Of a DNA stretch of 64,000 bases, positions 1 through 64,000 are shown piece by piece (position 1 is the stretch's first letter; each line of letters begins with the position of its first letter). The stretch is from Sphingomonas sp. LR60 (GTDB taxonomy: Bacteria > Pseudomonadota > Alphaproteobacteria > Sphingomonadales > Sphingomonadaceae): assembly GCF_036855935.1 (NCBI RefSeq), contig NZ_JASPFK010000001.1:3288501-3352500 (forward strand), written 5' to 3'. Position numbers and translations under genes: made by a program. Below the pieces are notes generated by a model. It had not been told where the DNA came from and ran no database searches. It saw nothing but the letters and a program-made list of their open reading frames with translations.

Positions 1-533
1 GGAGAGATCGACGCCCAAGTCCTTGGCGCGCGCGCGAACGGCAGGGGAGGCGAGGACGGGAGCGGTGTGAGAGGAGCTAGGCGAAACAGGCTCCCTCTCC
101 CCTCCGGGGAGAGGGCTGGGGTGAGGGGCTGGTGTCTCACCGAGAGCGTCCTCTCTGCGAGGCTCCGTCCCCTCACCCAAACCCTCTCTCCGAGGGGGAG
201 AGGGCTTATCGGTGGCTTCCTCTACGCCGGGGTTTTCGGCTTCCAGCGTCGCGGGTTCGGTGGCGGGAGCAGCGACCTCGCCCTCCCCTCACCCTCGGTC
301 TCGATCACCACCAACGGGGCGCCGATCGACACCTGATCCCCGACCGCGCCTGCGATCTCGACCACGACCCCCGACACCGGCGATTCCATCTCGACGGTCG
401 CCTTGTCGGTCATCATGTCGGCGAGGCTCTGGTCCTCCTCGACGCGGTCGCCGACCGCCACGTGCCACGCGACGATCTCCGCCTCGGAAATGCCCTCGCC
501 GATATCCGGCAGCTTGAAGGTGAAACGCGCCAT
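1..533 (-). CDS. bkdB: Branched-chain 2-oxoacid dehydrogenase E2 (dihydrolipoyl acyltransferase), 5' part, frameshifted
   Basis: E2 core subunit that takes the acyl group from E1 onto a lipoyl arm and passes it to CoA. The start ATG is at 533-531, six bases after the E1beta stop. A lipoyl domain fills about residues 1-75, with the lipoyl lysine in the MTDKATVE motif. A peripheral subunit-binding domain begins at the left edge (VLASPAVRARAKDLG) and the catalytic core lies outside the window. The two parts are in different frames: one G is missing from the G run at 285-288 (plus-strand CCCC). Restoring it gives an open frame from ATG to base 1. The linker between the domains contains a palindromic repeat (91-206) read in frame. 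A pyruvate rather than branched-chain substrate is possible, but the E1alpha type argues for branched-chain. Confidence 0.85.
91..206. repeat. Palindromic interspersed repeat, family A (CTCTCCCC type), inside the E2 gene
   Basis: About 116 bp bounded by complementary CCCTCTCCCC / GGGGAGAGGG arms with inner GTGAGGGG / CCCCTCAC arms. It matches the copies at 26647-26752 and 29217-29331 and a remnant at 42205-42240. Unlike the intergenic copies it sits inside coding sequence. On the minus strand in the E2 frame it has no stop codon and encodes about 39 residues of Pro/Glu/Arg-rich linker. Confidence 0.85.
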
Positions 534-538
534 CTGCC

Positions 539-1590
539 TTAGTCCTTCAGGATTTTCTTGAGCGCCTGCCCGATCCGCACCGGTCCGGGGAAATAGGCCC
601 ATTCGAGACTGTGCGGGTACGGCGTGTCGAAGCCGGTGACCCGCTCCACGGGCGCCTCGAGGTGATAGAAGCACCGCTCCTGCACCAGCGCCGCAAGTTC
701 CGCGCCGAACCCGCTGGTCCGCGTCGCTTCATGGACGATCATGCACCGCCCGGTCTTCTTCACGCTCGCCTCGATCGTCTCGATGTCGAGCGGCACGAGC
801 GTGCGCAGATCGACGATCTCGGCGTCGATGCCGGTGTCGGCCACCACCTGCGCGCAGACGTGCACCATCGTGCCGTATGCGAGCATCGTCACCGCCTCGC
901 CCTCGCGCACGACGTTCGCCTTGCCGAGCGGGATCTTGTAATACCCCGTCGGCACCGCGCCGCCGGGATGCTTGGACCAATTCTCCGCCGGGCGGTCCCA
1001 ATGGCCGTTGAACGGGCCGTTGTAGATGCGCTTCGGCTCGAAGAAGATCACCGGATCATTGTCTTCGATCGCCGCGATCAACAGTCCCTTGGCGTCGTAC
1101 GGCGTCGAAGGGATGACGGTCTTCACGCCCGAGACGTGCGTGAAGATCCCCTCGGGCGATTGCGAGTGCGTCTGCCCGCCGAAGATCCCGCCGCCGAACG
1201 GCGAACGCACCGTCAGCGGCGCGGTGAACTCGCCCCCGAACGATAGCGCAGCCGCGCCGCCTCGCTGACCAGCTGATCGAGCGCCGGGTAGATATAATCG
1301 GCGAACTGGATTTCCGGCACCGGCCGCAGCCCGTACGCGCCCATCCCGACCGCCACGCCGATGATCCCGCATTCGGTGATCGGCGTGTCGAAGACGCGGG
1401 TCTTGCCGTACTTCTTCTGCAAACCGGCGGTCGCACGGAAGACGCCCCCGAAATAGCCGACATCCTCGCCCATGACGACGATCGACGGATCGCGCGCCAT
1501 CGTCATGTCCATCGCGGAATTGATCGCCTGGATCATGTTCATGCGGGTGGTGGTATCTTCCACCGGCTCTTGCTGGATCGTATCGCTCAC
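539..1590 (-). CDS. bkdA2: Branched-chain 2-oxoacid dehydrogenase E1 beta subunit, frameshifted
   Basis: Beta subunit of the thiamine-diphosphate-dependent E1 decarboxylase. About 350 residues once repaired, normal for the family. The N-terminal half (from [12 protein letters not shown] through [12 protein letters not shown] to [21 protein letters not shown]) is in one frame and the C-terminal half ([17 protein letters not shown] to the end) in another. Adding one G to the five-G run at 1233-1237 joins them exactly. The start is taken as GTG at 1590, with another in-frame GTG at 1593 and a GGAG a few bases upstream. It lies between the E1alpha and E2 genes in one transcriptional unit, separated from E1alpha by repeat 1603-1745. 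Confidence 0.9.
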
Positions 1591-1602
1591 CACACAAACT
1601 CC

Positions 1603-1745
1603 GTCATTCCCGCGCAGGCGGGAATCGAGACCCGCTGCCGTGTCGATTCCTGCGAAAACCTGCGCGTCTGGATCCCCGCCTTTGGCCTTCGGCCAAAGTT
1701 TATCCTGAGCGCCTGCCTTGCAGGCAGCCGAAGGGCGGGGATGAC
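1603..1745. repeat. Interspersed repeat, family B (GTCATTCCCGCG type)
   Basis: Begins GTCATTCCCGCGCAGGCGGGAAT and ends CGGGGATGAC, with an extra internal inverted repeat around GGCCTTCGGCC and CTGCCTTGCAGGCAG. Related copies are at 16732-16824 and 43523-43614. It fills the gap between the E1alpha and E1beta genes. Confidence 0.8.
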
Positions 1746-1765
1746 GGCACAAAGGGAGGCGATCA

Positions 1766-3064
1766 TCACTTCCGGTCCCACGGCCGGCCGCTTGCGGTTT
1801 CCTCGTCGATCATCATCTGCCGCTGCTCGCGCAAATGCCACGGCATCTCCTCGAACACGCCGTCGAACAGCGAGTCGAGCGGCTGGCGCAAGCCATGCCC
1901 GAGCACGCCGTTCTTCTCGGCCTCCTTCTGCGCCGCCTTCACCTCCTCGGCGACCTCGCGGTCCATCTCGGCCTGCCGCGCCTCGTCCCACTCGCCGATC
2001 GCGACCAGATGATCCTTCAAGCGCCGGATCGGATCGCCGAGCGGCCACGCCGTCGGCTCGCCGGCCGAGCGATATTGCGTCGGGTCGTCGGAGGTCGAAT
2101 GACCCTCGGTGCGATAGGTGAAATGCTCGATCAGCGTCGGCCCGGCATTGGTGCGCGCTCGCTCGGCGGCCCAGGCGGTCGCGGCATAGACCGCCAGCGC
2201 GTCATTGCCGTCGACCCGCAACCCCGCGATCCCATAACCGACCGCGCGCGCCGCGAAGGTCGTCGCCTCCGCCCCCGCAAACCCCGAGAAGCTGCTGATC
2301 GCCCACTGATTGTTGACAACGTTGAAGATCACCGGCGCACGATAGACGGTCGCGAAGGTCAGCGCGGAATGGAAGTCTCCCTCCGCGGTCGAGCCCTCCC
2401 CGCACCATGTCGCCGCGATCCGCGTATCGCCCTTCGATGCCGACGCCATCGCCCAGCCGACCGCCTGCGGATATTGCGTCGTCAGATTGCCCGAGATCGA
2501 GAAGAAGCCGAAGCGCTTCTCCGAATACATGATCGGCAGCTGCTTGCCCTGCAGCTTGTCGCCGGTGTTCGAGTAGATCTGGTTCATCATGTCGACCATC
2601 GGGCACCCCCGCGCGATCAACAGCCCCTGCTGGCGATAGGAGGGGAAGCACATGTCCTCCGCATCCAGCGCGTGCGCCGCGGCGACCGCCACCGCCTCCT
2701 CGCCGAGCGACTTCATGTAGAAGCTGGTCTTGCCCTGCCGCTGCGCGCGAAACATGCGTTCGTCGAAGGCGCGGACGGTCGCCATGTGGCGCAGCATCCG
2801 CTGCAGCGTGTCGGGCGACAAGCGCGGGTTCCACGCGCCGACCGCCTGATCGTTCTCGTCGAGGACGCGCACCATCGTGTAGGCGAGTTCGGTGAAATCG
2901 CGGGCGGCTTCGGCGGTATCGGGGCGCCGCGCCGCGCCGGCGGCCGGGATCGGAACGTCGGCGAAGTCGACCGCATCGCCGGGTCGGAATTTGGGTTCGG
3001 GGACGTGCAGCGACAGGGGCGGCAGGTTGCCACGCGGGTGCACGATACCGGGTTCTTCGCCCAC
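1766..3064 (-). CDS. bkdA1: Branched-chain 2-oxoacid dehydrogenase E1 alpha subunit
   Basis: Thiamine-diphosphate-binding alpha subunit that decarboxylates branched-chain 2-oxoacids from Val, Leu and Ile and reductively acylates the E2 lipoyl arm. 432 residues. The ThDP motif is visible near residues 221-250 (GEGSTAEGD ... [10 protein letters not shown]), and the phosphorylation-loop-like [16 protein letters not shown] segment follows. The roughly 60-residue N-terminal extension with a [14 protein letters not shown] sequence is typical of bacterial BkdA1 rather than PdhA. The start is GTG at 3064. It is first in a minus-strand unit with E1beta and E2. No operator was recognised upstream; the LexA box at 3219 faces the divergent imuA gene, though it is close enough that an effect on this promoter cannot be excluded. 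Confidence 0.93.
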
Positions 3065-3218
3065 GTTTCACTCTCCGTCATGCGCTGCTTGGCACGCAGC
3101 ACGATTTCAGCCGCTTGTAATATTGTTTCAACGCCAGTCAAAGCCCTTTTCGCCGATCCGCAACGCCATACGGCTAGTCCCGGATCGTGACAGACCATTG
3201 ACTCGCACCATCGTTCTG

Positions 3219-3233
3219 GAACAAATTGCGAAC
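3219..3233 (+). promoter_or_regulatory. LexA (SOS) box upstream of the first imuA
   Basis: GAACAAATTGCGAAC fits the alphaproteobacterial LexA operator GAAC-N7-GAAC perfectly. It lies 29 bp before the chosen GTG start of the imuA-like gene at 3262 and in the divergent spacer with bkdA1. Confidence 0.88.
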
Positions 3234-3261
3234 GACAATCCGCTGCGGAGTCGTCCTTGTC

Positions 3262-4020
3262 GTGCCCGAGTCGAGCGTCCTTTGTTCCCTGCGTGAGACG
3301 CTGCGCGCCATACCGGGCGACGGGCACAGCCGGCGGCGAGTCATGCCGTTCGGCGTGCCGGACATCGACTCGCAGTTGACGGATGGCGGACTGCGGCTCG
3401 ACGCGCTGCATGAAGTCGCGGCGGCGACGCCGTCGCTACGCGACGAGGCGGCCGCTACCTTGTTCGTCGCAGGCGTCGCGGCCCGGGCATGGGGGCCGAT
3501 CCTGTGGGTCGTGCGACGCCGCGACCTGTTCGCCCCCACGCTCGCACAGTCCGGATTGATGGCGAAGCGCGTGATCCATGCCGAGGCCGATGATGACGCC
3601 GGAGTGCTCGCGCTGGTGGAGGAAGGTCTGCGCCATCCGGCACTCGGCGCGGTGATCGGCGAAGTCCGCCGCGCCTCTCCCGCCGCGACGAAGCGCGTAC
3701 AGCTGTCGGCGTCGCGCGGGCGGACGGTCGCGCTCCTGCTCAAACGCCCGGCGTGCGGGAGCGGCGATCCGTTCGCGGTGTCGTCACCCGCGGCCACGCG
3801 CTGGCGGATCGGCACCGTCTCGATGGTCGGCACCGCCCGCCCCCGCTGGGAGGTGACGCTCGCCCGTCAGACCGATGGCGCGCCGTTCGCCGCGACCGCG
3901 ATCGCCTGCGACGACACCGGACGCCTGGCGCCAGTCGTCACGCGCCGCGAGCACCGGCGCGCGGTAAGCGAGATTTTGCGTGTGACGCCCTCGGCAGAGG
4001 AACAGGCGGAGGCAGCGTAG
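3262..4020 (+). CDS. imuA: ImuA-like protein, first copy
   Basis: RecA-fold/SulA-like accessory protein of the ImuA-ImuB-DnaE2 translesion mutasome. 252 residues from GTG at 3262. The landmarks MPFGVPDIDSQL, GLRLDALHEV, LWVVRRRDLFAP and ALVEEGLRHP all recur in the next gene (MPFG/LPFGIDALDDRL, GLRSDALHEV, LWVVRSRDLFAP, ALVEEGLRH), so the two are clear paralogues. I place the start downstream of the LexA box because a TTG at 3226 would fall inside the operator. It differs from the second copy mainly at the C terminus, which ends in an EEQAEAA tail instead of overlapping imuB. Confidence 0.85.
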   Translation: MPESSVLCSLRETLRAIPGDGHSRRRVMPFGVPDIDSQLTDGGLRLDALHEVAAATPSLRDEAAATLFVAGVAARAWGPILWVVRRRDLFAPTLAQSGLMAKRVIHAEADDDAGVLALVEEGLRHPALGAVIGEVRRASPAATKRVQLSASRGRTVALLLKRPACGSGDPFAVSSPAATRWRIGTVSMVGTARPRWEVTLARQTDGAPFAATAIACDDTGRLAPVVTRREHRRAVSEILRVTPSAEEQAEAA

Positions 4021-4030
4021 TCACCTCCTC

Positions 4031-4114
4031 CGTCATCCCGGACTTGATCCGGGATCCCGCCGCTTCCCACTCCGCCAGAAAGAAGCGGGGCGTCGGATCA
4101 AGTCCGAAGTGACG
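4031..4114. repeat. Interspersed repeat, family D (CGTCATCCCGGACTTGATCCGGGAT type)
   Basis: The left arm CCCGGACTTGATCCGGG is itself a hairpin. The right end, CGGATCAAGTCCGAAGTGACG, is an imperfect complement of the left arm. A minimal copy is at 45568-45597. It sits between the two imuA-like genes. Confidence 0.75.
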
Positions 4115-4181
4115 ATCCGCAGGGCAGCCGCGCACCCACATTCCTAGTCTCCGCAAAGCCTTGACGCCGGAACACCAATAG

Positions 4182-4196
4182 GAACAAATAGCGAAC
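4182..4196 (+). promoter_or_regulatory. LexA (SOS) box upstream of the second imuA
   Basis: GAACAAATAGCGAAC is a perfect GAAC-N7-GAAC match. It lies 20 bp before the GTG start at 4217. It is nearly identical to the first box (3219-3233), differing at two of the seven spacer positions, which suggests the promoter was duplicated with the gene. Confidence 0.9.
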
Positions 4197-4216
4197 ACAT
4201 TGATTGCGAGTCGCCT

Positions 4217-4966
4217 GTGTCCGGTCCCGTTCCCACCCTTGCCGCGCTCCGCGAGAGCTTGCAGGCCATCACCGGCGAGGCGCGCGACCGGCCCGTGCTG
4301 CCGTTCGGCATCGACGCACTGGACGACCGCCTCGCCGATCGCGGGCTGCGGAGCGACGCGCTCCACGAAGTGTCTTCACGCGGCACAGGCTGGGGCGACG
4401 ATGCCGCCGCGGTGCTGTTCGTCGCCGGGATCGCCGCGCGCACGCACGGCGAGGTGTTGTGGGTCGTCCGATCGCGCGACCTGTTCGCGCCGGGGCTGTT
4501 CCAGGCCGGGCTCGCACCGTCGCGCGTCGTCTATGCCGAGGCGCGCGACGACGGCGAATTGCTCGCCTTGGTCGAGGAAGGGCTGCGCCACCGCGGGCTC
4601 GGCGCGGTGGTGGGGGAGGCGAAGCGCGTCCAGATGGCGCAGGCACGCCGTCTGCAACTCGCCGCCGAGGGAGGTGGCACCCCCGCGCTGCTGCTGCGCC
4701 GCCCGGCCCGCGACGGCGCCGATCCGATCACGGCTCCGTCCGCCGCCGTCACGCGCTGGCGCGTCGCGCACGCGCCCTCGTCCGAGGTGCCGTGGGGCGG
4801 GCTGGGCCGCGCCTGCTGGCACGTCGAATGCGTGCGCCAGCGCGGCGGCGATCCGTTCGAACTCTTGGTGGAGGGCTCCGATGAAACGGGTCGCCTCGCT
4901 CTACCTGCCCAGCTGGTCGATCGACCGGCTGCGGCGGATCGAGCGCCGCGCCGCGCGGTCGGCTGA
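4217..4966 (+). CDS. imuA: ImuA-like protein, second copy
   Basis: Second ImuA/SulA-like mutasome protein, 249 residues, GTG start. It has the same conserved blocks as its neighbour (LPFGIDALDDRL near residue 27, ALHEVSSRGTGWGDDAA near 50, LWVVRSRDLFAPGL near 80). The gene overlaps the imuB start (4881) by 86 bases in another frame, consistent with translational coupling. The imuB-linked position makes this the canonical imuA, and the copy at 3262 the extra one. It has its own LexA box and should be expressed as imuA-imuB(-dnaE2) on DNA damage. Confidence 0.9.
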   Translation: MSGPVPTLAALRESLQAITGEARDRPVLPFGIDALDDRLADRGLRSDALHEVSSRGTGWGDDAAAVLFVAGIAARTHGEVLWVVRSRDLFAPGLFQAGLAPSRVVYAEARDDGELLALVEEGLRHRGLGAVVGEAKRVQMAQARRLQLAAEGGGTPALLLRRPARDGADPITAPSAAVTRWRVAHAPSSEVPWGGLGRACWHVECVRQRGGDPFELLVEGSDETGRLALPAQLVDRPAAADRAPRRAVG

Positions 4967-7252
4967 GGCCGACGGCCGCGCCGCCTTCGACGCGCTGGGT
5001 GGCGACGCCGCCGCCGAACGTGCGCAGCACTGCTCGGTGCCGCGGGGCGGCGGCTGGCGTCCCGGCGCGCGGTGGGCGCGCACCGATCCCGGCAGCGGGC
5101 TCGCCGACACGCGCGATCAGGTCGAAGGCGCGGTAGCCAGCCTGCCCGTGCACCGTTGCCCCGCGCAACGCGAACTCAGCCGCACCAGCGAGGCCGCCGC
5201 CACCCCGTTCCGCGAGCTGTCGCGCCGCACCGAGGCTGCCGAGCCGCTGTTCCGCCCCGGCACGCGCGGTTGGCAGGGCCAGGACCTGCAAGCTTCGGTC
5301 GAGGCGCTCCCCGCGCATCGCCGCCCGTCGCTGCAGGAATTGTCGCGCAAGACCGAGCTGGTCGACAACCCGTTCCGCCCGATGCCCCCCGACGAATCGG
5401 GTGCGCTCCGTCGTTTGGCCAAGATGCCGCCGGTGCTCGGCCCCGGCGAGGATGTCGTCGTCCGCCGCGCGATGAAGGCCCCACGCCGCAGCGCGCGCGA
5501 CGGGCATGGCGGTGAGGCCGGGCATGTCCCCCCGCCCAATCTCGCTCAAAGCCTCAAGCAACTCGCCGCAATGCCCGCGGTGCACTTCCCCGGCGAGGGA
5601 CCGCACCCGGACAATCACGGCAAGAGCGCGCCGACCGCCCCCGGCTATGGCCACGGCCGCTTCTTCCAGACCGGGCGCACGCTGGCGACGATGGTCGCGC
5701 GCGTCTGCGACGACGCCGACGAGGACGCGCCCACCCCTGCGCCCGTCGACGACCCGCCGCTGGTGACGGTGCGGCGCAGCGGCGCACGCGTCGAGGTCGC
5801 CGCCGCCAATGCCGCGGCACGCGCGCTCGGCATCGGTCCCGGCACCGCGCTCACCATGGCGCGCGCGCAGGTGCCGGGGCTCGACGTGCGCGAGGCCGAT
5901 CCCGAACGCGACGCCGCCGATCTCACCGCGCTCGCCACGCTGCTCGCGCGCCGCTGGGCTCCCACGGTCGCGGTGTCGGACGCCGACGGGCTGTTCGTCG
6001 AACTGACCGGGGTCGCGCATCTGCATGGCGGCGAGGCGCTTTTCTGTCGTCGGCTGCTGCGGCTGCTCGCGCGCTACGGCATTACCGCGCGCATCGCGGT
6101 CGCCGACACGCCGGGCGCGGCCTGGGCGCTGGCGCGGTTCGGCGCGCTGAACGCCGCGCAGATCGTGGCGCCGGGGGACAAAGCGCCGCGCTGGCGCAAC
6201 TTCCGGTCGCAGCGCTGCGGCTCGATCCGCCCGCGCTGGAACTGCTCGCGCGGCTGGGTATCGAGGCGATCGGCCAGCTCACCGCCCTCCCCCGCGCGCC
6301 GCTCGTCCGCCGCTTCGGCCGCGCGATCGCCGACCGCATCGATCAGGCGCTCGGCCATCTGCCCGAACCGTTCGAACCGATCGTTCCCCCGACGCGCGTC
6401 GCGGTCGAGCAGCGCTTCGTCGAGCCGATCGCCACCCCCGAGGCGATCGAGCATTGGCTGCGCGAATTGATGCAGCGGCTCGCGGTCGCACTGGCGAAAT
6501 CGGGTCTGGGTGCGCGCGCGGTCGAGATGATCGCCGCGCGCGTCGACGGCGTGCCGCAGATCCTGCGGCTCGGTTTCGCGCGCCCGACCCGCGACGCGGC
6601 GCACATGCTGCGGCTGACGCTGCGCCGCATCGAGGAGATCGAGCCCGGCTATGGCATCGACGGCATCGCGCTGATCGTACGCCGCGCCGATCCGCTCGGC
6701 GCCGAGACATTGGCCCCTGCGCTCGCCGACGATGCCGCGCCCGATCTCGCCCCGCTGATCGACGCGCTCATCAATCGCATCGGCGCGGGCCGGCTGTGGC
6801 GCATCGCCCCGGTCGAGAGCGACGTCCCCGAACGCTCATGGACGCGCACCGCGCCGCTCGACCCACCGCCGCGCGAGACGCGTGCGCTGCGCGATGACGA
6901 CGTTCGCCAGCTTGACGCCCGCAGCCCCGACCATCCGTGGCACCCGCGCTGGCCGCGCCCGGTGTTGCTGCTGCGCCGCCCGGAGCGGATCGACCATGTG
7001 CTCGCCGAACTTCCCGACCAGCCGCCGAAGCGCTTCACCTGGCGCGGCACCACGCACCGCATCGTCCGCGCCGAAGGACCGGAGCGCGTCGCGGGCGAAT
7101 GGTGGCGGCGCGCGCCCGAGCGGATGGCGGTTCGCGATTATTACCGGGTCGAGGACGAGGCCGGCCAACGCTTCTGGCTGTTCCGCCGCGGCGACGGCAT
7201 GCGCAGCGAAACCGGTGACCTGAGCTGGTTCCTGCACGGGCTCGGCAATTGA
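4881..7252 (+). CDS. imuB: ImuB, Y-family polymerase-like mutasome protein, with a large insertion; frameshifted
   Basis: Catalytically inactive Y-family relative that in studied systems links DnaE2 and ImuA to the beta clamp. The start ATG (MKRVASLYLPSWSIDRLRR) has a good family N terminus. The palm is recognisable from about residue 290 (PPLVTVRRSGARVEVA) and contains SDADGLFVELTGVAHLHGG, where active Y polymerases carry acidic residues. Between about residues 25 and 290 is a long low-complexity stretch with three ELSR-type repeats. One G is missing from the five-G run at 6173-6177; restoring it joins APGG to QSAALAQLPVAALRL and continues to the stop at 7252 (about 790 residues). Most ImuB proteins are nearer 500. 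Confidence 0.88.
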
Positions 7253-7271
7253 GGATGGCGGTCAGCCACGT

Positions 7272-7348
7272 CGTCATTGCGAGCGCAGCGAAGCAATCCA
7301 GAGCCGGACCAGGACGCCCTGGATTGCTTCGCTACGCGCGCAATGACG
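7272..7348. repeat. Interspersed repeat, family C (CGTCATTGCGAGCG type)
   Basis: Starts CGTCATTGCGAGCGCAGCG with AAGCAATCCAG and ends CTGGATTGCTTCGCTACGCGCGCAATGACG, so the ends are inverted repeats of each other. Copies are at 26286-26364 and 45666-45743. It lies between imuB and dnaE2 and might affect their cotranscription. Confidence 0.85.
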
Positions 7349-7391
7349 GCAGGGCTTACGGCTGCTGCCCCTGTACCCGCGGCCTGACCCC

Positions 7392-10300
7392 ATGACCTAT
7401 TCCGAACTGCAGGTCTCGACCCACTTTTGCTTCCTGCGCGGCGTGTCGTCGTGCGAGGAGCTGTTCACCACCGCCTCGCAAATGGGCCTCCCCGCGCTTG
7501 GCATCACCGATCGCAACTCGGTCGCCGGGATCGTCCGCGCGATGGTCGCCGCCGAACAGACCTCGGCACAGGGCAACCCCGTCCGCATGGTCGCCGGCTG
7601 CCGGCTCGATCTCGTCACCGGCGCGTCGCTGCTCGTTTGGCCGCAGGACCTCGCCGCATGGAGCCGCCTCACCCGGCTGCTGACGATCGGCAAGGCCCGC
7701 GCCTGTCCGCAGCATGGCGAGAAAGGCCGCTGCTTCCTGCATTGGGAGGATGTCGCCGCACATGCCGCCGGGCTGGTCGCCGCGCTCGTCCCCGGCGCGG
7801 ACGGCGCGGATGAGGGCGAAATGCGCTGGATGGCCGACCTGTTCAGCGCCGGCTCAGGTGACCCACGCGGCCATGTCTGCCTGACGCAGCAACGCCGACC
7901 CGACGACGCGCGCCGGCTCTACGAGGCCGCCTTCGTCGCGCGGCGCTACGGGCTGGCACCGCTCGCGACCGGCGACGTGCTCTACCACCATCCCGACAAG
8001 CGCATGATCCAGGACGTCGTCACCGCGATCCGCGAGAAGACCACGATCGACGATCTCGGGCTGCGCCGCGAACGCTCCGCCGACCGCTGCCTCCACCCGC
8101 CTTATGAGATGGAACGCCGCTTCGCGCGCTTCCCCGACGCGCTCGCCGCGGTCGAAGCGGTGGTCGAGCGCTGCACCTTCTCGCCGCGCGACCTTCGCGA
8201 CCAATATCTCTACCCGGAAGAGAAGGTGATGACCGGGCAAACCCCGCAGCAGGCGCTGGAGAAACTCGCCATTCGCGCGCTCGACCGTCGCTTCGACGGC
8301 GCGGTGCCGCAGGCGTATCTGGACCTGCTCGCCAAGGAACTCGGGCTGGTCGCCAAGCTCAACTACGCCGCCTATTTCCTGACCGTCCATTCGATCGTCG
8401 AATATGCGCGCAGCCAGGACATCCTGTGTCAGGGGCGCGGATCGGCGGCCAATTCGGTGATCTGCTTCGTGCTCGGCATCACCTCGATCGACCCGATCGT
8501 CCACCAATTGCTGTTCGAGCGCTTCCTGTCGGAGAACCGCGCCGAGCCACCCGATATCGACATCGATTTCGAGCATGAGCGGCGCGAGGAAGTGATCCAG
8601 TGGATCTACGACACCTATGGCCATGACCATGCCGCGCTGACCGCGGTGGTCAGCCGCTTCCGCGCGCGCGGTGCGGTGCGCGAGGTCGGCAAGGCGCTCG
8701 GCCTCCCCGAGGACATGACCGCCGCGCTCGCCGGGCAGGTGTGGGGCTGGTCGGAGGAGGGCGTCGCCGACCGCCATGTCGATGCGCTCAATCTCGATCG
8801 CGGCGACCCCCGGCTCGCGCTGACGCTGGAGCTGGCGCGCGAGCTGATCGGCACGCCGCGGCATCTGTCGCAGCATCCCGGCGGCTTCGTCCTCACCCGC
8901 GACCGGCTCGACGCGCTCGTCCCGATCGAGCCCGCCGCGATGGCGGATCGCCGCGTGATCGAATGGGAGAAGGAGGATGTCGAGGAAGCCGGGATGATGA
9001 AGGTCGACATCCTCGGTCTCGGGATGCTCGGCTGTATGCGCCGCGCCTTCGATCTGCTCGCGCGCCACAAGAACGTGCAGTTGACGCTCGATCATCCCGA
9101 TCTGCAGACCGACGATAAGGCGACTTTCGCAATGATCCAGAAAGCCGATACGCTCGGCGTCTTCCAGATCGAGAGCCGCGCCCAGATGGCGATGCTACCG
9201 CGCATGCTGCCGGTCAATTTCTACGACATTGCGATCCAGGTCGCGATCGTCCGTCCCGGCCCGATCCAGGGCGACATGGTCCACCCCTATCTGAAGCGCC
9301 GCGAACAGAAGCGACGCCACCCCGCGATCGAGTTCGACTATCCGTCGCCGGAACTGAAGGCGGTGCTCGGCAAGACCTTCGGCGTGCCGCTGTTCCAGGA
9401 ACAGGCGATGAAGGTCGCGATCGAGGGCGCGGGCTTCACCCCGGCACGCGCCGACGAATTGCGCAAGGCGATGGCGACCTTCAAATACACGCAGGGCGTC
9501 GGTCAGTTCAAAACCGAGCTGATCGAGGGAATGGCGAAAAAGGGCATTGGCCCCGACTTCGCCGAGCGGCTGGTCAAGCAGATCGAGGGGTTCGGCTCCT
9601 ACGGCTTCCCCGAAAGCCACGCCGCGTCCTTCGCGAAGATCGCCTACGCTTCGAGCTGGATGAAATGCCATCACCCGGACGTCTTCTGCTGCGCATTGCT
9701 CAATGCGCAGCCGATGGGATTCTACGCCCCCGCGCAGATCGTCCGCGACGCGCGCGAGCATGGCGTGGAGATCCGCCCGGTCTGCGTCGTCGACAGCGAT
9801 TGGGACACGCGGCTGGTCGAGGAAGGCGACCCCGCGCGCCTGCCGCTGCGGTTGGGCATGAAGATCGTCCATGGCGTGTCGATGATCCATGTCGCGCGGA
9901 TCATCGCCGCGCGCGCCGAGGCGCCGTTCCGCTCGGTCGAGGATCTGTGGCGCCGCTCGGGCGTGCCGCTCGCGACGCTGGAGAAACTCGCCAAGGCCGA
10001 CGGCTTCCATGCGCTCGGGCTCGATCGGCGGCAGGCGTTATGGGCGATCCGCGGGCTTGGCGAGACCCCGCTGCCGCTGCTGGAGGCCGCCGAGCGTCGC
10101 GAACCGCCGGTCAGCCTCGTGCCGCTGACCGCCGGCCGCGAGGTGGTCGAGGATTATCGCGCGACGCAGCTCACCCTGCGCGAGCATCCGTTGTTCTTCC
10201 TGCGCGACCGGCTTGCCGACCAGCGCGTGATCCCGTGCGCACAGCTCCGCCAGACACGCGACGGCCGCCGCGTCGAGGTCGCGGGGATCATCCTCGTCCG

Positions 10301-10697
10301 CCAGAAACCCGGCTCGGCGAAGGGCGTGCTGTTCATCACGATCGAGGACGAGACCGGTGTCGCCAATATCATCCTGTGGCCCGACCGGTTCGAGGCGCAG
10401 CGCACCGTCGTCATGTCCTCGGCGATGATCAGCGTCACCGGCGTCGTCCAGCGCGAGGGCGAGGTGATCCATGTCATCGCCGACCGCATCCACGATCGCA
10501 CCGCGATGCTGCGCGAGGTCGGCGATATCGACCTGCCGCGCCTCACCAGCCGCGGCGACGGCGCGACCCACCCCGGCTCCCCCGATCGCGGCGACCCCGG
10601 CTGGAAGACGCGCGTCCGCAGCGATTATCATCCGCCGTTCCGCAACGGCTGCGATCCAGAGGATGTCATCCCGATCCGCAGCCACGATTTCCATTAG
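7392..10697 (+). CDS. dnaE2: Error-prone DNA polymerase DnaE2
   Basis: C-family DNA polymerase alpha subunit used for mutagenic translesion synthesis with ImuA/ImuB. 1101 residues, full length. An N-terminal PHP domain is present (YSELQVSTHFCFLRGVSS, GITDRNSVAG). The catalytic aspartates sit in PDIDIDFEHE near residue 387, and the helix-hairpin-helix region in RRSGVPLATLEKLAKAD. A C-terminal OB fold near residues 955-1005 reads VAGIILVRQKPGSAKG and FITIEDETG. DnaE2 rather than the replicative DnaE1 is supported by length, the imuAB neighbourhood and the upstream SOS boxes. It is separated from imuB by 139 bp carrying a family C repeat. Confidence 0.96.
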   Translation: MTYSELQVSTHFCFLRGVSSCEELFTTASQMGLPALGITDRNSVAGIVRAMVAAEQTSAQGNPVRMVAGCRLDLVTGASLLVWPQDLAAWSRLTRLLTIGKARACPQHGEKGRCFLHWEDVAAHAAGLVAALVPGADGADEGEMRWMADLFSAGSGDPRGHVCLTQQRRPDDARRLYEAAFVARRYGLAPLATGDVLYHHPDKRMIQDVVTAIREKTTIDDLGLRRERSADRCLHPPYEMERRFARFPDALAAVEAVVERCTFSPRDLRDQYLYPEEKVMTGQTPQQALEKLAIRALDRRFDGAVPQAYLDLLAKELGLVAKLNYAAYFLTVHSIVEYARSQDILCQGRGSAANSVICFVLGITSIDPIVHQLLFERFLSENRAEPPDIDIDFEHERREEVIQWIYDTYGHDHAALTAVVSRFRARGAVREVGKALGLPEDMTAALAGQVWGWSEEGVADRHVDALNLDRGDPRLALTLELARELIGTPRHLSQHPGGFVLTRDRLDALVPIEPAAMADRRVIEWEKEDVEEAGMMKVDILGLGMLGCMRRAFDLLARHKNVQLTLDHPDLQTDDKATFAMIQKADTLGVFQIESRAQMAMLPRMLPVNFYDIAIQVAIVRPGPIQGDMVHPYLKRREQKRRHPAIEFDYPSPELKAVLGKTFGVPLFQEQAMKVAIEGAGFTPARADELRKAMATFKYTQGVGQFKTELIEGMAKKGIGPDFAERLVKQIEGFGSYGFPESHAASFAKIAYASSWMKCHHPDVFCCALLNAQPMGFYAPAQIVRDAREHGVEIRPVCVVDSDWDTRLVEEGDPARLPLRLGMKIVHGVSMIHVARIIAARAEAPFRSVEDLWRRSGVPLATLEKLAKADGFHALGLDRRQALWAIRGLGETPLPLLEAAERREPPVSLVPLTAGREVVEDYRATQLTLREHPLFFLRDRLADQRVIPCAQLRQTRDGRRVEVAGIILVRQKPGSAKGVLFITIEDETGVANIILWPDRFEAQRTVVMSSAMISVTGVVQREGEVIHVIADRIHDRTAMLREVGDIDLPRLTSRGDGATHPGSPDRGDPGWKTRVRSDYHPPFRNGCDPEDVIPIRSHDFH

Positions 10698-10761
10698 ATA
10701 CGTCAGTAACTTGTAATGAATCACGCTAACAATTTCGCGCCGGTTCGGCCATGGCCGGCGC

Positions 10762-11211
10762 ATGGCTGACCCCGTCTACCAGCTGGTCTATATCAGCCGC
10801 GCTACCCGACCCCTCGACGACCCCAACCTCACGCGACTGGCGACGAGCGCGTCCCGTTTCAACGGCAGTCAAGCGATCACCGGGCTCCTGCTCCATGACG
10901 GCGGTCGCTTCATCCAGGCGCTCGAAGGATCGCAGCCGCAGGTCGAAGCGCTGATGACCCGCATCGCGCGCGACCCGCGCCATGACGCGATCGCCTTCGT
11001 CGAACGACGCGCGGTTGCCGAGCGGCAATTCGGCGGCTGGGCGATGGACGCGCGCCGCGTTCGCGATGCGAGCGGCGCGAAGCTGTTCCTCCACGATCTC
11101 AAGCAGATGCTGGACGCGGTCGACGACCATCGACAGGTCGCCGCCTTCATCGGCTTCGCCATGCTCGGCCGCCCCGAGCTGCGCGCCCAACGCGCGTCGC
11201 CCGAGGCGTAG
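10762..11211 (+). CDS. BLUF-domain blue-light sensor protein
   Basis: Single-domain FAD-binding photoreceptor of 149 residues. BLUF signatures are clear: the N-terminal tyrosine in QLVYIS (Tyr10), an asparagine in RFNGSQ, ITGLLL, then GGRFIQALEG with the conserved glutamine, and FGGWAMD later. The C-terminal ~50 residues are a short helical cap with no output domain, so signalling must be through protein contacts. No recognisable EAL/GGDEF or antirepressor partner is adjacent; the downstream gene is convergent. Confidence 0.93.
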   Translation: MADPVYQLVYISRATRPLDDPNLTRLATSASRFNGSQAITGLLLHDGGRFIQALEGSQPQVEALMTRIARDPRHDAIAFVERRAVAERQFGGWAMDARRVRDASGAKLFLHDLKQMLDAVDDHRQVAAFIGFAMLGRPELRAQRASPEA

Positions 11212-11215
11212 CAGG

Positions 11216-12217
11216 TCAGCCGACCGTCTGTTCGATCGTCCCGAAGATCGGATGGTGGCGATCGTCCTCCATCCAGATCCGCACCGTGTCGCCCTTGGCC
11301 AGGAACGGTGTCTTCGCCGTCCCCTGCTTGATCGCCTCGACCGTGCGCAGCTCGGCGAGACACGAATATCCGACCCCGCCGTCCGCGATCGGCCGTCCCG
11401 GTCCGCCATCGGCATCGCGGTTGGAGACGGTGCCCGATCCGACGATCGTCCCTGCCCCCAACGCGCGCGTCTTGGCGGCGTGCGCGATCAACGTCCCGAA
11501 GTCGAAGGTCATGTCCTCGCCCGCCTCCGCGCGGCCGAACGGTGCGCCGTTCACCTCGACCAGCAGGCGGCGGTGCAGCTTGCCGTCCTGCCACCAATCG
11601 CCCAGCGCCTCCGGCGTCACGAACACCGGCGAGAAGGCCGAGGCCGGCTTGCTCTGCAGGAACCCGAAGCCCTTGGCGAGTTCGGCGGGGATCAGGTTGC
11701 GCAGCGACACGTCGTTGGTCAGCCCGACCAGCCGGATCGCATCAAGCGCCTGTTCGCGCGTCGCGCCCTGCGGCACGTCGCCGGTGACGACCACCACCTC
11801 GCCCTCCAGATCGCAGCCCCAATCCTCGTCGGCGAGCGGGATCGCGTCGCGCGCGCCAAGGAAGCCGTCCGACCCGCCCTGATACATCAGCGGATCGTGC
11901 CAGAAGCTGTCGGGTAGCTCCGCCCCGCGCGCCTGCCGCACCAGCGCGACATGGTTCACGTACGCCGAGCCATCGATCCATTGATAGGCGCGCGGCAGGG
12001 GAGCGGCGGCGTCATGTTCGTGGAAGCGCTCGCGCGGAATCGCCTCGTTGCGCAGGTCGACCGCCAGCAGCTCCAGCGCGGGCGCGACCTGCGCCCAATC
12101 GTCCAGCGCGGCCTGCAGCGTCGCGCAGACATGCCCGGCATCGGCATACCAGGCCAGATCGTCCGAGACGACGACCAGGCGACCGTCGCGACCCTGCTTC
12201 AGACTGGCGAGTTTCAT
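11216..12217 (-). CDS. Fumarylacetoacetate hydrolase (FAH) family protein
   Basis: 333-residue FAH-fold enzyme, a family that hydrolyses C-C bonds in aromatic catabolism or decarboxylates oxaloacetate-like acids. Metal-binding and active-site blocks of the family are seen: DWGCDLEGEVVVV (acidic metal ligands), FGTLIAHAAKTRALGAGTIVGSGTVSN, and the GYSCLAELRTVEAI segment. The N-terminal AAPLPRAYQWIDGSAYVNHV is typical of two-domain family members. The start ATG gives MKLASLKQGRDGRLV, a standard beginning. The exact substrate cannot be read from sequence. Confidence 0.9.
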   Translation of the reverse strand: MKLASLKQGRDGRLVVVSDDLAWYADAGHVCATLQAALDDWAQVAPALELLAVDLRNEAIPRERFHEHDAAAPLPRAYQWIDGSAYVNHVALVRQARGAELPDSFWHDPLMYQGGSDGFLGARDAIPLADEDWGCDLEGEVVVVTGDVPQGATREQALDAIRLVGLTNDVSLRNLIPAELAKGFGFLQSKPASAFSPVFVTPEALGDWWQDGKLHRRLLVEVNGAPFGRAEAGEDMTFDFGTLIAHAAKTRALGAGTIVGSGTVSNRDADGGPGRPIADGGVGYSCLAELRTVEAIKQGTAKTPFLAKGDTVRIWMEDDRHHPIFGTIEQTVG

Positions 12218-12268
12218 GCGCTACCTCTCCTTGTTTCGACCGAGTGTAACGAGCCCGCGCGCGCCCCG

Positions 12269-12885
12269 CTACAGCCGCCGCAGCAGCAACGTCGCGCGTC
12301 CGATCACCTCGATCTCCGCCAGCGGCACCTGCTCGACCGGCCATAACGGATTGTCGCTGCGGATCTCGACCATGTCACCGTGCGGCACCAACCGCTTGAC
12401 CAGCACCGTGTCGCCCCGCCGCACGACATAGATGCCGCCGCGCGCCGCCAGCCGCCGCGCGCTGGCATCGACCAGCAAGCGATCGCCATCCCTCAACGTC
12501 GGCGCCATCGATTCGCCCGTGACCGCGATCACCGACGCCGCCTCCGGCGCCACCCCCGCGCCACGCAACGCCGCACGCGGGAGTCGCTCGGTCCGCAGCA
12601 CCCGCTCGTCGGGCACCTGCCCCACACCCGCCGCCGCCTTCACCGCCAGCCACGGCACTGCCACCACGTCGTCGGGCGGCGTCGGCGCGCCGAGCAGCGC
12701 CTCGTCGATCGCCAGGAAATCGGCCAGCATCCGCCGCTCTCGTTCGGGCAGCACACGCGGCGAGCCGCGGCTCACGAACTGCCCCAGATACGCCTGATTG
12801 CGCCCCACCATCCGCGACAACGCCGACAACGCCACCCGCGCGCGCGCGCTGCCGCCGCAAGTGCCTGTTGTGGAGTGTCGTTCAT
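12269..12885 (-). CDS. S24 (LexA-like) peptidase family regulator, frameshifted near the N terminus
   Basis: About 205 residues when repaired. The C-terminal half is an S24 fold with the serine in VTGESMAPTLRDGD and the lysine in DTVLVKRLV. The N-terminal part (LSRMVGRNQAYLGQFVSRGSPRVL) resembles the DNA-binding region of sphingomonad S24 proteins. ATG at 12885 (MNDTPQQALAAAARARG) has the expected start but is out of frame by one base with the rest. The lost base is in the GC/GGG tract at about 12836-12850. Without repair the gene would start at GTG 12835. It is divergent from 12970 across a LexA box, so it is probably SOS-regulated. It is not LexA itself, being too diverged in the N-terminal domain. 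Confidence 0.82.
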
Positions 12886-12933
12886 GGCATCACCCTACGC
12901 TGAGGATTTTTCCTCGACAAGGAGAACAAAGTA

Positions 12934-12948
12934 GAACATATGGCGAAC
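12934..12948 (+). promoter_or_regulatory. LexA (SOS) box between divergent S24 peptidase and small-protein genes
   Basis: GAACATATGGCGAAC matches GAAC-N7-GAAC exactly. A third GAAC at 12923-12926 precedes it with a six-base spacer. It lies 21 bp before the ATG at 12970 and 48 bp from the S24 start at 12885, so it could control both directions. Confidence 0.85.
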
Positions 12949-12969
12949 GAAGAGTCGGAGGGCTGATCC

Positions 12970-13146
12970 ATGTGTCTGTTGAGCGACATCGACACCTATT
13001 TGCGGCGGACGGGCGTCGCCGAAACGACGTTCGGGCGGCGCGCAGTGAACGATCCGCGGCTGGTGCGTGACCTGCGCCGCGGCCGCATCCCGGGCCCGGC
13101 GCTTTGCGCGCGTGTAGCGGCGATCATCGCGGCGCGCGCGTCGTGA
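12970..13146 (+). CDS. Small SOS-box-associated protein, unknown function
   Basis: 58-residue basic protein starting MCLLSDIDTYLRRTGVAET and continuing TFGRRAVNDPRLVRDLRRGR, which looks like a short helix-turn-helix-type module (TTFGRRA then RLVRDLRRGR). ATG at 12970. Its TGA overlaps the GTG start of the next gene (GTGA at 13143-13146), indicating translational coupling. The LexA box directly upstream suggests damage induction. I recall similar small unnamed proteins from sphingomonads, but no function. Confidence 0.7.
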   Translation: MCLLSDIDTYLRRTGVAETTFGRRAVNDPRLVRDLRRGRIPGPALCARVAAIIAARAS

Positions 13147-13550
13147 TCGGTCCGCGGTTCGAGCGCGCGGTGGCGCGCGACGCGGCGCGGGCCGGCGTGC
13201 TGCTCGCGACAGAACATCATTGCGCGGTCGCGTGGCACAGCGCCACGTTCTCGGGCGCACGCCACGAACTGGTCGTCAGTGCTGCGGCGGACGAAGCGCT
13301 CGATGGCTGGCTGGCACGGCTCGCGACCTTCGATCCAGCCATCCCCGGCCAGATCGTCGCCGACCTGCACGTCGCGGCGCGCGAGCCCTTCGGCGATCGC
13401 GTAATGCTGCGGCTCGAAGGCGTGACGGTCGCGTGCGACCTCAGCGGGCAGGAATGCGGTACAACGTCCGTTCGAGGAGCAGTGGGTCGACGAACGCCGC
13501 CGCCGACACCGGCTTGCACCGGCGCAGCGCACCTGGGTCGAACGCGCTGA
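13143..13550 (+). CDS. Unknown protein coupled to the small SOS-box gene
   Basis: 135 residues from GTG 13143, overlapping the previous stop by four bases. The first ~100 residues look like a real fold with regular third-position GC (FERAVARDAARAGVLLATE, WHSATFSGARHELVV, LPG-like PGQIVADLHV). The last ~35 residues are Thr/Pro/Gly-rich and overlap an oppositely oriented gene (13441-13740), so the true C terminus may be shorter or the frame may be damaged near 13430. No family assigned. Confidence 0.6.
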   Translation: MIGPRFERAVARDAARAGVLLATEHHCAVAWHSATFSGARHELVVSAAADEALDGWLARLATFDPAIPGQIVADLHVAAREPFGDRVMLRLEGVTVACDLSGQECGTTSVRGAVGRRTPPPTPACTGAAHLGRTR

Positions 13551-13740
13551 GCGGCAGGTTCAGGTCACGCGGCAGCGCGCGTTCGGGCGGCGGCGCCATC
13601 CACGCACACGGTGCCTGACCACCGGCGGCCGTGACGCGCTCGACGCGTCGCCGGCCAAGCCGCGATACCGCGGCAAGCATCGTATCGAGCACGCCATGGC
13701 TGCGCGCGGCGGGCGAGTGGAGCAGGGTGTCGTCGAACAT
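13441..13740 (-). CDS. Hypothetical protein, overlaps the convergent gene
   Basis: 99 residues from ATG 13740 (MFDDTLLHSPAARSHGVLDT), ending in LLLERTLYRIPAR. Codon third positions are consistently G or C, as in genuine genes here, and the ATG follows a plausible AT-richer leader. It overlaps the 3' end of 13143-13550 by 110 bases on the other strand; the minus-strand frame has the better coding character in the overlap. No domain recognised. Confidence 0.5.
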   Translation of the reverse strand: MFDDTLLHSPAARSHGVLDTMLAAVSRLGRRRVERVTAAGGQAPCAWMAPPPERALPRDLNLPLSAFDPGALRRCKPVSAAAFVDPLLLERTLYRIPAR

Positions 13741-13807
13741 GCCGCTTGATACCGCAGCAATGGTAAGCCGATGGTAAACGCCGCGGTAGCCATCTTTGGA
13801 TACCGAT

Positions 13808-13842
13808 TGCGGCACGCCGACGACACCACGCCGGCGTGCCGC
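13808..13842. terminator. GC-rich hairpin 3' of the PfpI-like gene
   Basis: TGCGGCACGCCG and CGGCGTGCCGCA are complementary 12-base arms around an 11-base loop. It lies just beyond the stop of the minus-strand gene 13849-14400. There is no clear T run, so factor-independent termination is uncertain. Confidence 0.5.
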
Positions 13843-13848
13843 ACGGGA

Positions 13849-14400
13849 TCAGTCCGCCAGTTCCTCGGTCAGCGCGTCGATGATCGCCTTGTTGAAGGCG
13901 GGGATATCGTCGGGCTTGCGGCTGGTGATCAGATTGTCGTCGATCACCACCTCTTCGTCTTCCACTTCCGCCCCGGCGTTCGCCAGGTCAGTGCGGATCG
14001 AGACGAACCCGGTGACGCGCCGCCCGTCGATCACGTCGGCCTCGGCGAGCAGCCACGGCGCGTGACAGATCGCGGCGACGATCTTGTCCTCGTCCATGAA
14101 CTGCTGGACGATCTCGACCGCCAGGTCCTCGACGCGCAGCTTGTCGGGGTTCGCGACTCCGCCGGGCAGCACCAAAGCGTCGTAATCGTCGACCTCGACC
14201 TCTTCCAGCGTCAGATCGGGCGTGGCGGTTTCCGCCTTGTTGATGTCGCCCTTCATTCCCTGGATCGGATCGCGCTTGATCGAGGCGAGCGTCACCGTTG
14301 CGCCCGCCGCTTCCAGCGCCTTGCGCGGTTCGAACAATTCCACGGTCTCGAACCCGTCGGCGGCGATCATCAGCACGCGGGCTTGCGACAAATCGGCCAT
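13849..14400 (-). CDS. DJ-1/PfpI-family protein (type 1 glutamine amidotransferase-like)
   Basis: 183-residue single-domain DJ-1/PfpI protein, a family linked to deglycase/chaperone and stress roles. The nucleophile elbow cysteine is in AAICHAPWLL near residue 107, preceded by DALVLPGGVANPD; the acidic partner is in the N-terminal ADGFETVELFEP. The start ATG at 14400 has AGGAGA six bases upstream. It is divergent from topoisomerase IB. Closest in type to YhbO/PfpI-like general stress proteins. Confidence 0.92.
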   Translation of the reverse strand: MADLSQARVLMIAADGFETVELFEPRKALEAAGATVTLASIKRDPIQGMKGDINKAETATPDLTLEEVEVDDYDALVLPGGVANPDKLRVEDLAVEIVQQFMDEDKIVAAICHAPWLLAEADVIDGRRVTGFVSIRTDLANAGAEVEDEEVVIDDNLITSRKPDDIPAFNKAIIDALTEELAD

Positions 14401-14475
14401 GTCATTCTCCTGATGGAAAGAAAGTGTCCCGGCGCCCCAACCCCCGCGCTGCGCGCACGTTCCGGGAACGATGCG

Positions 14476-15540
14476 ATGGGTTTGCGCATTTCAAAAGCCG
14501 GGTCACAGCACCGCGGAAGGGCACCGGTGGCAGGAAATATCGTGTTCTTTGAGGATGATACGGCTGGCATTACGCGCAAGCGCACGCGCCACGATGCCTG
14601 GGCCTATTACGATGTAAGCGGCAAGCGGATCACCGATCGCGACGAAATCGATCGATTGAACGCGATCGGCCTTCCCCCGGCCTATACCGAGGCATGGTTC
14701 TGCCCCGATCCCGACGGCCATATTCAGGCGTTCGGATGGGACGAGAAGGGCCGCAAGCAATATCGCTACCACCTCGGCTTCCGCGCGCAGCAGGAAGCAG
14801 CCAAATACGACCTCTGCGCGCCGTTCGGCCGCGCGCTGACCAAGCTGCGCACCCGCGTCGAGGTCGATTTGGAGCGCCGCCGCCACACCAAGGAGCGCAC
14901 CGTCGCCGCCGTGGTCAAGCTGCTCGACGTCGCCGCGCTGCGCATCGGCAACGAGACCTATGCGAAGACGAACAAGAGTTTCGGGCTGACCACGCTCCGC
15001 GACCGCCACGCGCAGATCAGCGGCAGCACGCTGAAGCTCGAGTACAAGGCGAAATCGGGCAAGATCCGCAAACTCAAGATCACCGACGGCAGCCTCGCGC
15101 GCTTCGTGAAGAAGTGTCAGGATTTGCCCGGCCAGAAGCTGTTTCAATATGTCGGCGACGATGGCGAGCCCCATGCGGTCACCTCCTCGGACGTCAACGC
15201 CTATCTCCGCGCGTCGATGGGGGAGAACTTCACCGCTAAGCATTTCCGGACCTGGGGCGCGAGCGTGGTCGCGTTCGAGGCGCTGATCGAGGCGGATGCC
15301 CCGATCGGTCTCAAGGCAATGCTCGAACCGGTCGTCGCGCATCTCGGCAACACCCCCGCCATCGCGCGAAAATCCTACGTCCACCCGGCGTTGATCGAAC
15401 TCGGCAAGGACAAGGCCGCGCAGGCGGCGTTTCGCCAGACGCTGCGGCTGCCGCGATCGACGCACTATCTCACGCGTACCGAGCGCGGGCTGATCGCCTT
15501 TCTCGAAGCCTGCGGTGCGTGCGAGCTGAAAGCCGCCTGA
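14476..15540 (+). CDS. DNA topoisomerase IB (poxvirus/eukaryote-like)
   Basis: Relaxes supercoils by a 3'-phosphotyrosyl nick. 354 residues. An N-terminal domain (PPAYTEAWFCPDPDGHIQAFGWDEKGRKQYRYH) precedes the catalytic domain. Catalytic residues are visible: Arg in AALRIGNETYAK, Lys/Arg in KLEYKAKSGK, the HFRTWG motif, and the nucleophilic Tyr in ARKSYVHP near residue 300. I start at ATG 14476; a GTG at 14527 nearer the conserved region is an alternative. Bacterial type IB enzymes are non-essential accessories of unclear role. Confidence 0.93.
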   Translation: MGLRISKAGSQHRGRAPVAGNIVFFEDDTAGITRKRTRHDAWAYYDVSGKRITDRDEIDRLNAIGLPPAYTEAWFCPDPDGHIQAFGWDEKGRKQYRYHLGFRAQQEAAKYDLCAPFGRALTKLRTRVEVDLERRRHTKERTVAAVVKLLDVAALRIGNETYAKTNKSFGLTTLRDRHAQISGSTLKLEYKAKSGKIRKLKITDGSLARFVKKCQDLPGQKLFQYVGDDGEPHAVTSSDVNAYLRASMGENFTAKHFRTWGASVVAFEALIEADAPIGLKAMLEPVVAHLGNTPAIARKSYVHPALIELGKDKAAQAAFRQTLRLPRSTHYLTRTERGLIAFLEACGACELKAA

Positions 15541-15541
15541 C

Positions 15542-16708
15542 ATGAGCAATACCAGTGCCGCCGCCGCCCAGAAGGCGGCGTTCGATGCCGATCGCGTCGG
15601 TGCGCAGGCCGGCGCGCTGTTCCATTCCAGCCTGATCTGGCTGCAACAGCATTGGCTGCAAATCCTGATCGCGGTCGGGATCGGCGTCGCGATCGCGCTG
15701 TTGCTGTTCTGGGTCCGCGCGTTCGGGCCACGGCTCGCGCATCGCAGCGCCTCGGGCAAGGGCTGGGCCGCCGTGCTCGGCCGCGCGATCGAGCGAACCA
15801 ACGCCTTCTTCATCGTCATGCTCTCGGCGAAGCTGGTCGACGGCTATGCCGCCACCCCCGCCGATGTCGACAAGACGATCACCTTCCTGTTCACCGTCGC
15901 CGCGGTGTTCCAGGCGGCGATCTGGGCACGCGAGCTGATCCTCGGTGCGATCGAGCACCGGACCCGCGACGAACATTATTCGGGCGAGGCGCTGATGAGC
16001 GCGATGGGGCTAATCCGCCTGCTCGTCAGCTTCGCGGTGTTCGCGATCGCCTTGGTCGTCGTGCTCAGCAACCTGGGCGTCAACGTCACCGGCCTCGTCG
16101 CGGGTCTCGGCGTCGGCGGCATCGCGATCGGTCTCGCGGCACAGGGCATCTTCGCCGATCTGTTCGCGGCGCTGGCGATCATCTTCGACCGCCCGTTCCG
16201 CCGCGGCGACAAGATCAGCTATGGCACCACCAGCGGCGTGATCGAGGCGATCGGGCTCAAGTCGACGCGCATCCGCGCCTTCACCGGCGAGCTGCGGATC
16301 ATCTCCAACCGCAACCTGCTCGACAAGGAAATCCAGAACACGTCGCAGCGCGATCACGTTCGCGTGTCCTACACGATCGGCGTCGCATATGAGACGTCGC
16401 CCGAGACGCTGGAACGCATTCCGGCGATCCTGACCGAGCTGGTCGAAGCGGAAGGCGCCAAGGTCGCGCGCGCCGGCTTCGAGACGTTCGGCGCGTCGAG
16501 CCTCGACTTCGTGCTCCAGGTCGACACGCCCGGCGACGATTGGGCGACTGCCCACTCCACCCGCAACCGCCTGCTCGTCGCGATCATCCGCCGCTTCGCG
16601 CAAGAGGGGATCAGCATCCCCTATCCGACCCAGACCACCTACACCGCCGCCCCGGACGGAACCTTGGTGATGCCCTACGCCGCACCTGAACACCTCCCGA
16701 AAGACTGA
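15542..16708 (+). CDS. Mechanosensitive ion channel (MscS family)
   Basis: 388 residues. A TM segment near residues 37-57 is followed by two more membrane segments, then the pore-lining helix with the MscS Gly/Ala pattern (VTGLVAGLGVGGIAIGLAAQ near residues 182-200) and the cytoplasmic beta domain (FDRPFRRGDKI ... KSTRIRAFTGELRIISN). It opens on membrane tension and protects from osmotic downshock. The start ATG is two bases after the topoisomerase IB stop, so the two are probably cotranscribed. Confidence 0.94.
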   Translation: MSNTSAAAAQKAAFDADRVGAQAGALFHSSLIWLQQHWLQILIAVGIGVAIALLLFWVRAFGPRLAHRSASGKGWAAVLGRAIERTNAFFIVMLSAKLVDGYAATPADVDKTITFLFTVAAVFQAAIWARELILGAIEHRTRDEHYSGEALMSAMGLIRLLVSFAVFAIALVVVLSNLGVNVTGLVAGLGVGGIAIGLAAQGIFADLFAALAIIFDRPFRRGDKISYGTTSGVIEAIGLKSTRIRAFTGELRIISNRNLLDKEIQNTSQRDHVRVSYTIGVAYETSPETLERIPAILTELVEAEGAKVARAGFETFGASSLDFVLQVDTPGDDWATAHSTRNRLLVAIIRRFAQEGISIPYPTQTTYTAAPDGTLVMPYAAPEHLPKD

Positions 16709-16731
16709 CCGTCGCTCGCTCCCCCACCCCC

Positions 16732-16824
16732 GTCATTCCCGCGAAGGCGGGAATCCAGAACCTCGGACGTGGCGGCCCTTGCCAAGACCCGCGTGTCTGA
16801 ATCCTCGACTGCGCGGGCATGACG
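16732..16824. repeat. Interspersed repeat, family B
   Basis: GTCATTCCCGCGAAGGCGGGAAT at the left, imperfect complement ending GCGCGGGCATGAC at the right. It occupies most of the spacer between the MscS gene and the symporter gene; no promoter was recognised in the remainder. Confidence 0.8.
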
Positions 16825-16922
16825 GCGCAGGTCGACCACGGCCCACCCGCCAAAAGCCCCGCTCCCCACCCGCAAACGCAAAGTTGCTGGCACAAACCCC
16901 TGCCCGCTCTCACCTCGGCAAC

Positions 16923-18194
16923 ATGCAGAAACCTTCCTTCACCGTGCAGGTCTTCGCCGGCATGGCGATCGGCATCGCGCTCGGCTTCGTGGCGCGCACC
17001 GCTCCCGACGGCGCACTCGCCGAAACGCTCCGCCTGACCGGCGACAGCTTCGTCAAATTGCTGAAGGCGCTGGTCGTCCCGCTGGTCTTCACCGCGCTGG
17101 TCGCCTCGGTGGCCGCGTTGCGAGACCTCGGCAACGCCGCACGGCTGGTCAGCCAGACGCTCTTGTGGTTCGCGATCACCGCACTGATCGCGGTCGCGAT
17201 AGGGCTGACGCTCGGCACGATCCTCCAGCCCGGCGTCCGCGCCGGGGTCGATGCCGCGAGCGCGGTCGCACCGGGCACCGCGGGCTCGTGGCTCGATTTC
17301 CTGCGCGGGCTGATCCCCGGCAATTTCCTCGGGCTGGAGGCGTCGACCAAGCTGAAGGACGGCGCAGCCACCACCGGCATCTCGTTCAACGTCCTGCAAT
17401 TGATCGTCGTCGCGATCGCGGTCGGCGCCGCGGCGGTGAAGGTCGGCACGGCGGGCGAGGCGTTCCTGTCGGTCAACGCCTCGCTGCTGACGATCTTCCG
17501 CCAGTTGCTCCGCTGGGTGGTCCGACTCACGCCGATCGGCACCGCCGGGCTGATCGGCACCGCGATCGTCCGCTACGGCTGGTCGTCGCTCGCCGCGCTC
17601 GGCAGCTTCGCGGGGGCGGTCTATCTCGGACTCGCGCTGGTGTTGTTCGGGGTCTATCCCGCGCTGCTCGCCGCCAACCGCCTGTCCCCGCGCCGTTTCT
17701 TCGCGACCGCTTGGCCGGCGATCCAGCTCGGCTTCGTCTCGCGCTCGTCGATCGCGACCTTGCCGGTCACCGAGGATGTCGCCGAAAAGGCCGGCGTCCC
17801 GCGCGATTATGCCGCCTTCGCGGTGCCGTTCGCCGCCACGACCAAGATGGACGGCTGCGCCGCGATCTATCCGGCGGTGTCGGCGCTGTTCGTCGCGCAA
17901 TATTACGGCATCGCCCTCCATGCGCCCGACTATGTCTTGATCGCGCTCGTCTCCGTCATCGGCTCGGCCGCGACTGCGGGGCTGACCGGCGCGCTGGTGA
18001 TGCTGACGCTCACGCTCACCACGCTCGGCCTGCCGCTCGAGGGTGCCGGACTGTTGCTCGCGATTGATCCCATCCTCGACATGGGTCGCACCGCGGTGAA
18101 TGTGGCGGGGCAAATCGTGGTCCCGCTGATCGTTGCACAGCGTGAAAAGCTGCTCGTTCCCGATACCGGACAGTCCGTAACGCAACCGGCATGA
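16923..18194 (+). CDS. Dicarboxylate/amino acid:cation symporter (DAACS family)
   Basis: 423-residue inner-membrane secondary transporter. Family landmarks are present: LLKALVVPLVFTALVASV in TM2-3, the hairpin motif RSSIATLPV near residue 280 (serine-rich tip of HP1), the TTKMDGCAAIYP version of the NMDGT motif near 312, and SAATAGLTGA in the HP2 region. KMDG in place of NMDG suggests altered cation or substrate preference. Start ATG 16923 (MQKPSFTVQVFAGMAIGI). The substrate is probably a dicarboxylate or acidic/neutral amino acid. Confidence 0.92.
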   Translation: MQKPSFTVQVFAGMAIGIALGFVARTAPDGALAETLRLTGDSFVKLLKALVVPLVFTALVASVAALRDLGNAARLVSQTLLWFAITALIAVAIGLTLGTILQPGVRAGVDAASAVAPGTAGSWLDFLRGLIPGNFLGLEASTKLKDGAATTGISFNVLQLIVVAIAVGAAAVKVGTAGEAFLSVNASLLTIFRQLLRWVVRLTPIGTAGLIGTAIVRYGWSSLAALGSFAGAVYLGLALVLFGVYPALLAANRLSPRRFFATAWPAIQLGFVSRSSIATLPVTEDVAEKAGVPRDYAAFAVPFAATTKMDGCAAIYPAVSALFVAQYYGIALHAPDYVLIALVSVIGSAATAGLTGALVMLTLTLTTLGLPLEGAGLLLAIDPILDMGRTAVNVAGQIVVPLIVAQREKLLVPDTGQSVTQPA

Positions 18195-18246
18195 ACCCTT
18201 CCGTGCCTGCGACGTTCGTGCAGTCACTGGTAGGAGTATGATCGAC

Positions 18247-18630
18247 ATGAAGAAGGCTCTGCTGACGGCGCTGGCGATCGCCACCGTCTCCACCCCGATG
18301 GTCGCCGCCCCAGCGGATGCCCAGCGTCGCGATCGCGACCGGGATTATCAATGGCATGGCGACCGCAACGACTGGGACGCCTCGCGCGATTATCGCCGCG
18401 GCAACTATCGCGAGCGTCGCCTGTCGCGCGAGGATCAGGTGTACCGCGGACGTGACGGCCGTTCCTACTGCCGTCGTAACGACGGCACGACCGGTCTGGT
18501 CGTCGGCGGCGCGGGTGGCGCCTTGCTCGGCAACCTCGTCGGCGGCGGCCTGCTCGGCACGCTGGCCGGTGGCGGCGCGGGTGCGCTGCTCGGTCGTCAG
18601 ATCGATCGCGGCAAGGTGCGCTGCCGCTGA
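18247..18630 (+). CDS. Glycine-zipper 2TM-domain outer-membrane/periplasmic protein
   Basis: 127 residues from ATG 18247 (MKKALLTALAIATVSTPMVA), with a signal peptide ending near APADA-QR. An Arg/Asp/Tyr-rich middle precedes a C-terminal glycine zipper (TTGLVVGGAGGALLGNLVGG, LLGTLAGGGAGALLGRQIDRG), typical of the 17 kDa antigen-like/2TM family. Two cysteines (SYCRR, VRCR) flank the zipper. AGGAG at 18232 suits this start better than the ATG at 18238, which it nearly touches. Followed by a terminator. Confidence 0.88.
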   Translation: MKKALLTALAIATVSTPMVAAPADAQRRDRDRDYQWHGDRNDWDASRDYRRGNYRERRLSREDQVYRGRDGRSYCRRNDGTTGLVVGGAGGALLGNLVGGGLLGTLAGGGAGALLGRQIDRGKVRCR

Positions 18631-18637
18631 CGCGATC

Positions 18638-18678
18638 GCCCGCGCCGGAGCGTATCACCGGCGCGGGCTTTTGCTTTT
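18638..18678 (+). terminator. Rho-independent terminator after the glycine-zipper gene
   Basis: GCCCGCGCCGG and CCGGCGCGGGC form an 11-bp stem with a nine-base loop, followed by CTTTTGCTTTT. It lies eight bases after the stop codon. Confidence 0.85.
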
Positions 18679-18799
18679 AGAAGATCGGGTCCGCCTTTTT
18701 AACCCGCCCTTAAGTCCATTTCAAATTTTCGGTCCGCGCCAGCTTGCGAGCGAAGCACTGAAGCGCCTAAACAACCGCAGCGGTTGGGAGAGGCAGACG

Positions 18800-19249
18800 G
18801 TGACGCTCGACGAAGTGGAGGCTGCGGTCGGACGAACCAGCGTCTCGGCATGGATTACCGTCACTCAGACGATGATCGACGCCTTCGCCGAGGCCACGGG
18901 CGACCGCCAGTTTATCCACATCGACCCGGTCCGCGCCGCCGCGACGCCATTCGGCACGACGATCGCGCACGGCTTTCTCACTTTATCGCTGCTGCCTCGC
19001 CTGATGGCCGAGACGCCTGACCTCCCGGTCGTGAGCGATGCAAGGATGCACGTCAATTACGGCGGCAATCGCGTCCGCTTCCTTGCGCCCGTTCCCTCCG
19101 GCGCGCGCATCCGCGCCCACTCGACGCTATTGTCGTTCGAGCAGAAGCGCCCTTGTCAGTATCAATCGACCGCCGAGGTCACGATCGAGATCGACGGGCA
19201 GGAAAAGCCCGCGATGCTCGCCGAATGGATCACCCAAATCTTCGTCTAG
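18800..19249 (+). CDS. MaoC-type (R)-enoyl-CoA hydratase/dehydratase
   Basis: 149-residue single hot-dog-fold MaoC protein. The hydratase motif is clear: DRQFIHIDP then [16 protein letters not shown], with the Asp and His catalytic pair. The start is taken as GTG 18800 ([13 protein letters not shown]), giving the usual family length. Such enzymes hydrate trans-2-enoyl-CoA; some feed (R)-3-hydroxyacyl-CoA into PHA. It is followed 23 bp later by the thiolase gene, which supports a role in acyl-CoA turnover. Confidence 0.9.
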
Positions 19250-19272
19250 GCTGTCCCGAAAGGCATCGTTCC

Positions 19273-20451
19273 ATGCGCTCCGCCGTCATCGTCTCCACCG
19301 CCCGCACCCCGATCGGCCGCGCCTATCGCGGCGCGTTCAACGACCTGCCCTCCCCGACGCTCGCGAGCCACGCCATCAAGGCCGCGGTCGAACGCGCCGG
19401 CATCGACGGCGCGGAGGTCGACGACGTCGTGATCGGCGCGGCGCTGCAACAGGGGCATCAATCGCCGAACATCGCGCGCACCAGCCTGTTGCGCGCCGGG
19501 CTGCCGACCAGCGTGCCGGGCATGTCACTCGATCGGCAATGCGCCTCCGGACTGATGGCGATCGCAACCGCTGCCAAGCAGATCGTCAGCGACGGGATGC
19601 AGATCGCGATCGGCGGCGGTGTCGAGAGCATCAGCATGGTGCAGACCCCCGCGATGCGCGTCGCCCCCGATCCGGAGCTGCTGGCGATGCACAAGGACAT
19701 CTACATGCCGATGCTCCAGACCGCCGAGATCGTCGCCAAGCGCTACGGCATCACGCGAGAGGCGCAGGACGAATATGGATATCGCTCGCAGATGCGCACC
19801 GCCGAGGCGCAGGCCGCCGGGCGCTTCGATGCCGAGATCGTCCCCGTCACCGCGACCAAGGCGAACGTGAACAAGGACACCAAGGAAGTCTCTCACGAAC
19901 AGGTCACGCTCACCAAGGACGAGGGCAATCGCGCCGACACCACGCTGGAAGGATTGCGCGGGCTGAAGCCGGTACTGGGGCCGGACCTCAACATCACCGC
20001 CGGCAATGCCTCGCAGCTGTCGGACGGCGCCTCCGCCAGCGTGTTGATGGAGGAGCGGCTCGCCGAACAGCGCGGGCTGACCCCGCTTGGCCGCTATGTG
20101 GGCATGGCCGTGGCAGGCACCGCACCCGACGAAATGGGGATCGGCCCGGTGTTCGCCGTCCCCAAGCTGCTCGAACGCAACGGCCTGTCGATGGACGATA
20201 TCGGCCTTTGGGAGCTGAACGAGGCGTTCGCGGTGCAGGTGCTCTATTGCCGCGACACCCTCGGCATCCCCGACGAGCTGCTCAACGTCAACGGCGGCGC
20301 CATTTCGATCGGCCATCCCTATGGCATGTCGGGTGCGCGCATGGTCGGCCACGCGCTGATCGAGGGAAAGCGCCGCGGTGCCAAGCATGTCGTCGTCACG
20401 ATGTGCGTCGGCGGCGGCATGGGCGCGGCGGGCCTGTTCGAGGTGCTGTGA
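19273..20451 (+). CDS. Acetyl-CoA acyltransferase (thiolase)
   Basis: 392-residue thiolase catalysing acyl-CoA + acetyl-CoA interconversion. The nucleophilic Cys is in [14 protein letters not shown] near residue 89. His is in [16 protein letters not shown] near 350, and the second Cys in [16 protein letters not shown] near 380. The start ATG 19273 gives [20 protein letters not shown], the canonical thiolase start. It is closest in style to FadA/PaaJ-type degradative thiolases, though biosynthetic use for PHA cannot be excluded. Confidence 0.94.
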
Positions 20452-20515
20452 CGTTGAACGGGCGATTGCTATCCGCTATGTAGGTCGTCGGTGACGTCAT
20501 AGCACCGCCTCATGT

Positions 20516-20590
20516 GGGCCCCGGCTGCTGCTACAGTCGGGGCTCAAATGCGTTTGGGGCCCGAGCTGCTACCCGAGCCCCGCCCGTGCG
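20516..20590. repeat. Inverted/direct repeat cluster downstream of the small membrane peptide
   Basis: Two GC-rich arms share GCTGCTAC: CCCCGGCTGCTGCTACAGT-CGGGG and GGGGCCCGAGCTGCTACCCGAGCCCC. Each can fold alone and GGGCTC/GAGCCC blocks allow pairing between them. It begins in the thiolase-to-peptide spacer and directly follows the peptide stop on the minus strand. It could be a terminator or a structured 3' region. Confidence 0.55.
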
Positions 20591-20680
20591 CTACTGCCGC
20601 GCCGCCTCGATCATCCGCACGACCAGTGTCGCGAAGGCGATCAAAACGCCGAGGAACATGCACAAGTCGGCAAACGTCAT
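20591..20680 (-). CDS. Putative 29-residue single-pass membrane peptide
   Basis: Begins MTFADLCMFLGVLIAFATLV and ends VRMIEAARQ: a short acidic start, about 18 hydrophobic residues and a charged tail. ATG at 20680 is preceded by AGGAAG about eight bases upstream; a three-codon frame (ATG AGG AAG TGA) overlaps that ribosome site. The size and layout resemble holin-like or type I toxin peptides, but this is a shape resemblance only. Confidence 0.5.
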   Translation of the reverse strand: MTFADLCMFLGVLIAFATLVVRMIEAARQ

Positions 20681-20802
20681 AGTTCACTTCCTCATGGCGG
20701 CAGTAGGATTGCCGCCGCGCGAGATCATGACGGCCACGCAACGACCGCGCAACCAATGCCCGTGCCTCTCGTTCTCCCGTCGAACCGAACAGGAGATGCG
20801 AT

Positions 20803-21306
20803 ATGGCCGATGCCAACACCGATCCGAAGAAGCTGAAGCAGGATCTCTGGAAGAAGATGGCCGACAGCCCGTTCGTGATGGTCGGCCCGGCGGACGGTCA
20901 CGCCCACCACGAACCGCTGACCGCACAACTCGACGAAGATCAGGTCGACACGCTGTTCTTCTTCATCGGCAAGACCAACCGGCTCGCCAGCGGTGGGCGC
21001 GTGATGGCGCAATATGTGTCGAAGGGGCACGACTTCTTCGCCTGCCTTGACGGTAATGCGCGGATCGACAACGATCAGGCGCAGATCGACAAGCTCTGGA
21101 ATAAGCAGGCCGAAGCGTGGTTCCCGGAAGGCCGCAACGACCCCAACCTCGCGCTGCTCCGCATCGATGTCGAATCCGCGGAACTGTGGGAGACCGACCT
21201 GTCGCTGTCGGGGCGTGTGAAGATGCTGTTCGGCGGCACGATCAAGGCCGGCGAGGAAGGCAGCCACGCCAAGGTCGAGACCACGGCCGAGAACAGCCCC
21301 GCCTGA
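20803..21306 (+). CDS. Pyridoxamine 5'-phosphate oxidase-fold general stress protein
   Basis: 167-residue FMN-binding split-barrel protein of the general-stress-protein-26 type. Seen features are KKMADSPFVMVGPADGHAHHEPLTA, FFFIGKTNRLA, and the LWNKQAEAWFPEGRNDPNLALLRIDVESAELWE region typical of this family. Start ATG 20803. The family binds FMN or FAD; most members have no proven reaction. Convergent with the PHA depolymerase gene. Confidence 0.92.
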   Translation: MADANTDPKKLKQDLWKKMADSPFVMVGPADGHAHHEPLTAQLDEDQVDTLFFFIGKTNRLASGGRVMAQYVSKGHDFFACLDGNARIDNDQAQIDKLWNKQAEAWFPEGRNDPNLALLRIDVESAELWETDLSLSGRVKMLFGGTIKAGEEGSHAKVETTAENSPA

Positions 21307-21344
21307 CCCGTCGCCCCCGCATGGGCAGGGATGACGAAGAGATC

Positions 21345-21378
21345 AACGGGCCGGTCGCCAGCAGCGACCGGCCCGTTT
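21345..21378. terminator. Bidirectional hairpin between convergent genes
   Basis: AACGGGCCGGTCGC and GCGACCGGCCCGTT form a 14-bp perfect stem with a five-base loop. AT-rich steps on both sides (AA / TTT) allow use in both directions. It sits between the stress-protein stop (21306) and the phaZ stop (21383). Confidence 0.75.
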
Positions 21379-21382
21379 CGCA

Positions 21383-22630
21383 TCAGCTGTTCGCCGCCAT
21401 CCATTCCTCGACGACCGGCGCGATCCGGTTACGCCATTTCGAGCCGTTGAAGATGCCGTAATGGCCGACACCCTCGGCCATGTAATAGCGCTTCTTTTCC
21501 TCCGGCAGCGCGCCCGCGATCGTCAGCGCCGCCTTCGTCTGCCCCAGCCCGCTGATATCGTCGCGCTCGCCCTCGATCGCGAGCAGCCCGACGTCGATGA
21601 TCGCCCCCGTGTCGACCAGGCGTCCACGGTGCATCATCTCACCCTTGGGCAGGCTGTGCGATTGGAAGACCGTGTCGATCGTCTGCAGGTAGAATTCCGC
21701 CGTCATGTCGCAGACCGAACGATATTCGTCGTAGAAGCGCTTGGTCGCCTCCGCGCTGTCGTCGTCGCCGGTGACGAGATGTTTGAACAGCTCGTAATGG
21801 CTCATCATGTGATTGCCGAGGTTCATGGTCATGAACCCCGAAAGCTGCAGGAAGCCCGGATAGACCTTCCGCCCCGCGCCCGGATACAGCAGCGGCACGG
21901 TCGCGATGACGTTCTGCTCGAACCACGCGAACGGCCGCTCGGTCGCCAGCGTGTTGACCGCGGTCGGCGCCTGGCGGGTGTCGATCGGGCCGCCCATCAT
22001 CGTCAGCGTGCGCGGACGGCACGGGTTGCGGTCGGCACTCATCAACGCGGTCGCGGCGAGACACGGCACCGACGGCTGGCACACCGCCAGCATGTGCGCG
22101 CCATGCGCCCCGTCCGCCGCGCCGTCCTGATCCGGCCCGATCGCTTCGAGGAACGCGACCAGATAATCGATATAATCGTCGAGATCGAACCGCCCGTCGC
22201 GCGTCGGCACCAGCTTCGCGTCGCGCCAGTCGGTGATATAGACGTCGGCGACCGGCAGCATCCGCTCGACCGTGCCGCGCAGCAAGGTCGCGAAGTGCCC
22301 AGACATCGGCGCGGCGATCAGCAGCCGCGGCCCGCCCTCGACGCCCTCGCGACGGAAGCGCTTCAGCTGCCCGAACGGGCGTTGCAGCACGATCTCCTCG
22401 ACCACCGCCACCTCGCGACCGTCGACGATCGTCTTCTCGAATCCAAACGGCGGCTTGCCGCGCGATGCCGATGCGTGCGCGAACACCTCCAGCGCCGATG
22501 CCATCACCGGGCCGCCGCCAAGATAGGCGAACGGATTCGACGGATTGTTCAGCCAGTTGGCGCCCACCGTCGCCATCGCACTGGCCGAGGCCAGCCACGA
22601 ACGCTGGAATTCATAGGCGTCGTACAACAT
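21383..22630 (-). CDS. phaZ: Intracellular polyhydroxyalkanoate depolymerase
   Basis: 415-residue PhaZ that mobilises intracellular PHA granules. The nucleophile is the cysteine in MLAVCQPSVP (a Cys version of the lipase box). Other blocks are TDWRDAKLVP, SHYELFKHLVTGDD and the His region AEGVGHYGIFNGSKWR at the C terminus. Start ATG 22630 (MLYDAYEFQRSWLASASA) is characteristic of the family. Together with phaR (37686) and the PhaC-like hydrolase (38249) it points to PHA storage in this organism. Confidence 0.93.
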   Translation of the reverse strand: MLYDAYEFQRSWLASASAMATVGANWLNNPSNPFAYLGGGPVMASALEVFAHASASRGKPPFGFEKTIVDGREVAVVEEIVLQRPFGQLKRFRREGVEGGPRLLIAAPMSGHFATLLRGTVERMLPVADVYITDWRDAKLVPTRDGRFDLDDYIDYLVAFLEAIGPDQDGAADGAHGAHMLAVCQPSVPCLAATALMSADRNPCRPRTLTMMGGPIDTRQAPTAVNTLATERPFAWFEQNVIATVPLLYPGAGRKVYPGFLQLSGFMTMNLGNHMMSHYELFKHLVTGDDDSAEATKRFYDEYRSVCDMTAEFYLQTIDTVFQSHSLPKGEMMHRGRLVDTGAIIDVGLLAIEGERDDISGLGQTKAALTIAGALPEEKKRYYMAEGVGHYGIFNGSKWRNRIAPVVEEWMAANS

Positions 22631-22786
22631 TCGCGTCTTCCTTCCCCGGCCCCGCCGGTGCGGCGCCTATAGCAACTTCGCCGGTTGCAACGCGACTGCA
22701 ACGATTGCAGTCCCATTCCGGGCCCGCTGGTCGCCGCGCACCAGCGATACGTTGAGCGGCGCCGCCCGCGCTGCTAGGCCCCGCGC

Positions 22787-24559
22787 ATGGCCAGCGCTTC
22801 CGACGTCGCCCCTTCCCGTCACCTCGGCAATCTGGCGATGGTCTTTCGACATGCCCGCAAATACCCGCGACAGATTACCGCCGCATTGACCGCGCTGACG
22901 ATCACATCCGCGGCGACGGTGGCGATCCCCTATGGGTTCAGGCGCGTGATCGATCGCGGCTTTGCCGGAGGCGCCTCACCCGAATCGGTCGCCGCCTCCT
23001 TCCACTACATGCTGATGATCGTCGCGGTGCTGGCGATCGGCACCGCGGTACGTTTCTACTTCGTCGCCTGGCTCGGCGAGCGCGTGGTCGCCGACATCCG
23101 CACCGAGGTGCAGCGCCACCTGATGACGCTCAGCCCGTCCTTCTACGAATCGAACCGTCCGTCGGAGATCGCCTCGCGACTGACGTCGGACACCGGACAG
23201 ATCGAGACGGTGGTCGGCAGCACGCTGTCGATCGCGCTGCGCAACACCTTCGTCGGCATCGGCGGGCTGATCTACCTGTTCGTGATCTCGCCCAAGCTCG
23301 CCACGCTGCTGCTGGCCGGCATCCCGCTCATCATCGCGCCGATCACCTTGCTGGGGCGACGCGTGCGCGGATTGTCGCGCGCATCGCAGGACCGTGTCGC
23401 CGACGTCGGCGCGATCGTGGTCGAGACGCTGGGCGCGATGAAGATCGTTCAGGCCTTCGGACAGGAAGCGCGCGAGGGTGCGCGCTTCGCCGACGCGGTC
23501 GAGGCGACGATGGCCGCGGCACGCAAGCGCGTGGCGCTCCGCGCGATCATGACCGCCATCGTCATCGGTCTGATCTTCGGCGCGATCACGATGGTCCTGT
23601 GGGAGGGCGCGGACGATGTGGCGGCGGGACGGCTGTCGGGCGGAGCGATCACGCAGTTCGTGCTGACCGGCGCGATCGTGGCAAGTTCGTTCGGCGCGCT
23701 GACTGAAGTCTACGGCGATCTGCTGCGCGGCGCGGGCGCGGCGGGGCGGTTGAGCGAATTGCTCGCCGAACGCCCCGAGATCGCGCCGCCTGCCCACCCG
23801 GTCACGCTGCCGCAGCCGCCGCAGGGCCGCGTCGCCTTCCGCAACGTCGAGTTCCGCTACCCTAGCCGCCTTGACGTCGCCGCCCTCCACGACTTCACGC
23901 TGGAGGTCACCCCCGGCGAGACGCTGGCGGTCGTCGGCCCATCGGGCGCGGGCAAGTCGACCTTGTTCCAGCTCCTCCAGCATTTCTACCAACCGGCGCG
24001 CGGTGAAGTGCTGGTCGACGGCGTCGACCTCACCCGCGCCGATCCCGCCGCGGTCCGCGCGCGGATCGCGATGGTGCCGCAGGACACCGTGATCTTCGGC
24101 ACCAGCGCGCGCGACAATCTGCGCTATGGCCGCTGGGACGCCGATGACGCGCAGGTCTGGGCTGCGGCAGAGGCGGCCAATGCCGCCGACTTCCTCCGCG
24201 CGCTACCCGAGGGGCTCGACACCTTCCTCGGCGAAGGCGGTGCGCGACTGTCGGGAGGCCAGCGGCAACGCGTGGCGATCGCGCGCGCGCTGCTCCGCGA
24301 CGCACCGATCCTGCTGCTCGACGAGGCGACCAGCGCGCTCGATGCCGAGAGCGAGCGGCTCGTGCAGGACGCGCTCGAACGGCTGATGGCGTCGCGCACG
24401 ACGATCGTCATCGCGCACCGCCTCGCCACCGTCCGCGCCGCCTCGCGGATCGTCGTCATGGACGGCGGCCGAATCGTCGAGGAGGGCAGCCATGCCGCGC
24501 TGATCGGCGCCGGCGGCCTGTACGCGCGCTTGGCGAGCCTGCAATTCCAAGACGCTTGA
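22787..24559 (+). CDS. ABC exporter, fused permease and ATPase (MsbA-like)
   Basis: 590-residue half-transporter that would dimerise in the inner membrane. Six TM helices span about residues 25-310. The ATPase domain has Walker A GPSGAGKST near 384, the signature LSGGQRQRVAIARAL near 488, Walker B ILLLDEATS near 507 and the H-loop IAHRLATVR. Family members move lipids, lipid A or drugs; the substrate is not readable. The next gene starts 65 bp downstream. Confidence 0.93.
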   Translation: MASASDVAPSRHLGNLAMVFRHARKYPRQITAALTALTITSAATVAIPYGFRRVIDRGFAGGASPESVAASFHYMLMIVAVLAIGTAVRFYFVAWLGERVVADIRTEVQRHLMTLSPSFYESNRPSEIASRLTSDTGQIETVVGSTLSIALRNTFVGIGGLIYLFVISPKLATLLLAGIPLIIAPITLLGRRVRGLSRASQDRVADVGAIVVETLGAMKIVQAFGQEAREGARFADAVEATMAAARKRVALRAIMTAIVIGLIFGAITMVLWEGADDVAAGRLSGGAITQFVLTGAIVASSFGALTEVYGDLLRGAGAAGRLSELLAERPEIAPPAHPVTLPQPPQGRVAFRNVEFRYPSRLDVAALHDFTLEVTPGETLAVVGPSGAGKSTLFQLLQHFYQPARGEVLVDGVDLTRADPAAVRARIAMVPQDTVIFGTSARDNLRYGRWDADDAQVWAAAEAANAADFLRALPEGLDTFLGEGGARLSGGQRQRVAIARALLRDAPILLLDEATSALDAESERLVQDALERLMASRTTIVIAHRLATVRAASRIVVMDGGRIVEEGSHAALIGAGGLYARLASLQFQDA

Positions 24560-24624
24560 TCCGCGTCCCTTGACGCTTCGCGCGCGGCTCGTACGCTGCG
24601 CGCGGGGAAGACGGACGGGGGTCG

Positions 24625-26169
24625 ATGATGCGCAGGTTGTGGGCAGCGGTGGCGCTGGCCCTGGGGGTCGCCACACCGGCGGCCGCGACGTGGCAACAGG
24701 CGTCGTCGCGCCACTTCGTCGTCTATTCGGAGGATGAGCCCGACAAGGTGACCGAGTTCGCCACGCGGCTCGAACGGTTCGACAAGGCGATGCGCGTGAT
24801 GCGCGGCCTGGAGGATCCGGCATTCAGTCCGACCCAGCGCGTGCACGTCTTCGTCGTCAAGGATATCGGGGCCTTGCAGAAATTGCTCGGCGACCGCGAC
24901 ATGGCCGGCGTCTACATGCCGCGGCTGTCCGGCCCGGTCGCGTTCGTGCCGCGCATGACCAACGACACGGGCAAGCTCGCGCTGACCCCGCAGGCGGTGC
25001 TGCTCCACGAATATGCGCACCATTTCATGTTCTCGCTCTGGGGCGATCGGCCCTTTCCGGCGTGGTTCGTGGAGGGTTTCGCCGAATTCAACGCGACGAT
25101 GGTGTTCGAGCCCGAGCGACTGATAATCGGCGCGCCGCCGCTCTACCGTGCCTACGGGTTGATCGACGATCAGATGCTGCCGATGCGCGACCTGCTGACC
25201 ATGTCGCCCAGCGACAAGCGGCTCGACCCGAATCAGAAGCAGGTCTTCTACGGCCGGTCGTGGCTGCTCACCCATTACCTACTGCTCAATAACGAGCGCC
25301 GCCCGCAACTGGCCGCCTATCTCAAGGCGCTTGAGGAAGGCGGCGATCCGAAGAGCAAGGCGGCCCTGCTCGGCGACCCGCGCAAGCTCGACAGCGCGCT
25401 CAACAATTACGCGCGCAAGGCGCTGCCGTTGCTGGGTTTGAAGATCGAGGCGCTACCGATCGAGCCGGTGAAGACGCGCGCGCTGACGCCCGGTGAGGCG
25501 GCGATCATGCCGGTGGTGCTCCGCTCGACGCGCGGCGTGAATGCAAAGACAGCGCCCGCCGTCGCTATCGCCGCGCGTAAGATCGCCGCCGACTGGCCGA
25601 ACGATCCGGCGGTGCAGGTGGCGCTCGCCGAGGCCGAATACGACACCGGCGCCTATGCCGCTGCGGATGCCGCGGCAGCGCGTGCGCTCGCTGCCGATCC
25701 GAAATCACGCAAGGCGTTGATCTATCGCGGCATGGCGCAGGCCGGACTTGCCGAGAAGGAGCATGTTACCGATGCCGCCCGTTGGAAGGCGGTGCGGCAA
25801 TGGTTCATCACCGCCAACCACCTCGATGCCGAAGACCCATGGCCGCTCGTCGCTTATTATCAGGCGCTGCGCAGTTCCGGCGGACCGATGAGCCCGAATG
25901 CGGAGAAGGGCCTCGACTACGCCTTCTCGCTCGCGCCGTTCGACACCGGACTGGCGATGCAGGTCGCCGCGATGCACATCCGCAAGAAGGACTATAGCGC
26001 CGCGATCCCGGCGCTGCGCCGCGTCGCCTATGATCCGCACGGCGGCGCTTTGGGGACGATGGCGGGGGTCGTGCTGGCCGCGATCGACGGCAAGGACAAG
26101 ACGGCGATCGACGCGATCGCGGCAACGCTGGATGGGAAACAGGAGGATGGCGACGACGGGGAAAAGTAG
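24625..26169 (+). CDS. Exported HExxH metalloprotease-like protein with TPR-like C terminus
   Basis: 514 residues with a signal peptide (MMRRLWAAVALALGVATPAAA). An N-terminal DUF1570-like region carries HEYAHHFMF near residue 131 followed by FPAWFVEGFAEFNA, the zinc-peptidase MA layout with a downstream glutamate ligand. The C-terminal third (about residues 310-500) has alanine-rich helical repeats resembling TPRs (DPAVQVALAEAEYDTGAYAAAD). Substrate unknown. ATG 24628 is an alternative start. Confidence 0.8.
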   Translation: MMRRLWAAVALALGVATPAAATWQQASSRHFVVYSEDEPDKVTEFATRLERFDKAMRVMRGLEDPAFSPTQRVHVFVVKDIGALQKLLGDRDMAGVYMPRLSGPVAFVPRMTNDTGKLALTPQAVLLHEYAHHFMFSLWGDRPFPAWFVEGFAEFNATMVFEPERLIIGAPPLYRAYGLIDDQMLPMRDLLTMSPSDKRLDPNQKQVFYGRSWLLTHYLLLNNERRPQLAAYLKALEEGGDPKSKAALLGDPRKLDSALNNYARKALPLLGLKIEALPIEPVKTRALTPGEAAIMPVVLRSTRGVNAKTAPAVAIAARKIAADWPNDPAVQVALAEAEYDTGAYAAADAAAARALAADPKSRKALIYRGMAQAGLAEKEHVTDAARWKAVRQWFITANHLDAEDPWPLVAYYQALRSSGGPMSPNAEKGLDYAFSLAPFDTGLAMQVAAMHIRKKDYSAAIPALRRVAYDPHGGALGTMAGVVLAAIDGKDKTAIDAIAATLDGKQEDGDDGEK

Positions 26170-26285
26170 CGCCGGACCCTCGTTGGCCAGAGACATCCCG
26201 CCCCTGCACCGTCGGTCCAAGCTCAACCCGGAACCCCGCTTCTCCCTTCGAACGCCCGGCTTCGATGCAAGCCGACCCGCCCCGT

Positions 26286-26364
26286 CGTCATTGCGAGCAC
26301 AGCGAAGCGATCCAGAGCCGGATCACGACACCCTGGATCGCATCGCTACGCGTGCAATGATGAC
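26286..26364. repeat. Interspersed repeat, family C
   Basis: CGTCATTGCGAGCACAGCGAAGCGATCCAG with the complement GGATCGCATCGCTACGCGTGCAATGATGAC. It sits between the convergent HExxH gene and atpC and is the only structure I see in that 210-bp gap. Confidence 0.85.
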
Positions 26365-26379
26365 AGCACGTCTAAACGC

Positions 26380-26631
26380 TTACCCCGCGTGCTCGGCAAG
26401 CACGGTCAACCCGCGCGCATTGACCTCGGCGAAACCGCCGCGGATCGCGATCGTTTCCGGCTGGCCACCCGGCGTCTTCTGCACCAGCACCGCACCGTCG
26501 CGGATCGTCGACATGAACGGCGCATGGCCTTCCAGCACGGCGAAATCGCCATCGGTCCCCGGCACGGTCACCATGTGAACGTCCTCGGAGATGAGCAGGC
26601 GTGCCGGCGTGACGAGTTCGAAATGCAGCAT
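26380..26631 (-). CDS. atpC: ATP synthase F1 epsilon subunit
   Basis: 83-residue epsilon subunit with only the N-terminal beta-sandwich domain ([42 protein letters not shown]). The C-terminal inhibitory helical hairpin of longer epsilons is absent, a common short form in alphaproteobacteria. The start ATG is at 26631. Last gene of atpHAGDC, after a family A repeat. Confidence 0.93.
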
Positions 26632-26646
26632 GATCTTGACCTTTAA

Positions 26647-26752
26647 CTCCCTCTCCCCTCCGGAGAGAGGGGTAGCGGGGACGGCGACCATGCAACACGC
26701 GACAACGTGCGTGGCCGCCCCTCACCCAACCCTTTCCCCAAGGGAGAGGGCT
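26647..26752. repeat. Palindromic repeat, family A, between atpD and atpC
   Basis: CTCCCTCTCCCCTCCGGAGAGAGGGG at the left and CCCTCACCCAACCCTTTCCCCAAGGGAGAGGG at the right, with a divergent centre relative to copies at 91-206 and 29217-29331. Confidence 0.85.
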
Positions 26753-26764
26753 ACAGGCGGAAGC

Positions 26765-28291
<1,527 letters not shown>

Positions 28292-28333
28292 TTAACATAC
28301 GGCATCCCTCGTGATGAGGGACGGTGACGTAAC

Positions 28334-29203
28334 TTACAGTGCCTCGGCGCCCGAGATGATCTCGACCAGCTCGGTCGTGATCGCCGCCTGACGCGCGCGG
28401 TTGTACTGGATGCTCAGCCGCTTGATCATGTCGCCGGCGTTGCGGGTCGCATTATCCATCGCGGTCATGCGACTGCCCTGCTCCGAGGCGGCATTCTCCA
28501 GCAGCGCGCGGAAGATCTGGATCGCGACGTTGCGCGGCAGCAGATCGTCGAGGATCGCTTCCTCGCTCGGCTCATATTCCACCGTTGCGTCGGACGCCTT
28601 GGCGCCCTTCACTTCCGGGATCGCGACCGGGATGATCTGCGCCCCCATCGGCTCCTGCACCAGCGCCGACTGGAAGCGCGCGTAGAACAGATGCGCGACG
28701 TCGAACTCGCCGGCCTTGAAGCGCGCGATCAGGTCGTCGGCAATGTCCTTGGCGGCGTCGAAGCTCGCGGTCTTCATGTCCGACAGGTCATGATCCGCGA
28801 CGATCCCGGTCGGGTAGAAGCGCTTCATCACGCGCCCCTTCTTGCCGGCGATGTAGAAGCGCACGGTCTTGCCCGCGGCTTCCAGCTCCTCGGCCTTGCG
28901 GCGTGCGGCGCGGACGATGTTGGTGTTGAACGCCCCCGCCAGACCGCGCTCCGAGGTCGCGACGACCAGCAGATGCACCTGATCCTTGCCGGTGCCCGCC
29001 AGCAGCGGCGACGCACCGACGCCGACCGTACGCGCGAGGCTGGCGACGACGCCCTCCAGCCGCTCGGCATAGGGACGCCCCGCAACCGCCGCCTCCTGCG
29101 CACGGCGCAGCTTGGCAGCGGCGACCATCTTCATCGCCTTGGTGATCTTCTGCGTCGACTTCACCGAGCCGATGCGGATCTTGAGGGCCTTCAAACTTGC
29201 CAT
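28334..29203 (-). CDS. atpG: ATP synthase F1 gamma subunit
   Basis: Central rotor shaft, 289 residues. The conserved N-terminal helix ([20 protein letters not shown]) and C-terminal helix ([39 protein letters not shown]) are intact. The start ATG is at 29203, immediately after the family A repeat that separates it from atpA. Confidence 0.97.
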
Positions 29204-29216
29204 TTGGGTCCTTCTT

Positions 29217-29331
29217 CTCCCTCTCCCCGTCGGGGAGAGGGCCGGGGTGAGGGGCCGGTGCCTCGCAGAGAGCGTCGTCTCGCTGAGACACCGGCCTCTC
29301 ACCCAACCCTCTCCCCAGCGGGGAGAGGGCT
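29217..29331. repeat. Palindromic repeat, family A, between atpA and atpG
   Basis: CTCCCTCTCCCCGTCGGGGAGAGGG at the left and CTCACCCAACCCTCTCCCCAGCGGGGAGAGGG at the right, each itself a hairpin, with GTGAGGGG / CCTCTCAC inner arms. Closest to the copy at 91-206. Confidence 0.88.
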
Positions 29332-29339
29332 AAATGCCT

Positions 29340-31443
<2,104 letters not shown>

Positions 31444-31649
31444 GCGATTCACTTTCCTCGTCATGACCCAAGGGTGCCTACCCATGCGAACGGATGGCGC
31501 ACACCGGGTGCGCCTCGCTTGGGTACGGCGCGCGTAGCAAAGGGGGAACCGCGATGCAACCGGAGTGAAACCTTTGCGATGTCAGCGCCGGGGCTTTGAA
31601 CGCAAGCCGCGGGATGCGGCGCGCCCCGCTCTGACGTAGACAATAAGGC

Positions 31650-32471
31650 ATGAGCGCGACGATCGACTCCGACACCGCATGGGACGCCTTCGCCCGGCGT
31701 GATCGCGCCTTCGACGGGCGCTTCGTGGTCGCGGTCCACAGCACGCATATCTATTGCAAGCCGAGCTGCGCCGCGCGCCGTCCGCGCCGCGAGAACGTCG
31801 CCTTCCTGCCCGACGCCGCGGCGGCGCGCGCCGCCGGTTACCGCGCGTGCCGCCGCTGCCTGCCCGATTCGGTCGCGCGCGATCGACAGGCGATGATCGC
31901 CGCCGCCGCGCTGCTCGGCGGAGACGCGCCGCCAGCGCTGGCCGTCTTGGCCGCGTCGGTCGGTTACGCCCCGCACCATTTCCACCGGCTCTTCCATCGG
32001 CTGACCGGCGTCACCCCGGCCGCCTTCGCGCGCACGATCCGGGCCGATCGTGTTCTGGCGGCGCTGCGCGGCACCGATGGGGTGACCGCCGCGGTCTATG
32101 CCGCGGGCTATGCGGCGCCCAGCCGCTTCTACGCCGATGCCGCCCGACTCGGGATGACGCCACAGGCGGCGGCGACGGGCGGCGCGGGAGAGACGATCTA
32201 TTGGACGCTCGCTTCGGCCCCACCCGGGTCGCTGCTGATCGCCGCGACCGCGCGCGGCTGGTGCCGGTTCGCGTTCGACGAAGCGGAAGCCGGCCTTCGC
32301 GCCGCCTTTCCGGCCGCCACGCTGCTGGCCGGCGATCGCGCCTTCAGCGCGCGGGCCGGCGACCTCGTCGAGCGCGCGACATCGGTGGCGACCGACGCCG
32401 CGCTGCCGCGCGACCTGCGCCGCACCGCGTTCCGCACCCTGCTGCATGTCGATGCAACTTCAGTTGGTTAG
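31650..32471 (+). CDS. Ada-type methylated-DNA response regulator lacking the methyltransferase C terminus
   Basis: 273 residues. An N-terminal Ada zinc domain has Cys ligands in YCKPSCAARRP and CRRCLPD. An AraC-type helix-turn-helix follows (VGYAPHHFHRLFHRLTGVTP, then AAVYAAGYAAPSRFYADA). The N-terminal half of the O6-methylguanine methyltransferase domain is next (IYWTLASAPPGSLLIAAT, WCRFAFDE). The protein stops after DLRRTAFRTLLHV, just where the family continues GTAFQ..VW and the PCHRV active site, so the O6-alkyl acceptor cysteine is missing. The next gene starts 63 bp later and no remnant is visible in any frame, so this is a real truncation, possibly a dedicated regulator. Confidence 0.82.
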   Translation: MSATIDSDTAWDAFARRDRAFDGRFVVAVHSTHIYCKPSCAARRPRRENVAFLPDAAAARAAGYRACRRCLPDSVARDRQAMIAAAALLGGDAPPALAVLAASVGYAPHHFHRLFHRLTGVTPAAFARTIRADRVLAALRGTDGVTAAVYAAGYAAPSRFYADAARLGMTPQAAATGGAGETIYWTLASAPPGSLLIAATARGWCRFAFDEAEAGLRAAFPAATLLAGDRAFSARAGDLVERATSVATDAALPRDLRRTAFRTLLHVDATSVG

Positions 32472-32534
32472 CCAATTCGAAAGGCTTGCGCAGTAGCGAT
32501 CGTCGTCGAGCCAATTCGAGGACGATCAGGGTCG

Positions 32535-34061
32535 ATGAACGCGTTCGGACGCCGCAATGGCGGCATGGGTAGCGGCGGCAACAACGGCGGGGTGCGCGGC
32601 GGTTTCGGCGTCGCACGTCCGATGCACGTCCAGCCGGGCCAGGCCGCGCGCGACGATCAATCCGAAGAGATCGCCGCGCCGCTCGACGCACTCGCCGCGC
32701 TCGATCCGCTGACTCCGCAGAGTCAGGTCGATGCGATGCAGCGGCTGTCGGATCGTCAGAACGCCACCGGCGAGCAGGGCGCGAGCCGCATGGAAGGCTT
32801 CGAGGCGTCGATCCACAAGATCAAGGAGCAGGTGCTCCCGCGCCTGCTGGAGCGCGTCGATCCGGAGGCGGCCGCGACGCTGGGCAAGGACGAGCTGGCG
32901 GAGGAATTCCGCCCGATCATCGGCGAGGTGCTCGCCGAGCTGAAGCTGACGCTCAACCGCCGCGAACAATTCGCGCTCGAAAAGGTGCTGGTCGACGAAC
33001 TGCTCGGTCTCGGGCCGCTCGAGGAATTGCTCGCCGATCCCGAGATCAGCGACATCATGGTCAACGGCCCCGACCAGACCTTCGTCGAGCGCAAGGGCAA
33101 GCTCGAGATGGCGCAGATCCAGTTCCGCGACGAAGAGCATCTGTTCCAGATCGCACAGCGCATCTGCAACTCGGTCGGCCGTCGCGTCGACCAGACCACG
33201 CCGCTCGCCGATGCGCGGCTCAAGGACGGCAGCCGCGTCAACGTCATCGTCCCGCCGCTCTCGCTGCGCGGCACCGCGATCTCGATCCGCAAATTCTCCG
33301 CCAAGCCGATCACGCTCGACATGATGGCCGGCTTCGGCAGCATGAGCACGAAGATGGCGACGGCGTTGAAGGTCGCGGGCGCCTCGCGATTCAATATCGT
33401 CATCTCGGGCGGCACCGGCTCGGGCAAGACGACGATGCTCAACGCTTTGTCGAAGATGATCGACCCCGGCGAACGCGTGCTGACGATCGAGGACGCCGCC
33501 GAGCTGCGCCTGCAACAGCCGCACTGGCTACCGCTCGAAACCAGACCCGCCAATCTCGAGGGGCAGGGCGAGATCAGCATCCGCGACCTCGTCAAGAACG
33601 CGCTGCGTATGCGTCCGGACCGCATCATCCTCGGCGAAATTCGTGGCAGCGAGTGTTTCGACATGCTCGCAGCGATGAACACCGGCCACGACGGTTCGAT
33701 GTGCACGCTCCACTCCAACTCCCCGCGCGAGGCGCTGGCGCGTATGGAGAACATGGTGATGATGTCGGACATCAAGGTGCCCAAGGAAGCGATCAGCCGC
33801 CAGATCGCGGACAGCGTCGACATGATCATCCAGGTCAAGCGCCTCCGCGACGGCAGCCGCCGCGTCACCAACGTGACCGAGGTGATCGGGATGGAAGGCC
33901 CGGTGATCGTCACGCAGGAGCTGTTCAAGTTCGAATATCTCGACGAGAGCGCCGACGGAAAGATCATCGGCGAATATCGCTCGATGGGCCTGCGCCCCTA
34001 CACGATCGACAAGGCCAAGCAGTTCGGCTTCGATCAGGCATATCTGGAGGCGTGCCTGTAA
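32535..34061 (+). CDS. cpaF: CpaF/TadA-type secretion ATPase for Flp pili
   Basis: 508-residue hexameric ATPase of the Tad/Flp pilus machinery. An N-terminal Gly/Asn-rich leader is followed by the conserved NRREQFALEKVLVDELLG and GPLEELLADPEISDIMVNGP. Walker A GGTGSGKTTML is near residue 293, the Asp box TIEDAAELRLQQ follows, and Walker B with His box runs RPDRIILGEIRGSE and MNTGHDGSMCTLHSNSP. The rest of the pilus cluster is not in this window. Confidence 0.95.
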   Translation: MNAFGRRNGGMGSGGNNGGVRGGFGVARPMHVQPGQAARDDQSEEIAAPLDALAALDPLTPQSQVDAMQRLSDRQNATGEQGASRMEGFEASIHKIKEQVLPRLLERVDPEAAATLGKDELAEEFRPIIGEVLAELKLTLNRREQFALEKVLVDELLGLGPLEELLADPEISDIMVNGPDQTFVERKGKLEMAQIQFRDEEHLFQIAQRICNSVGRRVDQTTPLADARLKDGSRVNVIVPPLSLRGTAISIRKFSAKPITLDMMAGFGSMSTKMATALKVAGASRFNIVISGGTGSGKTTMLNALSKMIDPGERVLTIEDAAELRLQQPHWLPLETRPANLEGQGEISIRDLVKNALRMRPDRIILGEIRGSECFDMLAAMNTGHDGSMCTLHSNSPREALARMENMVMMSDIKVPKEAISRQIADSVDMIIQVKRLRDGSRRVTNVTEVIGMEGPVIVTQELFKFEYLDESADGKIIGEYRSMGLRPYTIDKAKQFGFDQAYLEACL

Positions 34062-34110
34062 GAGCGCGTCGCTTCCGTCATTCCCGAGAGGACGACACCC
34101 CTGCTTCCCG

Positions 34111-34200
34111 TTCCCCGGCGAAGGCCGGGGCCCAGTTGGGAGACGCTCGTAACTATCTGAAAGCCCTACCCACCTGGACCCCGGCCTCCGCCGGGGAACG
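34111..34200. repeat. Interspersed repeat, family E (CCCCGGCGAAGGCCGGGG type)
   Basis: TTCCCCGGCGAAGGCCGGGGCCCAG at the left and CTGGACCCCGGCCTCCGCCGGGGAA at the right. Copies: 37371-37470, 40661-40765, 48987-49076. It occupies most of the gap between cpaF and the next gene. Confidence 0.85.
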
Positions 34201-34341
34201 GTGTCAGAAAGTCATGGTCCCGCCCGTTCGCAGAGGTCTAGAAAGTACCGCGCAGAACTTTAGCCCCCGCGGGATGACGGGAACGCGCGCCAACACCCAC
34301 CCCACCCGTGACACGCCCGCCCGATCCGCTACACCGTCCGC

Positions 34342-35523
34342 GTGCCGATCCTGTCGCTCCTGTCGCTGGCGCTCGCCGCCGCGCCGCTGCCCGAACCCCG
34401 CGCGGCGTGGGTCGGTCGGTCGACGCTCGCCGCCGATGCGGAAGGTCGCTGGATCCCGTTCGACCTGACCCCCGGCAACCAGATCCGCTTCACCATGGCG
34501 GTCGACGGGCGCCCCGTCACCGCGATCCTCGACACCGGCGTCAGCTATTCGGTCCTCGCGCGCCGCTTCGCCGAAGCCTACCGCCTCCCGGTCCGTGCCG
34601 AGGGTCGCGCGACCGTGATCGGCGGCAGCGTCGCGATCGGGCGGGTCGAGACGCGCGCGGTCGCGATCGGTGCCGTGACGCGGCGCGGCGGCAGCCTCGC
34701 CGTCGCCGATCTGCCCGCCGCCGCCACCGGCAGCGCGCTGGCGGTCGACCTGCTCGTCGGACGCGACCTCACCGCGCCCTATGCGCTCGACATCGACTAT
34801 CAGGCGCGCCGCTTCCGCCTGCTGCGCAGCGGCAGCCGCCCGTTCGCCGGGGTCACCGCCCCCCTGTCGATCGCGCCGGACCGGATGGTCTATGTCAGCG
34901 CGATCGGCGCGGCGGGCGCGACGCTGACGCCGATGGTGGTCGACACCGGCGACGGCTCGGCGATCACGCTCGGCCCGGCCGCCTGGGCGACCGCCCGCGC
35001 CGCCGCCGGCCCGGTAACCACCACCGTCTCGTTCGGCCTCGCCGGCGCGGTGGTCAGCGACATGGCGATCGTGCCGGCGCTGCGGATCGGCGATGCGGTC
35101 GCGCGCGATGTCGAGGTGCGCGTCGAACCGGCCGGCGGCTTCTCCGACACGATCGGCGTCGCGGGCCGGATCGGATCGGGGTTCCTCCAGCGCTACCGCG
35201 TGCTGCTCGACCCGGCCGCCGGCCACATGCTGCTCGGCCCCACCCCGCAAACCGACGCGCCGACCTTGCGTTCGACCAGCGGGCTGCTGCTCGCGATGAC
35301 CGGCGAGCGGCTGCGTGTCCTCCACGTCATGCGCGGCAGCCCCGCCGCGAGCAACGGCTGGCGGGAGGGCGACACGATCTGCGCGGTCGACGGCACACGG
35401 ATCGACGCCGCTTACGCCCGCAACCAGCTGGCCGGCTGGCCCGCCGGCGCCGCGGGGCGCGTCGTCACGCTCGACGATTGCGCGGGCCGTCGCCGCACGC
35501 TGACCTTGCGGAAGTTCTATTGA
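34342..35523 (+). CDS. Retropepsin-like aspartic protease with PDZ domain, exported
   Basis: 393 residues, GTG start, signal peptide MPILSLLSLALAAAP. Two pepsin-like half-domains are seen: ILDTGVSYSVLA near residue 60 and MVVDTGDGSAITL near 198, each with the DTG/DTGxS catalytic-type motif. A C-terminal PDZ-like module runs from about residue 315 (LRVLHVMRGSPAASNGWREG, ICAVDGTRIDA). Domain order matches the bacterial periplasmic family with two aspartyl-protease halves plus PDZ. Substrate unknown. Confidence 0.85.
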   Translation: MPILSLLSLALAAAPLPEPRAAWVGRSTLAADAEGRWIPFDLTPGNQIRFTMAVDGRPVTAILDTGVSYSVLARRFAEAYRLPVRAEGRATVIGGSVAIGRVETRAVAIGAVTRRGGSLAVADLPAAATGSALAVDLLVGRDLTAPYALDIDYQARRFRLLRSGSRPFAGVTAPLSIAPDRMVYVSAIGAAGATLTPMVVDTGDGSAITLGPAAWATARAAAGPVTTTVSFGLAGAVVSDMAIVPALRIGDAVARDVEVRVEPAGGFSDTIGVAGRIGSGFLQRYRVLLDPAAGHMLLGPTPQTDAPTLRSTSGLLLAMTGERLRVLHVMRGSPAASNGWREGDTICAVDGTRIDAAYARNQLAGWPAGAAGRVVTLDDCAGRRRTLTLRKFY

Positions 35524-35596
35524 CCTCGATCAAATAGCAGCCGGTATCGACCTGCAGCCCCGATCGTTAGCGTCACGGAAAGAGCAAAGGGTCGCG

Positions 35597-35836
35597 ATGC
35601 CGAGTTTCACCATCATCTTCGCCGGCCGCGAGTCGGAATGCACCACGATCGAGTGCGCGGATCTGTCCGCTGCTCGCAACCAGGCCATCCAGCAACTTGG
35701 CCGCTACCTCGCCGACCATCCCCATTACGCCGAGGAAGGACATTGGCGGGTGACGATCGAGGATGAGATGGGTCGTGCAGCCGCCGCGGTGATCGTCGCG
35801 ACCGTCACGCCGCGCCACGGCCCCCTGCCCGGCTGA
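35597..35836 (+). CDS. Small DUF6894-like protein
   Basis: 79 residues (MPSFTIIFAGRESECTTIEC...). The pattern of a beta strand start, DLSAARNQAIQQLGRYLAD and GHWRVTIEDEMGR is like the small alphaproteobacterial DUF6894 family found near stress and light-signalling genes. Function unknown. ATG 35597. Confidence 0.75.
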   Translation: MPSFTIIFAGRESECTTIECADLSAARNQAIQQLGRYLADHPHYAEEGHWRVTIEDEMGRAAAAVIVATVTPRHGPLPG

Positions 35837-35860
35837 AGCAATGACGCACGGCCGGCGGCG

Positions 35861-36067
35861 TCAGCGCGACCGGCCACCCTCGTCGGCGCGTGGCTCGCTC
35901 ATCCGCTGCTGGCCGCGTGCGCGCGCGGCGCTGCGCACCAGTTCCTCGCTCAGCCGCATCGCGGCCTCGGCGGTAAGGTTGTAGCTGGCCCCACACCGCG
36001 ACAATACGGTGACCAGCCCGTCATCGGCGCTGACGTTCGGCGCCATCGTACAAATATCTGGCTTCAT
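35861..36067 (-). CDS. Small hypothetical protein
   Basis: 68 residues from ATG 36067 (MKPDICTMAPNVSADDGLVT). The middle SRCGASYNLTAEAAMRLSEELV looks structured and the tail is charged and disordered. Coding-like third positions. Convergent with the DUF6894-like gene. No family recognised. Confidence 0.55.
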   Translation of the reverse strand: MKPDICTMAPNVSADDGLVTVLSRCGASYNLTAEAAMRLSEELVRSAARARGQQRMSEPRADEGGRSR

Positions 36068-36208
36068 GCGTACACCTGTCGTGACGGGTGAAGGCTGCCG
36101 AACCGATCTGGTGACGCGAACCTGTGCCGGGGCGTAGGAAACCGTCGCGATATGGGCCTTCGATCCCGACAAAAACCCGGTGCGGCGGCAGTGGTTCCCG
36201 GTTCGCTT

Positions 36209-36403
36209 TCAAGCCTTTAGCAGGATCCAGCCCGCGATCGCCGCCACGATCACCGCGATCACCTGCACCAGGGTCCAGTCGACCCAGCCGACCGCGTCGG
36301 GCTCCGCGCGCCCGCGACGACGATGCTCGCGCCACCCGGCGAACACCGCAACGAAGAGCGCTGCGCCCACAACAACATACAGCAGGTCTTGCGCATCGCT
36401 CAT
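36209..36403 (-). CDS. Small two-helix membrane protein
   Basis: 64 residues from ATG 36403. TM1 is about residues 6-23 (LLYVVVGAALFVAVFAG), then a basic REHRRRGRAE loop, then TM2 about residues 43-62 (VIAVIVAAIAGWILL). Divergent from the methyltransferase gene. No family recognised. Confidence 0.6.
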   Translation of the reverse strand: MSDAQDLLYVVVGAALFVAVFAGWREHRRRGRAEPDAVGWVDWTLVQVIAVIVAAIAGWILLKA

Positions 36404-36450
36404 CGCCGCGTCAGCCTCCGGCGCATCCAATCGCGGAGAGGTTTACGTCC

Positions 36451-37236
36451 ATGCATCGTCTCGCTCCCGTCCTGTTGCTCGCGCTACCCGCCGTCGCGGT
36501 CGCCGCCCCACGCGCGCCCGCGCCGATCGCCGCCGCGGTCGCCGCGCCGACGCGCACCCCCGCCAATATCGCGCGCGATCGTTACCGCCACCCTGCCGAG
36601 ACGCTCGCCTTCTTCGGGGTGAAGCCGACCGACACCGTCGTCGAGGTCTGGCCGGGTGGCGGCTGGTACACCGAGATCCTCGCGCCGCTCACCGCCGCCC
36701 GCGGACGCTATTATGCCGCGGGGCCGTGGGAGAAGGGGCTGAACGCGGTCCGCGCGCTCGAGGGCAAGGACGCTGCGACCTATGGCAAGGTCCAGCTCGC
36801 CGCACTGCCTGCGCAGGCCGGTCAGCCGACCGTGCCCGATGGCAGCGCCGATGTCGTGCTCACCTTCCGCAACGTCCACAACTGGCGGTTCGGCGGCGAG
36901 GATCAGGCGCGGCAGATGTTCGCGGCGATGTACCGTATGCTCAAGCCCGGCGGCACGCTCGGCGTCGTCGAGCACCGCCTTCCCGAAGCACGCGACTCCG
37001 CCGCCGAAGAGAAGAGCGGTTACATGAAGCCGAGCAGCGTGATCGGCTTCGCGACCGCCGCCGGGTTCAAGCTGGCGGGCAAGTCGGAGGTCAACGCCAA
37101 CCCGAAGGACACCGCCGACTGGTCCGGCGGCGTCTGGACGCTCCCCAGCTACGCGCTCAAGGACGTCGACCGCGCCAAATACGCCGCGATCGGCGAAAGC
37201 GACCGCATGACGCTCAAATTCGTCAAGCCACGCTGA
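36451..37236 (+). CDS. Exported class I SAM-dependent methyltransferase-like protein
   Basis: 261 residues with an N-terminal signal peptide (MHRLAPVLLLALPAVAVAAP). The Rossmann methyltransferase core follows: TVVEVWPGGGWYTEIL as motif I, then ADVVLTFRNVHNWRF and MLKPGGTLGVVEHR. The family (predicted periplasmic methyltransferases, often with GGGWYTEIL) is common in proteobacteria with no settled substrate. A periplasmic enzyme would need exported SAM, so a non-methyltransferase role is possible. Confidence 0.88.
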   Translation: MHRLAPVLLLALPAVAVAAPRAPAPIAAAVAAPTRTPANIARDRYRHPAETLAFFGVKPTDTVVEVWPGGGWYTEILAPLTAARGRYYAAGPWEKGLNAVRALEGKDAATYGKVQLAALPAQAGQPTVPDGSADVVLTFRNVHNWRFGGEDQARQMFAAMYRMLKPGGTLGVVEHRLPEARDSAAEEKSGYMKPSSVIGFATAAGFKLAGKSEVNANPKDTADWSGGVWTLPSYALKDVDRAKYAAIGESDRMTLKFVKPR

Positions 37237-37370
37237 TCTCGACGCCAAGGATTTGATCGTCGGCCCCGCTTCTTGCCGACAGAAGTGAGAAGCGGGTGCC
37301 GGAAATATGTCAGGGTCGAAGTGCGACCCACCTGAAGCTTAAGTTGTGATCCATCAAAGCTGAGGTCGTA

Positions 37371-37470
37371 CCCCGGCGAAGGCCGGGACCCAGTTGGGAG
37401 ACGCTGCTGATACGCGTCGCGTTTCATCATTCTGGCCATCGCAACTGGACCCCGGCCTTCGCCGGGGAAC
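37371..37470. repeat. Interspersed repeat, family E
   Basis: CCCCGGCGAAGGCCGGGACCCAG and its complement CTGGACCCCGGCCTTCGCCGGGGAA enclose about 50 bp. The 449-bp gap 37237-37685 holds this copy plus family F sequence at about 37556-37629; I see no gene in it. Confidence 0.85.
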
Positions 37471-37600
37471 GACAGGGATGGTTCAAACCGGATCGACCAA
37501 ATCTTCGCAAGCCCGTCCATGCCGAGCCTGCCTCTATGGACGCGCCTCACCCACACCACTCGCGCTGAGCCTGCCAAAACGGGCGCGCCGCACCCACACC

Positions 37601-37629
37601 GTTCGTGCTGAGCTTGTCGAAGCACGTGC
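37601..37629. repeat. Short interspersed repeat, family F (GTTCGTGCTGAGC type)
   Basis: GTTCGTGCTGAGCTTGTCGAAGCACGTG, with near-complementary GTGCT / AGCAC steps. A second copy is at 45818-45845 and a diverged one at about 37556-37585. Confidence 0.7.
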
Positions 37630-37685
37630 CTCGCGCCCCGCCCTCAAACAAACTCAGAGCAACGGCGGTCGCGTAAAACCCCCGC

Positions 37686-38234
37686 TCAATCCCCCAGCTT
37701 GTCGACCTTGTCCCGCAATTGCGCCAGCTCCGCCTTGAGCGCCGCAATCTCGCCGTCCTTGCCGCCCGCCGCCACCGGGGCCGCCGCCACCGGCGGCTTG
37801 AACGCCTGCGCCGCGGCCTCGAACATTTCGAGGTTGCGCTTTGCGATCTCCGCGAAGGGCGATCCCGCGAACGCACCCTCGACCGCGTTCTTGAACTGTG
37901 CCTGGTTGCGGCGGAAGCTGTCCATCGACGCGTCCAGATAGTCCGGCACCATCGCCTGCATCGAATCGCCGTACAGCGCGATCAACTGACGCAGGAAATT
38001 GACCGGCAGCATCGTCTGCCCGCGGCTCTCGGCCTCCATGATGATCTGCGTGAGGACGTTATGCGTGATGTCCTCGTCGGTCTTGGCATCCACGACCTTG
38101 AATTCACGACCCTCGCGCGTCATCGCCGCGAGATGTTCCAGTGTGATGTAGGAGGAGCTTTCGGTATTGTAGAGCCGACGATTGGCGTATTTCTTGATGA
38201 CGACCACGCCGTCGGTACCATGCTGCTTCTTCAT
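37686..38234 (-). CDS. phaR: Polyhydroxyalkanoate synthesis regulator PhaR
   Basis: 182-residue DNA- and PHA-binding repressor of phasin and PHA genes. The N-terminal PhaR domain is clear (VVIKKYANRRLYNTESSSYI, TLEHLAAM), followed by the PHB-accumulation domains (DITHNVLTQIIMEAE, LPVNFLRQLIALYGDSMQAM). The C terminus is Ala/Pro-rich with a short coiled coil. Start ATG 38234. Its start lies 14 bp from the divergent PhaC-like hydrolase gene, so the promoters overlap and PhaR may control both. Confidence 0.95.
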   Translation of the reverse strand: MKKQHGTDGVVVIKKYANRRLYNTESSSYITLEHLAAMTREGREFKVVDAKTDEDITHNVLTQIIMEAESRGQTMLPVNFLRQLIALYGDSMQAMVPDYLDASMDSFRRNQAQFKNAVEGAFAGSPFAEIAKRNLEMFEAAAQAFKPPVAAAPVAAGGKDGEIAALKAELAQLRDKVDKLGD

Positions 38235-38248
38235 CCCGCGAGATCCCC

Positions 38249-39328
38249 GTGACCGAACCCGTTCGTGGTATTGCACAAAATGTGGCGCTGCAACACGCTG
38301 GATATGGCCCACGGCCGCTGCCGCTGTTCCTGGACATGCTGCGCCGCGAAACTGCAACATCGCCGCAACGCGCCGCCGCCGCGCTCGCCGGATTGCGCCG
38401 CTTTCAGGAAGCTCCGCGCAAACGGCGGCGGATGCGACCGATCCGCTACCGCAGCGGCGCTGCCCGACTGCGCGACGGCGCACGGGGCAGCGACGGCGTG
38501 CCCGTGGTGCTGGTGCCCTCGCTCATTAACCCGCACTGGGTGCTCGACCTCGCGCCCGGTCGCTCGCTCGTCGTGCATCTCGCCGCTGCGGGCTTCCACC
38601 CGTGGCTGGTCGATTGGGGTACGCCGCGCGCACAGGACGCCGGGCTCGATCTTGCCGGCCATGTGACGCGTCGCCTGCTGCCGTTGCTCGGGCGGCTCGA
38701 CCGACCGGCGCTGCTGGTCGGCTATTGCCTCGGCGGCACGCTCGCGCTCGCCGCCGCTGCCGCTGCTGCGCCGGGCCGCGTCGCCGGTGTCGCCACCATT
38801 GCCGCACCATGGCGGTTCGCAGGCTATGGCGACGAAGCCCGCGCCGCGCTTGCCGCGCTCTGGGCACAGGTCGCGCCCGGGGCGCAGGCGCTGGGCGTGC
38901 TGCCGATGGAGGTGCTCCAGACCGCCTTCTGGCAGCTCGACCCGACGCGGACGATCGCCAAATATGCCGCCTTTGCGACAATGCCCCCGGAACGCACCGC
39001 CGACTTCATCCAGTTGGAGGATTGGGCGAACGGCGGCGCGCCGCTGACCTATGCCGCAGGGGCTGATCTGTTCGAAACTCTGCTCGCCGAAGACCGACCG
39101 GGGCGCGGCGATTGGCGGGTCGGCGGTCGACCGGTCGACCCTGGCGCATTACCTTGCCCCGCCACCGAGTTCGTCTCGCTCACCGATCGCATCACTCCCG
39201 CGGCCACCGCGATCGGGCTCACCTCGCGCCACGACCTCGCCGCCGGGCATGTCGGGATGATGGTCGGCGGCCGCGCGCGCGCGCTGCTCTACGATCCGCT
39301 GACCGAGTGGCTGCGCAGTATCGCGTGA
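38249..39328 (+). CDS. PhaC-like alpha/beta hydrolase
   Basis: 359 residues related to class III PHA synthase/alpha-beta hydrolases. Landmarks are VPVVLVPSLINPHWVLDL, HPWLVDWGTPR, the nucleophile elbow GYCLGGTLA near residue 160 with cysteine as nucleophile (as in PhaC), and the C-terminal His region LAAGHVGMMVG. It is shorter than class I PhaC (about 580-600), so it may be a PhaC-like acyltransferase or depolymerase rather than the main synthase. Divergent from phaR. Confidence 0.8.
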   Translation: MTEPVRGIAQNVALQHAGYGPRPLPLFLDMLRRETATSPQRAAAALAGLRRFQEAPRKRRRMRPIRYRSGAARLRDGARGSDGVPVVLVPSLINPHWVLDLAPGRSLVVHLAAAGFHPWLVDWGTPRAQDAGLDLAGHVTRRLLPLLGRLDRPALLVGYCLGGTLALAAAAAAAPGRVAGVATIAAPWRFAGYGDEARAALAALWAQVAPGAQALGVLPMEVLQTAFWQLDPTRTIAKYAAFATMPPERTADFIQLEDWANGGAPLTYAAGADLFETLLAEDRPGRGDWRVGGRPVDPGALPCPATEFVSLTDRITPAATAIGLTSRHDLAAGHVGMMVGGRARALLYDPLTEWLRSIA

Positions 39329-39380
39329 TCGGAGCCCGTCGCCCCGGATCGTGTCCCGGACGACGAGCGTGGCGAACGAT

Positions 39381-40427
39381 CTACGACCACACCCGCTCGA
39401 ACCGATCCGCCAACCCGGTCAGCAACTCATACTGGCTGACCCCGCTCGCCGCAGCGACATGGACCAGATCGTCGTCGAACCGCACCCAATCGCCTTCGCG
39501 CACCGCTGCCGCGCTGGCATCCAGCGCCACCAGGTCCATCGACACCAGCCCGATCACCGGCAGCGGCACATCACCCGCGAACGCGCACCCCCGGCTCGAT
39601 AGCGCGCGGCGATAGCCATCGGCGTAACCTAGGTTGACCACCGCCACCGGCACGTCGCGCTCCGCCCGCCACGTCGCATTATAGCCGACCGTCTCGCCCG
39701 CACGCACCGTGCGGCATTGCAGCACCTCCGCCGCGATCGTTGCCACCGGACAGATCGCCCCCGCCAGCCCCGCGACCGGCACGCCGCCGTACAGCGCCAG
39801 CCCCGGCCGCGTCAGGTCGAAGTGATAAGGCGCACCCAGCGCGATCCCCGCCGAATTGGCGAGGCTCATCCGCTGCGCACCGGTCCGCCCCGCCAGCGCC
39901 GCGAACCGCGCACGTTGCGTTTGGTTGAGCGGATGGCCCGGTTCGTCGGCGCAGGCGAGATGGCTCATCAGCGTGTCGATCACCAGCCCGTCGAGCAGCC
40001 CGCCCGCGACCTCGGCCTCCGCCACGCCCAGCCGGTTCATGCCCGTGTCGACCATCACGTCGCACGGCTGCCCCGGCGCGACCAGCCGCCAGCGCGCGAT
40101 CTGCGCGGCGGTGCTCAGCACCGGGCGGACACCGGGCAGCGCGGGCAACGGCAGGTCCGCCTCGCGCAGCCCGTGGAGCACCGCGATCGTCGCCTCGCGC
40201 CCGACGATCAGATCGGCGATCGCCGCCGCCTCGGCCCAGCTCGCGACGAACAGGTCGCGGCATCCGGCGTCGAGCAGCCGCACCACCACCTCGCGCGCGC
40301 CAAGCCCATAGCCATCGGCCTTCACCGCCGCCCCGCACGCCGCCGCCCCGCTCAGCCGCGCCAGCGCACGCCAATTGGCGACCAGTGCGTCGGAGGAGAG
40401 ATAGAGGCGATGGGGACGGTGCGACAT
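39381..40427 (-). CDS. alr: Alanine racemase
   Basis: PLP enzyme making D-alanine for peptidoglycan. 348 residues. The PLP lysine is Lys36 in AAVKADGYGLGA, and the catalytic tyrosine is in TVGYNATWRAERD near residue 250. Other blocks are VMVDTGMNRLG and LANSAGIAL. Start ATG 40427. The upstream region carries the 11-bp repeat array (40485-40605), which could affect its promoter. Confidence 0.95.
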   Translation of the reverse strand: MSHRPHRLYLSSDALVANWRALARLSGAAACGAAVKADGYGLGAREVVVRLLDAGCRDLFVASWAEAAAIADLIVGREATIAVLHGLREADLPLPALPGVRPVLSTAAQIARWRLVAPGQPCDVMVDTGMNRLGVAEAEVAGGLLDGLVIDTLMSHLACADEPGHPLNQTQRARFAALAGRTGAQRMSLANSAGIALGAPYHFDLTRPGLALYGGVPVAGLAGAICPVATIAAEVLQCRTVRAGETVGYNATWRAERDVPVAVVNLGYADGYRRALSSRGCAFAGDVPLPVIGLVSMDLVALDASAAAVREGDWVRFDDDLVHVAAASGVSQYELLTGLADRFERVWS

Positions 40428-40484
40428 GCCCGCCCGGTTAGCGCCTGCCCGCGCCGCGCGCCACTGGTGAGCGGCTTACATGCC

Positions 40485-40605
40485 TGTGGATAAGTTGGTG
40501 GATAGCTGGTTGGCAGGCGGTGGACGAGCGGTTGGCGGTCGGTGGACGATCCGTAGACAAGCTGTGGATTGATCGTTCGCAAGCTGTGGATAGATTGTGG
40601 ATGAC
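40485..40605 (+). repeat. 11-bp phased tandem array of DnaA-box-like motifs
   Basis: One perfect DnaA box TGTGGATAA (40485-40493), then TGTGGATTG, TGTGGATAG and TGTGGATGA (40563, 40585, 40596) plus degenerate GTGGATAG, GTGGACGA (twice) and GTAGACAA. The GTGGAY/GTAGAC cores start at 40486, 40498, 40520, 40542, 40553, 40564, 40586 and 40597: steps of 12, 22, 22, 11, 11, 22 and 11. The stretch splits into eleven degenerate 11-bp units, all in the same orientation. It lies 58 bp upstream of alr. It could bind DnaA (origin-like or regulatory). Confidence 0.7.
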
Positions 40606-40660
40606 GGGCACGGCGGCGCACCCCGCCGCAGGGGAGCGCCCGACTAAGCCTCCACTAGCC

Positions 40661-40765
40661 GTCACCCCGGCGAAGGCCGGGGCCCAGTGGGGAAAGCCGA
40701 AGAAACGACGCGCAGCGCGCATCATCAACGTCCCCCAGCTGGACCCCGGCCTTCGCCGGGGTGAC
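40661..40765. repeat. Interspersed repeat, family E
   Basis: GTCACCCCGGCGAAGGCCGGGGCCCAG with the complement CTGGACCCCGGCCTTCGCCGGGGTGAC. With the 11-bp array it fills the 402-bp gap between alr and the next gene; I see no gene there. Confidence 0.88.
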
Positions 40766-40829
40766 AATAGGATCAGGTTCGATCCGGGCGGATCAAACGC
40801 TGGAAAAGATGTAGGACTTCAGGCCGAGG

Positions 40830-41135
40830 CTATCCGCCGATCGCCATGGCCCCGGCCGCCGCGAACCCGGCGATCGCCAATATCCCCAGCACCCGCGCCA
40901 GCGATTCCTTGCGGTAATCCGACAGCCGCGTCTCGTTGAGCCAGTACAGCCCCTCCGGCGTCTTCTCGATCGCGCCGAACGCCACCATCCGCTCGAACAC
41001 GCGCCGATCGAGCCGCGACGTCGGCGTCGGGAACTTGGTCGCGGTCTCCTTCGAGGTCGCGCCTGCCGAGGTGAAATGCCAGGTGACGCGGTTGCGCGCC
41101 TTGGCGATCAGCGCCGCCATGATCGTGCCGGACAT
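40830..41135 (-). CDS. Small winged-helix-like protein with C-terminal membrane segment
   Basis: 101 residues. The N-terminal two thirds resemble a winged-helix (TSAGATSKETATKF, SRLDRRVFERMVAFGAIEKT, EGLYWLNE), and the C terminus has one hydrophobic segment (VLGILAIAGFAAAGAMAIGG). ATG 41135 has AAGGAG five bases upstream. Starts 12 bp after the rnr stop on the same strand, so probably cotranscribed with rnr. Function unknown. Confidence 0.7.
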   Translation of the reverse strand: MSGTIMAALIAKARNRVTWHFTSAGATSKETATKFPTPTSRLDRRVFERMVAFGAIEKTPEGLYWLNETRLSDYRKESLARVLGILAIAGFAAAGAMAIGG

Positions 41136-41147
41136 GCGAACTCCTTC

Positions 41148-43393
41148 TTACTTCTTGCGATTTTGATGACGCAGGTTGCCGGGTCGCCCGCGCCGCTTGA
41201 GCACGCGCGGCGGCTTGACGCCCTTCGCCGGCGCGCGCTCGCGCGACGCACCGCCATAGCGTCCCTCGGGCAGCTCGAAGCGCAGCGCCCCCGACACCGG
41301 ATTGGCCTCGGCGAGCCGCAGCTCCAGCCTTTGCCCCTGCGCATATTCCTCGCCGCTCTGCTCGCCGACCAGCCGCCGCGCCGCCTCGTCGAAGCGGAAA
41401 TATTCGCCGCCCAGATCGCGCACCGGCATCAATCCGTCGCCGCCGATCCCGTAGACCGTCGCGAAGAAGCCGAAATTGGTGACACCGGTGATCCGCACCC
41501 CGACCAATTCGCCGATCCGCTCGGACAGGAAGGCGGCGACGTAGCGGTCGATCGTCTCGCGTTCCGCCTCCATCGCGCGGCGCTCCAGCTTGCTGATCGT
41601 CGTGCCCGCCAGCTCGAACTCCTCGTCGCCGTTCAGCCCGCCCGGCCCCAGCGCATAAGCCGACACCAACGCGCGATGCACCATCAGGTCGGCATAACGG
41701 CGGATCGGCGAAGTGAAGTGCGCATAACTGCCCAGCGACAGCCCGAAGTGCCCGTGATTGGCCGGCGCGTAATAAGCCTGCGTCTGCGACCGGAGGATCT
41801 GCTCCATGATCTCCGGCCGGAACGGCACGTCGCCGATCCGCTCCAGGATGCGGTTGAAGGTTGCCGGCTTGACGACCTGCCCCAACGCGAACGGCACCTC
41901 GAACGTCTCGAGATAGTCCTTCAACGCCACCAGCTTCTCGCGCGCGGGCGCTTCGTGGACGCGGTACATGACCGGCGCCTTCTTCGCCTCCAGCGCCTTG
42001 GCCGCGGCGACATTGGCGGCGATCATGAAGTCCTCGATCAACCGGTGCGCGTCGAGCCGCTCGCGTGGGCTCACCGACATGATCCGCCCCTTCTCGTCGA
42101 GCACCACGCGCCGCTCGGGCAGATCGAGGTCGAGCGGCTCGCGCTTGTCACGCGCCTCCGCCAGCGCGCGCCAACAGTCCCAGAGGTTGGTGAGCGCCGG
42201 CAACAGCCCTTCCCCAACCCCTCCCCGGAGAGGCGGGAGATAGATGCATCAATCAGCGCCTGCGCATCCTCATACGCCACATTCGCCACCACCCGCACCA
42301 CCGCGCGCGTAAACCGCCAGCTCTTGAGCGCCCCCGCCTTCGTCACCTGCAAATGGCACGCCAGCGCCGCGCGATCCTCGCCCGCCTTCAGCGAGCAGAC
42401 ATCCGCCGACAGTACCTCGGGCAGCATCGGCACGACGCGATCGGGGAAATAGACCGAATTGCCGCGCGCCCGCGCCTCGCGATCGATCGCGCTGCCCGGC
42501 CGCACGTAGAAGCTGACATCCGCGATCGCGACGATCGCCTTCCACCCGCCGGCATTGGCGGGATCGTCGTCGGGCGTCGCCCAGACCGCATCGTCATGGT
42601 CGCGCGCATCGGCAGGGTCGATCGCGACGATCGGCAGCGCGGTCAGGTCCTCGCGATCGTCCCCCAGCGGCTGCCGCGCCGCGCGCTCGGCGGCGTCCAG
42701 CGCTTCCTGCGTGAACGTGTCGGGGATGTTATGCTTGTGGATCGCGATCAGCGAGAAGCTGCGCGGTGCGAACGGATCGCCGAGCCGCTGCACCACCTTC
42801 GCCATCACGCGCGGCGGCCGCCCCGCGATCTCGGCGCTGACCAGATCGCCCGCCTCCGCCCCGCCGGCGTCGGACACCGGATATTCGCGGCGCTCCTTCT
42901 TCTCGACGCCCTGCAACCACAAGCGATCGCCCTCGCGACGCAGCACACCGATGACCTGTTCGGAGGCGGGCGCGAGCACCTTCATCGGATGCGCGGTCCA
43001 GCCACCGCCGCTTTCCTCGGTGCGCGCGAGGATCCGCTCGCCGACCCCCAACGCCCCATGCTTACGGTCGCGCACGCGGATGCGCGGGATCGGCACGTCG
43101 GCCTCCCACCGCTCGGGCACGCCCCAGACGTTGCCGCCCTGATCGACGTCGACGATCCGCAGCACCGTCACCTTCGGCAACCCGCCCATCTTGTGGAACG
43201 CGCGACCCGGGGCGGAGTCGATCAGCCCCTCGTCGCCCATGTCCTTGAGCAATGCCTTGAGCGCGATCTTCTGTTGCGCGGAGAGCCCGAAGGCCCGCGC
43301 GATCTCGCGCTTGCCTGCAGGCGTCGCGGAGGAAGTGATGAAATCGAGGATCTGCTCGCGCGTCGGCAGGCCGGGGCTGGGTTTCTTTGGCAC
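41148..43393 (-). CDS. rnr: Ribonuclease R, with repeat-derived insertion and frameshift
   Basis: 3'-5' exoribonuclease of the RNB family, about 748 residues once repaired. From GTG 43393 (VPKKPSPGLPTREQILDFI) the order is a winged-helix start, cold-shock domains, the RNB core (LPIVAIDPADARDHDDAVWA, the acidic catalytic cluster), then after the break RLIEDFMIAANVAAAKALE, FTSPIRRYADLMVHRAL, an S1 domain and a basic tail. The two halves are in different frames; adding one G to a four-G run within 42212-42226 joins IDAS to LPALTNLWDCWRAL through about 12 residues derived from a family A repeat. The frames fit a one-base deletion. Confidence 0.9.
42205..42240. repeat. Family A repeat remnant inside rnr
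   Basis: AGCCCTTCCCCAACCCCTCC then CCGGAGAGGCGGGAGA: one arm of the family A palindrome with the CCCAACCC inner motif, inserted in the region of rnr that encodes the loop between the RNB core and the following segment. Only about 36 bp remain. Confidence 0.7.
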
Positions 43394-43522
43394 GCACGGG
43401 AGATAGGGCGTGCGGGCTGCGAAAGCCATCTTTCCCGGACGTGCCCCGGGGGCTGCTTCTTCGCTGCACCTCGGCTGAAAGCCAGGCCGGCACGCCGTAG
43501 GATGAGCCCGCCCTGCCCCATC

Positions 43523-43614
43523 GTCATCCCCGCGCAGGCGGGGATCCAGAACCTCTGACCTGGCGGCTCTTACGAAGACCTGCGCGTCTGGATTCCCGCC
43601 TCCGCGGGAATGAC
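43523..43614. repeat. Interspersed repeat, family B
   Basis: GTCATCCCCGCGCAGGCGGGGATCCAG with the complement CTGGATTCCCGCCTCCGCGGGAATGAC. Lies between the rnr start and the metallophosphoesterase stop. Confidence 0.88.
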
Positions 43615-43642
43615 GCAAGGGCGCGGGGATGGCGGAAAAGAC

Positions 43643-44419
43643 CTACCGCCCCGCCGCGCTCATCTCGCTGATCGGATACACCGGCTGCGCCGACATCGTC
43701 CGCACCAGCGTCTCGAAGCGATCGCCCTCCACCCGGATCTCGTTGAACGCGGGCGGCGAGTTGCGCGTCCGCTTCGACAGCGTCCCCGCGCCGATCAACC
43801 GCAGCCGCCAGCCATTGCGCTCATACGGCATGTCGAACGGATCGTGGACATGCCCCGACAGCACCGCATGAACGCCGGCATCCGCCAGCGCCGCCAGCGC
43901 GACATCGCCGCGCTTCGTCTTCGCCGTCCCCTGGCTGCCGCCATCGATCAACGGATGGTGCCCGGCGACGAAGATCAGATTGCCGCGCGGCGCCGCCTCG
44001 ACCAGCGCCATCGTCCGCCGCAGCGACCCCGTGCTCACCCGCCCCTTCGACCAGTTCCAGCGCCATTGCGCACGCGCGGTGGTCTTCAGCGGGACGATCG
44101 TGATCCCGTGGATTTCCAGCGGCCGCTCGATCATCTTCTCGACCGCGGCGTAGCGCGAATAGGGTGCGAACAGCCGGCGCAACGGATCCCAATAATAAGG
44201 GATGTCGTGGTTGCCGACCTCCAGCGTCACCGGCACGCCCAGGCTCTTCAGCCAAGCGCCGCCCTCGTCGAACTCGCGCTTGGTCGCGCGCATCGTCAGG
44301 TCGCCGGTCATGATGACCGCATCGGGCTTTTCTTCCGCCACCACATCGCGGAACCACGCGACCGCGACGGGGTCCTCCGCGCCGAAATGAACGTCGCTGA
44401 CGTGGAAAAGCCGGGTCAT
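43643..44419 (-). CDS. Calcineurin-like metallophosphoesterase
   Basis: 258-residue dinuclear metal phosphoesterase. All motifs are in order: LFHVSDVHFG, VIMTGDLTMR, VTLEVGNHD, FVAGHHPL and AVLSGHVHD. Start ATG 44419. It is 57 bp downstream of the DUF1190 lipoprotein gene on the same strand, at the end of that unit. The substrate (nucleotide, phosphoprotein or lipid) is unknown; UDP-diacylglucosamine or cyclic-nucleotide activity is not indicated by any extra motif. Confidence 0.9.
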   Translation of the reverse strand: MTRLFHVSDVHFGAEDPVAVAWFRDVVAEEKPDAVIMTGDLTMRATKREFDEGGAWLKSLGVPVTLEVGNHDIPYYWDPLRRLFAPYSRYAAVEKMIERPLEIHGITIVPLKTTARAQWRWNWSKGRVSTGSLRRTMALVEAAPRGNLIFVAGHHPLIDGGSQGTAKTKRGDVALAALADAGVHAVLSGHVHDPFDMPYERNGWRLRLIGAGTLSKRTRNSPPAFNEIRVEGDRFETLVRTMSAQPVYPISEMSAAGR

Positions 44420-44476
44420 CCCTGTCCTTTTATCGGTTATCCCACCGGCGAACGCGCGACGCGCCGATCGGCTGCG

Positions 44477-45103
44477 TCAGCCCCCAAACGAGCGGCCGCC
44501 GCCCCAGCCGCCGCTTGATCGCGCCGAGACGCGCCCACCGAACCCGCCGCGCGACACCACCGAGCTGCGCGTCTGGATGCGCTGCGTGGTGATCGGCGCG
44601 GTGACCGCGCGCGATCCGACCTGATAATTATACCCGCGTCCGCCATAGCCGCCGCCGTACAGCCACGCGCCCGACGGCGTGTACCAGCTGCCGTCGCGCC
44701 GGTTCTGGTACAGGCCGTTGTAGCGATAGCCGGACCCGTTCAGCAGCCGCCCGATCATGAACCCGGTCAACAGCGGCACGAAGAAGCTCTGCCCGCCCTC
44801 GTTGCGTGCCAGGCATTGCCCGGACCCGAACTGATCCTCGCACAGGCTCTTCTCGTCGAAGCGCGGCGCGGCCTTGCCGTCGGTGTTCGCGGCTTCCTTG
44901 GCGGCATTCTCGCACGTCACCTTGGCGAACGCGCCGCTCGCGACGCATTCGTCGACGGTCTTGAACGCCGACACCTCGGTGGGCGGGCCGAACTGCTGCT
45001 GGTCGGGGGTGCCGTCGCACCCGGACAGCATCGCCAGCGCCCCGGCGGCGGTCAGCCCGGCGGCGGCGGAGCGCTTGCGGCGGGTCGGAAGGGAATCGGT
45101 CAT
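44477..45103 (-). CDS. DUF1190 (YgiB/YjfM-like) lipoprotein
   Basis: 208 residues. A lipobox LSGC places the lipidated Cys at residue 29. The DUF1190 core follows (SAFKTVDECVASGAFAKV, CEDQFGSGQCLARNEGGQSF, FVPLLTGFMIGRLL), then Tyr/Gly-rich NGLYQNRRDGSWYT and a Gly/Ser/Arg-rich end. Four or more cysteines suggest disulfides in the periplasm. It starts 10 bp after the DUF350 stop, so it is cotranscribed. Part of the yjfIJKLMC-type module. Confidence 0.9.
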   Translation of the reverse strand: MTDSLPTRRKRSAAAGLTAAGALAMLSGCDGTPDQQQFGPPTEVSAFKTVDECVASGAFAKVTCENAAKEAANTDGKAAPRFDEKSLCEDQFGSGQCLARNEGGQSFFVPLLTGFMIGRLLNGSGYRYNGLYQNRRDGSWYTPSGAWLYGGGYGGRGYNYQVGSRAVTAPITTQRIQTRSSVVSRGGFGGRVSARSSGGWGGGRSFGG

Positions 45104-45113
45104 CGCGTCGACC

Positions 45114-45527
45114 TCAATAGCTCATGCAGGCGGCGTTGAGCAGCCCGACCGCGATCGACGTCGCCGCCATATACACCGCGCTCGCGACATTGCCGGTTTC
45201 GATCCGCGCCACCAGATCGCGGATCACGATACGCCGCACCACCAGCGACGCCACCACCTGGATCACGCCGGCCAGCACGCCCCATGCCACGAATTCCAAC
45301 GGGTTGGCGGTCACCTCCAGCGCAGAGGCCAGCGGCAGCGCGAAGCCGACGATCGCCCCGCCGAAGGTAATCGCGGCGGCCATATTCCCCTCCGCGACCA
45401 GCCGCCGTTCGTCATAGGGCGTCGAGACCTGATACAGCCACTTGAAGATCGCGAGGAACAGGCACGCGATCGCAAAAGCGATCAGGAAATGCCCGGCCCC
45501 GAACAGAAATGCCGTCGTATCGAACAT
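45114..45527 (-). CDS. DUF350 (YjfL-like) membrane protein
   Basis: 137 residues with four predicted TM segments: about 8-27 (LFGAGHFLIAFAIACLFLAI), 50-70, 80-97 and 115-135. The conserved MAAAITFGGAIVGFALPLAS segment is diagnostic. Inner-membrane partner of the DUF1190 and ATP-grasp proteins of this module. The DUF2491 gene lies 363 bp upstream, across several repeats. Confidence 0.92.
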   Translation of the reverse strand: MFDTTAFLFGAGHFLIAFAIACLFLAIFKWLYQVSTPYDERRLVAEGNMAAAITFGGAIVGFALPLASALEVTANPLEFVAWGVLAGVIQVVASLVVRRIVIRDLVARIETGNVASAVYMAATSIAVGLLNAACMSY

Positions 45528-45567
45528 GCGTGCTCCCCTTTTCTATTCGATCGGCGGTCCTTCTCCC

Positions 45568-45597
45568 CGTCATCCCGGACTTGATCCGGGATGACGG
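45568..45597. repeat. Family D minimal repeat (perfect hairpin)
   Basis: CGTCATCCCGGACTTGATCCGGGATGACG: arms CGTCATCCCGGA and TCCGGGATGACG. Matches the left arm of the copy at 4031-4114. It is in the 363-bp gap between DUF350 and DUF2491 genes, which holds this, 45666-45743 and 45818-45845 and no gene. Confidence 0.85.
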
Positions 45598-45665
45598 CGA
45601 AGAGGTCGTCCGTCACCGAGCCCTGAATGTCGACCAAGTCTAGAGCATGAGCGCGCCCCCGAAAC

Positions 45666-45743
45666 CGTCATTGCGAGCGTAGCGAAGCAATCCAGGGCGC
45701 CCTTGTCCGACACTGGATTGCTTCGCTCCGCTCGCAATGACGG
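45666..45743. repeat. Interspersed repeat, family C
   Basis: CGTCATTGCGAGCGTAGCGAAGCAATCCAG with the complement CTGGATTGCTTCGCTCCGCTCGCAATGACG. Same family as 7272-7348. Confidence 0.88.
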
Positions 45744-45817
45744 CTGACTCCAGCCCCATCCCCTTGCCAGCCACCAAACCGTCAAACCAACAAGCGGCAA
45801 ACCCGAGCCCCCGCCCC

Positions 45818-45845
45818 GTTCGTGCTGAGCCTGTCGAAGCACGTG
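45818..45845. repeat. Short interspersed repeat, family F
   Basis: GTTCGTGCTGAGCCTGTCGAAGCACGTG, 27 of 28 bases as in the copy at 37601-37629. Confidence 0.75.
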
Positions 45846-45890
45846 CGTCACCCACAACGCCCGAAGCACGCCCTGCAACACCACCACCCG

Positions 45891-46531
45891 CTACGCACTG
45901 AACTCCGCCGGCGACAACGGCAGCCCGATCATGATGTCGTGCGTCGTATCGCCCCCTCCGGCCGCGCCGACAGCGCAAGCAGCAGCTCCTGCCCTTCCGG
46001 CGCCAGATCGCGGACATAGAGCATACATTGCTGGCGGATCTGCTTCACCGGGTCGCCGTCGCGTTCGTAATAGAGCGCTTCCCACAATTGCACCGGCGGC
46101 TGGACGCGCTCGTCGCCATCGTACCAGAAACGGCGGAAGGGTGGCAGCCCGGCCTCGTTCCACACCGGCTGGCTCAGCCGGTCGCGGAACGCCGCATCGT
46201 CCCACCCGCCGGTCGCATAGGTCGAGGACCATGGCCGGAACAGCGTGAAGTCATCGGCGTCCAAGCCGTCCGGCTGCTGGCTGACCGCCTGCAGCATCAA
46301 CTCGTCGTCGGTGTAGAAACGGTGGACATAGCCCCCGCCGTCGTCGAGCTTGATGATCCCCTGCGCGGTGATCTCCAGCGTGTCGCGGTCGAGCGTGAAG
46401 GTGCCGCCCGCCAGCCGCCGCCACGCCAGCGCGTCGAGCCGCACCATCCGGCCGATCGTCACGTCGCGCACCACCGCCACCGCGCTGCGCGCGTCGTCGC
46501 GTCCGCCGCCGAACAGGCTGCCGAAGATCAT
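45891..46531 (-). CDS. DUF2491 (YjfK-like) protein, frameshifted at the C terminus
   Basis: About 213 residues when repaired. The N terminus MIFGSLFGGGRDDARSA precedes the DUF2491 body (LDALAWRRLAGGTFTLDRDT, IIKLDDGGGYVHRFYTDDE, FWYDGDERVQPPVQLWEALY). One G is missing from the five-G run at 45952-45956; adding it replaces the tail RRTTS by GGDTTHDIMIGLPLSPAEF and moves the stop to 45891-45893. Soluble, unknown function, consistently linked with DUF350, DUF1190, PspA and ATP-grasp genes. Divergent from the DUF2170 gene with an 88-bp shared promoter region. Confidence 0.88.
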
Positions 46532-46619
46532 GTCGCGCGCATTCCCGTAAGCCCATTCACCTTGCCAAAGGCTGCGGGCTTATGCTTGGAGTGTCAAGCA
46601 TACCGAGAGGACGAAGAGC

Positions 46620-47045
46620 GTGGACGATACGGCACGGGTATGGACGATCGGGCGACTGGCCGAGGCGCTGGGCGCCGGCGACCATGCCGCGGAACTGAGC
46701 GTCGAGCGCGTCGGCGACGTGCTGCGCGTCACGATGCACGACCACGGCGACCTTGCGGTGTTCCTGAGCGTCGCAGGCGAACAGATCGTCGTCTCCAGCC
46801 TGTTGTGGCCGGTCGACGAGATGGACGACGACGCCGCCTTCAACCACTTCCTGCTCAAGGCGCAGAAGCTGGTGCCCTTGTCCAATTTCGCGATCACCGA
46901 GGTCGACGGGCGTGAATATTACGAGCTGATCGGCGAGCTTTCGATCGAGTCGACGCTGCGCACGATCCTGATCGAACTGCGCGTGCTGGCGCACAACGCG
47001 CTGGATGCCGCGGCCGATCTGCGCCACGCCTTCGCCGCTGCCTGA
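46620..47045 (+). CDS. DUF2170 (YjfI-like) protein
   Basis: 141 residues. The fold-like pattern is VERVGDVLRVTMHDHGDLAV, FLSVAGEQIVVSSLLWPVDE, FNHFLLKAQKLVPLSNFAIT and YYELIGELS, typical of the DUF2170 family. Start GTG 46620 (VDDTARVWTI). It leads the plus-strand half of the module and is followed 14 bp later by the PspA-like gene. Unknown biochemical role. Confidence 0.9.
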   Translation: MDDTARVWTIGRLAEALGAGDHAAELSVERVGDVLRVTMHDHGDLAVFLSVAGEQIVVSSLLWPVDEMDDDAAFNHFLLKAQKLVPLSNFAITEVDGREYYELIGELSIESTLRTILIELRVLAHNALDAAADLRHAFAAA

Positions 47046-47058
47046 GGAATACTGACCG

Positions 47059-47799
47059 ATGTCGATGTGGAAGCAATTCGTCACGCTGATCCGCGGCTCC
47101 GCGCATGAGGCTGGCCAGTCGGTGGTCGACGCGCGCGCGCTGACGATCCTCGACCAGCAGCTCCGCGATGCCGGGACCGCGCAGGCCAAGGCGCGCGACG
47201 ATCTCGCGACCGTCACCGCCAAGCGCCGGCTGATCGAAAAGGATATCGAGCAGCTCTCGGCACAGCGCGACAAGTACGAAGCCTCCGCCCGCGCCGCGAT
47301 GGGGCGTGGCGACATGGACCTCGCCCGCGAGGTTGCCGAGCGGCTCGCGCAGATCGAGCGTGAGCTGAACGCCAAGACGCCGCAGGTCGCCGACATGCGT
47401 GGCGCCGAGGACCGGATGCGCGGGATCATCAAGCAGGGCGACGGCAAGATCGAGGCGCTGCGCCGCGAGGTCGACGTCGTCCGCGCCAACGAGAGCGTCC
47501 AGCAGGCGCAGGCGCAGATCGCCAGCAACACGCACGGCGCACAGTCGCAGCTCGGCTCCGCCGCCGACAGTCTCGCGCGGCTCAAGGAGCGGCAGGCGGT
47601 GCGCGAGGAGAAGTTCCGCGCCTCGGCCGAGCTGGAGGACATGCGCACCGGCGCCGACCTCGACGCCAAGCTGGAGCGCGCGGGATTGTTGCCGGGCGCG
47701 TCGAGCGCCGACGACATCCTCGCCCGCCTGTCCGCCCCGCGCGATGGCGGCGAGGCACGGCGCGAGGTCGGGCGGCTCGACGACAAGTCCGGCGGCTGA
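47059..47799 (+). CDS. PspA/IM30 (ESCRT-III-like) family protein
   Basis: 246 residues, almost all helical coiled coil (KARDDLATVTAKRRLIEKDI, EVAERLAQIERELNAKTPQV, ARLKERQAVREEKFRAS). Start ATG 47059 (MSMWKQFVTLIRGSAHE), where the amphipathic N-terminal helix should contact membrane. Corresponds to E. coli YjfJ rather than canonical PspA because of its partners; no PspF-type regulator is nearby. Expected to form membrane-bound polymers in envelope stress. Confidence 0.92.
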   Translation: MSMWKQFVTLIRGSAHEAGQSVVDARALTILDQQLRDAGTAQAKARDDLATVTAKRRLIEKDIEQLSAQRDKYEASARAAMGRGDMDLAREVAERLAQIERELNAKTPQVADMRGAEDRMRGIIKQGDGKIEALRREVDVVRANESVQQAQAQIASNTHGAQSQLGSAADSLARLKERQAVREEKFRASAELEDMRTGADLDAKLERAGLLPGASSADDILARLSAPRDGGEARREVGRLDDKSGG

Positions 47800-47805
47800 C
47801 ACCCG

Positions 47806-48971
47806 GTGGAGCGGACCGTCATCGGTGAGCGTGCCGGGTGGGAGGAGACCGCCCGCGCGATGGGTTTCACCTTCCATCACATGGATGGTCAGCGTTACTG
47901 GGACGAACGCGCTTATTACCGCTTCTCGCTCGACGAAATCGAGGCCGGCATCGAGACGCCGAGCGCAGAGCTGCACTATTTTTGCCTCGATCTTGTCACC
48001 GAGGTGGTCGGAAGCGACACGCTGATGCACCGGCTCGCGATCCCGGACGCGATGCGCGACGTGGTCGCCGCGTCGTGGAAGGCGAACGCGCCCTCGCTCT
48101 ATGGTCGCTTCGACTTCGCCTATGACGGCACTGGTCCGGCCAAGCTGCTGGAATATAACGCCGACACCCCGACGAGCATCTACGAGACCGCGCTGTTCCA
48201 GTGGCAGTGGCTCGAAGACCGCATCGCCGACGGCACCCTCCCCCGGACGCCGACCAATACAATCGCCTCCACGACGCGCTGGTCGCCCGCTTCGACGCGC
48301 TGCTAACCCCTGGAAGTACCTTGCATTTCGCGAGCGTCGCCGATCATGAGGAAGACCGGCAGACGGTCCGCTACCTCGAGGATACCGCGCGTCAGGCAGG
48401 GCTCGACCCGGCGTTCGTCGCGATCGACCGGATCGGCGTCGACGAGGACGGCCAGTTCGTCGACGAGGAAAGCGTTCTGATCGCTGCGCTTTTCAAGCTG
48501 TACCCTTGGGAGGACATGCTGCGTGAGCCTTATGCCGCGCACCTGCCCGCGACCAAGACGATGTTCCTCGAACCGGCATGGAAGGCGATCCTCTCGAACA
48601 AAGGGATGCTCCCGCTGCTCTGGGAACGCCACCGCGGCCACCCCAATTTGCTCCCCGCCGCCTTCGCCGACGATGCCGTCGGCGCGGCGGCGATCGGCGA
48701 GCGCTTCGTCCGCAAACCCCTGTTTTCACGCGAAGGCTGGGACATCGAACTCCACGACGGCAGCGCGGAGGATCGCGGTCCGGAAGGCGGCTACGGCGAG
48801 GAAGGTCACATCGTCCAGGCGCTCAGCCCGCTGCCGGTCTTCGACGGGCAACATGCGGTGATCGGCTCGTGGATCGTCGGCGACGAGCCGGTCGCGATGT
48901 CGATCCGCGAGGACGACGGCCCGATCACCCGCGACCTCGCCCGCTTCGTCCCGCACGCGATCGTCGGCTAA
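47806..48971 (+). CDS. Glutathionylspermidine synthase-like ATP-grasp ligase (YgiC/YjfC type), frameshifted
   Basis: About 388 residues when repaired, the normal length of synthetase-only members. The N-terminal GWEETARAMGFTFHHMDGQR and FDFAYDGTGPAKLLEYNADT, then after the break LFKLYPWEDMLREPYAAHLP, FLEPAWKAILSNKGMLPLLW, RKPLFSREGWDIEL and SWIVGDEPVAMSIRED match the ATP-grasp GSP-synthase fold. There is no amidase domain. A C is missing from the five-C run at 48240-48244; restoring it joins DGTLP to PDADQYNRLHDALV. It probably ligates an amine to a carboxyl group of an unknown peptide. Start GTG 47806, seven bases after pspA-like stop. Confidence 0.88.
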
Positions 48972-48986
48972 GACCGCCCGTTAGGC

Positions 48987-49076
48987 GTCACCCCGGCGAA
49001 GACCGGGGCCCAGCCGGGAAGGCCGTTGTTACAATGCGCTGGGCGTCGTCACCTACCTTCCGCAGGTAAGGTGACG
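48987..49076. repeat. Interspersed repeat, family E, diverged right end
   Basis: GTCACCCCGGCGAAGACCGGGGCCCAG at the left. The right end GTCACCTACCTTCCGCAGGTAAGGTGAC is itself an inverted repeat. It follows the ATP-grasp stop by 15 bp and may act as its transcript end. Confidence 0.75.
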
Positions 49077-49084
49077 CCCAAAAC

Positions 49085-49507
49085 CTACATCGCCGCCACC
49101 CCACGACTGTCGCTGACCTCCAGCCAATATCCATCCGGATCCTGCGTGTAGATCTGTCGCACGCCATCGAACCGCGTCTGCATCGTCCGCGACTTGCCCG
49201 CCAGATCGGTCCACGGCCGCTTGTGCGCGTCGAGCCACACGGTTACGCTCGCCAGATCGTCAACGTGGATCGCGACGTGCTCGTTGATATTCGAAGGCTT
49301 GGGCGCGGTCCGGCCGTCGAGGATGTGCATCGCGAAGCCGTTTCCGAGATCGATCCAGCGCCGGTTGGGCAGCGGCTGCTTGATGAGCTGCAGCCCGAAC
49401 GCCTCGTGGTAGAAGGTCGCGCTGCGATCGATGTCCGACGCCTGGATCGCGACATGCTCACCCTGCGCGGCGGCAGCGAGAACAAACAGGGCAGATAACA
49501 ACGACAT
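49085..49507 (-). CDS. Exported VOC/glyoxalase-fold protein
   Basis: 140 residues, signal peptide MSLLSALFVLAAAAQG. A single glyoxalase/VOC module follows (HVAIQASDIDRSATFYHEAF, FAMHILDGR, HVAIHVDDLASVTVWLDAH, YTQDPDGYWLEVSD), with metal-type His and Glu positions visible. Periplasmic VOC proteins of this type are of unknown substrate. ATG 49507. Confidence 0.88.
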   Translation of the reverse strand: MSLLSALFVLAAAAQGEHVAIQASDIDRSATFYHEAFGLQLIKQPLPNRRWIDLGNGFAMHILDGRTAPKPSNINEHVAIHVDDLASVTVWLDAHKRPWTDLAGKSRTMQTRFDGVRQIYTQDPDGYWLEVSDSRGVAAM

Positions 49508-49676
49508 CGGTAACGCGCTCCGGCAGAAATCAGGTCAGCCACGCTACCGCATTTCGCGCCGTACGCCAGCGCGACGTTGGTCTGTCCTACACGCTCCAGC
49601 ATCCGGCATGACGACCGCATGATGCCGCCGTTCGTCCGTCGCCGTTACCCCGCCAGCGTCTCAACATTCGCAACAT

Positions 49677-52600
49677 TCACGCCGCCGCGCGCAACGGCTC
49701 CGGCGTCGCCGCGCCCGTGTCGTTCACCGCGACGCTGCCCGTCCGCTCCAGCTTGCCCCAGCCGACCTTCGGTCCGGTCGCAGCGACGTACAGCGCGCGA
49801 AGCACCACCGCGTAAAGCAGCTGCCGGTACCCAAACCGCTGCAACAACAAGCAGATGCCGGGGAAACGCGCCTCGCGACCGTCGAGCCGGTAGGCGATCC
49901 ATCCACACGCCAGATCGACCGCCGCGAACGCCGCCCAGAATGCGACCACGGTCAGCGCGTCGCCGCCCGCCGCATCCCAACCGCGATCATAGACCCGCCA
50001 CGCCGTACCACCGACTCCGAGCAGCAGCGCGAAGTCGATCAACGGCGCAGCAAGCGTGAACAGCAACTGGAAAACCAGCGCCTGCGGCAAGCCGATCCGT
50101 CCGAGCCCCCGCTTCGGCCGAGCACGCCGCGATGCTTCCACAGGCATTGCAACGTCCCGAACGCCCAGCGAAATCGCTGCTTGAACAACGCGCGTATCGT
50201 CTCCGGCGCCTCGGTCCAGGCGATCGCGTCATTGTCGCACGCCACGCGCCATCCGGCGCGCTGCACCGCGATCGTCAGATCCTGGTCCTCGGCGAGCGTG
50301 TCTTCGGGATATCCGCCGACCGCATCGAGCGCGGTGCGCCGCCATGCGCCGACCGCGCCCGGCACCACCGTCACCGCGCCGAGCGACAGCAGCGCACGAC
50401 GCTCGAGGTTCTGCGCGGTGACATATTCCAGCGCCTGCCAGCGCGTGATGACGTTGATGCGATTGCCGACCTTGGCATTTCCCGCCACCGCACCGATGCG
50501 CGGATCGGCGAACCAGCGCGTCAGCTTCGCGATCGTATCGGCCTCGAACTGTGTATCGGCGTCGAGCGCGATCACCACGTCACCGCGCGCGGTGGCCAGC
50601 GCGGTGTTGAGCGCGCGCGCCTTGCCGCCGTTCTCCAGCGTCAGTAGCCGGACGCGCGGGTCGATCCCGAACGCCGCCTGCACCACGTCGCTGGTGCCGT
50701 CGGTGGAACCGTCGTCCATCACGATCACCTCGACACGCGGTCCGATGCTGGCGAGGATGCGACGCACCGACGCCTCGATCACGCGCGCCTCGTTGAAGGC
50801 AGGGATCAGCACCGAGACAAAGGTCGGCACCAGATGCGGCGCGCCCGTCGGCACCGTCTCCCGACGACGCGGCCACAGCGCCAGCCCGGTCAGCGCCACC
50901 GCGCGCGCCATGCCGATCGCGATCACCACAGCGAACAGCACCGCCCCGGCGTCGCGCAGCCACGCCAGTCCGTCGAACAGCCCGCGCGTCCCTGCCGCGT
51001 CGATCGCCGCATGACCGCGCAGCGCTGGCATGACCGAAGCAGGCGAGAGCCGCGCCAGCGTCGAGACGGCAACGAAGTCATAGCCGCGCGCGCGCAGGCC
51101 GCGAATGATGAGCGGCAGCGCCTTGATCGTCTCGGTCCGGTTTCCACCCGAATCGTGGAGCAGCACGATCTGCGCGGGGCGCTCGTCAGTCCCCGCAATG
51201 ATTTGAGCGATCACGCGCTGCGCGATGACCTCGGCCTTCGGCCCCTGCCAGTCGAGCGGATCGACGTTGAGGCCCACCGTCAGATACCCCAGCCGTGCCG
51301 CGACGCGTGTCGCATGCAGTTCGTCGCGGCGATCCGGATCGGCGTCACCGAGAAACGGCGGGCGGAACAGCGTCATCGCGCGGCCGGTATAGGCCTCGAC
51401 GATCCGCGCGGTCGCCTTCAACTCCAGCGCAATCGCCGCCTCGGAGCGGCGCGACAGATCGGCGTGCGACGTCGAGTGATTGCCGAGCTCGCCGCCCTGC
51501 GCGACGATCCGGCGCAGCAACGCACCCTGTCCCAACGCATTGGCGCCGGTGACGAAAAAGGTGGCGGGCACGTGTTGGCGTGCCAGCACGTCGAGGATCA
51601 ACGGCGTCCATGCCGGGTCCGGTCCGTCATCGAAGGTCAGCGCGACCTGCCGTCGATGCGCGCCGGTGCGCTCGACGGTATCGGGCTGGGGCATCTGCAC
51701 GAAGCGCGCGGCGCGGATCAGACCGTCGCGCCACGTCACCTCACGCGCACCCGGTGTCGCCTCCGCAGTCATGCGCATGATCTCGCCTTGTCCATGCACC
51801 GCGACCCCCGTCGGCGCAGGCAAGCGGCGAAGGTCCGGCGGCGTGCTGTCCGACAATGCCCGCCACACTGACGGATCTTCGCTGCCCAGCCGCCACAGCG
51901 CCACCCCGGCCGCGCCGGTACGCCGCACCGCCGCCATCTGATTGGCGGCGCTGAGCGCATCGAGCATCCACACCTCGTGATGCTTGCCCTGCATGTCATA
52001 GGCGAAGTGGCTGTTGCCGCTCGCCGCGTCGAACTGCGGCGTCACGCCTGCTTGCGCCGCCAACGCCAGTGCGTCGAAGATTGCGAGCGGGACGGTCGTG
52101 CGCCCCTGCCAATCATAGGCATAGCTGCCGATCGCGACGATCGCCTTGTCCGTACCGGCTTGCGCCACCGCCTGCGCGACGACGCGCGCGAACCACGGCT
52201 GCGACGCGATCGGCCCCGCCGCGCCGCCCATCCAATGCTCGTCATAGGCCATCAACACCAGCTGATCGGCGACAGCGGCATAAGCGCGCAAGTCCCAGTC
52301 CGGATCGGCCACCGGCGTGGCGAGCGCCACCATCCAGCCGCGCGGTGCGAAGCGCGCACGAAGCTCGCCGAGGAAAGTGCGATAGTTACGATGCGCGCTC
52401 ACGGGCAGGCTCTCGAAATCGAGCATCACGCCCGCGCCGCTCTCGCGCGCCACCAAGGCGACGATCTGCTCCACGAGCCGCGTCCGCGCAGCACGGTCGG
52501 TGAGCAATGCGGCGGTTCCTGCACCGTCCCAGCTCCCGTCCGCCGCCGCATTCTGCACCATCGGCAACACACGAGGACGATGCGTGGCACGCGCAAGTAC

Positions 52601-52996
52601 CTGCCGCATGTACGGATCAGCCTCGGCGACGAAGCGATGGTCCGCGCCGGTAACGGTCGCGAGTCCGGGGACCAGCCACTCGAGATCGTCGACATGCGTC
52701 GCCAGCGACTGCCGCGACGGCGTGTCCCAGGGCATGTAGAAGCCCATCGTCCCGCCGCTCAGCGCCGCGCCGCTGCGCGCGGGCAGCCAGGCGCCACGCG
52801 CTTCATCGCTCACTGGCGCGGCGACCGCGGCCTGGGGCGCGTCGGGCATTGCGAAGCGCGGCGCGACGGTCGCGACCGGGCGCAACACGGCCGCGATCAG
52901 CAACGCCGCAAGCAGCAACGGCACGCATACGGCAACGCCCAGCGCCACACGCACCCGCCGGGCGCGCCGCCCGCTGGCATCGTAGAATATCGCCAC
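49677..52996 (-). CDS. Three-domain envelope polysaccharide enzyme: GH18-like, polysaccharide deacetylase, GT2; frameshifted
   Basis: About 1106 residues when repaired. A TM segment (residues 19-38) leads to a GH18-like barrel (about 80-390, VMLDFESLPVSAHRNYRTF as the active-site strand). A NodB deacetylase comes next (about 445-670: ALTFDDGPDP, GNHSTSHADLS, LFRPPFLGD, LLHDSGGNR), then a TM region and a GT2 transferase (about 725-950: SVLIPAFNEARVIE, VIVMDDGSTDGT, ALDADTQFE, EDQDLTIAV, QRFRWAFGTLQC), then C-terminal TM helices. One G is missing from the five-G run at 50106-50110, which cuts off the last TM part. Domain content parallels PgaB plus PgaC in one chain: synthesis and deacetylation of a beta-linked amino-sugar polymer is likely, but no biochemical proof. 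Confidence 0.88.
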
Positions 52997-53074
52997 GCCT
53001 GTGCCCGTCCCATCGTTCCGATCGAGGACAGCCCGTTATACAGCGTTGACGAACAAGCGGTTAACTACGGCAGC

Positions 53075-53815
53075 TCATGCATCCTCGCTGCTCAGCAACC
53101 ATGCGACGTCGCGCGTCATCACCCGCGGCTGCCGCGCCGACATCGCTCGCAGCCGCGGCGCGTCGAGCAGCACGACGCGGTGGCGGTCGCGCGAGACCAG
53201 CCCGCTTTCGGCCAACTGGCGGAACACGCGGTTCACGTGCACCGCGGTCAACCCGAGATGGTCGCCGATCTGTTCCTGCGTCAGCGGCATGTCGAAGCCC
53301 TCCTCACTGGCCGCGCCGAGCGCGTGCAATCGCTCCCCGACATCAAGCAGCAGCGCGGCGACACGTGCGATCGCAGGGGTGCGCCCGACGGCGGCCAGCC
53401 GGTCCATCAACGCCACCCGCTCGCGCTGCGCGCTCAGGAACATCGCGGCGGCAAAGCGCGACGAGGACGCGAACAGCGCGCCGAACGCTTCCAGCGGCAC
53501 GCGGCTGATCGTCACCGCGGTCAGCGCCGTCAGCGTATCGGCTGCCTGCGCGAGGCACATGCTTGGCGTGCCCAGCATGTCGCCGGGCAGGTGGAACTTG
53601 ACCATCTGGCGTTCGCCGCCGTGCAGCAGCACCGACGCGCCTACCCAGCCGCTGACCAGCAGATAGATGTAGCGCGGCGCCTCACCCTCACGATGCAACA
53701 CCGCATGACGCGGCAGCGACACCGGCGTCTCGCCAAGCGCCCGTACGCGTTCCTGATCCTCTTGGGACAAGCGAATGAATTCTTCGAAACGATGGAAAGG
53801 CAGGCGTCCAGACAC
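53075..53815 (-). CDS. Crp/Fnr-family transcriptional regulator
   Basis: 246 residues from GTG 53815 (VSGRLPFHRFEEFIRLSQED). An N-terminal cyclic-nucleotide-binding-like sensor (VLHREGEAPRYIYLLVSGWV, VKFHLPGDMLGTPSM) is followed by a dimer helix and a Crp-type HTH (PLTQEQIGDHLGLTAVHVNRVFRQLAESG). No cluster of cysteines that would mark an Fe-S Fnr. The longer upstream frame has no plausible start nearer 53965. It is divergent from the amidohydrolase gene (53990). Confidence 0.92.
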   Translation of the reverse strand: MSGRLPFHRFEEFIRLSQEDQERVRALGETPVSLPRHAVLHREGEAPRYIYLLVSGWVGASVLLHGGERQMVKFHLPGDMLGTPSMCLAQAADTLTALTAVTISRVPLEAFGALFASSSRFAAAMFLSAQRERVALMDRLAAVGRTPAIARVAALLLDVGERLHALGAASEEGFDMPLTQEQIGDHLGLTAVHVNRVFRQLAESGLVSRDRHRVVLLDAPRLRAMSARQPRVMTRDVAWLLSSEDA

Positions 53816-53989
53816 ACGATGTTCCCGAAAAATCTTTGCGCATCCTAGACAGGGTCGCAGGGATATAGCGCTGATCCACTTTAGGCCGACGATCACTTTC
53901 GCATCATTAAGGCGGGCGCTGCGATTGGCGCGTGACGCGCCGCACGGATCGCGGCACGATGGCACTGCAATCAGGGGAAATCTCTACAC

Positions 53990-56900
53990 GTGACCTTCCG
54001 CGCTATGACCGCCGTCGCCTTGTGCCTGTCCGCCGCGCCTCTCGCCGCGCAGGACAAGCCCGTCGAACAGACCCAGGTGCCGGAGAACGAGGCGACTGCG
54101 CCGACGCCGACCACCGCCGGCACCCTGCCGCCCCCTGCGCCGGCAACCACCGCATCCGGCGCGAAGGACGCCAAGCCTGCGAAGTGGGACGTCAACGCGC
54201 CGCGCGGGCTGCGTACCAAGCAGGTGCGGATGACGACCGACGAAGGCAGCTGGATGAACGTCGACGTGGCGCCGGACGGGCGGACGATCGCCTTTGACCT
54301 GCTCGGCGACATCTACACGATGCCGATCGCAGGCGGCACGCCGACCCGCATCGCCGAAGGGCTGGCGTTCGAGCATCAACCGCGCTTCTCGCCCGACGGT
54401 CGCCGGATCGCCTTCACCTCCGACCGCGGCGGGGGCGACAACATCTGGGTGATGAACGTCGACGGCAGCGACAAGCGCCAGGTGACGAAGGAAGACTTCC
54501 GCCTGCTCAACCAGCCGACGTGGAGCCCGGACGGACGCTTCATCGCCGCGAAGAAGCATTTCACCACCGGCCGCTCGCTCGGCACCGGTGAGGTGTGGCT
54601 CTACCATGTCTCGGGCGGGGGCGGGGTGCAGCTGGTCAAGCGCGCCAGCGAAGTGCTGCAAAAGGAACTGGGCGAGCCGATCTACGCCCCCGATGGCAAG
54701 AGCATCTATTACACGCGCAACGTCTCGTCGGGCCCGATCTTCGAATATGCGCAGAACTCGCGCACCGACCTGTTCGACATCGAACGGTACGACATCGACT
54801 CCGGCGAGGTGACGACCGCGGTCAGCGGCGTCGGCGGCTCGGTGCGGCCGACGCCGTCGCGAGGCGGCAAGATGATCGCGTTCGTCCGCCGCGACGACAA
54901 TGTCACCAAATTGTGGGTGAAGGACTTGGCCAGCGGCGTCGAGCGGATCGTCTACGGCCCGCTCGACCGCGACGTGCAGGAAACCTGGGCGGTGACCGGC
55001 GTCTATCCGAACATGAGCTGGACACCCGACGACAAGGCGATCGTCTTCTGGTCGGGCGGCAAGCTGCGCCGCGTCGGCATCGACGGCGGCACCGCGAGCG
55101 TGATCCCGTTCCGGGTCGACGACACGCGCGTGATCGCCGAAGCCAGCCACCCGCAGGTCGAGGTCGCGCTCGCACGCTTCATGACCAAGGCCACACGCTG
55201 GGCGACGGTCTCGCCCGATGGCAAGCAGGTGGTGTTCGAAACACTCGGCAAACTCTGGATCAAGCCGCTGGCAGGCGGCGCCCCGAAGCGGCTGACGCGC
55301 GCGACCGACGAGCTGGAGCTGTGGCCGAGCTGGTCGCGCGACGGGCGCACGATCGTCTTCACCGGCTGGACCGACACTGGGCTCGGGCAGGTTCGCACTG
55401 TCGCGGCGAGCGGTGGCGCGGCCAAGTCGGTGACGACCGTCGCCGGCCATTATCGCCGTCCGCGCTTCTCGCCCGACGGCAAGACCATCGTCTTCGAACA
55501 GGGTGAAGGCGGTGAGCTGACCGCCGCGCGCGGCAATCCCGGCAGCGGCGTCTACCGCGTCGCCGCGACCGGCGGTGCGCCGGTCCGCGTCGCGAAGGAC
55601 GCCTCCGCGCCGCAGTTCGGCACTGCCAACGATCGCGTGTTCCTGATCGTCAACGAGGGGAACAAGCGCCAACTGGTCAGCACCGATCTGTCGGGCGAGA
55701 ACCGCCGCGTCCATGCGGCGGGCGAGTTGGTCAACGACTTCCAGATCTCGCCGGCCGGCGACTACGTCGCCTTCCGCCAGAATTACGAAGCGTTCGTCAT
55801 GCCGCTGATGCCCGGCACGCAAGCGGTCGAGGTCGACGCCAAGTCCGGCGCACTGCCGGTGACGCGGGTAAGCGCGGACGGCGCCGACTTCATCAATTGG
55901 TCAGAGGACGGCAAGCGTATCCACTGGAGCGCCGGCCCGACGCTCTACTCCGCCGACACCGCCGCGCTGTTCCGCGCGGCACCGGCCGCAGAGGACGCTG
56001 CGAAATTTGACGCGCCGCGCACCGGCGTGTCGCTGTCGATGGACGTCGCCGCCGCCAAGCCGACCGGTACGGTCGCGCTCACCGGCGCACGCGTCGTGAC
56101 GATGGCCGGCGCCGATGGCTGCATCATCGACGATGCCACGGTGCTGATCCGCGGCGATCGCATCGTTGCGGTCGGGCCGCGTGCCTCCGTGCAGGTCCCC
56201 GCGGGCGCGACCACCGTGGATGTCTCCGGCAAGACGATCATCCCCGGGCTGGTCGATGCACACGCGCATGGACCGCAGGGCGACGAGGAGCTGGTGCCGC
56301 AACAGAATTGGTCTGCAATGGCCAATCTCGCGCTCGGCACGACCACCGTCCACGATCCGTCGTCGCGCTCGGCCGAGATCTTCCCCGCCGCTGAGATGCA
56401 AGCCGCCGGGCTGGTGCTCGCGCCGCGCACCTTCTCGACCGGCGAGGTAATCTACGGCGCCAAGAGCCCCGACGTCTATGCGCAGATCGACAGCTATGAC
56501 GATGCGCTGTCGATCGTCCGCCGGCTCAAGGCGCAGGGCGCACACAGCGTAAAGAACTACAACCAGCCGCGTCGCGAACAGCGGCAGATGGTCGTCGCCG
56601 CGGCGCAGGCCGAGGGAATGGAGGTCGTGCCGGAGGGCGGCTCGCTCTACACGCTCGACATGTCCCTGGTGCAGGACGGCAATTCGACCGTCGAGCACAA
56701 CGTCCCGCTCGAACGTTTCTACAATGACGTGCTCAGCCTGTGGGCGCAGACGACGGTCGGCTACACCCCGACGCTGGTCGTCGCTTATGGCGGACCGGCG
56801 GGCGACCCGTATTGGCGCGCGCACAGCGACGTGTGGCGGCACCCGCTGCTGACCCGCCACGCGCCACCCGCTTTGCTCGCCGCACAGAACGCGCGTCGTT

Positions 56901-57379
56901 CGATCGCGCCGGAGGAGGATTATGTCGACGGCGCGACGGCGCGCGAGGCCAAGAAGCTCGCCGACCGGGGCATCCATGTCGCGATCGGCGCCCACGGCCA
57001 GCAGCCGGGGCTCGGCGCTCATTGGGAATTGTGGAGCTTCGTGCGCGGCGGGATGACCCCGATCGAGGCGTTGCGCGCCGGCACGATCGCCTCCGCGACC
57101 TCGCTCGGCTATCAGAAGGATGTCGGGTCGCTCGAAGCGGGCAAGCTCGCCGATCTGGTCGTGCTCGACGCCGATCCGACCGCCGACATCCGCAACAGCG
57201 ACAAGATCAGCCGCGTGATGCTCGGCGGCCGGCTCTACGACGCCGCGACGCTCAACGAGGTGACGACCGGCACCCGCAAGCGCCTGCCCTATTGGTGGGA
57301 AACGACCAGCGGCCGCGGCGCAGACACCGGCGCCAAGGTAACGGTCGGCCATGGACACGGGAACAGCGACCTCGATTGA
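53990..57379 (+). CDS. Exported PD40/TolB-like amidohydrolase
   Basis: 1129 residues, GTG start at 53990 with signal peptide MTFRAMTAVALCLSAAPLAAQ; ATG 54005 is an alternative. The N-terminal ~640 residues form TolB/PD40 beta-propeller repeats (FSPDGRRIAFTSDRGGG, NIWVMNVDGS, WSPDGRFIA). The C-terminal ~420 residues are an amidohydrolase: VDVSGKTIIPGLVDAHAHGP with the metal HxH, VAIGAHGQQPG, and GYQKDVGSLEAGKLADLVV. Probably periplasmic, hydrolysing a peptide-like or cyclic amide substrate. Its end overlaps the next gene by 29 bases. Confidence 0.92.
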   Translation: MTFRAMTAVALCLSAAPLAAQDKPVEQTQVPENEATAPTPTTAGTLPPPAPATTASGAKDAKPAKWDVNAPRGLRTKQVRMTTDEGSWMNVDVAPDGRTIAFDLLGDIYTMPIAGGTPTRIAEGLAFEHQPRFSPDGRRIAFTSDRGGGDNIWVMNVDGSDKRQVTKEDFRLLNQPTWSPDGRFIAAKKHFTTGRSLGTGEVWLYHVSGGGGVQLVKRASEVLQKELGEPIYAPDGKSIYYTRNVSSGPIFEYAQNSRTDLFDIERYDIDSGEVTTAVSGVGGSVRPTPSRGGKMIAFVRRDDNVTKLWVKDLASGVERIVYGPLDRDVQETWAVTGVYPNMSWTPDDKAIVFWSGGKLRRVGIDGGTASVIPFRVDDTRVIAEASHPQVEVALARFMTKATRWATVSPDGKQVVFETLGKLWIKPLAGGAPKRLTRATDELELWPSWSRDGRTIVFTGWTDTGLGQVRTVAASGGAAKSVTTVAGHYRRPRFSPDGKTIVFEQGEGGELTAARGNPGSGVYRVAATGGAPVRVAKDASAPQFGTANDRVFLIVNEGNKRQLVSTDLSGENRRVHAAGELVNDFQISPAGDYVAFRQNYEAFVMPLMPGTQAVEVDAKSGALPVTRVSADGADFINWSEDGKRIHWSAGPTLYSADTAALFRAAPAAEDAAKFDAPRTGVSLSMDVAAAKPTGTVALTGARVVTMAGADGCIIDDATVLIRGDRIVAVGPRASVQVPAGATTVDVSGKTIIPGLVDAHAHGPQGDEELVPQQNWSAMANLALGTTTVHDPSSRSAEIFPAAEMQAAGLVLAPRTFSTGEVIYGAKSPDVYAQIDSYDDALSIVRRLKAQGAHSVKNYNQPRREQRQMVVAAAQAEGMEVVPEGGSLYTLDMSLVQDGNSTVEHNVPLERFYNDVLSLWAQTTVGYTPTLVVAYGGPAGDPYWRAHSDVWRHPLLTRHAPPALLAAQNARRSIAPEEDYVDGATAREAKKLADRGIHVAIGAHGQQPGLGAHWELWSFVRGGMTPIEALRAGTIASATSLGYQKDVGSLEAGKLADLVVLDADPTADIRNSDKISRVMLGGRLYDAATLNEVTTGTRKRLPYWWETTSGRGADTGAKVTVGHGHGNSDLD

Positions 57380-57653
57380 CGACACGCCCCCGGCGGCCTT
57401 CCTCGATGCGCTCGAGGGTTGGTCGCCGGGCTATGGCGAGGGCGTGTGCGATGCGCGCCGCTGGGGCGTCACGCTGACCGAGAGCAGCGATCGGCGGCGG
57501 GTTTGGCTCTACGACGAGGAACTCGGCGGCGCGGCGCGGGTGAGCTTCAACCTCTATCGACTTGCCGGTGGACGCGTCGCGCTGCGCCCATGCGAGATGC
57601 CGGCGGCAACCGTGATCGCCTTTGTGCTAGGCTACCGCGCCGAATCGCGTTGA
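57351..57653 (+). CDS. Small hypothetical protein overlapping the amidohydrolase end
   Basis: 100 residues from ATG 57351. A compact body (FLDALEGWSPGYGEGVCDAR, WGVTLTESSDRRRVWLYDEE) continues to MPAATVIAFVLGYRAESR. It overlaps the amidohydrolase stop by 29 bases, so translation is probably coupled. Coding-like throughout. No family recognised. Confidence 0.65.
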   Translation: MDTGTATSIDDTPPAAFLDALEGWSPGYGEGVCDARRWGVTLTESSDRRRVWLYDEELGGAARVSFNLYRLAGGRVALRPCEMPAATVIAFVLGYRAESR

Positions 57654-57687
57654 CGCCGCCAATGCCCCATGGCAACGGAAGCGACAC

Positions 57688-57761
57688 GCGGGTGTAGCTC
57701 AATGGTAGAGCAGAAGCTTCCCAAGCTTACGACGAGGGTTCGATTCCCTTCACCCGCTCCA
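57688..57761 (+). tRNA. tRNA-Gly(CCC)
   Basis: A 74-nt cloverleaf with encoded CCA. Acceptor stem GCGGGTG / CACCCGC, D arm GCTCAATGGTAGAGC, anticodon loop TTCCCAA (anticodon CCC), T arm AGGGTTCGATTCCCT. It is followed by an integrase remnant, as expected of a tRNA attachment site. Confidence 0.96.
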
Positions 57762-57907
57762 CATTCGCGCTGAACCCACATAAATCCGCCATTCCGGCGT
57801 CCGGCCGCGCCTCGCGCGACACCTGGCTGTAGCACCAAGCTGCGCACACGCCGCAGTCGTCCGCCCGCTATCGAAGCCCGTGCCGGCGACCGGACGATAC
57901 ATGGGAC

Positions 57908-58123
57908 ATGGCCTCGATCACCTATCTCTGCTGGCGTGGCGCTCGCTATTACTACCGCCGCCGCCTCTACCGGCGGAGCGTCGTCAACCATCCGATAAGC
58001 ATCTCGCTCGGTACGGCCGACCCGGTCGAGGCACGTCGCCTCGTCCCCCGGCTGTCGGCCCGATCGGAGATGATGGCGATGCAGATGTTCAACCGGACCA
58101 GCCGCGGTTTCCTGCTGGCCTAA
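57908..58123 (+). pseudogene. Truncated tyrosine integrase, N-terminal part
   Basis: 71 residues from ATG 57908. The start MASITYLCWRGARYYYRRRL with ISISLGTADPVEARRLVPRL matches the N-terminal arm-binding region of DUF6538-type phage/island integrases. The frame stops at 58123, so the core-binding and catalytic domains (R...HxxR...Y) are absent. The nearby tRNA-Gly 146 bp upstream fits a decayed integrated element. Confidence 0.7.
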
Positions 58124-58488
58124 ACGAGGAGTGCGGCGTGGCGCTGAGCCCACGGACCCCAGCGAGCGCCTTCTCAAGATGCGCGCGCCGAGCAGCGCTT
58201 TAGTCCCGGCCGAGCCGGCAGCGGTGGTGATCTTGCCCGCTTGGATATCGTTCACGATCGCCTGCAGGCCGCCGCTGTTCATGGTGCCGGTCTCGGCTTC
58301 TTCCGATCGCGATGCCATTCTTGGCACCGGCAACGCGGGTCCAGTTCGACCACTAGCGACGGGAGAGGAGTTGAAGTAGCGCAATGGCGAGACTGCCTCG
58401 TGCGCACGAGGTATGCGATCACCCTAGCTGACGATTGGCTGCCTACCAGCAGAGGCGTTTGGCTTGATTGCTTTTCCCGCCAGGCACG
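58124..58488. other. Decayed region after the integrase fragment, no confident gene
   Basis: 365 bp with lower coding regularity than its surroundings. A minus-strand frame 57632-58384 crosses the antisense of the tRNA and is not credible. No duplicated tRNA 3' end (attR) was found here by eye. Probably remnant island DNA. Confidence 0.45.
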
Positions 58489-59574
58489 TCAGGGGTCCAG
58501 AGGGTCCATGGGATCGTTGCGCAGTGACGCGATATCGGGACGGAAGACGGCTTCGTTGGGCGATGGTCTCTGCGTGATCGTACCGGGTTGGTATCCGAGC
58601 TCGGCCTGATTTCGCGTGGTAAATGCCGGGCTGACGATGGCGTCGATGTGGCTGACATTGCTGACGACCAGCACGTCTCGCGAGAGCGGAGCGCCCAGAG
58701 CGAATAGCCGCCGGGTAGCGTTGCGGAGATTGGTGGTCGTATGCCGCGCGTAAGGCTCAACGACGATCGCCTCCGGCGGAACCGCAAAGCGTTCGATCAG
58801 CGCCCGCTGCATTTCGAGCGCCTCGACATGCCGGGTGTCGCGTGGGTGAACCGCGCTGCCGCTCACGATGATGAAGGGTGCCACGCCTTGCGCAAAGCGT
58901 TCCGCTGCAAGCCGTACGTTGACCTTCCCACGAGCGCTCAGCGGCGTGACCAGGTCGTCGGGGCCAACTCCGAGCGCAACGATGGCCGAATAGCGAAAAT
59001 GCGACCAATCCAAATTTCGGGCTTTCGCCAGCGATGCCGCATTGAACCGCTGATCGAGCGGCTCGAACGCCACCGCGCCGTCCTTGTCGTTGGCATCCAG
59101 CAGCGCAAGCGCCAGTGACAGGCTGTAATCGCCGGCGACCGCCGGATCATTGCGTTGAACGTCGGCCAGCATCACCGCGTCGGCAACTCTCGCAGCGAAC
59201 GCGGGACTACCGAACGGCTCGTCGGAGCCGTCGACCAGCGGATAGCGCGGCAGCTTGCCTACCCCGTAGACGCGCAGAACCTCGTTCAGACCATCGATTT
59301 CGCGACGGATATCGTCTGCTTCATTCGGCGCGCGGCTTGCCAGGCGCTCGCGCTCGCCATCACGCCAGATCGCCGCTTCGACCAGACACGGCGCGCGTCC
59401 GGCGCAGGCGTCAAGGCGGCGCTGTCGATCAGGGTTCGTTGGCAAGGCGCGCAGGTGGGGGAACAAGCGCGTTGCCAGTTTCGCGAGATGAACGTCACGG
59501 GCCGGCGCAGCAGCAGTCGATGCGGCCAGGAGCAGCAGCGCTGCTCCGATCGCGCCGACCCTTGGCTTCACCAC
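58489..59574 (-). CDS. Exported DUF218 (YdcF/SanA/ElyC-like) protein
   Basis: 361 residues with a signal peptide (MVKPRVGAIGAALLLLAAST). A DUF218 domain fills the C-terminal ~200 residues (SAIVALGVGPDDLVTPLSAR, GKVNVRLAAERFAQGVAPF, IIVSGSAVHPRD, IVVEPYARHTTTNLRNA). It overlaps the end of the TonB receptor gene by seven bases and starts with ATG 59574, so it is coupled to it. DUF218 proteins act in envelope and vancomycin-barrier functions in E. coli; here the pairing suggests processing of the receptor's ligand. Confidence 0.87.
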   Translation of the reverse strand: MVKPRVGAIGAALLLLAASTAAAPARDVHLAKLATRLFPHLRALPTNPDRQRRLDACAGRAPCLVEAAIWRDGERERLASRAPNEADDIRREIDGLNEVLRVYGVGKLPRYPLVDGSDEPFGSPAFAARVADAVMLADVQRNDPAVAGDYSLSLALALLDANDKDGAVAFEPLDQRFNAASLAKARNLDWSHFRYSAIVALGVGPDDLVTPLSARGKVNVRLAAERFAQGVAPFIIVSGSAVHPRDTRHVEALEMQRALIERFAVPPEAIVVEPYARHTTTNLRNATRRLFALGAPLSRDVLVVSNVSHIDAIVSPAFTTRNQAELGYQPGTITQRPSPNEAVFRPDIASLRNDPMDPLDP

Positions 59575-62156
59575 GCCTTGCTCACGATGAAGCGCACGCT
59601 GCGACCGAAGATCGGGCGACCGTAGATCGCATCGCGCGAGGTCTGCCCGTCGAGCTGGTCGGTCCGCGGATTGCCCTCGGTCAGCCCCTTGTTGTTGAAG
59701 ATGTTGTCGCCAACCACTTGGAACTGGAAGCCGTTATGGGTCAATGTTCCGCCCAGCCCAAAGGTGTTGTATGAGGGCAGTCCGGTGCGATTAAGCAAGT
59801 CGACATAGCGCCGACCGATATACTCGTAACGGCCATAGATCTCGACCTGATCGCCGCCAGCATCGAACGAGAAGGTCGGACGGACGTTGCCGAACACCTT
59901 GGGTTCGCGGATGATCTGATTGCCGTTCACCGCCGACGGATCGGCGCCGGAGCTGTTCTGCAGATTCTTGTACTGTGGGTCTTGGTAAGTGAAGGACCCT
60001 GACACGAAGAACCACCGCACTGGTGCGAGCGTACCATCGACTTCGACGCCCTTGACCTCGGCCTGACCAATGAACGGCACCGCCTGGTCGTTGCGACCCG
60101 TCGCGGGATTGAACGCCACGAACGAGGCATTGAAGGGATCGAACTTCGTGTAGAAGCCGGTGAGATACAGGTAATTGCGCCCGAACGACGCCTTCAGCCC
60201 GGCCTCATATTGGTCGGCCTGCGTTTTCACCAGCACCGGGTTGATATTGTAATAGCTGGACGATTGCGGCGGCACTTCGAGGTGCGATGCGCGGACATAG
60301 CCACCGAAGTGGTCGCTTACGTCATAATTGACGCCGAGCGTCCAGTTGGTGGCGGTCGGATTGTCCTTGCGCGACTGCCGCCCGCCGTCGAACGTACGGA
60401 CAGCGTTGTCGGCCAGCGTCGTCGGGTCGCCCAGATTGACGCCGTTGGTGGCGGTCGTCAGGCCATAGCCATCGATGTGATACCATTCATGCCGGATACC
60501 TCCGTCGACGCGCAGGCCGGAAACCACCTCCCAGGTATCGTTGGCGTAGAGCGAGTAGACGGTCGAATCGACATCGCCTTGGTTAAGTGTGGTGCCGTAG
60601 CGCAGCACGCCTTTGTCGGTGACATAGCCGAGCACGTTGTTGTTGGCGTCATAGGCGACGAGATCCAGCGTCCGTGGCTGACCGCGCACCTCCATCAGAT
60701 AGTCTTGATAAACCGCCTTGTTGGTCAGCCCGTACGCCGAGGCGTAGCCGCCGATGCGCAGATCATGCGTCCCAATTCCGGTTTCGAACTTACGCGTTAC
60801 GCTGACGTCGCCCTGACCCGAATAGAAGCTGGAGCCGACACCGCGATATTGCGCCTGCACCACCAGGCCCGAGGCGCCATAAGGGTCGTAAGCGGTAGCG
60901 CCGTTGCTGCCCGAAAGAGCATAGCCCAGCCTGGCGACCGGAGTAGCGGTCGTGCCGAAAGCAGTGTTGGCGGCGGCGCGGAAGCCGTTGGCGAAGGTGG
61001 TGGCATCCACAGGGTTCGACGTCGAATAAAGCGCGTCGAAGTTCAACCGCCCCTTCGTATAGCCCGCACGAACCGCAAGCTGCCAACCGCTGAACTCCGC
61101 ATCATATTGCAGCCCGATGTTGCCATATTCCATATGGCGGCCATCGGCGAGATCGCGCGTTTCGCTCTGCGTCACGCCCGCCGCATCGCGATACTTCAGC
61201 GTCACGCCGCGGAAGGCAGGCGAGTTGAGCGTACCGTGGAAGAAGTCGATGAATGGATCGAGCGACACCGACGGGTTGCGCGGATCGGCGACCGGGATCG
61301 GCAGGTAGAAAGTGTTATGGTCGTTGAGGTAATTGACGCTCAACCGCACCGATCCGTTGTCGAGGTCATGCTTGATGTTGGCGCGGATCTGCCCGCCGCG
61401 ATCGTTCGGAAAGCCGTTGTCGCGCTGTCCGCCGTCACGACGCAGGAACCCGCCGATCGCATAATAGGTGCGCTCGCCCAGCGGACCGGATTGCATCGCG
61501 TCGAGCCGGTAGAGATCGGTGGTCCCGACCGTCATCTGCACCTTGCCGCGCGGCGTGTCGGAGCCGGTGACGGTGATGTTGTTGACGATCGCTGCCGCCT
61601 GGCTGGCGAAGATCGGCGCGGGGCCACCACGCACCACCTCGACCCGCTCGGTCATGAGGTCGTAGCGATTGAGGCTGTCGCCGCGAAAGAAGTTGCCGTT
61701 GATGTCGTGGAAGAGCGGCAGCCCATCCTGCTGGAACACGGCATAGCCATCGTCGGTTGGGATGCCGCGGATGCGGGTGACGTTCTGCACCTCACCGCCG
61801 GTCGCCTCGACCTGGATACCGGGCAATTTGCCGAGCAGGTCGGCGAAGTTGAGCGGTGCAAGCCGCTTCACGTCGTCCTGGCCGAGCGAGTTGACGGCAT
61901 AGGACACGTCGAAGCGACGTTGGCGCCGGGCGGACCCGGTGACGATGATGTCGGAGCCGGTGACTTCCTCGGCGATAGTCGTCGCGGCATCCGAGTTCGT
62001 CTGCGCTGCGGCTGTCGCGGACGCCGTGCCGTCGGTCTGCGTCGGGACCGCTTGAGCCTCTACGGTGAGCGGCGTCGTCAGGAGTGCCGAGGCAGTGACG
62101 ATGGCGGCTGCATACGTACCCCGTAGCAGCATGGACTTGGCGTTCACTATCATCAT
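59568..62156 (-). CDS. TonB-dependent outer-membrane receptor
   Basis: 862 residues from ATG 62156 (MMIVNAKSMLLRGTYAAAIV), a signal peptide ending near VEAQA. GTG 62147 is an alternative start better spaced from GAAGGGG. A plug domain is seen at about 90-215 (VNSLGQDDVKRLAPLNFADL, LLGKLPGIQVEATGGEVQNV, VEVVRGGPAPIFASQAAAI). The barrel is long and ends with the aromatic RFIVSKAW. No TonB-box-coupled sigma-factor extension. Paired with a DUF218 gene, not with siderophore genes, so the ligand is open (sugar, peptide or metal complex). Confidence 0.92.
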   Translation of the reverse strand: MMIVNAKSMLLRGTYAAAIVTASALLTTPLTVEAQAVPTQTDGTASATAAAQTNSDAATTIAEEVTGSDIIVTGSARRQRRFDVSYAVNSLGQDDVKRLAPLNFADLLGKLPGIQVEATGGEVQNVTRIRGIPTDDGYAVFQQDGLPLFHDINGNFFRGDSLNRYDLMTERVEVVRGGPAPIFASQAAAIVNNITVTGSDTPRGKVQMTVGTTDLYRLDAMQSGPLGERTYYAIGGFLRRDGGQRDNGFPNDRGGQIRANIKHDLDNGSVRLSVNYLNDHNTFYLPIPVADPRNPSVSLDPFIDFFHGTLNSPAFRGVTLKYRDAAGVTQSETRDLADGRHMEYGNIGLQYDAEFSGWQLAVRAGYTKGRLNFDALYSTSNPVDATTFANGFRAAANTAFGTTATPVARLGYALSGSNGATAYDPYGASGLVVQAQYRGVGSSFYSGQGDVSVTRKFETGIGTHDLRIGGYASAYGLTNKAVYQDYLMEVRGQPRTLDLVAYDANNNVLGYVTDKGVLRYGTTLNQGDVDSTVYSLYANDTWEVVSGLRVDGGIRHEWYHIDGYGLTTATNGVNLGDPTTLADNAVRTFDGGRQSRKDNPTATNWTLGVNYDVSDHFGGYVRASHLEVPPQSSSYYNINPVLVKTQADQYEAGLKASFGRNYLYLTGFYTKFDPFNASFVAFNPATGRNDQAVPFIGQAEVKGVEVDGTLAPVRWFFVSGSFTYQDPQYKNLQNSSGADPSAVNGNQIIREPKVFGNVRPTFSFDAGGDQVEIYGRYEYIGRRYVDLLNRTGLPSYNTFGLGGTLTHNGFQFQVVGDNIFNNKGLTEGNPRTDQLDGQTSRDAIYGRPIFGRSVRFIVSKAW

Positions 62157-62414
62157 CCCCTTCAGGCCGGCAGTGCCGCAGCCCGTCGCGCCTGATTGCG
62201 ACACCGTCATGAAAGCTCAAGCTTTTCTTAACCATTCTGCGCTGATCGCAGCACGAGTGTTGCCTTGAAGTCGCTCCAGACGCGTCGAGTAGCTTCCCGG
62301 AACCGGACATGCCTTCATCGTAGCCCGACTCCGGGTGACGTCGGTGCCGCCACTGCGCAAGGCCGCGCGCCCGCTTAACCCGCCCCCACCGTCGAGAGGA
62401 TCGCGCTCCACCAG

Positions 62415-63664
62415 TCAGCGATAGGCGGCAAGGGTGAGCCCGCCGATTGCCCGCAACATGCCGGCCTGCGCGACCAACACGTCGGCCCGCGCGCGCGCCA
62501 CATCAAGCTGCGCACCGCGATAGCTCTGATCCGCGATCAGGATGTCCACCGTCGAGCGCAGGCCGAAGCCATATTCTGCGCGCACGCCGCGAAGCGCGAG
62601 GTCAGCGGCCTTCAGCCCGGCGACCCCCGCGTCCAACCGCGTTCGGGCAGCGATCAGCGCTGCCCAGGCGGCATCCGTCCCGCGCTCCGCCTCGCGCGTG
62701 GCGGCATCGACGGCGAAGCGGTCCGCACGCCAGTTCGCCCGCGCCTCCCTCACGCGCGATCCGACGAAGCCGCCGGTCAGCAGCGGGATGCGCAGCGTCA
62801 ACCCGGCATTGCCCGCCAACGGGAAACCGCCGCGCGTATCGCCAATCCGCGTTCCGCGCCCGTACCCGCCAGAGGCGTCCAGCGCGGGCGCCCCTTCCGC
62901 TCGCGCGGCATCGATCCGCGCCGCACTGGCACCGAGCGTGCGACGCTGCGCCAGCAGCAAGGGATTGTTCTCCGCCGCCGCGCCGCGCGCGTCGCTGAGC
63001 GTGCGCGGCAGGTCCGGCCCGGTGCCGTCCGCAGGCGCCGTCAGCGTGCCCGCCGCGCGCCCGACGATCGCGCGATAGCCGGCTTGGGTGGTCGCCAGTG
63101 CGCCTTCGGCATCCGCGAGGTTCGCGGCGACGCTCGCGCGCTGCGCCTCCAGCTGCGCCACGTCGGTCAGCGTCGACTGCCCCAGCCCGAAGCGCGCGCG
63201 CGCCTCCTCGACCTGCTGGTCGAGCCGCTCGATCCCGACGCGCGCGACCTGCACCGACTGCTGGTTGAAAAGCAGGGCGGCATAGACCTCCACCACCTGT
63301 TCCAGCACCGCCTGTTCCGTATCCCGCAGCCGCTCGCGCCCCGCCGCGACGTCACCGCTGGCGGCGCGCACCGCCGAGGGGACGCGTCCGCCCGTCCAGA
63401 TCGGCAGCTTCGCCGCCACGGCGCCCGTCGCGGCTCGGCCATAGCCGAGGTCGTCATACCCCGCACCCCCGTCGCTGCGGCGGTGAGGCGACCGGCGGCA
63501 CGCGCCTGTTCGGGGGCTTCCGCCAGCGCCTCCTGCCGCGCACGGGCCGCGGCGAGCGCGGGATTGCTCGCCCACGCCTCCGCCAGCGCCTCGCGCAGCG
63601 TTTCGCCCGAGGCCGGGGCGGCCAGCGTCAGCGCCGCGGTCAGTAGCAGCACGCGCTTAGTCAT
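62415..63664 (-). CDS. TolC-type outer-membrane efflux protein, frameshifted
   Basis: About 416 residues when repaired. Signal peptide MTKRVLLLTAALTLAAPASG, then the OEP pattern ETLREALAEAWASNPALAAARARQE, and repeated helical pairs (AVLEQVVEVYAALLFNQQSV, VEEARARFGLGQSTLTDVAQLEAQ) ending GGLTLAAYR. A G is missing from the five-G run at 63466-63470; restoring it joins LTAAATG to GAGYDDLGYGRAATGAVAAK. The ATG overlaps the permease stop (63657-63664), so it is in an operon with it: a MacAB/TolC-like export set. Confidence 0.9.
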
Positions 63665-64000
63665 GGCGCAACGCCCAGGCGGGTGCCGCACGGCTGGCGC
63701 GCAGCGACTGGCCGAGCACGGTCAACACCGCGATGACGATCGCCAAAGCGCTCGCCGCGAGGAAGTAGACCGGCGAGAGCGTCACGGCATCACTGAACCC
63801 CGCCAGCCACGTCCGCATCGCGAAATAGGCGAGCGGCCAGGCGACGAGGTTGGCGATCAGCACCGGACGCAGGAATTGCCCGACCAGAAGCTTGACGATG
63901 TCCCCCGACGACGCGCCCAGCGTCTTGCGGATACCGATCTCCTTCGTCCGGCGCGCGGTGTTGAAGGAGGCAAGTCCCCACAAGCCGACGCACCCGATCA
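63657..64000 (-). CDS. FtsX/MacB-like ABC transporter permease, C-terminal part
   Basis: The gene continues beyond the right edge; only the 3' part is here. The visible IGCVGLWGLASFNTARRTKEIGI and RKTLGASSGDIVKLLVGQFL are the classic FtsX-domain end, followed by two TM helices and ALRHD. Stop overlaps the TolC-type start. The ATPase and periplasmic adaptor should be upstream. Confidence 0.88.
   Translation of the reverse strand, partial: IGCVGLWGLASFNTARRTKEIGIRKTLGASSGDIVKLLVGQFLRPVLIANLVAWPLAYFAMRTWLAGFSDAVTLSPVYFLAASALAIVIAVLTVLGQSLRASRAAPAWALRHD

Follow-up and report, generated by a model that had tools for sequence, protein, structure and literature searches.

In one type of Sphingomonas E2 protein, the linker that joins the lipoyl domain to the E3-binding domain is a hotspot filled by several unrelated families of palindromic repeats, and in many members of the genus it would consist largely of captured repeats. 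This pattern is wider than the preliminary description, in which a single palindromic repeat was proposed to form part of one such linker, resembling the palindromic elements of Rickettsia, and to be tolerated by the permissive linker. That idea is supported, with a correction of the reading frame. Recurrent capture and turnover of REP- or MITE-like palindromes at protein-tolerant sites is the probable origin of the pattern.

The window, i.e. the whole stretch of 64,000 nucleotides that was analysed (G000:C1:3288501-3352500), belongs to a Sphingomonas-type genome of 3.94 Mb in two contigs. A family-A palindromic element occupies positions 91-206. It is composed of two REP-like arms in inverted order, the first at 93-146 (plus strand) and the second at 151-204 (minus strand). 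The arms are 54 nt long each, 80% complementary and separated by 4 nt, giving a near-palindrome of 112 nt. Each arm contains a small hairpin of its own (93-102/106-115, which is perfect, and 179-191/195-207). The RNA fold of the element has a z of -7.8 against dinucleotide shuffles. Arms, fold and genome-wide relatives agree that the palindromic repeat is real. Terminal inverted repeats, a criterion for MITEs, are present. Inspection by eye, without consensus comparison, revealed neither a GTAG nor a CGTC tag in family A; in family E, judged in the same manner from the D4 and D5 copies of the window, CGTC precedes the stem.

The start of the window falls inside the E2 gene, which is located on the minus strand. 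The lipoyl domain is encoded at 295-533 (minus strand, start codon 533-531; PF00364 with E 1.3e-21 on window:222-530:-). The linker upstream of the repeat (207-275, minus strand) reads EVAAPATEPATLEAENPGVEEATDK and contains the conserved EAENPGVEE, the same words being found in most relatives. The E3-binding domain starts at 1-57 (minus strand; PF02817 with E 9.1e-6, residues 42-60 of window:1-180:-) and leaves the window, and the catalytic domain follows at G000:C1:3287703 onwards (L033, ORF 2200-3180). The Pfam matches thus bear out the position of the repeat between the two domains. In the E3-binding frame the element is free of stop codons and is translated on the minus strand as KPSPPRREGLGEGTEPRREDALGETPAPHPSPLPGGERE, which confirms the expected linker segment of about 39 residues. 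Four of the six frames of the element are open, and openness by itself is unremarkable.

From its sequence, we take the operon to be of the branched-chain type, with genes for E1-alpha, E1-beta and E2. The branched-chain assignment of the E2 substrate specificity is putative. The E2 protein of the relative L064 possesses lipoyl, E3-binding and catalytic domains and scores under the curated threshold of all NCBIfam E2 models listed. By the E2 gene, the closest named relatives are S. phyllosphaerae FA2 and S. endophytica.

The proposal that the repeat is an in-frame part of the E2 linker holds for the E3-binding side, with which the repeat is open. In this assembly, the lipoyl frame has already parted upstream of the repeat. 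The two frames are offset by one base and diverge within a G-rich segment (about 276-298, minus strand). The lipoyl frame ends at a stop at position 222, the E3-binding frame has a stop just upstream of the linker, and the linker of 239 nt is not divisible by three. In five named relatives (L064, L065, L066, L068 and L069) one continuous E2 frame covers the whole gene, beginning at the lipoyl start. E1-beta lacks one base at about position 1234 of the window (minus strand), where it differs from all five relatives and its frame is broken. Furthermore, a gene of the same genome that is presumably glyS-like has a one-base frame change inside its own family-A copy. The breaks in these three genes suggest indels or homopolymer errors of the assembly, and the E2 frameshift is likely a sequencing or assembly error rather than a true break. 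A decayed E2 pseudogene in this strain, or a misassembled repeat, would agree with two one-base breaks in the same operon. The similar break in the glyS-like repeat fits sequencing error, the five relatives are intact and 139 of 143 linkers of the genus are in frame, so that decay or artefact is highly improbable as an explanation.

The element gives 32 BLAST matches in its own genome, which merge to about 19 places, 11 of them longer than 80 bases. Two further copies had been proposed within the window. The intergenic copy at 29217-29331 (G000:C1:3317717-3317831) is recovered as a whole, whereas the diverged copy at 26647-26752 is covered by BLAST only at 26647-26671 (G000:C1:3315147-3315171). 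A REP/RAYT-type transposase (PF01797) was searched for in 31 genomes and found in seven of these, two of them among the 19 genomes of the genus; the own genome has none.

Other palindromic repeats are dispersed in the window as well. One family is present at 1583-1681, 16712-16810 and 43503-43601 (CGTCATTCCCGC...GCGGGAATC), and a related repeat forms the E2 linker of L352 from another genus, where it reads SRHPREGGDP...MDSRLRGND. A CGTC-type repeat (CACCCCGGCGAAGGCCGGGGCCCAG) is located at 34104-34200, 37367-37471, 40656-40765 and 48982-49045, and encodes SPAKAGAQ...GPRPSPG in E2 linkers elsewhere.

The genus search comprised 151 genomes, from which 144 E2 loci were obtained and 143 linkers were read. 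Seven genomes were left out: G007 and G057 have no ortholog, the locus of G054 is at a contig edge, and G065, G068, G083 and G111 are not among the matches listed. G131 (L039) has no lipoyl match, and second copies (L258-L262) were excluded. The frame is kept throughout the genus, as 139 of the 143 linkers are a multiple of three and free of stops; the four frame-broken linkers (L034, L192, L246 and L255) all bear repeats. Repeat-encoded linkers number about 114, of which 100 were recognised by peptide patterns and 14 by eye; 29 linkers are repeat-free. The labels are A (36), C (24), D (18), E (14), H (9), F (7), B (5), doubtful D (1) and none (29), with combinations such as AC and AB forced to a single label in the 14 set by eye. 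The linkers of relatives differ from that of the window or have no family-A repeat, the repeat is dispersed in the genome, and the E3-binding frame contains no stop. An identical linker in all close relatives, which would speak against an insertion, was thus not found.

The repeat nature of these linkers is evident from DNA matches. A comparison with 731 kb of Sphingomonas DNA gave at least two matching places outside the E2 gene for 106 of the 143 linkers, and for 5 of 429 codon-shuffled controls. The noise level is given by the catalytic regions, 50 of 143 of which have at least one match and 5 of 143 at least two. By these places, 110 linkers fall into three groups (78, 18 and 14) without any common matched place. 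Thus, at least three superfamilies exist that are not linked by DNA similarity. Median hairpin z values range from -2.9 to -7.7 for the repeat classes, compared to -0.2 for the 29 repeat-free linkers. Such hairpins are very stable (z -7.8 and -13.8), as would be expected if an mRNA hairpin slowed translation between the domains or protected the transcript and the peptide were a by-product. An RNA function of this kind is highly improbable, given that differently structured families replace each other, that about 29 of 143 linkers do without a repeat and that the encoding frame is strongly biased.

A family-wide search yielded 69 loci, 68 of them from other genera, and every linker is in frame. 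In this sample, one or more BLAST rows to outside Sphingomonas DNA were obtained for 28 of the 69 linkers and two or more for 23; these counts carry no shuffle control.

The linkers of the sister proteins PdhC and SucB served as controls, comparing the last 150 nt upstream of the E3-binding domain (143 E2, 27 pdhC and 27 sucB linkers). At least two outside places are matched by 102 of 143 linkers of the E2 type described here, by 2 of 27 pdhC linkers and by 5 of 27 sucB linkers. The median hairpin z is 0.16 for pdhC and 0.46 for sucB. A single pdhC linker (L272 of G028, z -6.2) and none of the sucB linkers is repeat-like. Values of z below -2 also occur in the control linkers L289, L294 and L317; the remaining outside matches and low z values of pdhC and sucB are read as matches of Ala/Pro-rich codons. 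The two controls rule out that any E2 linker collects repeats. As they are nearly repeat-free, being an E2 linker is not sufficient for repeat capture.

Family A is found between genes (e.g. 29217-29331) as well as in the conserved genes E2, valS and murD of the own genome. Examination of 17 family-A places showed that valS and murD are interrupted in frame. A further gene, which we assume to be murB-like, carries a copy at its end, and the copy in the glyS-like gene is the frame-broken one described above. An insert is present in valS of 13 of the 45 genomes read, with 50-58 residues between the anchors versus 17-19 without insert, and in 13 of the 22 murD loci read; the loci were found with insert-containing queries, and the sample is therefore biased to inserts and not random. 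The anchors failed to read 4 of 50 valS and 8 of 30 murD loci. The valS inserts are of types A, A/F-like, H-like and in one case D-like, and all are located at a single place, between residues 472 and 474 of T. thermophilus ValRS (pdb entry 1gax). The murD inserts (A, C or A/F/H-type) likewise share one place. Candidate valS inserts in G004, G012, G021, G028, G030, G039, G040, G051 and G057 were rejected, as none was present when the sequences were read. In valS of G024 (L421 and L495) the family-A insert is truncated and the frame shifts downstream of it, which corresponds either to a sequencing error or to true damage to an essential gene. Comparison of occupied and empty valS and murD sites revealed no outstanding target-site duplication, and the flanks differ between species.

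The distribution of the families on the gene tree is patchy, and neighbouring sister rows frequently carry different families. A tree was calculated by a quick method from the lipoyl and catalytic DNA of the E2 gene itself, with 44 of 140 inner branches open. It requires at least 71 changes of label (shuffled mean 91.6), 44 of superfamily and 20 between presence and absence. Counting well-supported branches only, there must be 18 changes for A, 15 each for C and D and 10 for E. In five species, a small palindrome with matching ends lies inside a linker of family A, B or C. In L040, L063, L152, L219 and L225 such a small palindrome, with the ends AGCATCGGG/CCCGATGCT or similar, lies in frame within linkers of differing families. 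The nested palindrome of G105 is 97% identical to that of G147 over 87 nt, whereas their catalytic DNA is 81% identical. Part of the 71 changes may therefore reflect allele exchange or the spread of one recent element. The nested segment is matched elsewhere in G082 and G090; for G105 no match outside the E2 gene was found among the 40 of 116 candidates that were scored.

The nested element would also fit a scheme of few old captures, with the patchiness arising chiefly because Sphingomonas strains exchange E2 linker alleles by homologous recombination. The C-type linkers L159, L163 and L165, which are situated within an A-type clade and are mutually alike, point in the same direction. Such exchange is an unlikely main source, as the same families occur independently in valS, in murD and in the 23 of 69 family-wide linkers with at least two BLAST rows (no shuffle control), and at least three unrelated groups need capture anyway. 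A different role of resident repeats is a tentative possibility, though a fairly unlikely one: hairpins residing at tolerant sites of core genes could attract non-homologous palindromes, or exchange with them in situ, each gene having one fixed cassette site. This is suggested by the nested palindrome and by the single site that several families share in each of E2, valS and murD.

The linker keeps its frame, and its amino-acid sequence is weakly constrained. Measured between the conserved ENPG and the E3-binding domain, pN/pS ranges from 0.24 to 0.96 across seven clades with repeats, compared to 0.05-0.13 for the catalytic domain. In the repeat-free set the values are 0.45 and 0.22, respectively. 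Since repeat-free linkers have high pN/pS too, the relaxation is a property of the linker and cannot be ascribed solely to the insert. Family-A-like arms in the E2 linker use one open phase 24 times and the other open phase not once, counts that are inflated by shared descent. This phase bias, together with the 139 of 143 linkers in frame, rules out chance openness as the sole source of in-frame reading. The used phase is rich in Gly, Glu and Pro, and linkers with repeats are longer (median 83 versus 64 residues). Both observations would suit repeats that are retained for making the swinging arm of E2 longer or looser. The high pN/pS and the losses besides gains on the tree speak against such an adaptive role, as do the pdhC and sucB linkers, which manage without repeats, and the unrelated valS and murD genes, which carry them. 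We regard it as very unlikely.

For recurrent capture, the following course is proposed. A dispersed palindrome of about 112 bp, built of two inverted REP-like arms, would insert into the linker between the lipoyl and E3-binding domains and be translated as a linker rich in Pro, Gly, Glu, Ser and Arg. Unrelated palindrome families would reach this permissive linker repeatedly, and copies would be lost when they disrupt the frame or yield an unsuitable peptide. Survivors may replace or overlay each other, be deleted, or pass between strains as linker alleles. The single loops of valS and murD would behave likewise. Insertion, beyond allele exchange alone, presumably delivers the families, an outside transposase may move the elements, and the linker peptide is expected to be disordered and near-neutral. 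Several observations weigh against capture: the own copy and the lipoyl domain are in different frames, all four broken linkers bear repeats, valS of G024 is broken, pN/pS of repeat-free linkers is also high (0.45), the nested element is more alike between two species (97%) than their catalytic DNA (81%), and PF01797 is absent from the own genome.

Descriptions of in-frame palindromes usually treat them as a peculiarity of Rickettsia or as scattered cases of intragenic REPs. The linker described here, from a free-living genus, provides more than 100 natural variants at a single position, and the repeat-free sister genes act as controls. These variants allow us to ask how non-coding mobile repeats become protein, what sets phase and site, and whether resident hairpins attract others. 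For annotation, they are a warning that such repeats are part of real proteins.

A search of the literature found no report of repeats in this E2 linker among the papers listed. Within the literature covered, we regard three aspects as new: the repeat families, a hotspot that serves several families in most of a genus, and the contrast to sister linkers. The palindromic elements of Rickettsia are described as about 100-150 bp long, dispersed, peptide-encoding, and both intergenic and in frame in conserved genes (PMC2229807, PMC10969869). The elements described here are alike in size class (112 nt), in dispersal (19 places) and in residing between genes as well as in frame in unrelated conserved genes. 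They differ in that the host is free-living and of another alphaproteobacterial order, and that each host gene has one fixed site used by several unrelated families. By description, the families are set apart from those of Rickettsia, and family A is GC-rich with two REP-like arms. Intragenic REPs of the GTAG and CGTC superfamilies are REP dimers inside reading frames, and the accessible text on them names tRNA synthetases and tRNA pseudouridine synthase of S. alaskensis and E. litoralis as sphingomonad cases, proposes linkers and loops as tolerant sites and reports different REPs at about one site in recB of two Xanthomonas species (PMC3733652). Unlike these, families A, C, F, H and B have no GTAG or CGTC tag visible by eye. 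In contrast to the cases in that portion of text, most of a genus is affected at one linker, with family turnover and a contrast to sister linkers. BIMEs are paired inverted units. Bacterial MITEs are described as non-autonomous, dispersed and hairpin-forming (PMC10969869). The present elements resemble both in being paired inverted units that are dispersed and form hairpins, and differ in that neither a target-site duplication nor a mobilising transposase is demonstrated. Their mode of action is like that of the Rickettsia palindromic elements and of the intragenic REPs already known; the families are different, and single hotspots accommodate several of them.
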